This document shows, piece after piece, positions 1 through 34,031 of a stretch of DNA of 34,031 nucleotides (positions within the stretch are counted from its first letter, which is position 1; the number at the start of each line of letters is the position of its first letter). The translations under genes were made by a program, and so were the position numbers. The notes beneath the pieces are model-generated. The model was not told the DNA's origin. It saw only the letters and a program-made list of their open reading frames with translations, and made no database searches. Origin of the DNA: Spirochaetaceae bacterium (GTDB taxonomy: Bacteria; Spirochaetota; Spirochaetia; DSM-27196; SLAA01); assembly GCA_003556605.1 (NCBI GenBank), contig PWQX01000195.1, positions 1 through 34,031 of the forward strand, written 5' to 3'.

Positions 1-306
1 ACTGGGGATATCCCATGGCGGCTCGTTGATACTGTTGCCGTTAAGGGCCGCAAGGCGGGGGTGCGATTGTACACGACGCTCCCCGATATAGGCCCCGCGG
101 TTCGAGAGCGCTGGCAGCGCCACAACGCGGCAATGGAGCTCTACTACGCGCGCCGATTCCGCCAAGCGTCGGAGCAGTTCAAGCGCCTGCTAAACGAAGA
201 GCCCGCAGATTACCTCGCCGAGCTCATGCTGCGGAGGGCGGACGCTTGCGTACAGAGCAATCCGGGCCCCGGGTGGACCGGTGTAGAAGTAATGACGGTC
301 AAATGA
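1..306 (+). CDS. Adenylate/guanylate cyclase (class III), C-terminal fragment, 5' end outside the window
   Basis: Frame 1 is open from base 1 (TGDIPWRLVDTVAVKGRKAGVRLYTTLPD...) to TGA at 304-306. 'R-L-V-D-T-V-A-V-K-G-[RK]..GV.[LI]Y' and the ending 'DWTGVEVMT.K' style resemble the tail of class III cyclases. Confidence 0.7.
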   Translation, partial: TGDIPWRLVDTVAVKGRKAGVRLYTTLPDIGPAVRERWQRHNAAMELYYARRFRQASEQFKRLLNEEPADYLAELMLRRADACVQSNPGPGWTGVEVMTVK

Positions 307-1556
307 TTCGATTGCGGCCATTGGTACGGTTCTTGGCGCTCCTCATGCCGGCGCTGATAGTATTGCACTCTGCACAGGCGCAGCCTGCTCGGGCTGAGCC
401 GGAGCGTATTAGGGTAGCGATCGCCCCGCCCGAAGTGCTCGACCTGCGACCGAGCCCCGATACCGGCGACGACAATGAATCAGGCCTTGCACGGATGTTG
501 TTCGAGATCGTTGTCGAGGAATTGGAACGGGCAGGGCTGCAGGTGGACCGTATTGCCGGGGTCCCGGTAGGAACTCCCGAACTGCCGGCACCGGTAGAAG
601 AATCCGGCTATCGGTTTGCGATCGCCGCATACATCATGCGTGATCATGGCAGATACGGGATTGGTCTCAACGTCTATCACACCGCTGATCGTTACGTCGT
701 AACCAGCCGTTCGGCTTTCGGCACATCGGAGCTCGCTTTGAGTCGAGCCATAACCCGAGAGCTGCAGAATCTCCCGCAAGCGCTGCGCGAACACCGCGCC
801 GCCGAGCGAGTTGAGCGCGAAGCGGCGGTACGCTCGATTACCTTTGCCACCAGCGGCAACGACGTGGCGATTACCCTCTCCGACGGCCGCAGTCTGCACC
901 CAAGCGAAACCGGCAGGGTGACGATTGCCGAGGTCCCGTACAGGATTGGGCAAACGATCGGCTTCACCGTCGAGCGGCCGGGGTACTACCCCCACACCGG
1001 TACCCACCGGATTCGCCGGACCGAGGAAACCGTCGTTGTGCCGCCGCTGACACGCCGCACGCGATTCAGCCTCAGCGCGGCCTCATTCCCCGCCTACGTA
1101 CAAGGGTTCACGGCGGTTTCCCGCTGGTACCCTGCACCCGATGAAGCGTTCTTTGAGCTGTCGGTCGGCGCCTCTCGTGTCGGAGAGTCGCGATCCCTGG
1201 CCAAGGATATCGAGAAAGAGCTAGACGAACTTGAAGGCGGTGCCGTCGGCGCCTTCCGGTTCACTGATCTGGCGTTCGCTTTTGGTGCGTATCCGTTTGT
1301 TTCGCGCGAGCAACCGGTGCGCCCCGGTTTGCAGAGCGGCGCCGGGGTCATGCACGCTACCGGTGACGGCTGGGAGGAAACCATACCGTATCTGGCGCCG
1401 CTAAATGGGTTCGTGTCCTTTGGGCGCGGCCGCGTTCGCGCACGCCTGGTTTCCTCGGTGCGTTACACCCTCGGCGGTGACGTGCTTGACCGGGTTTGGA
1501 TCGCCGCCGACGGACCGCTGCCCTACGGCAGGATAGAGGTGGCGTATACATGGTGA
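303..1556 (+). CDS. Secreted/envelope protein with PEGA-like segment and possible C-terminal beta-rich domain
   Basis: ATG at 303 overlaps the upstream TGA (ATGA). Signal-peptide-like start MIRLRPLVRFLALLMPALIVLHSAQAQ. PEGA-like 'GFTVERPGYYPHTGTHRI'. Ends in an aromatic, alternating pattern '...YGRIEVAYTW'. Confidence 0.6.
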   Translation: MIRLRPLVRFLALLMPALIVLHSAQAQPARAEPERIRVAIAPPEVLDLRPSPDTGDDNESGLARMLFEIVVEELERAGLQVDRIAGVPVGTPELPAPVEESGYRFAIAAYIMRDHGRYGIGLNVYHTADRYVVTSRSAFGTSELALSRAITRELQNLPQALREHRAAERVEREAAVRSITFATSGNDVAITLSDGRSLHPSETGRVTIAEVPYRIGQTIGFTVERPGYYPHTGTHRIRRTEETVVVPPLTRRTRFSLSAASFPAYVQGFTAVSRWYPAPDEAFFELSVGASRVGESRSLAKDIEKELDELEGGAVGAFRFTDLAFAFGAYPFVSREQPVRPGLQSGAGVMHATGDGWEETIPYLAPLNGFVSFGRGRVRARLVSSVRYTLGGDVLDRVWIAADGPLPYGRIEVAYTW

Positions 1557-2827
1557 ACCGCTTTCGCGCATGGCGCCTAGTCGCAATCGCCTGCCTCGTA
1601 TGCAGCGCAGCAACACACGCTTTTGCGCTCGGCACTTCGGAAGAGCCGCCGGTAATCGCTCCGCCGGCAGACTTGCGGCCGCGGCGCCTGCTTGTAGTGG
1701 TGCATTCGTTCGATAGTGACCCGACGCTCGCCAGGGTCATGCGCGAGTCGCTGGTATCCGCGCTTTCCTCCGCAGCTAACGGCATGCTCGTGCGGACGGC
1801 AGACCACGGAGAAACCGGGCCGTACCCAGACCCGGCACAGCTCATCGACGCTCCTAGAGTGCAGCTTGAAGCGCTTGCCCGCGGCCATACCGCCGATGCC
1901 TATATCACGGTACAGTTGCAGCGCGAAACGCCGCAGCTCCTGCGCGTGTTCTGGCGGGTGGGTGACGTCCTGCAGTCTGTAGATCGTCGCGGCGAGTATC
2001 GTACACCGCTGATAGGCCCCCGTGAGCTGCACACCCGCGCCTGGATACCGGTCCTTGAAGCCGCCCGTGAGCAGATTCCACCACGTGATGAAGCGATAAC
2101 GCTGCGACTGCAGGGTGTCCCGGAGACTAAGATCTCGATTGCACCGGACACGCATCTGGAGCTCGACGGTGACGGTCGGGGCGAGGCGTCACTACGCGTT
2201 CCCGGAGAGTACGTCGTTGCGGCCCGGCGCCCGGGATATCGCGATGTAACCGAGCGAATCAGGCTTGAGTCGGCTACTGAGTTACAACTTGAACAGCAGC
2301 GCAAACCGGTCGCCTACGCGCAAGCCTCGCTGTTCAACACCCAGTTTCCCGAGTTTGCCGCCGGCTGGATGCCCGGCCGGGGCGAGCTGCACCTCGGCGG
2401 ATTCGTTAGCTTCTTTCAATTCGGGTTTGCCCTGCGCGAGCGCGGCGACACCGGGGACCAGACAAGGCTTGCGGTCTCGTTGCCCTTGACGCATGTGGGG
2501 CTGAGCGCCGGCTACCGCTTTGGGACCGACCAGCACAGAACCCGGCCATTCGCAGGGCTGCAGCCTTTCATTCGCGTATCTAACGACGACGGCCTTGCGT
2601 TTGAGTCCAACGCTGCGTTCGGCGCCGCCCTGAATCTGGGACTGGAATACCGGCTGTTCGACCCCGGCGTCGCATTTCTCGAATGGCTGCCGACCGCGTA
2701 TCCAACCGCCGGCAAGGTATCAAACGAGGACTTCTACGATGGAGACCCGGGGACCATGACGGTCTCATTGGACGGGCTCTTTCTCGAGCTCACCTTGATT
2801 CGGCTCGGATACCGCCACCGGTTTTGA
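1550..2827 (+). CDS. Secreted/envelope protein, paralogue-like to the upstream gene, PEGA-like segment
   Basis: ATG at 1550 overlaps the end of the previous CDS. Signal peptide MVNRFRAWRLVAIACLVCSAATHAFA. 'EYVVAARRPGYRDVTERIRL' PEGA-like. C-terminus 'LIRLGYRHRF' ends in F like outer-membrane barrels. Confidence 0.6.
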   Translation: MVNRFRAWRLVAIACLVCSAATHAFALGTSEEPPVIAPPADLRPRRLLVVVHSFDSDPTLARVMRESLVSALSSAANGMLVRTADHGETGPYPDPAQLIDAPRVQLEALARGHTADAYITVQLQRETPQLLRVFWRVGDVLQSVDRRGEYRTPLIGPRELHTRAWIPVLEAAREQIPPRDEAITLRLQGVPETKISIAPDTHLELDGDGRGEASLRVPGEYVVAARRPGYRDVTERIRLESATELQLEQQRKPVAYAQASLFNTQFPEFAAGWMPGRGELHLGGFVSFFQFGFALRERGDTGDQTRLAVSLPLTHVGLSAGYRFGTDQHRTRPFAGLQPFIRVSNDDGLAFESNAAFGAALNLGLEYRLFDPGVAFLEWLPTAYPTAGKVSNEDFYDGDPGTMTVSLDGLFLELTLIRLGYRHRF

Positions 2828-2855
2828 CTTCGCTAGCAAGCGGATCAATCGGCAG

Positions 2856-2870
2856 GGCGCCGTCGGCGCC
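2856..2870. terminator. Candidate hairpin between convergent genes
   Basis: GGCGCC-GTC-GGCGCC, 6-bp stem with 3-nt loop, between convergent CDS ends at 2827 and 2894. No clear U-tract. Confidence 0.3.
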
Positions 2871-2893
2871 GCTTCTCATCTCTGCAGCGGTCA

Positions 2894-4840
2894 TCATCTT
2901 AGCGCTGTATGCTCATCCTGCAGTAGACCGGCAAGCTGTTCGAGAAACTCGCGGAATGCCGGTTCTATGTTGCCGGCGCGCAGCACGCGTTCAAGATACT
3001 CTCTGCGCTCTCTATTAGACGAGAAGGTGGTCACACCGTATAATACGTCCACAGTCTCGGCGAACGCGTCTTCGCGGCCGGCGTCAAAGTGGGCATCGTG
3101 GTAGCGCTCAACGTCTCGGGCGAGTCCCGGCAGCACGCTTTCGAACTCGGTGGAGGACAATACATCGTGCAAGAGCCGGCGTGCCGACAGGAGCTGCGCA
3201 GAGCCGGCGGGGGCAAGCTCCTCCGGTCGTTCCCGCTGGAAGCTCTCGTAGCGCTGCTCTATCTCGGCGAGCCTTTCGGCCGCTTCCCGCAGTTGTTTGA
3301 GCTCGCCGGGATCAACGGTATCTTCAGCAGACGCCTCAACAAACGCTTCGGCCGCGGCGGCCGCTTCGCGCGCATTCTCCAACTCGGCCGACAGCTCGGC
3401 CTCACGGGCTGCCAGTTGCCGTTCCAGCGCGGAGATCTGCTCGGCGGAACCGGTCCGCAATTGCGCTAACGCTGCGACGGTCTCCTGCAGCTCTTGTTGG
3501 AGCGCCGAAATCTCCTCGGTCGACTCGCGCTGAAGCCGTTCCATCGTGGCTACGGTCGCTTCTATCTCATGTTCAAGCTCCGCAGTCTCCTCAGCGGCCT
3601 GCTCCTTGAGCTCACTCGCCTGTGCCGAAAGATCCTGTTCCACTGCACGCTCGAGCAGGAACCGATGCCCCGCAAACAGCTGTGGCATTAACGCCAGCGC
3701 TTCCCGGTAGTACGCTTCCGCCGTTTGTTCGTCCTCGCGATCCAGCGCGGTGTCGCCGCGCGCAACCAAGTCCAGAATCTCCTCACGGAGCTCGTCAACC
3801 GGTTGGAGCGGGCCATCTTGCGCTTCAAGAGCGATCATTGCCTCCAACTGATCAACGACAAAAAGATCAACTTTGCGACGACTCTCACCCCGCACTGCGC
3901 GTACTTGCGGCTCATTCAACAAGGCCCGCAGGTTCTCAGCCTCTTCGTGAGCAGCGTCGTGGTCCTCGCTGATAGTTGCATCGCGGAGCGCCTCAAACAA
4001 GCCCAGAACCTGAGCATCGATCTGGTCTCGCCGGCGTGCCTGCGTTTCCAGCTCAGCCATCTCGGTAAGCGCCGATTGAAGCTCCTCGTCGGCAGCCCGC
4101 TGAGCTGCAATCATCTCCTGCTCCATGCGTTCGCGTTCGTCCGTCAACTCATCAAGATCGTCTTCAAGTTGAGATTCCAAACCCGCGAGCTCCACGATGA
4201 GCCGGTCACGTTCGCTCTGAAGTTCTTCAGCGTACGCTGCCAGCTCATGGTCGATCTCCGCGCTCCTCGTCGTTTCGTACTCGGCCAAGCGCAACTCAAT
4301 CTCCTCGATTCCGAGGCCGATAGCTTCCAAGCGCCCTCGCTCGTCGCTCAGCGCGGCGTCCAATTCGCGTTCCAACTGTTCGCGCCGCTCCACCTCCCGC
4401 TGCACTATTTCGGCCTCGAAATCACCGCGCTCGCGGTCTATCTCTGCAAGCCGGCGTTCAATCGCCGCAATCTCATCGTCACGCTGCTCGATCTCCGCCT
4501 GCATCTGTTGCTGCAGCTCGCTTACCACCGTTCCCTCGGCACCCTCGAGCGCCGAAATCTCGGCGGCCCGCGCTGCAGCGCTCGACGGGTCGAAGAACGC
4601 ACTGAAAGCCACGATACCACCGACCACGACAAGTACGGCAGCCGCGTTCACGATTAACGGAAACAGCACGCCGCGACGTCCTTGGTTGACGGCCAGGAGC
4701 TCCGGCGTAATATCCAGCCGATTGCGCTCGGCCACACGCGCTATCTCACGGCGTATCTCTTCTTGATCCGCCGTCGATACGCCTTCAATGCGTTTTCTCT
4801 TCTTGCGCCGTTCGTCCGCGCTTCGCAGTAACGAGCCCAT
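2894..4840 (-). CDS. Membrane-anchored long coiled-coil protein
   Basis: 648-aa ORF with one N-terminal hydrophobic segment (GVLFPLIVNAAAVLVVVGGIVAFSAFF) followed by hundreds of E/R/L/A-rich heptad-like residues. Confidence 0.7.
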   Translation of the reverse strand: MGSLLRSADERRKKRKRIEGVSTADQEEIRREIARVAERNRLDITPELLAVNQGRRGVLFPLIVNAAAVLVVVGGIVAFSAFFDPSSAAARAAEISALEGAEGTVVSELQQQMQAEIEQRDDEIAAIERRLAEIDRERGDFEAEIVQREVERREQLERELDAALSDERGRLEAIGLGIEEIELRLAEYETTRSAEIDHELAAYAEELQSERDRLIVELAGLESQLEDDLDELTDERERMEQEMIAAQRAADEELQSALTEMAELETQARRRDQIDAQVLGLFEALRDATISEDHDAAHEEAENLRALLNEPQVRAVRGESRRKVDLFVVDQLEAMIALEAQDGPLQPVDELREEILDLVARGDTALDREDEQTAEAYYREALALMPQLFAGHRFLLERAVEQDLSAQASELKEQAAEETAELEHEIEATVATMERLQRESTEEISALQQELQETVAALAQLRTGSAEQISALERQLAAREAELSAELENAREAAAAAEAFVEASAEDTVDPGELKQLREAAERLAEIEQRYESFQRERPEELAPAGSAQLLSARRLLHDVLSSTEFESVLPGLARDVERYHDAHFDAGREDAFAETVDVLYGVTTFSSNRERREYLERVLRAGNIEPAFREFLEQLAGLLQDEHTALR

Positions 4841-5025
4841 TGGTTTTAGTATAGCGCATCGAAACTACCGCTGCCAGGAAGCTGGGCGCGGCGGGGCCGC
4901 GGTATGGGAATCATGAGCGCAGCGGCGCAAGACGCTGAAGAAGTTTCGTGGTTTTGCCCCCTTTCGTTTTGCCGACTGCCCGCTTAGACTGAGGGTGAAA
5001 CGCATAGAACGGGAGGGGAACCGAT

Positions 5026-5701
5026 GTGCACAAGCGAGGTACGATTACCGCGCTGCTGAAACACACCCTGCGCCTGCCGGCTGTGGCAGGCGAGATGTTC
5101 ACCGGCATCCGCACCGCGCCTACAATACCGCTTGGGCGGATTATCACAACCGTTCGTCTGATGCCGCTTCTGGAGGCGAAATCGCTGCTGAGGCTGGATT
5201 TCTACAACCGCTTCGCTCACGTGAAACGGTTATTCGCTGCAGTTGCCGATGACGGACGCCCGAGTTGTACCGACAGCACGCTGCAGCGGGTCTTGCGATG
5301 CCTTAGCGAGGAGGAAACCAAGCGCTTTCTCATCGCGCTTGTGCCTGAGATCCGTAGGCGCTCGGCTGACCGCTACCAGTTGGTAGCCGGTGGCCGCAGA
5401 CGACGCATCGCTGTGGGCGACGGCTCGGTGATGGCCGGCCACCATGTGTGCGCCTTCGCACTGCTCGGGCACCAGAACGCTCCGCAACTGCTGCTGTATG
5501 ACCACGGGGGATTCAACGCTTCAATGTTTCGTGCCGTCCGCTCGGCGGGGATGCACCCGCTTGTAAAGGGTGGTGAGTCGGAGTTTCGAAATCTATTGAA
5601 CGACGCGCGCACGGCGCGGATTGCGGAACTACGGTGAACGCCGACAGCTCATAATCTCGTTCACTTACCATCGACCGGCCGCCGGTATGTCCGCTGCCTA
5701 A
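5026..5701 (+). pseudogene. Transposase-like (DDE family) ORF, probably frameshifted/truncated
   Basis: GTG start at 5026 after a GGGAGGGG ribosome-binding-like site. Frame 1 stops at 5635-5637. The overlapping frame 3 reads ...GERRQLIISFTYHRPAAGMSAA to TAA at 5699-5701, a plausible protein-like continuation. 'RRRIAVGDGSVMAGHH' resembles the first DDE aspartate region, but the family call is tentative. Confidence 0.4.
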
Positions 5702-5797
5702 CGCCGCCCGCACTCGCCTCAGCATCTGCTGTGCCAACCGGCCCCGCCGCGCCCGCTCAGGCCCATTTGGGAAACCTGTGTGGGTAATTTCTGTGCA

Positions 5798-5827
5798 TTG
5801 TTGGGTGCGGCCGTTCCGTGATATATT
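5798..5827 (+). promoter_or_regulatory. Candidate sigma70-like promoter for the GLUG lipoprotein
   Basis: TTGTTG (5798-5803), 18-nt spacer, TATATT (5822-5827). Confidence 0.35.
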
Positions 5828-5935
5828 TTATGCGGTAAGCTCCGGCAATTGCACCGCCGGTGATTGCTATGTGCCGGCGGATGGGTGCACCGCGAAGAGC
5901 TTTAAGAAAACGTTTTAAAAAAAGACGAGCGAAAA

Positions 5936-7057
5936 ATGAGTCAGACACGAAAGCTTTCCGGTTTCGGGTTCCGAGTTCTTCAGGTGCCGGCACGCCTGTT
6001 CGCGTGTGTCGGCGTACTTGCTCTGGTGTGGTCTTGCTATCTGCCGATAGGCGGGTATGAGTTCGACTCATCCGGGGACGGCTATCAACCGGTTGATCCT
6101 TCGCGCCCTCAGTCACCTGCCGACAGCGAACCTGACAAGCCGCTTCTCTTAGATTCCAGTGACGAGATGCTAAAGTGGCTCCAGCCGAGAGGAGCGGAAC
6201 AAGAATGGGACGCCGATGCCCTCGGCGGGCATTACAGGCTTACCAGCGATCTAAATCTCGGCAGCGACGAGCTTGAAGGCGAAGAATGGGTGCCGATAGG
6301 ACGCGGAACAGACGATGGATTCACCGGTAGTTTCGACGGGAACGGCCATTCAATCACAGGCCTAACGATCAATGCGAACGGCGATGCCGGCGATGACTGG
6401 GGACTGTTCGCGGTTATCGGCGAAAGCGGTGAAGTACGCTACCTCGGCCTCGAGGACGGCACCATGAACGGGGAAGGGGAGCCGGAACGAATCGGGCTTT
6501 TGGCCGGCACCAACAAGGGAACCATTGAATACGCATTTGTGACCGGCGATATATACAATGGTCACGATCGAACCGGGGGACTAGTCGGCAGCAACAGCGG
6601 AATCATCAGGTACAGTTATGCCCGTGTTTCTGACCTCGAGGGCGACAACCGCGTTGGCGGTCTGGTGGGCGAGAATACCGATGCAGGAGACATCACCGAA
6701 ACCTACGCCGCCTCCACTATCACCGCAACGCCTGCCTTCAAGGGCGGGCTCGTAGGAAGGAACGACGGTGGCGCAAGCATTCGCGGTTCGTTTTTTGATC
6801 AGGAGATCAACGATGACGATGGTCTTGACGCGGTGGGATGGGAGGGGGCGGATGGGACCGTAGAGCATGTGTACGGGCTCAGCACTGAACAGGCACAGAA
6901 CGTCGATGTGTTGACCGGTAACGAACTCGATTTTGCCTTGTCCTTCGACTTCGACACCATCTGGACGATCGACGAGGAGTGCAACACCGACAACGCCAAC
7001 TGCTGCAATAAAGGCTATCCGTACTTGCAGGCGAACAAACCCGTCGCCTGCAGATAA
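5936..7057 (+). CDS. GLUG-motif-containing lipoprotein
   Basis: N-terminal hydrophobic stretch and lipobox-like LVWSC. Repeats of GLVG.N.G...Y.YA / 'GGLVGSNSGIIRYSYARV', 'GGLVGENTDAGDITETYA', 'GGLVGRNDGGASIRGSFF'. Confidence 0.75.
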   Translation: MSQTRKLSGFGFRVLQVPARLFACVGVLALVWSCYLPIGGYEFDSSGDGYQPVDPSRPQSPADSEPDKPLLLDSSDEMLKWLQPRGAEQEWDADALGGHYRLTSDLNLGSDELEGEEWVPIGRGTDDGFTGSFDGNGHSITGLTINANGDAGDDWGLFAVIGESGEVRYLGLEDGTMNGEGEPERIGLLAGTNKGTIEYAFVTGDIYNGHDRTGGLVGSNSGIIRYSYARVSDLEGDNRVGGLVGENTDAGDITETYAASTITATPAFKGGLVGRNDGGASIRGSFFDQEINDDDGLDAVGWEGADGTVEHVYGLSTEQAQNVDVLTGNELDFALSFDFDTIWTIDEECNTDNANCCNKGYPYLQANKPVACR

Positions 7058-7099
7058 CCGCGGCTTCAGCCCCGGGGACTACGATCAAAAACACCGTAC

Positions 7100-7129
7100 T
7101 TGACTGACGGGCACGCAACCGAGTAGGCT
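7100..7129 (+). promoter_or_regulatory. Weak candidate promoter for hflKC
   Basis: TTGACT (7100-7105), 18-nt spacer, TAGGCT (7124-7129). Confidence 0.25.
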
Positions 7130-7167
7130 CAAAGTCTGAACGTATCTAGATCTAACGGAGGCGGATT

Positions 7168-8169
7168 TTGTCTACAAGAGATGTTACTCCGCCGAAACTG
7201 CCCTTTACAATCAAGCCCCGTTTCATACTCCTGTTTTTGATTGTTCTAGCGGTTCTCGGCGCGGCAAGCACAATGGTGTTTATTGTCGATCAAAGCGAAC
7301 GGGCTGTCGTGACTCGGTTCGGAGCAATAGACCGTACGATGCCACCGGGACTGCATTTCAAGCTCCCGTTCGGCATTGAGCGCAACTTCAACGTTCCAAC
7401 CGAGGAAGTGCAGCACGAGCTGTTTGGGTATCGCGCACGCTCGTCCGGTTACTCCGACCAAGCGGCCGATCGCAACTACCCTGAGGAATCCATCATGCTC
7501 ACCGGCGACCTCAACATTATTGATGTTGAGTGGAGCATGCAATACCGCATTCAAGACCCGGTAAAGTGGTTGTTTGAGGTGGAGGATCAGCGCCGTACGG
7601 TTCGCGATATATCGCAATCCGTCGTGAACCAGCTTGTCGGAGACCGCGCGATTCTCAACGTCATCGGCCGCGAGCGAACGCAAATCGAGGAACAAGCACG
7701 CGAGCTGATGAATGAGCTCTACGACAGTTACAACCTCGGCGTTAACGTTACGCAGGTCCGCTTGCAGAACACTGTACCCCCGGTAGGGCGCGTGCAGGAC
7801 GCCTTTGAAGATGTCAACCGCGCGGTTCAGGACATGAATCGCTTGATTAACGAGGGGCGCGAGCAGTACAACCGCGAGATCCCGCGAATCCGCGGTGAGG
7901 CACAAGAGATGATTGAGATCGCCCGCGGGCGCGCCGACCAACGCATAAACCGCGCCGAAGGCGATGTCGCTCGGTTCAACGCGGTATTAGGGCAGTACCA
8001 AGATGACCCAACCACCACACGCAAGCGCCTGTACTACGAAATGATCGAGAACGTGTTCAACGCCGACGCGGGTGAGACCACCTTGATCGACCGCCGACTC
8101 GAGAACGTGCTGCCGTTCCTGAACCTCTCCGGTGCCGACCCAACGGCTACCACCACGGGAGGCCGATAA
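7168..8169 (+). CDS. hflK: FtsH protease activity modulator HflK (SPFH/band 7)
   Basis: TTG start with GGAGGCGG upstream. N-terminal TM, 'SERAVVTRFGAIDRTMPPGLHFKLPFGIE', SPFH-domain layout, followed directly by hflC. Confidence 0.85.
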   Translation: MSTRDVTPPKLPFTIKPRFILLFLIVLAVLGAASTMVFIVDQSERAVVTRFGAIDRTMPPGLHFKLPFGIERNFNVPTEEVQHELFGYRARSSGYSDQAADRNYPEESIMLTGDLNIIDVEWSMQYRIQDPVKWLFEVEDQRRTVRDISQSVVNQLVGDRAILNVIGRERTQIEEQARELMNELYDSYNLGVNVTQVRLQNTVPPVGRVQDAFEDVNRAVQDMNRLINEGREQYNREIPRIRGEAQEMIEIARGRADQRINRAEGDVARFNAVLGQYQDDPTTTRKRLYYEMIENVFNADAGETTLIDRRLENVLPFLNLSGADPTATTTGGR

Positions 8170-9164
8170 TGACACGCAAACTAATCACTGTTGGAGTAGT
8201 GGTAGTGGTGCTCGGTGTGGTGTTTATCATGCTCGGGCCCTTGTACATCCTCGACGAAGGCGAACAGGCTGTGGTAACCCGCTTCGGTGAGATCGTGCAG
8301 GTCGAGACCGACGCGGGACTGAAGTTCAGGCTACCGATGGTCGACCAGGTGGTACGTTACCCAAAGCGCATCCAATCCTGGGACGGCGACCCCAGCCGTA
8401 TGCCGACCGAGGAGCAGCAGTTCATCTGGGTGGACACCACCGCACGGTGGCGCATCACCGACCCGGCGTTGTTCTACGCCTCATTATTCGGCCTCGAATC
8501 AGCCTACGCCCGGCTCGATGAGGTCATTGAGAGCTCGGTGCGCAATACCATCGCGGCCAACGAGCTTGCCGAGGCGGTACGGGCTTCCGACCATATCTTG
8601 GAGACCGAGCCCGAGATCGCCCCGGTGGGGGACGCCGAGGCCGAAGAGCTCGAAGAAGCCGACGACTTGGAGGACTTGCTCGATGTCCGCGACGAGCAGC
8701 CGAGTATCGCACGCGGACGGCGCGCGCTGTCGGACGAGATGCTGCGGGCGGCGAGCGAGGTTGCCCCGGATTACGGTATTGAGCTTATCGACGTCGTGAT
8801 CCGCCAGATCCGTTACGCTGACGACCTCACCGAAAGTGTGTATGACCGCATGGTCTCTGAGCGCGCGCGTTTCGCCGAGTTCTACCGCTCGTTCGGCGAG
8901 GGCCGCAAGCGCGAGACTCTCGGGCAGCTGGAAAGCGAGAAAGCACGCATACTCTCGCGCGCCTATCGCGAGTCGGAAGAGATTCTGGCGGAAGCAGAGA
9001 CTGAGGCCGGACGGATCTATTCGGCATCTTACAGTCAGTCTCCCGAGTTCTTCGACTTCTACCGCGGTGTGCAGTCGTACGAAGAGATCGTTCCGCGTTT
9101 CCGAAAAACGCTGACCACCGACATGGACTATTTCCGGTTTCTGCATAGCGAGATGGGCGAGTAG
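8169..9164 (+). CDS. hflC: Protease modulator HflC (SPFH/band 7)
   Basis: Overlaps the hflK stop (TAATG). 'LDEGEQAVVTRFGEIVQVETDAGLKFRLPMVDQV' and 'YRSFGEGRKRETLGQLESEKARILSRAYRESEEILAEAE...DFYRGVQSYE'. Confidence 0.9.
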   Translation: MTRKLITVGVVVVVLGVVFIMLGPLYILDEGEQAVVTRFGEIVQVETDAGLKFRLPMVDQVVRYPKRIQSWDGDPSRMPTEEQQFIWVDTTARWRITDPALFYASLFGLESAYARLDEVIESSVRNTIAANELAEAVRASDHILETEPEIAPVGDAEAEELEEADDLEDLLDVRDEQPSIARGRRALSDEMLRAASEVAPDYGIELIDVVIRQIRYADDLTESVYDRMVSERARFAEFYRSFGEGRKRETLGQLESEKARILSRAYRESEEILAEAETEAGRIYSASYSQSPEFFDFYRGVQSYEEIVPRFRKTLTTDMDYFRFLHSEMGE

Positions 9165-9184
9165 CGCGCGGAGTACAGCACAGA

Positions 9185-10804
9185 ATGCACAGCGAGTTTA
9201 GATTATCTGAGCTCATTGATACGAGCGAGGTGCGCGATCGTCTTGGTAAAGGCGACCCGGCTATTACCGCCATCGCGTACGACTCGCGCGAGTGTCTGCC
9301 CGGCTGCGTGTTTTTTGCGCTGCCGGGTGCCCATGTAGACGGACACCGGTTCATCCCGCAGGCGATTGAGCGCGGGGCGGCTGCGATTGTACAAACCATG
9401 CCGGTAAATCGCAACACGCCAGACGCCTCACGCAGCGACGTCGTGCGACTGCAGGTAGATAATGCACGAGTTCTCCTGTCACGTGCGGCGGCGCGATTCT
9501 ACGGTGATCCGTCACGCAAGCTGACCGTAATCGGGGTAACCGGAACCGATGGGAAAAGCACCACCGTGTACTTTCTCTATCAGCTGTTGGCCGCACTCGG
9601 CAAACCGGCCGGTTTCATTTCAACCGTTGCGCTGAACACCCGCGGCGAGGTCCGCAAGAACACGATGCGGCAGTCCACGCCTGAAGCGCCCGATCTGCAC
9701 AAGATGCTGGCGGAGATGCTGGAAAACGGATTGCGGTATGCAATCGTTGAGGCAACGAGTCACGGCTTGTCGCTGCGCACTGCACGACTCGCCGACATAG
9801 CGTTTGACGTTGCCGTGTGTACCAATATCAGCCACGATCATCTGGAGTTTCATGGCACCCCCGAGCAATACCGCAATGACAAGGCGAATCTGCTGCGCGC
9901 GCTTGATCGCGACATCGCCGCGAGCCCGGACGGCACTGCGCGTGTACCCCGCGTCACACGCGGGCGTGAAGAGCACACGCCTGCGGCGTCCAAACGGTTC
10001 GCGGTATTGAACCGTGACGACGATGGCTCCCGGTCGCTCTCCGCGCATACCCGGCAGCCGGTGCTGTGGTACTCGCTCCGGGATGCCGGCGCCGACTTAT
10101 TCGCCGACGAGTTGCACGAAGAGCTCGACGGCAGCAGCTTCAGGCTGCGTTCCGGATCACAGCAGGCGCAGGCGCGAATCACGTTAGGTGGCCGCTTCAA
10201 CCTCGAGAACGCGCTTGCCGCCGCCTTGGCGGTGAGGGGCCTGTTCAGGGTGCACTTGGAAGAGATTGCGGCGCTCTTGCCGGCGCTCGAGGGCGTAGCC
10301 GGCCGAATGATCACGGTAACCGCGCCGGACCACCCTTTTACCGTGATCGTAGACTACGCGCACACCCCGGCCTCCTTTGAGAAGCTGTTCCCTATGATTG
10401 CAGCGCGCACACGCGGCGGCATAATCCCGGTCTTCAGTTCCGCCGGCGAACGAGACCTCGAAAAACGCCCGATCCTCGGTGAAATTGCGGCGCGCTACAG
10501 TCGGATGGTGATACTCGCAGATGAAGATCCCCGCGGCGAAGAGCCGTTGGCGATCCTTGAAGCGGTTGCGGCAGGCTGCATGCGCGTCCGTCCGGAGTGG
10601 CGCCGCGGCCGTGAGCTGCAGATCATCCCGCACCGGCCCAGCGCGATTCGCGCCGCGTTGCGCGCCGCCGAACCGGGAGATACCGTGCTGTTGCTCGGCA
10701 AAGGACATGAAGGCAACATCATCTACGCCGACGGCGCAGTTGAGTGGGACGAGGAAGCCGAAGCTCGTAGGGCGCTGCAGGAGCTCAACTCGGCGATGGT
10801 ATAG
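9185..10804 (+). CDS. murE: UDP-N-acetylmuramoyl-tripeptide synthetase (MurE-type Mur ligase)
   Basis: 'GVTGTDGKSTTVYFLYQLL' P-loop, 'TNISHDHLEFHGTPEQYRNDKANLL', 'VDYAHTPASFEKLF', 'LLLGKGHE'. Confidence 0.9.
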   Translation: MHSEFRLSELIDTSEVRDRLGKGDPAITAIAYDSRECLPGCVFFALPGAHVDGHRFIPQAIERGAAAIVQTMPVNRNTPDASRSDVVRLQVDNARVLLSRAAARFYGDPSRKLTVIGVTGTDGKSTTVYFLYQLLAALGKPAGFISTVALNTRGEVRKNTMRQSTPEAPDLHKMLAEMLENGLRYAIVEATSHGLSLRTARLADIAFDVAVCTNISHDHLEFHGTPEQYRNDKANLLRALDRDIAASPDGTARVPRVTRGREEHTPAASKRFAVLNRDDDGSRSLSAHTRQPVLWYSLRDAGADLFADELHEELDGSSFRLRSGSQQAQARITLGGRFNLENALAAALAVRGLFRVHLEEIAALLPALEGVAGRMITVTAPDHPFTVIVDYAHTPASFEKLFPMIAARTRGGIIPVFSSAGERDLEKRPILGEIAARYSRMVILADEDPRGEEPLAILEAVAAGCMRVRPEWRRGRELQIIPHRPSAIRAALRAAEPGDTVLLLGKGHEGNIIYADGAVEWDEEAEARRALQELNSAMV

Positions 10805-10830
10805 CGGCGCGATAGCAAGGAACTCGAGCA

Positions 10831-11937
10831 ATGGCGATTACCAGACTAGGAGTACTGTACGGCGGCCGCTCAGGGGAACACGAAGTATCACTACAGTCGG
10901 CTACCTCCATAGTTCGCAACATCGACAGCACCCGCTTCACGCAGACGCTTATCGGAATCACGCGTGCAGGTCACTGGTATTTGCAACCCGACTCTGTAGT
11001 TGACTCGGTACACGCCGGCATGCCGATTGAGCGTGTTCAAGAGAACGAGCAACAGCTGGTGCTATTCCGACCGGGTGTCGGGCTCACGGTAAACGGCGAC
11101 TTAATCCCGATGGACTGCGTGTTCCCGGTTCTGCACGGCTCGTTCGGCGAGGATGGCACGGTGCAGGGCTTGTTGGAGCTCGTCGGCGTACCGTACGTCG
11201 GCGCAGGGGTGCTCGGTAGCGCGCTCGGCATGGACAAGGAGATCGTCAAGCGCGTCTGGCAGGCTCATCGGCTGCCGGCGGTTCCGTTTCACCCGTTCTC
11301 TGCGGCCGAGTACCGTGAAAGCGGAACCGCGAGACTGCCTGCCGAGCTCAACGCAGCACTCGGTCAACCGCCGTACTTTGTAAAACCGGCCTGTGCCGGA
11401 TCCTCGGTCGGAATCAGCCGTATCAAGTCATTCACCGAGCTTGACCCGGCTTTGAAAGCGGCGTTTCGCTTCGATACCAAGGTCTTAATTGAGCCGAGCA
11501 TTCCGGCCCGCGAAATTGAGGTGGCGGTGCTCGGCAACCACCGGCCCCGGGCGTTTACGCCCGGCGAGGTTATCCCAACACATGAGTTCTACGATTACGA
11601 GGCGAAGTATATCGACCCCAACGGCGCCGAGCTGGTAATCCCGGCCGATCTGCCGCACGAAACTCTGACAACCGCGCGTGAACTGGCCCTCGCCGCGTAT
11701 CGTGCCTGTGGCGCCTGTGGACTCGCACGCGTCGACCTATTCTACGACAAACGCGAAGAAGAGCTGCTGCTGAACGAGATCAACACCATTCCCGGCTTCA
11801 CGCGGATCAGTATGTTTCCGCGTATGTGCGCCCACGACGGGCTCGCGTACCCGCAGCTGTTGGCTCAATTGACCGAGCTCGCGATTGAGCACCACAGCGA
11901 GCGGCAGAGCCTCGACGGAGTCTGGACTCCTTTATAA
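10831..11937 (+). CDS. ddl: D-alanine--D-alanine ligase
   Basis: 'GVLYGGRSGEHEVSLQSA', 'VFPVLHGSFGEDGTVQGLLELVGVPYVGAGVLGSALGMDKE', 'LLNEINTIPGFT'. Confidence 0.95.
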   Translation: MAITRLGVLYGGRSGEHEVSLQSATSIVRNIDSTRFTQTLIGITRAGHWYLQPDSVVDSVHAGMPIERVQENEQQLVLFRPGVGLTVNGDLIPMDCVFPVLHGSFGEDGTVQGLLELVGVPYVGAGVLGSALGMDKEIVKRVWQAHRLPAVPFHPFSAAEYRESGTARLPAELNAALGQPPYFVKPACAGSSVGISRIKSFTELDPALKAAFRFDTKVLIEPSIPAREIEVAVLGNHRPRAFTPGEVIPTHEFYDYEAKYIDPNGAELVIPADLPHETLTTARELALAAYRACGACGLARVDLFYDKREEELLLNEINTIPGFTRISMFPRMCAHDGLAYPQLLAQLTELAIEHHSERQSLDGVWTPL

Positions 11938-11981
11938 CCAAGCGCACACGGGCGGCCGGCGCGTTACAAGAACCCGCTCTC

Positions 11982-12491
11982 TTACCAATGCTCGTACGCC
12001 ACCACGCGCTTAAACGGATGACGCGCGGGCGGTTCCGGCGATTCGTCCGGGTTCCCGACAACCAACAGCATAACCACTCGCATTGAGAACGGCACCGACA
12101 GCAGACTCTTGACATCGCGCTCTTTGAACGTAGTTACCACGCATGCGCCGAGCTCTTCGTGCTCGGCCTGCAGCAGCATGAATGACGCGGCAAACGCCAG
12201 GTCTATCGGGTACGACAACTGCCCATTGGGCATCTTGTATTCAACATTGGTAGTACACAGGGCAATGGTAACCGGTGCTTCACCGATATACTCCTGTCCA
12301 AACGCGGCCGCTTCAAGGCTCTTGCGCATGTCAGGGTCCTGCACCACGATGAAGCGCCACGCTTGACGGTTCTTGGCCGACGGTGCACGCCGACCCGCTT
12401 CCACGATGCGCTCAATTTGCTGATCGCTCAGCGGCTCATCCGTATACTTACGAATACTGACCCGCTGTGCGATCTCAGGAAGTAGGTCCAT
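11982..12491 (-). CDS. Nitroreductase family protein
   Basis: 'ISIRKYTDEPLSDQQIERIVEAGRRAPSAKNRQAWRFIVV' and 'LLVVGNPDESPEPPARHPFKRVV'. Confidence 0.85.
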   Translation of the reverse strand: MDLLPEIAQRVSIRKYTDEPLSDQQIERIVEAGRRAPSAKNRQAWRFIVVQDPDMRKSLEAAAFGQEYIGEAPVTIALCTTNVEYKMPNGQLSYPIDLAFAASFMLLQAEHEELGACVVTTFKERDVKSLLSVPFSMRVVMLLVVGNPDESPEPPARHPFKRVVAYEHW

Positions 12492-12520
12492 ACGTGATTC
12501 CTTCTCAGTTTTCCTCGTGC

Positions 12521-12549
12521 TTGACTGCCTCGAACGTTTTACCTATCGT
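12521..12549 (+). promoter_or_regulatory. Candidate promoter for the M28-like gene
   Basis: TTGACT (12521-12526), 17-nt spacer, TATCGT (12544-12549), directly upstream of ATG 12559. Confidence 0.35.
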
Positions 12550-12558
12550 GATCTGGTA

Positions 12559-14757
12559 ATGCGGAAGTTTCTGTTCCTTGCGGTCCTGAGTCTAACAGGT
12601 TCCGTGTTGTTTTTACAGCCCTTATCCGCCGTTAATCCGCAACGCGCAGAGGAATTACTCGGGGAGTTCCGTGCGTTCTATCCGCGCGCCGAAGCGTCCG
12701 ACGGCGAAACCCGCGCGGTTGCGTTTCTCGACGAGCGGCTCAGTGAGCTGGGACTCCAGCCGATAAAGCAAGGGTTTGAGGACTTCGAGGACGGCCATTC
12801 GTTCTCTTCAATTGTCCGTGCTCGGATTGAGGGAGCTGTCGACGAGGACTTACTCCTGCTTGTCCCGATTGATCATCAACGCCGGCGCGAGCGCCGGCAA
12901 GATGGGTCGGCGTCGCTTGCGCTTGCTCTGGCGTTAGCCGAGCGCTACAGCCAAGAAACACCGCCGCTGAACATTGAGTTCGTGTTTTTAGGCGCCGAAC
13001 AGGGTCCGTTTGCTCGGCATCCCATGGGCACGCGCCACATATTGCGTGATTTCTTCCCCCAGCGTCCAAGCTATGCGCTGTACCTCGATCTCCAGACCGT
13101 TGGCGGAAGCCTTGAAATCGAACACGGCGGAGATGGGGTGGTAGCACCTTCCTGGCTGGTGCAGGCTGCGCTTCAAAGTGCTCACAGCACCGAGCTTCCG
13201 TTCTCGCTTCCGGGCACTCTCGGTCACATTCATCGCGCCGGTGTAGGGACCAGCAACACACCGATCAGTTTGTATCTGGCTGCCGAGCTTCCGGCGATCG
13301 GGCTCTTCAGCGGTGGGGCGCCGGTGCTTGAAGCTGATGAATGGTTCGGCGAACTGATCGCACTGGTAGACCGGCTCGCCGAAGGTACCGCCGAGCGCGT
13401 TGGGCTGCAATGGGATCGGCACTACGTTGTTTTCGCTATTCCCGGACGCCACATCGTGGTGCCGGAGACCGTACACGTTATCGTAGTATGGGTGATCGCC
13501 GCCGCGATGCTGCTGTACGGCATGACGTACCGAGTACGTTTGACCCGCTACCTTCGCAGCGTTCGGCGGAATCTCTGGAACCTTCCGGTCCTGTTCTTGT
13601 TGGTGTTCGGTTTCTTGGCGCTGGCCACGGTTTTGCTCGAACAGATTCTGAGGCTCAGAGGCTTCCCGGATTTATGGCAGTTCTATCCCCTGCCGTTCTT
13701 CGTCATGAAGTTGACGTTGGCGATCTTCTTGTTCAGCACAGTCTTTCAGCTTGCCTTTCGCCTGCCGCTCTCAAAACACGGAAGCTTTTACTCCGCCGCC
13801 GCGATCGTGGTGTTGATGGTGCTGGTAGTGGTGACGGCAGGCATCAGTATATCTTTCAGCTACTACTTCTTATGGGCACTGTTGTGCGCTTTCTTGTTCT
13901 CGATAACACGAAAGAAAGCCTTGATGCCGCTGTGGGTCGCGATCGCACCGCTATGGTTCTTGGTAGCCGCGGTCGTGGTATTCAGCCGTCCCGAGCTCGG
14001 AGCAATTCGTGCGCTGCTGTTGTCACCGATTCGGGGAAACGCCATCCTGGCGCTCGTTATTCTCCCGTTCCTCCTCATGCTCGTGCGTATCGACTTTCTC
14101 CTGAGCCCGCCCTCCCCTGGTAAAGCGCTATTCAGCCTCAAGCTGCTTGCGGGGGTCACCGGGGTGGTGTCAGCCGCCTTTATCGCGTTTGTAGTAGTGA
14201 TCAACCCGTTCGAAAACGATGAACGCCAGGTGGTCGAGATTCACGAACACATCTCCGTCGCGGCCGAAGAGCGCCGGGTCAGCCTGCACAGCCCCGCACC
14301 CCTGCCGGCGCTGCAGTTGACACTCGGTGATGAGGTGCACCGCATTGACGCTGCGGGAAGACGGCACACGCTGCGGCCTGCAGGCCTGCCTCAGCTCGTG
14401 CAGGCTGAGCTCATGCAGCAGGCGTTCCTCGACCGCATTCAGCATCGGTTGATCGTTGAACCTGACGAGCGTTTCGATGATCTGACCATTCGACTGCAGG
14501 CACCTGAGAGCTTCCTGTTGTTTGACTCAAACTTCCCGTTCCGCATGGGACCCGAAGGGCGCTCTGCCGAGATCTTCGTTGGGGCCGCGCCGCCGATCCC
14601 GCTTGAGGTTGAGTATACCGTGCCTTCCGACATCCCGATTGCGGCCACTATCGAGGCCGAATGGTTCCGGCTCTCAGAGCCCTTTTGGCTCAGCAACGGG
14701 CACCTAACCGTGCGCCCGCGGCTGAGCCTCAGACAGCCGGTACCGGTTGCGGAGTGA
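12559..14757 (+). CDS. M28-family-like (aminopeptidase-fold) protein with multiple TM helices and C-terminal extracytoplasmic domain
   Basis: ATG 12559 gives the signal peptide MRKFLFLAVLSLTGSVLFLQPLSA. M28-like order: 'LLLLVPIDHQ...DGSASLALALALAE...IEFVFLGAEQGP...YALYLDLQTVGG', then about 6-8 hydrophobic segments. Confidence 0.6.
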   Translation: MRKFLFLAVLSLTGSVLFLQPLSAVNPQRAEELLGEFRAFYPRAEASDGETRAVAFLDERLSELGLQPIKQGFEDFEDGHSFSSIVRARIEGAVDEDLLLLVPIDHQRRRERRQDGSASLALALALAERYSQETPPLNIEFVFLGAEQGPFARHPMGTRHILRDFFPQRPSYALYLDLQTVGGSLEIEHGGDGVVAPSWLVQAALQSAHSTELPFSLPGTLGHIHRAGVGTSNTPISLYLAAELPAIGLFSGGAPVLEADEWFGELIALVDRLAEGTAERVGLQWDRHYVVFAIPGRHIVVPETVHVIVVWVIAAAMLLYGMTYRVRLTRYLRSVRRNLWNLPVLFLLVFGFLALATVLLEQILRLRGFPDLWQFYPLPFFVMKLTLAIFLFSTVFQLAFRLPLSKHGSFYSAAAIVVLMVLVVVTAGISISFSYYFLWALLCAFLFSITRKKALMPLWVAIAPLWFLVAAVVVFSRPELGAIRALLLSPIRGNAILALVILPFLLMLVRIDFLLSPPSPGKALFSLKLLAGVTGVVSAAFIAFVVVINPFENDERQVVEIHEHISVAAEERRVSLHSPAPLPALQLTLGDEVHRIDAAGRRHTLRPAGLPQLVQAELMQQAFLDRIQHRLIVEPDERFDDLTIRLQAPESFLLFDSNFPFRMGPEGRSAEIFVGAAPPIPLEVEYTVPSDIPIAATIEAEWFRLSEPFWLSNGHLTVRPRLSLRQPVPVAE

Positions 14758-15939
14758 GTGATGGCCGACCCGCTGTGGTTCCACGTGGATATGGACGCGT
14801 TCTACGCCTCTGTGGAGCAACTCGACAATCCACAGTTGCGTGGTCGGCCGGTGATTGTAGGCGGTAAACCCGGCGGGCGCGGTGTTGTGTCGGCGTGCTC
14901 CTACGAAGCGCGTGCGTGCGGCGTGCATTCCGCCCAACCTATCGCCAAGGCATCTGAGCTATGCCCCCACGGAGTGTTTCTCCCGGTTCGGATGTCTCGG
15001 TATCGCGAGCTGTCGCAACAGATCATGCGGGCCCTCTCCAACTACTCTCCGGAGGTACACCAGGTTTCCATAGACGAGGCGTTCCTCGAGATGACCGGTA
15101 CCGAGCGCTTATTCGGCTCACCGCATGACACCGCAGGCCGGCTCAAGCGAGAGGTGCGCTGCGAGACAGGCCTTACCATTTCGATCGGCATCGCCCCCAG
15201 TCGCTACCTCGCGAAGCTCGCTTCCGGCTATGACAAGCCCGATGGGCTGTACCAGGTACACCCGGGTGAGGAGCTGGCCTTTACCGCCAGGCTCCCGCTC
15301 TCGAAGCTCTGGGGCGTCGGCAAACAGTCTCGCCGGCACCTGGAACGCTACGGCATCACAACGGTGACGCAGTTGCGGGCGCAAACCATCGAGCATCTTA
15401 CGCGGCTGTTCGGAGAGGCCGGCGCATGGTACCTGTACCGTTCGGCCCGGGGCATAGACCCCGGCATGTATGCAGAACGCACAAAAACCCACTCTATTAG
15501 CTCGGAGACCACCTTTGAGCACGATATCGCCGGCGCCGAGACGCTCGAAAGGGTACTCTTGGAGCTGAGCGACGGGGTGCTGTATCGCTTGCGGCAGGAA
15601 GGCGGCGTCGCACGGGTGGTGACTCTGAAGATCCGGCTGCAGGACTTCACGACCAAGACCGCCCGAACCACCCGCACCGCCCCGATTCGTTCGCTCGAGG
15701 AGCTGCACAGTACCGCCGTGGAGCTGCTCCACCGGCGGTGGACCAACCGGCGCCCGGTGCGTTTGATCGGGGTAGGGCTCGACAACGTGCTTCTCGATAC
15801 CGGACCGGAACAGGTGGAGCTCTTCGAGGATCGCGGGGAGCGGCAACGGCGAGTTGAAGATGCGGTATTTGATCTGCGCCGGCGCTATCGCGGCATCGCG
15901 ATCCGCAAAGCCCGTAACCTCGGCGAGACTAATCGGTAA
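14758..15939 (+). CDS. dinB: DNA polymerase IV (Y-family)
   Basis: 'WFHVDMDAFYASVEQLDNPQLRGRPVIVGG', 'SACSYEARACGVHSAQP', 'YSPEVHQVSIDEAFLEMTGTERLFG', 'GLTISIGIAPSRYLAKLASGYDKPDG'. Confidence 0.95.
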   Translation: MMADPLWFHVDMDAFYASVEQLDNPQLRGRPVIVGGKPGGRGVVSACSYEARACGVHSAQPIAKASELCPHGVFLPVRMSRYRELSQQIMRALSNYSPEVHQVSIDEAFLEMTGTERLFGSPHDTAGRLKREVRCETGLTISIGIAPSRYLAKLASGYDKPDGLYQVHPGEELAFTARLPLSKLWGVGKQSRRHLERYGITTVTQLRAQTIEHLTRLFGEAGAWYLYRSARGIDPGMYAERTKTHSISSETTFEHDIAGAETLERVLLELSDGVLYRLRQEGGVARVVTLKIRLQDFTTKTARTTRTAPIRSLEELHSTAVELLHRRWTNRRPVRLIGVGLDNVLLDTGPEQVELFEDRGERQRRVEDAVFDLRRRYRGIAIRKARNLGETNR

Positions 15940-15997
15940 CATCGCCCGCCGCGCATGCACTATCGACCAATCTGCGGCTCCGCCGGACCGCCGAAGC

Positions 15998-16026
15998 TCG
16001 ACAGGGCCCGCTGGGTTTGGTACAGT
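15998..16026 (+). promoter_or_regulatory. Candidate promoter for dapL
   Basis: TCGACA (15998-16003), 17-nt spacer, TACAGT (16021-16026). Confidence 0.35.
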
Positions 16027-16060
16027 ACGGCGGTAGCGACACCTAAGTGAGGACCGATAC

Positions 16061-17281
16061 ATGATTCGAATGAACGAACATTTCCGCAAGCTGCAGTCAT
16101 CGTACCTGTTCAGTGAAATCGCCCAGAAAGTTGCGGCGTTCCAAGGGGCCAACCCTGATACTAACGTCATCAAGCTCGGCATCGGCGACGTCACCCGCCC
16201 GCTGCCGCCAAGCATCGTTACGCGCTTTCAGGAAGCGGTTGCCGAGATGGGCAGCTACGGGTCGTTCCGCGGTTACGGCCCGGAACAAGGCTATACGTTT
16301 CTACGAGAAGCGATCGCAACCCACGATTTTGAGGCGCGCGGAATGACCATTACTCCCGATGAGATCTTCATCAGTGACGGCACCAAGTGCGATATCGGTA
16401 ACTTCCAAGAGCTGTTTGCCGAAGACGTGCGCGTTGCAATCGGCGACCCGGTGTACCCGGTGTACTTAGACACCAACGTCATGGCCGGCCGCGCCGGTGA
16501 GTATCAGCACGGCCGTTACACCGGCATCCATTATCTCGCCTCCACTGCCGAGAACCGCTACGTCCCGGCACCGCCGGATCAGCCGCTTGACCTGATCTAC
16601 CTGTGCTTTCCGAACAACCCAACAGGCGCTACCGCCTCGCGGACTGAGCTTGCCGAGTGGGTCGCCTACGCTCGTCGCCACCGCGCCTTGATTCTATTCG
16701 ACGCCGCTTACGAGGCCTTTATTCAAGACCCCGAGATCCCACACTCGATTTTTGAGATTGAAGGTGCCGGCGAAGTTGCGGTTGAGTTCCGCAGCTTTTC
16801 GAAGACCGCCGGTTTCACCGGCACCCGCTGCGCCTACACCATCATACCGAAGGCCGTGCACGTCTACGACGGTAACGGCGAACGGCACGGGCTCCACGCA
16901 CTGTGGAACCGCCGCCATAGCACCAAGTTCAACGGTGTCGCCTACCCGGTGCAGCGCGCGGCCGAAGCTCGCTACAGCGAGACCGGCAAACGCGAGGTTG
17001 CTGAGCTTGTTTCCTATTACCTCGAGAATGCCCGCATCATCCGTAGCGAGGTCAGCAGTATGGGATATCGCTGTACCGGCGTTGACAACTCGCCATACAT
17101 CTGGGTTCAGACCGGCGGAAGCGCATGGGAGTTTTTCGATCAGATTCTATCTCGCGCCGGAGTAGTCGTGACGCCCGGCTTAGGGTTTGGACCTTCAGGA
17201 GAGGGCCACGTGCGGATCAGCGCCTTCAACGACCGCGAAAAGGTGTCTGAAGCGATGCAACGAATACGCGCTGCGCTGTAG
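16061..17281 (+). CDS. dapL: LL-diaminopimelate aminotransferase
   Basis: 'YLFSEIAQKVAAFQGANPDTNVIKLGIGDVTRPLP', 'SDGTKCDIGNFQELF', 'YLCFPNNPTGA', 'FRSFSKTAGFTGTRCAYT' (PLP lysine), 'FGPSGEGHVRISAFN'. Confidence 0.92.
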   Translation: MIRMNEHFRKLQSSYLFSEIAQKVAAFQGANPDTNVIKLGIGDVTRPLPPSIVTRFQEAVAEMGSYGSFRGYGPEQGYTFLREAIATHDFEARGMTITPDEIFISDGTKCDIGNFQELFAEDVRVAIGDPVYPVYLDTNVMAGRAGEYQHGRYTGIHYLASTAENRYVPAPPDQPLDLIYLCFPNNPTGATASRTELAEWVAYARRHRALILFDAAYEAFIQDPEIPHSIFEIEGAGEVAVEFRSFSKTAGFTGTRCAYTIIPKAVHVYDGNGERHGLHALWNRRHSTKFNGVAYPVQRAAEARYSETGKREVAELVSYYLENARIIRSEVSSMGYRCTGVDNSPYIWVQTGGSAWEFFDQILSRAGVVVTPGLGFGPSGEGHVRISAFNDREKVSEAMQRIRAAL

Positions 17282-17296
17282 CCGGCAACCGGTGCC

Positions 17297-18139
17297 TCAG
17301 TACAGGTGCCCCATCTTGGCTTTTTTCGTAGCAAGGTAGAAGCGATTATGCTCGGTAGGCGCTGCTACCACCGGAATACGCCCCGTAACCCGCACACCGT
17401 CGCCGGAAAGCTTCTTTATCTTGTCGGGATTGTTGCTCATGAGCTCGACCGAGGCGATACCGAGCATATCGAGAATGCGGGCGGCAACACGATAGTCGCG
17501 CGCTTCAGCCGGATACCCTAACGCCTGGTTTGCTTCAACCGTGTCGAGTCCGAGATCTTGCAGGCGGTAGGCCTTGAGCTTGTTCAACAATCCTATTCCA
17601 CGGCCTTCCTGTCGCATGTAGACAATTGCGCCGCGTTCGGCCGCACCCAGATACCGTAAGGCGAACTCAAGCTGTTCACGGCAGTCGCAGCGCAGTGATC
17701 CCCACACGTCTCCGGTATGGCACTCCGAGTGCACCCGGACGGGACAATGCTCCGCCGCGCGCACCTCGCCTTTTACAACTGCGGTATGCTCGAGCCCGGT
17801 ACTCCGTTCTAGAAAACCGTATAACATGAAAGCACCGTAGCGAGTCGGAAAGTCTACACTGACGACAAGCTCTACCGCGGCGTTGGTGTCTGAATCGACG
17901 CCGCGCGCCGAACCGGGCGGAGCAACCGCCGCAACCTCTCTGAACACGCCGGGATCCTTCTTTATTCGTTGTATCACGTCTTCGGCACGGGCAGCGCTAT
18001 GGCCGTTGCCGTTGCCGTTGCCGTTGCCGTGACCATCACCATCGACCCTTGTTCGGGCAGCGGTGTCTACAGCGTCCTCGTCGGCTGCGCTGTATGGTAA
18101 AGCTCCCCCGGAGGCGGCAATTTCACTGTGTTGATCCAT
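17297..18139 (-). CDS. ribA: GTP cyclohydrolase II with low-complexity N-terminal extension
   Basis: 'VHSECHTGDVWGSLRCDCREQL' zinc motif, 'YMRQEGRGIGLLNKLKAYRLQD', 'DTVEANQALG', 'NNPDKIKKL'. No DHBP synthase (RibB) domain present. Confidence 0.92.
   Translation of the reverse strand: MDQHSEIAASGGALPYSAADEDAVDTAARTRVDGDGHGNGNGNGNGHSAARAEDVIQRIKKDPGVFREVAAVAPPGSARGVDSDTNAAVELVVSVDFPTRYGAFMLYGFLERSTGLEHTAVVKGEVRAAEHCPVRVHSECHTGDVWGSLRCDCREQLEFALRYLGAAERGAIVYMRQEGRGIGLLNKLKAYRLQDLGLDTVEANQALGYPAEARDYRVAARILDMLGIASVELMSNNPDKIKKLSGDGVRVTGRIPVVAAPTEHNRFYLATKKAKMGHLY
18000..18036. repeat. Short hexanucleotide-type tandem repeat (GCCGTT/CCGTTG)n within the ribA N-terminal extension
   Basis: 'ggccgttgccgttgccgttgccgttgccgtgaccatcaccat' encodes GDGHGNGNGNGNGH on the minus strand. 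Confidence 0.7.
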
Positions 18140-18181
18140 CGTACTTGACTTTCCTACACGAGTATTTACATTGACCTAGTT

Positions 18182-18211
18182 ACAATAGCCATGAATACCC
18201 ACAAAAGTCAA
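18182..18211 (-). promoter_or_regulatory. Candidate promoter for ribA
   Basis: Minus strand TTGACT (18206-18211), 18-nt spacer, TATTGT (18182-18187). Confidence 0.4.
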
Positions 18212-18320
18212 ACATCCGCGTTTTGGTTAGGTTTTTTCCGGGGCACCACAAATCACAGATCGTCGCCGCCCGCCTTTGTTGCGAAGTCGCCGCACCGACC
18301 GATACCGAGGTCAGCGCCCC

Positions 18321-18350
18321 TTGAGCCCCGGGTGTTCTTCCGGCTAAAAT
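18321..18350 (+). promoter_or_regulatory. Candidate promoter for the RibD-C reductase operon
   Basis: TTGAGC (18321-18326), 18-nt spacer, TAAAAT (18345-18350). GGAGAG precedes ATG 18373. Confidence 0.4.
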
Positions 18351-18372
18351 CGCCCCACGATCCGGAGAGTTC

Positions 18373-19038
18373 ATGCCCCACGATATCGCCGTAGTGATCG
18401 GTTACGCACAGAGCCTCGACGGGAACGTCGCAACTTCAACCGGAGACTCGCGTTGGATCTCGGGGCCTGAGAGCCTTGAGTACGCCCACACGCTGCGCCG
18501 CGATAACGACGCAATCCTGGTGGGAATCGGAACTGTGCTGCGCGATGATCCGTTACTGACGTGTCGGCTGCCGCAGGCGCGCTCGCCGCACCGCGTAGTG
18601 CTTGACTCACAGCTGCGAGTTCCCTTGAACGCACAACTTGTGCGTACCGCCGCTGAAGTGCCGACCACGGTGTTCACTACGCATGCGCGTCTTGAAACCG
18701 AGGATGACATTGTACGGCGCCTGCGCCAAGCCGGAGTAGTGCTCAGCCCTACCCGTAGCGATGCTTCGGGTGCGCTCGATCTAAGCGAGGTACTCCGGCA
18801 CCTGCGGGCCTCCGGACGCAGCAGCGTGTTTGTTGAAGGCGGGGGAAGAATCATCACCAGTTTTCTCAGTGCCCAACTCGTTGATGAGCTTCACCTTGTG
18901 ATCGCCCCGATCCTGATCGGTGGCGGAGTCTCGGCGGTCGGTGATCTGGGAGTGCGTTCGCTTGCCGACGCGTTCCGGTTTCGCACCGTTGCGACAGAGC
19001 CACTGGGGGAGGACCTGCTGTGGAAGATGACTCGCTGA
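18373..19038 (+). CDS. Stand-alone RibD C-terminal (pyrimidine reductase / DHFR-like) family protein
   Basis: 'GYAQSLDGNVATSTGDSRWISGPESLEYAHTLRRDNDAILVGIGTVLRDDPLLTCRL', 'VFVEGGGRIITSFLSAQLVDELHLVIAPILIGGG'. No deaminase domain. Confidence 0.88.
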   Translation: MPHDIAVVIGYAQSLDGNVATSTGDSRWISGPESLEYAHTLRRDNDAILVGIGTVLRDDPLLTCRLPQARSPHRVVLDSQLRVPLNAQLVRTAAEVPTTVFTTHARLETEDDIVRRLRQAGVVLSPTRSDASGALDLSEVLRHLRASGRSSVFVEGGGRIITSFLSAQLVDELHLVIAPILIGGGVSAVGDLGVRSLADAFRFRTVATEPLGEDLLWKMTR

Positions 19039-20051
19039 GCTCGGCCTCGCAGACCGCCCGTGCGATGTATTTCACCGCTCCCCGCACAGTGGAAGTCCGT
19101 ACCATCGATATTCGACCTCCAGCGAGCTTTCAAGACAACGAAACGCAGTTGGTGCAATCGCGGCTGGCTGCCGTCAGTCACGGGAGCGAGCTCTTATTCT
19201 TTCGCGATGAGATGCCGTCACGCATTGAGGGCGAGACGATCACGGCGCTCGGCAACACCGGCCGGTATCCCCTCTGCTACGGCTACATGAACGTAGGGGT
19301 AACATCTGACCGGCGACGAGTGTTCGCGTTTCAACCGCATCAGGACCGGTTTTGGGCGACCGCTGAGCAGTTGATCGAGCTTCCCGACGCTGTGTCGGAT
19401 GACGACGCGGTTCTGTTGCCGAGCGTAGAGACGGCGCTCAGCGTTGTACACGACGCAGCACCCTTGGTGGGTGAGACGGTTGCGGTATTCGGACAAGGGG
19501 TGATCGGGCTGCTGGTATCGGAGGTGCTGAAGCGCGCGGGGGTCGTTGAGGTCGTAAGCGTTGACCCGCTCGAGCAGCGCCGAGCCTGCTCCCGGAAGCT
19601 GGGCTGTATGAGCTTCACACCGGCCGACTCTGCGCTGACGGAGGCGATCCTGGACCTGACCAAGGGACGCGGTGCGGATATCGCTATCAACACCAGCGCA
19701 AGTCAGGCCGCGCTGCAGCACGCCATCAACCTGACCGCGTTGCACGGCACCGTGGTGGAGGCATCGTGGTACGGGCGGAAACCTGTTGAGCTTACCCTGG
19801 GTGAAGCCTTTCATCGCCGCCGACTGACGCTCAAGAGCAGTCAGGTCTCGCGGGTTGACCCCAGATTGGGCGACCGCTGGAGTAAACAAAGGAGACTGGA
19901 GACAGCGCTGCGCCTCTGCGGCGAGCTGCGTCCCGGCAAGTATATTTCACACCGGTATCCGCTGGAACAGGCTCAGCAGGCGTTTGAGCTACTTGATAAT
20001 CATCCGCAGCAGGTGCTACAGATAGTGCTGCATATGGAACGCAAGGAGTAG
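19020..20051 (+). CDS. MDR-superfamily (zinc-binding alcohol dehydrogenase-like) oxidoreductase
   Basis: Rossmann 'GETVAVFGQGVIGLLVSEVLKRAGVVEVVSVDPLEQRR', 'TKGRGADIAINTSASQAALQHAINLTALHGTVVEASWYG'. Start either GTG 19020 (19-nt overlap with the previous gene) or ATG 19065. Confidence 0.8.
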   Translation: MEDDSLSSASQTARAMYFTAPRTVEVRTIDIRPPASFQDNETQLVQSRLAAVSHGSELLFFRDEMPSRIEGETITALGNTGRYPLCYGYMNVGVTSDRRRVFAFQPHQDRFWATAEQLIELPDAVSDDDAVLLPSVETALSVVHDAAPLVGETVAVFGQGVIGLLVSEVLKRAGVVEVVSVDPLEQRRACSRKLGCMSFTPADSALTEAILDLTKGRGADIAINTSASQAALQHAINLTALHGTVVEASWYGRKPVELTLGEAFHRRRLTLKSSQVSRVDPRLGDRWSKQRRLETALRLCGELRPGKYISHRYPLEQAQQAFELLDNHPQQVLQIVLHMERKE

Positions 20052-20058
20052 CGGTGCA

Positions 20059-20430
20059 ATGTACAGAACCGCAGTGATTCGACCGCTCAACGCGCATCAT
20101 TACCTGCAGGGAGACTTCGGTCGCGAATCAGAGCCGCACACCCATCCGTACCAGGTGGAGTGGATTCGCCAGAACCGTGAGCTCGATGAAAACGGCTTTG
20201 CAACCGATATCGCGGCGATGGAGCGAACGCTTGAAATGGTGTTAGAGCAGATCGATAACCGGCTGCTAAACGACTTGCCGTTCTTCCACGAGCGCCAGAC
20301 CAGCCTCGAAAACGTCGCGCGATATCTCGCCGAACGGCTTGACGGGGAGCTTCCGCAACCGGGCTCTCGTACCGAAATCAAGATCTGGGAATCGGCGACG
20401 GCGTGGGCCTCGTACGAGCGTGACTCTTGA
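20059..20430 (+). CDS. 6-pyruvoyl-tetrahydropterin synthase / QueD-family-like protein
   Basis: 'NAHHYL' and 'EPHTHPYQVEW' (zinc His positions), 'FATDIAAMERTLEMVLEQIDNRLLNDLP', 'QTSLENVARYLAERL', 'EIKIWESATAWASYE'. AAGGAG upstream. Confidence 0.8.
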   Translation: MYRTAVIRPLNAHHYLQGDFGRESEPHTHPYQVEWIRQNRELDENGFATDIAAMERTLEMVLEQIDNRLLNDLPFFHERQTSLENVARYLAERLDGELPQPGSRTEIKIWESATAWASYERDS

Positions 20431-21458
20431 CGCCGACTCTGGCAACCCCCCCGAGCAAGAATCAGAAGACCGGCGGCTACATCTATAATGCGCGGATCGC
20501 TGCGATCTTGGGACGCCGAGGCCTGCTGCGGCATGAGTTCGTCCGGCCTGAAGATATCGACACGTGGATTCTGCGCCGCGCGGAGTCGCAGCGCGGCGCC
20601 GACCACCCGGCGCCCGTAATACTCGACAGCTTATACATCAACTGCGCCGACCGCTTGGCGGCGGTGCGCGTGCCGACCGCCGAGGCGGGCCAGCGCTGGA
20701 TTCTACTCGCGCACTTATTGCCTTCCCAAGAGACGAACGGTCCCGGCGAGCGCGGCTGTGAGGCTACCATCCTGCCCTTGTTCGATGCGGCAATCACACC
20801 CAGCCGGCATATGCGCGAGCTCCTGAACAGCCGCGGACTGCCGGCAGAAGCGCTCGCGGTTTGTCCCCCCGGGACCGAGCTGCCTCCCAAACCGGCTGCA
20901 CCCGATCCGGCGCAGCCGCTCCAGGTGCTCACGATCGCGAGCTGGATACCACGCAAGAACCTGGAAGCCGTATTGGACGCGCTTGAGCAATGCCGCGAGC
21001 TTGCTTGGCACTGGAACATCGTAGGCTTAGCGGATCACAACACCGAATACGTTCGGCAGTTGCTCCTTCGCATCGCAAACAGCCCCGTCGGCGGCCGTGT
21101 TACGTGTCACGGCGTGCTCGATGCTCCCGCCTTGCAGAGGCTCTGGAGCCGCACTGCGCTGTTTGCGCTTGCCACACGGTTCGAGAGTTACGGCATGGTG
21201 TTCGCTGAAGCGCTCAGCTACGGCATCCCGGTGGTGGCGCCGCGCACGGGCGCCGTACCGGAGATCGTCGACAGCGGCGCAACAGGTATTCTGTACGACC
21301 TCGACTGTCCCGCGCTGTTAGCCCAAGCCATGCGCGAGTTGCTTAGCGATCAACGCTTCCGCGCGCGGCTCGCACGCGCGGCCCGCGCCGCCGCGTGCAA
21401 GTTGCCCACATGGGAGCAGACGGCCGCCGCCTTCGCGGCGTTCTGCGGTGCCTGCTGA
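20427..21458 (+). CDS. Glycosyltransferase family 4-like
   Basis: TTG start overlaps the PTPS stop. 'GGYIYNARIAAILGRRG', 'SRHMRELLNSRGL', 'VLTIASWIPRKNLEAVLDAL', 'ALATRFESYGMVFAEALSYGIPVVAPRTGAVPEIV'. Confidence 0.85.
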   Translation: MTPTLATPPSKNQKTGGYIYNARIAAILGRRGLLRHEFVRPEDIDTWILRRAESQRGADHPAPVILDSLYINCADRLAAVRVPTAEAGQRWILLAHLLPSQETNGPGERGCEATILPLFDAAITPSRHMRELLNSRGLPAEALAVCPPGTELPPKPAAPDPAQPLQVLTIASWIPRKNLEAVLDALEQCRELAWHWNIVGLADHNTEYVRQLLLRIANSPVGGRVTCHGVLDAPALQRLWSRTALFALATRFESYGMVFAEALSYGIPVVAPRTGAVPEIVDSGATGILYDLDCPALLAQAMRELLSDQRFRARLARAARAAACKLPTWEQTAAAFAAFCGAC

Positions 21459-22713
21459 CGTGGCGGCGCATAAGACCACTTATCGGCATTCGGCCTTTGG
21501 GCTGCTTATTGCCGGCCAAGTCACTTCGAAGCTGGGACACGCGGTATTCTTAATTGTTCTTACGTTGTATCTCAAACAGCTTACCGACTCGGCGCGTGTT
21601 CTCGGGGCGGCGCAGTTTCTTTCGTACCTACCGGCTCTCTTGTTGGGACCGTTCGCCGGTGTGTTGGTTGACCGCTTTGACCGCAAACGCCTGCTCGTGG
21701 GCTCGGATTTGGCACGGGGCGCCGCGATCATGCTCGTTGCTGCAGCCGCCCGTTACGGCGGCGCCGCTACGGTGGTGCTGTTGTTCGTTCTCGCGGCTTT
21801 GGTCAGCATCTGTCAGGCGGTGTTTCTGCCCACGGTACAGGCGCTCTTACCGGACGTGGTTCCGCCGCAGCGGCTACGCAGCCGAAACGCGGTGCGCGGC
21901 GCCGGTGTACAGCTGGCAAACCTGGCCGGGAATGCAGCCGGCGGCATGCTGTTCGCCGCGTTCGGCGGGCCGGTGGTACTGCTGTATACCGGCGTTACCT
22001 TCTTGCTGTCGGCCGCCCAAGAGCAACTGATACGGGTACCGCGCCGGCCCCCACGCGCGCACGCTGCAGGGATTGGAGCACAAACGGTGTCGGCACTGCG
22101 CTACGTGCGAGTAAGACCCGGGGTGGCGGCTGCGGTGGTAACACACGGCGTAGTCGGATTGAGCTTCCCGCCGTTGCTCCTGGCCTTACCATTTGTGGTG
22201 ATGGACGACCTTGGGTTACCGGAGAGCTTTTTCGGGTTCTATCTAGCGGCGGTCTTGGCAGGAGGAATTTTGGGATATCTCTGGTTTGGCAGCATCCGTT
22301 CGCACCGCGTACCGGAGCGCACGCTGTTACTCGCGGGGTTCATGTTGTTGGCTCTTGGAGTCTCCGCCGCAGGTGTGTGGATGCAGCCTATTCCGCTGTT
22401 TCCCGCCTTCACGGCCGCAGGCTTGGGCGCCGGGATGGTGAATCTGGCTTTGGTAACCGCATTACAGCGCAGCACCCCCTCGGCGCGTAGAGGCCGCGTG
22501 TTCGGCCTCTACGAATCAACCGCAGCGGCTGCCTCGGCACTGGGTTTCGCGCTGGCCGGACCGCTGGTAGACCTCTTCCGCGACCGTTTGTCGGTGTTGG
22601 TGCTGGCGGTGGGAATAGCGCTGATACTGTACTGGGCGCGGCTCTTGTGGTCGCCCGCAGTCAAAAAACTGGTTCAATCGCCGGGGGCGAACTCAGCCAG
22701 AGAGTCAATGTAG
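21448..22713 (+). CDS. MFS transporter (EntS/MFS_3-like efflux type)
   Basis: GTG start overlaps the GT end. 12-TM-like hydrophobicity. 'FGLLIAGQVTSKLGHAVFLIVLTLYLKQLT', 'GPFAGVLVDRFDRKRLLVGSDLARG'. Confidence 0.85.
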   Translation: MPADVAAHKTTYRHSAFGLLIAGQVTSKLGHAVFLIVLTLYLKQLTDSARVLGAAQFLSYLPALLLGPFAGVLVDRFDRKRLLVGSDLARGAAIMLVAAAARYGGAATVVLLFVLAALVSICQAVFLPTVQALLPDVVPPQRLRSRNAVRGAGVQLANLAGNAAGGMLFAAFGGPVVLLYTGVTFLLSAAQEQLIRVPRRPPRAHAAGIGAQTVSALRYVRVRPGVAAAVVTHGVVGLSFPPLLLALPFVVMDDLGLPESFFGFYLAAVLAGGILGYLWFGSIRSHRVPERTLLLAGFMLLALGVSAAGVWMQPIPLFPAFTAAGLGAGMVNLALVTALQRSTPSARRGRVFGLYESTAAAASALGFALAGPLVDLFRDRLSVLVLAVGIALILYWARLLWSPAVKKLVQSPGANSARESM

Positions 22714-25301
22714 CTCTCAAAACGCGAATACTCCCCGCGGAGCCGCTCAACCGCCGGAAGCGCGTGCCCAAATTGCTTGGTCCGCGCGGCCTCCTCCAAC
22801 TCGTCAGCCGCGTCACCAAGCGGGAACGCCGCAAGACTGCGCGCGCCGCCCTTGATTGCGTGCGCGCCGAGCCGCACGGTGTCCCAGTCTTCTTCTGCAA
22901 CCGCAATGTCAATACGCTCGAGCTCAGACTCGGTCTGCGTTCGGAACCTGCCGACAACCCGAACAACGACGTCGCGCCGGCCCATGAATGCCGCAACAGC
23001 GGCATCCCAATCAAACACCGGCGAGCCGGCAAGTTTTCCACCGGGAGCGCCGGACCCAACGGTACCGGACCCGGCGGCGGCCACGGCAGACGTGGACTCG
23101 ACAGACGCGGACTCGCCCGCCTGTGTTTCGACATCGGCCGCTCCCCCGGACACAGGGCCATCAACGAGCCCGGCCGGCTCCCCTCCTGCGCCGGTCCATT
23201 CTTGGGCAACCGGAACGCGCTCGGCGCTTAGCAACCAGCGCCGTAACAGCGGGACCACATCTCTATTCCTGAATGGCTTGCTCAAGAAGTCATTCATTCC
23301 GGCATCAAGGCACCGGTCACGCTCGTCGCGAATTGCGTTCGCGGTAACTGCGATAATCGGTACTTTGGAGTTGAACTCGCGAATCGCCCGCGCAGCCTCA
23401 TATCCGTTCAGGCGCGGCATCTGCACGTCCATAAACACGAGGTCGAAAGCTCTTTCGCGTATCAAATCCACCGCCTCCTGTCCATCCGAGGCGACTCGCG
23501 TGCCGTAGCCCATCTTTGTGAGTATCGTCTCGAACAGTTGCTGATTAACCGGATGGTCCTCAGCAACAAGTACCGTATAGTCGCCGGTTGCGGGCTCAGC
23601 CGCGCCGCCCGCAGGCGTTTCCTCCTCATCGAGCTCCTCGAGCTCTTCAACGAGCTCCGCCGCCCCCTCGTCATCGGCGCCGTCTAGCGTCTCAATCCGT
23701 GAGGAGAAAGCGCCTGAGCCGGCGCCATGCTCGCGCTCGTCATCTATTGCGCTGATAACCCAAACTCCCAGCACGCGATTCAACGTGTCGAACAGTACAC
23801 GCCACTTGACCGGCTTGTTGAGGTACCCGCTGAACCATTTCAAGAGCTTCATTTTCGCTTCAGTTGCGCTCTTGCCGGCGGGGCTGAGAAGAATGAGCTT
23901 GGTACCTCTAATCTCCGCATCCGCGTTGACCTCACTGGCAACCTGCCACCCATCCATACCGGTCAAGTCCTGATCAACGAGCGCCACATCAAACGGCCGG
24001 CCCTCTCGCACCGCCGCCCGCAAAGCCTCTATACCCTCTTCTCCGGACCTGACCTTTACAACATCGCCACCCCATTCCCTCACGTAGCGCAACAACACTG
24101 CCGAAGCAACTCGGCTATCATCGATAATCAAAATCCGGCGCCCCTCGCATATGCGTTGCGCCGGCGCCGTATCGCCGAGCCCGTTGCCGGGAGTGCTCAA
24201 AGGAATGCGAAACCAGAACCGAGACCCTTTGCCCACCCGGCTGCTCACACCTAAGCGCCCGTGCATCATCTCGACAAGATTTTTGGAGATCGAAAGCCCC
24301 AAACCGGTGCCTCCGAATCGACGAGTTGTCGAGGAGTCCACCTGTCTGAACGCTTGGAACAGCAGTTCACACTTGTCCCGCGCTATACCGATTCCGGAGT
24401 CTATCACCTCAAAGTGAATGAGGCGCTGCCCGTCGTCCGCCGAGACCGGCCACACGCGTATGATGATATAGCCCTGAGAGGTGAACTTCACCGCGTTATT
24501 GAATAGGTTAACGATAATCTGCCGCAGGCGGACCGGGTCGCCGGAGATCGTCTGCGGAAGCCTGGGGTCGAGAAAGATCACCACCTCCAGCCCTTTCTTA
24601 TGGGCCTCGAGGCTCACCATATCGACCGCATCTTCAGTCATCGTCAGGAGATCAAACTGTATCACCTCCAGCGAGAGCTTGCCGGCTTCTATTTTCGAGA
24701 AGTCAAGGATGTCGTTGATCAGCCCTAACAGTACTTCGGCCGAAAACTGAATCTGCTCGCCGTACTCGCGCTGCTCCGCATCAAGCTGGGTATCAAGTAG
24801 AAGCTCGGCTATTCCGGTAATGGTATGCAGCGGTGTCCTGATCTCGTGGCTCATGTTTGCGAGAAAGGCCGACTTCGTTTTGGTGGCTCTTTCAGCGGTG
24901 TCTTTGGCTTGCTTAAGCCGAATCTCGGTGTTCTTCTGTTCCGACACGTCTTCGATCAGTGCAAAGAGCATCTGCGCATCGGAGCTCGCGCCTGCGGTAG
25001 AGCCGAGCGAAACCTTCCACCAGCGGGACTCGCCCGATACAGCTCTCGGCCTAACCGACAGCTGCCGGGTCTCGGCCGGCTGCCCGTGAACAACAGCGAT
25101 GGCAGCGGCAAGGCGCGAGGCATCCTCTTCGACCACAAAACACATCAGCTCGGCCCCGAGCGGATCGTCAGCCCCTTCACCGAGCAGCTTCACGAAAGCG
25201 TCGTTGCAGTACTCAATCGCCCCGGAAGCTTTGAGAAGAAGCATTCCAATCGGGGAATTGGCGAATGCTGCGCTAAACTGTTGGTTGAATCGTGATTTCA
25301 C
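22674..25301 (-). CDS. Hybrid sensor histidine kinase (PAS-HisKA-HATPase-REC-REC-Hpt)
   Basis: 'FANSPIGMLLLKASGAIEYCNDAFVKLLG' PAS, 'SAFLANMSHEIRTPLHTITGIAELLL' HisKA, 'FGGTGLGLSISKNLVEMMHG', two receivers ('ILIIDDSRVAS...', 'VLVAEDHPVNQQLF...'), 'AHAIKGGARSL' Hpt. Confidence 0.93.
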   Translation of the reverse strand: MKSRFNQQFSAAFANSPIGMLLLKASGAIEYCNDAFVKLLGEGADDPLGAELMCFVVEEDASRLAAAIAVVHGQPAETRQLSVRPRAVSGESRWWKVSLGSTAGASSDAQMLFALIEDVSEQKNTEIRLKQAKDTAERATKTKSAFLANMSHEIRTPLHTITGIAELLLDTQLDAEQREYGEQIQFSAEVLLGLINDILDFSKIEAGKLSLEVIQFDLLTMTEDAVDMVSLEAHKKGLEVVIFLDPRLPQTISGDPVRLRQIIVNLFNNAVKFTSQGYIIIRVWPVSADDGQRLIHFEVIDSGIGIARDKCELLFQAFRQVDSSTTRRFGGTGLGLSISKNLVEMMHGRLGVSSRVGKGSRFWFRIPLSTPGNGLGDTAPAQRICEGRRILIIDDSRVASAVLLRYVREWGGDVVKVRSGEEGIEALRAAVREGRPFDVALVDQDLTGMDGWQVASEVNADAEIRGTKLILLSPAGKSATEAKMKLLKWFSGYLNKPVKWRVLFDTLNRVLGVWVISAIDDEREHGAGSGAFSSRIETLDGADDEGAAELVEELEELDEEETPAGGAAEPATGDYTVLVAEDHPVNQQLFETILTKMGYGTRVASDGQEAVDLIRERAFDLVFMDVQMPRLNGYEAARAIREFNSKVPIIAVTANAIRDERDRCLDAGMNDFLSKPFRNRDVVPLLRRWLLSAERVPVAQEWTGAGGEPAGLVDGPVSGGAADVETQAGESASVESTSAVAAAGSGTVGSGAPGGKLAGSPVFDWDAAVAAFMGRRDVVVRVVGRFRTQTESELERIDIAVAEEDWDTVRLGAHAIKGGARSLAAFPLGDAADELEEAARTKQFGHALPAVERLRGEYSRFESYIDSLAEFAPGD

Positions 25302-25347
25302 CGGTTTGCCTCAAAACGAATGGTGTAGCGCTATTGGAAGAACCGGT

Positions 25348-26607
25348 TCAGAAGTTCATACGCAGTACTTCGGTGGCCTTCTTGAGAATCCACTCCGGTC
25401 TCAACGGCTTAATGATATAACTGCTCACCCCGTATCTCAACGCTTCGATAACCGTTTCCTTCTTTGAGAGTGCCGACAACACGATAACCGGCAGTTTGAG
25501 CCCGCGTTGCTTCAGTTCATGCAACACCTGGAAACCGTTCATCTCCGGCATCATCAGATCCAGAAATACAAGATCAAAAGTCTCCAGATCACCCGAGTGC
25601 ATAAACTCCTTACCGTTGTTGAACGCCGTGATGCGGAACCCGGTATCGGCAAACGCAGTGTCTATCAGTTCTTGAATGACAATATCGTCGTCAATGACCG
25701 CGACCGAAACGTGCTGTTCAATTTCTTCAAGACCTTGCTCAACCGTCTTCTCATCTTCGAACTTCATGTCGAACGATTCAGCGCCTCCTTTCTTAGGGGC
25801 GGCGGTTTTAAGAAAGTTTCCTCGGACGCTGCTGTCCTCCGCATCCATGTACGCGCCTGCCTTCTTCCCGAGCAGGCCGTCCATCGCGTGCTCAATACTG
25901 TTGGTCACCTCAACCTCGCGATACTGATCGCGCGTACCGACGAACGCTTTCACGTGCTCGTTGTTGGTCAGAATCTTCACGAAGCGCGGTTTGGTCTTGG
26001 TGTAGGTGAGAATATTGCTCAATAGCAGGTCGAGCTTAACGGTATTGTCGTCACCGATCTCTACATGCGGCATGATCAACAGAACGCGCGGCGTTTCAAT
26101 CTCGTAGAGATGCATCAGCTCCGTAATCTTGTACTTCAGAAGCTCGATTTTTTCCGTATTCAAGCCTTCCGCGACCTCGATAAAGAGAATCTCGTCGTTG
26201 ACGTGCGCCTCAATAATGCACGGGGTATTATCGAGCTTGACGTTCACACCGAGAATCTCACCCATCGTGTGCAGCAGCGAATCCACCTTGACCGGTTTGG
26301 AGACGAACTTCTTCACCCCGTACTTCGCAGCCTGCATGATCTTTTCGCGCTCTATGCGCGCCGAGCACATGATTACCGGAGTATTGGCGGTATTCGGGTC
26401 GCTCTTCTTCTTCTTCAACAACTCGAGCGAGCTCGCACGCGACAGGTAGTAATCCATTATCACTAGGTCCGGCATGCTCTGACGCAGTTTGACCGCCCCG
26501 TCGAGACCGTTTACCGAGAGAATGACCTCGAACCCGTATGCCCCCAGCTTCTGCTTGAGGAAATCACGAAATAGCTGAGATTCGTCTATGACGAGAATCT
26601 TCTTCAT
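25348..26607 (-). CDS. Response regulator with two receiver domains flanking a STAS-like central domain
   Basis: N-terminal 'MKKILVIDESQLFRDFLKQ...LVIMDYYLS...VSKPVKV' and C-terminal 'VAVIDDDIVIQELID...LVFLDLMMPEMNGF...IIKPLRP' receivers. Central region about aa 125-250. Confidence 0.88.
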   Translation of the reverse strand: MKKILVIDESQLFRDFLKQKLGAYGFEVILSVNGLDGAVKLRQSMPDLVIMDYYLSRASSLELLKKKKSDPNTANTPVIMCSARIEREKIMQAAKYGVKKFVSKPVKVDSLLHTMGEILGVNVKLDNTPCIIEAHVNDEILFIEVAEGLNTEKIELLKYKITELMHLYEIETPRVLLIMPHVEIGDDNTVKLDLLLSNILTYTKTKPRFVKILTNNEHVKAFVGTRDQYREVEVTNSIEHAMDGLLGKKAGAYMDAEDSSVRGNFLKTAAPKKGGAESFDMKFEDEKTVEQGLEEIEQHVSVAVIDDDIVIQELIDTAFADTGFRITAFNNGKEFMHSGDLETFDLVFLDLMMPEMNGFQVLHELKQRGLKLPVIVLSALSKKETVIEALRYGVSSYIIKPLRPEWILKKATEVLRMNF

Positions 26608-26631
26608 ATTGAACGCCGCTCCGTTGCTTTA

Positions 26632-26660
26632 GTTATATGCGGATTCACCATAGTTTTCAA
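26632..26660 (-). promoter_or_regulatory. Candidate sigma70-like promoter for the response regulator/histidine kinase operon
   Basis: Minus strand TTGAAA (26655-26660), 17-nt spacer, TATAAC (26632-26637). Confidence 0.5.
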
Positions 26661-26670
26661 CAATTGTCGA

Positions 26671-26700
26671 TTGACACAGCTTAACAATGCTCGCTAGGAT
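26671..26700 (+). promoter_or_regulatory. Candidate sigma70-like promoter for the phosphohexomutase
   Basis: Perfect TTGACA (26671-26676), 18-nt spacer, TAGGAT (26695-26700). Confidence 0.45.
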
Positions 26701-26721
26701 CGCTTTAGTGTAGGTTTACGC

Positions 26722-28563
26722 ATGCCGTATGACAGCCTTACCGTCGCCGAAAAACTCAACGTCTTGGCACAGACACCGTTCTCAGCCGAATCCGACTGGA
26801 GCGCAGACCAACGCCACAGCGTGCTCGGAAACCTGATTCTCTCCGCATCCGGCTGGCGCACTGTTTTCGCCGGCGACGCCCAAGAAGAGAGCCTCAGCCC
26901 GCTGGTCAACGAGCCGCATCGGCTCTTCGCGTGCTACGCCGCAGACAGTTTTGCACGCTACCTCACCGACCGCCTCGGCCGGCCCGCACGTGTCGCCGTC
27001 GCCACCGACTCGCGACCAACCGGGTACCTGCTCGCTGCAATCGTGCTGCGCACCCTACACGCCGCCGGTCATGGCTGTGAGTTCCTCGGGATTGCGCCAA
27101 CCCCACAACTGCTCGCCTACACCGGCACCGCACCCGGAGTGGACGGGTTCGTGTGCATAACCGCCAGTCACAATCCCATCGGCCACAACGGGTTCAAGTT
27201 TGGTCTGAACGACGGTGGGGTCATGAGCGTATCACAGGGCGAGTGCCTGACTGCGAGACTGCGAGATACCGTTGGAGCGGCGGAGCGGCGGCGCGCAGCG
27301 GTTGCACGCGCTGCGCGGGTCCACGCCGATACGATCAGCGAGCTGCTCCAAGGCTACCCGCCTTATGCTGCCGCATCGCGTGAGGCGTACCGGAAACAGG
27401 CGCTTTGCCTGCTCGACCCTACCGGCACCGCTGTTGCCGCTCGATTGCGGGCAGCGCTCGCCGCCGCACCGCTCGGGGTAATCGGCGAGCTCAACGGCAG
27501 CGCCCGCGGGGCATCTATTGACCGGGAGCTGTTTGAAGATTTGGGAGTCAGTGTTGAGCTGTTGAACGCAGCGCCGGGGCGGGTGGTACATCAGGTTGTT
27601 CCCGAGGGCCCGGGGCTCGATGACTGCCGTAATGCGCTGACCGCACGCGCCGACGACCCCCGCAACTTCATGCTCGGCTATGTCCCCGATAACGACGGTG
27701 ACCGCGGTAATCTCGTATACCGCCCCGCCGGCCGCCCCGATGCTCAGGCACTCGGCGCCCAGGAGGTGTTTGCGCTGACCTGCTACGGGGTCCTGCGAGC
27801 GATCGCCCGCGGGGGCGAAACAAGCGATCAACACGGGCCCGGCAGCCCGGGGCCGGTAGCGGTAGTCGTAAACGGCCCCACTTCGCTGCGTATCGACGAG
27901 ATTGCCGCAGGGTTCGGCGCCGAGGTGTACCGGGCCGAAGTAGGTGAAGCAAACGTACTCGCACTCGCCGATGACCTGCGTGCCGAGGGGTATCAGGTGC
28001 CTATTCTCGGAGAGGGCTCGAACGGCGGCGCTATCATCCCACCACAACGTGTGCGCGATCCGCTTGCCATGCTGATCACGCTCATAAAACTGTTGCGTCC
28101 TACAGACGGCTCAGACCCGCCGGATGATCTTCCGGCGGTACTCGCACAGCTTCCGCGCTGGTCCACGACCAGCGCTTACGAACCCCAGGCGCTGCTGCGC
28201 CTGGGGACCACAGACCACGCCCGTTTGAAACGGCAATACGAGGCGAGGTTTCTCACACTCTGGAAACAGCGGCGCGATGAGCTCGCCGATCGGTTCGGAA
28301 TCGTGAGTTACGAACAACACAACTACGAAGGTACCAATGATCGTGCCGGCTTCGGCCCGCAACACCGAAGCGGCACGCAAAACGGCGGACTGAAGCTACT
28401 GTTTCGCGATGCCGAGGGACACCCAACCGCCTCCGTCTGGCTGCGCGGTTCCAAGACCGAGCCGGTCATGCGGCTCATGGCCGAATGCCGCGGCGGGCAG
28501 GTCTCAAAGGCCCGGGCGCTGCTCAGCCTCCAGCGGGAGCTCGTGTCGGCCGCCGACGAGTGA
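26722..28563 (+). CDS. Phosphoglucomutase/phosphomannomutase family (alpha-D-phosphohexomutase)
   Basis: 'CITASHNPIGHNGFKFGLNDGG' phosphoserine loop, 'YVPDNDGDRGNLVY' metal loop, 'GEGSNGGAIIP', C-terminal 'LRGSKTEPVMRLMAE'. Confidence 0.88.
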   Translation: MPYDSLTVAEKLNVLAQTPFSAESDWSADQRHSVLGNLILSASGWRTVFAGDAQEESLSPLVNEPHRLFACYAADSFARYLTDRLGRPARVAVATDSRPTGYLLAAIVLRTLHAAGHGCEFLGIAPTPQLLAYTGTAPGVDGFVCITASHNPIGHNGFKFGLNDGGVMSVSQGECLTARLRDTVGAAERRRAAVARAARVHADTISELLQGYPPYAAASREAYRKQALCLLDPTGTAVAARLRAALAAAPLGVIGELNGSARGASIDRELFEDLGVSVELLNAAPGRVVHQVVPEGPGLDDCRNALTARADDPRNFMLGYVPDNDGDRGNLVYRPAGRPDAQALGAQEVFALTCYGVLRAIARGGETSDQHGPGSPGPVAVVVNGPTSLRIDEIAAGFGAEVYRAEVGEANVLALADDLRAEGYQVPILGEGSNGGAIIPPQRVRDPLAMLITLIKLLRPTDGSDPPDDLPAVLAQLPRWSTTSAYEPQALLRLGTTDHARLKRQYEARFLTLWKQRRDELADRFGIVSYEQHNYEGTNDRAGFGPQHRSGTQNGGLKLLFRDAEGHPTASVWLRGSKTEPVMRLMAECRGGQVSKARALLSLQRELVSAADE

Positions 28564-28575
28564 CGCGGAGAGCGG

Positions 28576-29448
28576 CTAGGAACCGAGACGGAAACTGCCG
28601 TCGGGCTCTTGCACAATGAACCCTTCGCGCGCGAGACCGTCGAGTGCTTCGCGGGTGAGCTCTTGGGGCTCCGGTAGCTCTCGGTACAGCTGTTCCACCG
28701 CGACACGCTCGGCAGCGGTCAATAATCGGAGAACCTGCCCGCGGCGCTGTCGGCACGAGCCTTCAAACGGCGTTTGCGTGGTGTAGTGCCGGCTCCGGCG
28801 GTTGGCGTTCTCACGGCGATTTCGCCCGAGCGCCGCGCCGTAATCCATCAGTGCGTAGTACCACTGCCGTGGATTCCGCCGATCTAAGGCTGCCTCCAGA
28901 ATCGGCCACAGCTCGCGATCGGACACTTGCTCCCGATTCGGGAAAAACCACTCAATCACCGCACGACGGATGTTGGTTTCAATGAACACAACCGGCAGAT
29001 TGTACACAAACGCCATAAGCGATCCTGCAGTCGCCGCCCCAATACCGGGTAGGCTTCGGAGAAGCTGAGGGTCCTGCGGCAACACTCCGCCGTACCTCGT
29101 GCTCACAATCGCGGCGATCTGTTGCAAGTATCGCGCCCTGCGGTTATAGCCGAGCCCCTGCCACAGCTGCAGCACCTCGCGTAGCGGCGCCTGTGACAGG
29201 GATCGGTAGTCTGGAAACCGCTTGAGGAACTCACGGTACTTCTCACGCACGCGCTCGGTCTGCGTTTGCTGCAGCATCAGCTCAGAGACCACAATCGCGT
29301 AGGGGTCGCGAGTAGCGCGCCAGGAGAACCGGCGGCCGTGATCCCGGTAATGACGGTAGACTGCCTCGCGGAAACGACCGGCCTCGGCTACGCGCTCTTT
29401 TCGCGCTTCTTGCGCGCCGCCTCCGCCTTGCGACTGATCTTGTTCCAT
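28576..29448 (-). CDS. MutY-like A/G-specific adenine glycosylase lacking the Fe-S cysteine motif
   Basis: '[28 protein letters not shown]', '[18 protein letters not shown]', '[18 protein letters not shown]' (HhH-GPD). The region where the C-X6-C-X2-C-X5-C is expected is '[35 protein letters not shown]'. Confidence 0.75.
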
Positions 29449-30446
29449 ACCCCGGTAAGTCCCATCGCCTTCTTTGCTGCCACAAGGGTGACCTGCTGCT
29501 GTTCGCGCATTTTGAGCGTGCCTTCGTAGATCACTTCATCGACAAAGCCGGTGCGCGCCTCGGCCGCTGCGCGGCGCTCGCGAATCGGCTCGAGAAACGC
29601 GTTTAGCGCGGCCGCAAGCTTCTCCTTCACCTCAACATCACCCACCCTGCCCTTGCGGTAGCGGTCGGCCATGTCCTCCACCTCTGCTTGATTGGGGTTG
29701 AAAGTCTTGTGGTAGATGAACACCGGATTGCCCTCAACTCTTCCGGGCACATCGGCACGCACTCGATTCGGATCGGTGTACATGCCGCGCACCTTTTTCT
29801 CAACGGTCTTGGCTTCATCCGAAAGCAGAATCGCATTGTTCAGTGATTTCGACATCTTACCCGAGCCGTCGGTACCTACCAGAGTCGGCACATCACCGAT
29901 CAACGACTCCGGTACCGGGAAAACTTCGCCGTACAGGTAATTGAACCGCCGCGCGATCTCACGGGTGAGCTCCACGTGGCTCTCGTTATCGCGCCCAACC
30001 GGTACGAGATGCGCGCGCGGTCCCAAGATATCGGCGCTCTGCAGCACCGGATAGCCCAGCAAGCCGAAGGGCATCTCGGTCAGATCCGCCGACTTGGCCA
30101 TCTCTTTTAGACTCGGCAGGCGCTGTAAACGCGGGACGGTCACGAGCATCTCGAACAGCAGGTTCAGCTCGTAGGTTTCATGCACCGCACTCTGCAGATA
30201 AATGACCGAACGTCCGGGGTCTATCCCGCAAGCGAGATAATCCAGGACCATCTCACGCGCGTTCTCGGCGATCTCGCCGATCTCTTCCTTACCGGGACGC
30301 GTTGTCAAGGTGTGCAGGTCGGCAATAATAAAGGCGCATTCGTACTCCCGCTGCAGCTTCACTCGATTCGCGATCGAGCCCACATAATGCCCCAAGTGCA
30401 ACCGTCCGGTCGGGCGGTCGCCGGTGAGAATTCTTCTCTGCTTCAT
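29388..30446 (-). CDS. trpS: Tryptophan--tRNA ligase
   Basis: '[21 protein letters not shown]', '[19 protein letters not shown]', '[20 protein letters not shown]', '[16 protein letters not shown]'. Confidence 0.95.
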
Positions 30447-30458
30447 ACTGCGTTGTGT

Positions 30459-31559
30459 TTAACTGTCCTTGTCGTTGTAATCGCTTGCTGTGATACCGTT
30501 GTTTGCAAGCCCGCGCCGCAGAAACGGTGAACGCTTGCGTTGTTTATAGTTACCGGTCCCCATCAAAATACCCACCGGCTCAAGCGCCGGAATATTCTCG
30601 AATGTAATCTTCAGCGCTACCGTCAGCGGAACGGCCAGGAACATGCCGATTGGTCCCCATAGCCATCCCCAAAACAGTAACGAAAGCAAGACTATCACCG
30701 GACTCAAGTTCAAACTCTGACCGACCAATTTGGGATCGAGAACGTTGCCTACCGTGAACTGGCTCACGGTCATGGTAATCGCCGTCGCGAGAACCGGATT
30801 CCAGTCCGGAGCGAACTGCAACAACGCAAACAGCACGCTCAGTACCGTTATCATGATCGACCCGAGAGTCGGGATGAAGTTGAACAACAAGGTAAGGATC
30901 GCCCACACGAACGGGAAATCAACCCCTATTATCCGAAACGCCACATAGACGATGCAGCCGGTCATGGCGCTGATCAGCAGTTTGACGCGCAAATAGCGAC
31001 CAATCTCAGCGCTGATATGCTCGAACACAATCGCGATCTTGCGTGTGGTGTGATCCTTGAGCGCTTGCGTGAGCTTGGATTTCATATACGGCTTCTCCAG
31101 CAGCAAGAACAACAAGAACACCAATACGATCACAAGGCCGCTGGCGAAGCTCATGAAGTTACCCGACAGCGAGAGAAGGTAGACTCGAGCGGTGCGAGTG
31201 AGGTCAAACTGATCAAAGACCTCGTCCTGGAGCTCAAAACGCCTGGTGAGATCGTTCAGTAACTCGATAAACCGTACCTGATAGCGCGGAAACTCGCGCA
31301 GAAGCGCCTGCACGCTGGAGTACAAGATCAAGCCGATCAGAAATCCGAACGCCAAAACCATCACCAGAACCGCGAGAATCGAAAGCGACCGCGGCACATG
31401 CATGCGAGCGAGCAGTTGCACCACCGGCGCCACTAAGAAATACAGCATCACCGCGATCACGAACGGGATCACGATCGTGCCGGTCATCGCCAGAACAGAC
31501 CCAACCGCCACAATCGCGATGATGAGAAGTAAAGCGGTGTTTACCTTCTGGTGATCCAC
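30459..31559 (-). CDS. AI-2E family transporter (PerM/UPF0118-like permease)
   Basis: About 8 TM segments. 'VIAVMLYFLVAPVVQLLARMHVPRSLSILAV', 'WAILTLLFNFIPTLGSIM', 'LDPKLVGQSLNLSPVIVLLSLLFWGWLWGPIGMFLAVPLTVALKI'. Confidence 0.9.
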   Translation of the reverse strand: MDHQKVNTALLLIIAIVAVGSVLAMTGTIVIPFVIAVMLYFLVAPVVQLLARMHVPRSLSILAVLVMVLAFGFLIGLILYSSVQALLREFPRYQVRFIELLNDLTRRFELQDEVFDQFDLTRTARVYLLSLSGNFMSFASGLVIVLVFLLFLLLEKPYMKSKLTQALKDHTTRKIAIVFEHISAEIGRYLRVKLLISAMTGCIVYVAFRIIGVDFPFVWAILTLLFNFIPTLGSIMITVLSVLFALLQFAPDWNPVLATAITMTVSQFTVGNVLDPKLVGQSLNLSPVIVLLSLLFWGWLWGPIGMFLAVPLTVALKITFENIPALEPVGILMGTGNYKQRKRSPFLRRGLANNGITASDYNDKDS

Positions 31560-31673
31560 AGCGCTGCTACGGTATCAGATTTCCGTGCTTAGTGAAAGCC
31601 TGCAGCGTTAAACGGGAGCGCTGCGTCTTTTCCCGCATCTCCCTATGGCCGTAATCCGCGCAGTACGGGAAAC

Positions 31674-33062
31674 TCAGGCGTGCACCGCCCAGCCTTCGGC
31701 GGTGCGGGCGGCTTCCATCACCGCCTCCGACAAAGTGGGATGCGCGTGCACCATAGTCGCGATATCCGCGGGCAGTAGTTCGCCCTTCTTGGCGAGCAGC
31801 AGCTCGTGGATTAACTCGGTTGCGTTGGCGCCGACCACGTGCCCGGCGAGGATCTCGCGGGTCTCGCGGTCGTACAGCACCTTCACAAGCCCTTCGGACT
31901 GCTCAGCGGCCACCGACTTACCCGCGCCTCGATACGGGAACACCGCCTTCTCGAACTCAAGGCCGCGCTCCCGTGCCTGCTCTTCGGTAGGTCCGAAGCT
32001 TCCGATCTCAGGAACAGTGTACACCGCCGACGGCCCGAGCTCGTCCGGCAGCCGCGGTTCAACCGTGTGCCCGGCCATGTGCTCAGCGGCGATTTCGGCC
32101 TCCTTCATCGCCCAATGTGCGAGAAGCGGCGTGGCAATCACATCGCCGACAGCGTAGATACCCGCGACTGCCGTGCGGTAGTAATTCTCGGTCTCTATAA
32201 AGCCCTTCTCGATCTTCACCCCAAGCTCCTCGAGCCCGAGGTCGGCACTGTTCGGTGCGCGGCCCACTGCCACCAGCAGCTTGTCACATTCCAAGGTACG
32301 GGTCTCACCGCCCTGCTCAACCGTGAGCCGCAGTGCGTCCCGGCCGCGCTCCAGCCCGGTAGCCTTCGCGGCGGTGAGCATCGTGATCCCGCGGCCTTTA
32401 AACGCCTTGGCGATAACCTCAACCGCCTCGGCGTCCTCAAGTGGAAGGATACGCTCCAGCATCTCAACCACCGTGACCTCAACGCCGAAGGCGTTCATCA
32501 CATGCGCGAACTCCATACCGATTGCGCCGGCTCCCAGGATCACCAAGCGCCTCGGGAGCTCGGTCATCATGAGAACACCGGTTGAGGACAGCACGCGATC
32601 TTCGTCAAACTCAAAACCCGGCAGCCCGCGGGGCTGCGACCCGGTAGCAATCATGATATTCTTGCACGAGAGCTTTTGCTTGCCGTCAACGCTGACCTCA
32701 TTCTTGCCGGTCACGCGGCCGGTGCCGCGGATATACTCGATGTCGTTCTTCTTCAGCAGAAACTGTACGCCCTTCGACAGCTTATCGGCTGCGTTCCGCG
32801 ACTTTTTCTGTACCTTCCGGTAATCGAACCCGTTGTAATCGAGCTTCACGCCGAGCTTCTCGAGCTCAGCGCCGTGCCCGTACACTTCAGCTTGGTGAAT
32901 CAACGCCTTCGACGGGATACATCCAATATTGAGGCAAACACCCCCCGGTTTATCCCTTTCAACGATTGCGGTTTTCAAGCCTAACTGCGAAGCGCGGATC
33001 GCCCCGACATAGCCGCCGGGCCCCGAGCCGATTACCACCAGATCATAGTTGTGTTCAGCCAT
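31674..33062 (-). CDS. lpdA: Dihydrolipoyl dehydrogenase
   Basis: ATG 33062 with AAAGGAG upstream. 'YDLVVIGSGPGGYVGAIRASQLG', 'GGVCLNIGCIPSKALIHQAE' redox disulfide, C-terminal 'HAHPTLSEAVMEAA'. Confidence 0.95.
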   Translation of the reverse strand: MAEHNYDLVVIGSGPGGYVGAIRASQLGLKTAIVERDKPGGVCLNIGCIPSKALIHQAEVYGHGAELEKLGVKLDYNGFDYRKVQKKSRNAADKLSKGVQFLLKKNDIEYIRGTGRVTGKNEVSVDGKQKLSCKNIMIATGSQPRGLPGFEFDEDRVLSSTGVLMMTELPRRLVILGAGAIGMEFAHVMNAFGVEVTVVEMLERILPLEDAEAVEVIAKAFKGRGITMLTAAKATGLERGRDALRLTVEQGGETRTLECDKLLVAVGRAPNSADLGLEELGVKIEKGFIETENYYRTAVAGIYAVGDVIATPLLAHWAMKEAEIAAEHMAGHTVEPRLPDELGPSAVYTVPEIGSFGPTEEQARERGLEFEKAVFPYRGAGKSVAAEQSEGLVKVLYDRETREILAGHVVGANATELIHELLLAKKGELLPADIATMVHAHPTLSEAVMEAARTAEGWAVHA

Positions 33063-33090
33063 GCAGCACTCCTTTGCCTCGAACGACACG

Positions 33091-34031
33091 CTAGAACAGC
33101 ACGCGGTACGGTTGTTCCATGATTTGCTTCAGCTCGTTAAAGAACCGTGCACCGGCCGCGCCGTCGATCACACGGTGGTCGCACGACAGTGTCATCTTCA
33201 TAATCGGCCGCACAACCAAATCGTCGAGCTCGTCTACTACCGGGGTCTTCTGGGTCTTGCCCACTGCAAGGATTGCCGATCCGGGGGGGTTGATGATCGC
33301 GGTGAACTCCTCGATACCGAAAGCGCCGAGATTGCTGATGGTAAAGGTCGCGCCGGTGTACTCTTCCGGCTGCAGCGCGTCGTTCTGCGCCTTCTCGATC
33401 AGCTCCTTGAGCTCGGAATCGATCCGCGCGATACCTTTGCCGCCGCAGTTGCGCACAACCGGGGTAATGAGCCCCGAGCCGGCATCGACCGCGAGGCCAA
33501 TGTCGATACTGCCGTGCTGCAGAATGGAATCCCCCTGCCAGCTCGAGTTGATCACCGGGTGGCGCTTGATCGCTTCGGCGGCGAACTTCATCAGGAACGC
33601 GTTCAACCCGGCCTTCTGCGGCAGTTGCTTATTCAGGGTGCTGCGTGCGCTCGTCACCTGCTCCATATCGACCGAGAGCGTCAGATAAAAATGCGGCGCG
33701 CTGAACTTCGATTCGGCCAGCCTTTGCGCGATCACCCCACGGCGGCGCGACACCGCGATCGTCTCGTCTTGTGCGGCTAACGTCGCTGCACCGGCGTCGG
33801 CGGCGCCCAAGGGAGCTGCGGCCGCCTGCGCCGCTGCACCCGCGGTCGCGGTCAAGGTCTCGATGTCGGCCTTCACGATGCGTCCTTGCGGGCCGCTACC
33901 GGCAACCTGCCGGAGGTCTATTCCCCGGCGCTCGGCGAGCTTACGGGCAAGCGGCGAGGCCTTGATACGCGCTCCATCGGCGGGCGGAGGCGCCGGCGCA
34001 CTGCCGGGCTCGGCTGCTGCACCCGGCACCG
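33091..34031 (-). CDS. pdhC: Pyruvate dehydrogenase E2 (dihydrolipoamide acetyltransferase), 5' end outside the window
   Basis: Peripheral-subunit-binding motif 'IKASPLARKLAERRGIDLRQVAGSGPQGRIVKADIE', 'INPPGSAILAVGKTQKTPVV', catalytic 'LSCDHRVIDGAAGARF'. Frame open to the window end, Ala/Pro-rich linker. Confidence 0.92.
   Translation of the reverse strand, partial: VPGAAAEPGSAPAPPPADGARIKASPLARKLAERRGIDLRQVAGSGPQGRIVKADIETLTATAGAAAQAAAAPLGAADAGAATLAAQDETIAVSRRRGVIAQRLAESKFSAPHFYLTLSVDMEQVTSARSTLNKQLPQKAGLNAFLMKFAAEAIKRHPVINSSWQGDSILQHGSIDIGLAVDAGSGLITPVVRNCGGKGIARIDSELKELIEKAQNDALQPEEYTGATFTISNLGAFGIEEFTAIINPPGSAILAVGKTQKTPVVDELDDLVVRPIMKMTLSCDHRVIDGAAGARFFNELKQIMEQPYRVLF

Follow-up and report, generated by a model that had tools for sequence, protein, structure and literature searches.

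Which pathway needs a GTP cyclohydrolase II and a RibD-type reductase together with a dehydrogenase, a PTPS-like protein, a glycosyltransferase and a transporter? This question is raised by a gene block of a Spirochaetaceae bacterium (assembly GCA_003556605.1), which lies within positions 1 to 34,031 of contig PWQX01000195.1, forward strand (34,031 nucleotides, called the window in the following). Six open reading frames were verified, and all Pfam assignments were above the cut-offs. The features are:

17297..18139, minus strand: stand-alone RibA-type GTP cyclohydrolase II (Pfam GTP_cyclohydro2, 207 bits; NCBIfam ribA, 224 bits, over its cut-off)
18140..18372, no strand: intergenic region of the divergent pair (weak promoter-like sites, consensus scan)
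18373..19038, plus strand: RibD-C, reductase domain alone (Pfam RibD_C, 173 bits; NCBIfam ribD_Cterm, 174 bits)
19020..20051, plus strand: MDR-superfamily dehydrogenase (Pfam ADH_zinc_N, 60 bits; alignment)
20059..20430, plus strand: PTPS-like T-fold protein (Pfam PTPS, 83 bits; 3d7j profile match; AF2 model)
20427..21458, plus strand: GT4-family glycosyltransferase (Pfam Glycos_transf_1, 75 bits; Glyco_trans_1_4, 72 bits)
21448..22713, plus strand: efflux-type (H+ antiporter) MFS transporter (Pfam MFS_1, 126 bits, and MFS_3, 88 bits; sub-cut-off match to NCBIfam TIGR00900 with 199 bits)

The sequence-only reading had described ribA as divergent from a tight operon of five plus-strand genes, and reading frames, Pfam domains and junctions all agree with this. 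The RibD-C and MDR genes overlap by 19 nt, a gap of 7 nt separates the MDR and PTPS-like genes, and the next two junctions are overlaps of 4 nt (PTPS-like/GT4) and 11 nt (GT4/MFS). The promoter-like sites were detected in both directions by the consensus scan only (18321-18350, plus; 18211-18182, minus), and no Rfam RNA element, e.g., a riboswitch, matched in the window. The RibD-C gene indeed contains no deaminase domain according to Pfam, as had been noted, and neither this domain nor RibB, RibH or RibE was detected by Pfam within the block, which also contains no methyltransferase and lipid genes.

The distribution of the gene set was analyzed with 109 deduplicated loci (75 bacterial, 34 archaeal), which were picked by the MDR gene alone, and the genes per locus were counted by tblastn and HMM. 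The PTPS-like gene was present in 100 and the GT4 gene in 94 of the 109 loci, usually about 0.7 kb and 1.5 kb, respectively, downstream of the MDR gene and on the same strand. The neighborhood check revealed that the genes are not confined to this locus; the set was found in at least 11 phyla of bacteria and archaea, and the carriers include Spirochaetota, Chloroflexota, Actinomycetota, Pseudomonadota, Thermodesulfobacteriota, haloarchaea and methanogens. Culturable species are among them, e.g., Haloferax larsenii, Haloferax elongans and Methylosinus trichosporium OB3b. Relatives keep the block gene for gene, and thus the co-occurrence is far beyond chance. A phylum count of 60 of 295 genomes (E <= 1e-20) was set aside, because weaker matches may be other PTPS paralogues. 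Sinorhizobium plasmids were ruled out as carriers of the set, as no PTPS-like match was found on them.

The MDR, PTPS-like and GT4 genes stay together even at loci that lack RibA and RibD-C. Among the 75 bacterial loci, RibA was not near the cluster in 25 and RibD-C in four, some of these being short contigs. Gene fusions were found for RibA and RibD-C (10 loci), RibD-C and MDR (three loci), and GT4 and the methyltransferase (two loci, L056 and L057), and these fusions tie the predicted steps together. The cluster probably represents a conserved biosynthetic pathway, apart from riboflavin synthesis, that would lead from GTP to a putative glycosylated pyrimidine or pterin. A separate pathway to a modified, possibly glycosylated compound of this type had been proposed from the sequence, and it is well supported by the gene context.

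The first step would be the conversion of GTP to 2,5-diamino-6-ribosylamino-4(3H)-pyrimidinone 5'-phosphate (DAROPP) by RibA. The window protein, which has no RibB domain, matches E. coli RibA (2bz0) with E=9e-53 and has the zinc Cys triad (140/151/153) and the catalytic Tyr191 (Tyr105 in E. coli) that characterize GTP cyclohydrolase II. As these residues are intact, the predicted product is DAROPP, the diaminopyrimidine after loss of the formyl group. The triad was found in 52 of 52 cluster RibA proteins and the Tyr in 51 of 52, the window included. The exchange of Tyr to Met occurs only in two Streptomyces loci, and among the bacterial loci these alone have a creatininase-family gene. An enzyme of this family is known to deformylate the formylamino precursor to DAROPP (PMC9478397). 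This enzyme, the Sinorhizobium formamidase BrbF, can supply DAROPP (PMC9478397), as is proposed for the Streptomyces loci, but it serves riboflavin, and the cluster of the window has no such gene.

In the second step, the stand-alone RibD-C would reduce the ribose of DAROPP without prior deamination, yielding the 2-amino ribityl compound 2,5-diamino-6-ribitylamino-pyrimidinone phosphate (DARIPP). Where RibG carries Lys151, the residue responsible for selecting the deaminated substrate, the window protein has a Gly; its catalytic Asp and Glu are kept. None of the 73 cluster RibD-C proteins has this Lys (Asp and Glu are each present in 72 of 73), whereas the housekeeping RibD of the window's genome retains it. 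The RIB7 mutation T35K had revealed that the Lys position sets the preference for DAROPP versus AROPP (PMC3631187). The fold, the Asp/Glu pair and the replacement of Lys151 by a small or polar residue are as in archaeal/fungal-type reductases, and the window protein is predicted to be a DAROPP-to-DARIPP reductase. It shares reductase fold and catalytic residues with bacterial RibD (RibG), but differs from it in the missing deaminase domain and Lys151. The archaeal/fungal riboflavin route (GCH III or II, then RIB7/ArfC before deamination) is more similar in that GTP is predicted to be converted via DAROPP to DARIPP in both cases, with a small residue at the substrate-selecting position; in contrast to that route, the cluster has no deaminase, RibB, RibH and RibE and goes on with MDR, PTPS-like and GT4 proteins.

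RibD-C was found in 71 of 75 bacterial versus 0 of 34 archaeal loci, a contrast that was downgraded as evidence because it represents about two evolutionary transitions on the tree and not 109 independent cases. The MDR, PTPS-like and GT4 genes are equally frequent in both domains. Archaea produce the non-deaminated ribityl intermediate as housekeeping, and RibD_C was present elsewhere in the genome in all 17 archaeal genomes checked. The predicted substrate preference and the distribution strongly suggest that the pathway branches off at DARIPP.

The MDR protein would act next, and most likely it oxidises a hydroxyl of the ribityl chain. The signature of the family is S-x-G-[TS]-E ... YGY ... 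H107 ... SWYG, and Ser replaces the catalytic zinc Cys in 112 of 113 MDR sequences, including that of the window. The window protein has no match to Pfam ADH_N; its NAD(P) domain and overall fold fit the zinc-dependent alcohol dehydrogenases, but it lacks their catalytic zinc Cys in the N-terminal domain, and the label "zinc-binding alcohol dehydrogenase" in public records is misleading for this family. As the usual zinc Cys is missing, the reaction is uncertain. The order MDR and then PTPS-like protein is proposed with moderate confidence, while the exact chemistry of both steps can be assigned only weakly.

The PTPS-like protein would bind the 2-amino-4-oxo ring and assist a ring-closing or side-chain step. 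In the window protein the zinc ligands His 14/27/29 and the C-terminal Glu111 are kept, and Glu23 occupies the position of the PTPS catalytic Cys, which is gone across the whole family (104 sequences). The anchor Glu is kept in 101 of the 104 proteins, which fits a ring that retains the 2-amino group. One branch (9 of 104) additionally lacks one zinc His, and for these reasons the role of the protein may be binding only. The earlier reading as a PTPS-like protein, next to PTPS/QueD proteins that act on pterin side chains, holds for the fold family, but the protein is not a canonical side-chain enzyme.

The motif of the family, ExxxH[ST]H (ESEPHTH in the window), matches none of PTPS-I (CxxxHGH), PTPS-II (CxxxxxHGH) and PTPS-III (ExxHGH). 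These proteins (COG0720) share the T-fold and, with most PTPS-like members, the zinc His, but differ in motif and have an unrelated gene neighborhood. An identity with QueD (PTPS-I) was rejected based on the motif, an NCBIfam score of 42 bits versus a cut-off of 89, and the lack of queuosine neighbors, and PTPS-II and PTPS-III were rejected by their motifs; the label "6-carboxytetrahydropterin synthase" in public records is therefore misleading. In the PDB, the PTPS-like profile matched best to 3d7j (E=2e-18), the Streptomyces coelicolor PTPS homologue SCO6650, deposited as an uncharacterized protein. The AF2 model of the window protein (pLDDT 97) also had its best TM-score, 0.90, with 3d7j, and the Streptomyces loci L145 and L187 have the same gene set. 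The SCO6650 type differs in an HGA motif and an Ala at the catalytic Cys position, in contrast to the three zinc His and the Glu of the window protein. By sequence, modelled fold and the MDR-PTPS-GT4 neighborhood, the latter is classified as a zinc-keeping subtype of the SCO6650-type family.

A sugar would then be added by GT4, and its action on a pathway compound is proposed with moderate confidence. Methylation of the product would follow in most other organisms by a SAM methyltransferase, the gene of which usually comes after GT4 outside the MFS lineage. In about half of the loci (52 of 109) a CDP-alcohol phosphatidyltransferase with intact motif, often together with a flippase-like protein, may attach a lipid; LPG_synthase_TM and sulfatase-family genes were found at several loci. 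In the genome of the window no cluster-type CDP-alcohol transferase was found, the homologues reaching at most 68 bits versus 266-282 bits for cluster members of other species. Here the product is probably exported by the MFS protein, a probable exporter. The MFS gene occurs in 13 of 111 loci, mainly in the genus and family of the window and close relatives, so that the export postulated earlier remains the probable role of the efflux-type transporter of the window, but is specific to this lineage.

The product is best read as a glycosylated and in many cases methylated pyrimidine; a pterin with these modifications is the more speculative version. That the ring stays open is a realistic prospect, if somewhat short of even: the product would be a glycosylated, possibly phospholipid-linked ribityl-diaminopyrimidine, which the PTPS-like protein merely binds or positions. 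The missing catalytic Cys, the branch without the zinc His, and the phosphatidyltransferase, LPG_synthase_TM and sulfatase-family genes speak for it. It leaves, however, the universally conserved MDR beside RibD-C without an obvious role, and half of the loci do without the lipid-type genes, with no transferase of this type found in the window's genome.

Rather unlikely, yet worth considering, is a pterin ring formed independently of GTP cyclohydrolase I, i.e., by cyclohydrolase II, RibD-C, re-oxidation of the 2'-carbon by MDR and closure to a dihydropterin, which the PTPS-like protein, GT4 and methyltransferase would turn into a glycosylated, sometimes lipid-anchored pterin in many bacteria and archaea. 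As a specific guess within the main reading, oxidation of the 2'-hydroxyl would yield the same 1-deoxy-ketose that GTP cyclohydrolase I forms in its Amadori step, and this would close to a 7,8-dihydroneopterin-type pterin. Cyanopterin is a glycosylated, methylated pterin, and such pterin glycosides resemble the proposed product type; in contrast to them, the entry here would be via cyclohydrolase II and RibD-C. Most biological pterins enter via GTP cyclohydrolase I (PMC13259868).

It is very improbable that extra copies of RibA and RibD-C simply raise the flux to flavin or F420 precursors beside unrelated neighbors. Both proteins belong to riboflavin-type families, and bacteria often carry rib genes in more than one copy. 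However, a complete riboflavin operon, ribD-ribE-ribBA-ribH, is present on another contig (C174), so that the cluster is not the sole RibA/RibD source of the genome and the proposal of a separate pathway survived this test. The loss of the riboflavin-selecting Lys in all 73 proteins, the RibD-C-MDR fusion in three genomes and the joint occurrence of MDR, PTPS-like and GT4 genes without RibA and RibD-C also argue against it. The block itself was rejected as a riboflavin operon, because deaminase, RibB, RibH and RibE are missing and the specificity Lys is replaced by Gly.

That the cluster is an alternative source feeding pterin into folate synthesis, or 6-carboxytetrahydropterin into queuosine synthesis, is equally hard to believe: FolE (PF01227) and a PTPS protein besides that of the cluster were not found in the genome, and the proposed chemistry could yield dihydroneopterin phosphate, but folate has its own entry with FolE2 (GCHY-1, 301 bits) and HPPK, the PTPS-like motif fits no PTPS type, the cluster neighborhoods contain no queuosine genes, and GT4 and the methyltransferase have no place in either synthesis. 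Domains, motifs, neighbors and the separate rib operon thus agree with the initial view that the block matches no riboflavin, folate or queuosine operon.

Taken together, the proposed pathway from GTP via DARIPP appears to be undescribed so far; no description was found in full-text literature searches, which covered only part of the subscription papers. SCO6650, a solved structure, gains a pathway context, and enzymes of the cluster carry misleading names in public records. The branch-point argument names a substrate and a first enzyme and thus makes the pathway directly testable, and a gene set of such breadth almost certainly makes something useful.

The sequence-only reading had placed six genes in the block, and all six were found at these coordinates, with every family assignment backed by Pfam. 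One gene runs against the others:

17297-18139, minus strand: RibA (Pfam), divergent from the genes for RibD-C, MDR, the PTPS-like protein, GT4 and MFS.

The latter five overlap or nearly abut their neighbours, and the 233-nt gap of the divergent pair contains promoter-like sites in both directions, which is weak evidence. The first ~85 residues of the RibA ORF (17880-18139, minus strand) are a low-complexity extension (GNGNGNGNGH), after which homology begins; the true start may lie further downstream. An LL-diaminopimelate aminotransferase gene of the DAPAT_plant type (16061-17281, plus strand; 558 bits) adjoins ribA convergently. An 875-aa ORF that by eye resembles a hybrid sensor histidine kinase (22674-25301, minus strand) converges on the MFS gene and ends within its last 40 nt.

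The order RibA-RibD-C-MDR-PTPS-GT4-MFS was identical in relatives from the same genus and family, the MDR of a same-genus genome had 63% identity to that of the window, and the PTPS-like gene was present in nine of nine genomes searched within the family. Named genomes were scanned with an MDR alignment, and the best 80 of at least 590 confirmed relatives were kept; together with plasmid loci and relatives this left 109 loci after deduplication, 34 of them archaeal and 75 bacterial, and some are truncated by contig ends. The PTPS-like gene was present in 100 loci, GT4 in 94, RibD-C in 71, a methyltransferase in 61, a CDP-alcohol phosphatidyltransferase in 52 and RibA in 50. Co-occurrence only in the window had been named as an argument against a separate pathway; instead, record titles list 11 phyla, i.e., Spirochaetota, Chloroflexota, Actinomycetota, Thermodesulfobacteriota, Myxococcota, Pseudomonadota, Bacillota, Verrucomicrobiota and Calditrichota in the bacteria, and Methanobacteriota and Thermoplasmatota in the archaea. 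Full or partial sets also occur on annotated plasmids of, among others, Agrobacterium, Peteryoungia, Methylosinus, Thiodictyon, Streptomyces, Microbacterium and Palleronia, and of Halomicrococcus, Haloarcula, Natronorubrum and Haladaptatus.

The window is one contig of a 3.9 Mb genome. On another contig, C174, a single block comprises ribD (with deaminase and reductase domains), ribE (Lum_binding), ribBA and ribH, and thus a full riboflavin operon exists outside the window. FolE2 and HPPK are also present; neither FolE nor a PTPS-family protein other than that of the cluster was found in this genome. The C174 operon, FolE2 and HPPK therefore exclude that the cluster is the sole source of riboflavin or folate.

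Bacterial RibD deaminates DAROPP, the diaminopyrimidine made from GTP via RibA, before reduction, and archaea and fungi reduce first, yielding DARIPP (PMC3631187). In RibG, selection of the deaminated substrate depends on Lys151. The corresponding residue of fungal RIB7 is Thr, and its exchange to Lys moved the preference to AROPP, the deaminated DAROPP (PMC3631187). None of 73 cluster RibD-C proteins has Lys at this position (Ser 40, Thr 13, Ala 6, Gln 5, the rest other), unlike the housekeeping RibD of the window genome, which has Lys. The catalytic Asp and the catalytic Glu are each kept in 72 of the 73. RibD-C was present in 71 of the 75 bacterial loci, but in none of the 34 archaeal loci; the Fisher value of 4e-24 is nominal and not to be taken as a probability, because the tree has only about two domain transitions (a haloarchaeal clade with locus L130, and two methanogens). 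Each of 17 archaeal genomes examined for it encodes a RibD_C protein somewhere. Most simply, archaeal DARIPP would come from the housekeeping supply, and archaeal clusters would therefore need no reductase. DARIPP as the substrate at which the pathway branches off is well supported.

Of 52 RibA sequences, 51 retain Tyr191 (E. coli Tyr105). Two Streptomyces loci, L145 and L187, have Met at this position, and they are the only bacterial loci examined with a creatininase-family gene, which adjoins the Met-type RibA in both (L145, 12725-15098; L187, 12645-14138). In Streptomyces coelicolor, a RibA paralogue that has Met at the Tyr105 position reportedly halts at the formylated intermediate. BrbF, a creatininase-family protein of Sinorhizobium, yields DAROPP by removing the formyl group from the formylamino-pyrimidine nucleotide (PMC9478397). 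The Met-type RibA beside a creatininase-family gene suggests a two-step FAPy route in Bacteria, with cyclohydrolase and formamidase; because the two loci are related to each other and the pairing was recognised only in hindsight, it is a consistency and not a test. In five archaeal loci an archaeal cyclohydrolase takes the place of RibA, and thus RibA, Met-type RibA with creatininase and the archaeal cyclohydrolase would be different starts that converge on DAROPP. Rhizobial and roseobacterial cluster RibA proteins (L037, 6708-7814; L059, L061, L192) are longer (~345-370 aa). Their Y-x-R-QEGR stretch, conserved in the other sequences, contains Asp or a different substitution (L037 reads YLD-QEGRGTG), and they may differ in activity from other RibA.

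The cluster MDR has the MDR fold, and Ser replaces its catalytic zinc Cys in 112 of 113 sequences. For the PTPS-like protein a T-fold was predicted with high confidence (pLDDT 97), and the closest structure by TM-score was that of the Streptomyces coelicolor PTPS homologue SCO6650 (0.90). The position of the PTPS catalytic Cys is occupied by Glu (86/104) or Ala (17/104). Most of the 104 proteins retain all three zinc His, and 101 retain a C-terminal Glu that by homology anchors the ring. The motif is none of the published PTPS-I, PTPS-II and PTPS-III motifs (PMC5041015). A Glu reading a 2-amino-4-oxo ring would agree with a pathway that avoids deamination. SCO6650-type genes also occur outside the cluster, in Streptomyces anthocyanicus and two other Streptomyces (L186, L188, L191), near BTAD regulators and cupin and MEKHLA-domain genes.

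Fusion partners mostly serve a single pathway, often as successive steps. RibA-RibD-C fusions were found in ten loci, one from Methylococcaceae and nine from Chloroflexota, of which five belong to Caldilineaceae that are close relatives of each other; in one of the ten, L143, RibD-C is in frame only in part. Three loci have a RibD-C-MDR fusion, and two a fusion of GT4 with the methyltransferase. RibA, RibD-C and MDR would act together, because they are fused in other genomes, and in this succession, because of the known RibA and RibD chemistry; gene order would place the PTPS-like protein and GT4 later. By chemical reasoning, oxidation of the ribityl 2'-carbon would give a deoxy-ketose identical to that of GTP cyclohydrolase I, which would close to a dihydropterin.

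In the window organism the product may be exported via the MFS transporter; the gene block contains no methyltransferase, and a cluster-type CDP-alcohol phosphatidyltransferase was not found in the genome. About half of the loci encode this phosphatidyltransferase, and some also LPG_synthase_TM flippase-like and sulfatase-family proteins. In a related spirochaete (L065, 3645-14578) the flanks of the cluster hold genes of all three types together with those of a PhoD-like phosphatase and a second methyltransferase, an arrangement that resembles a lipid-modification module. Taken together, the cluster is a real and widespread pathway, apparently undescribed in the literature, and in the loci that carry them the phosphatidyltransferase, LPG_synthase_TM and sulfatase-family genes suggest lipid attachment or surface display of its product.
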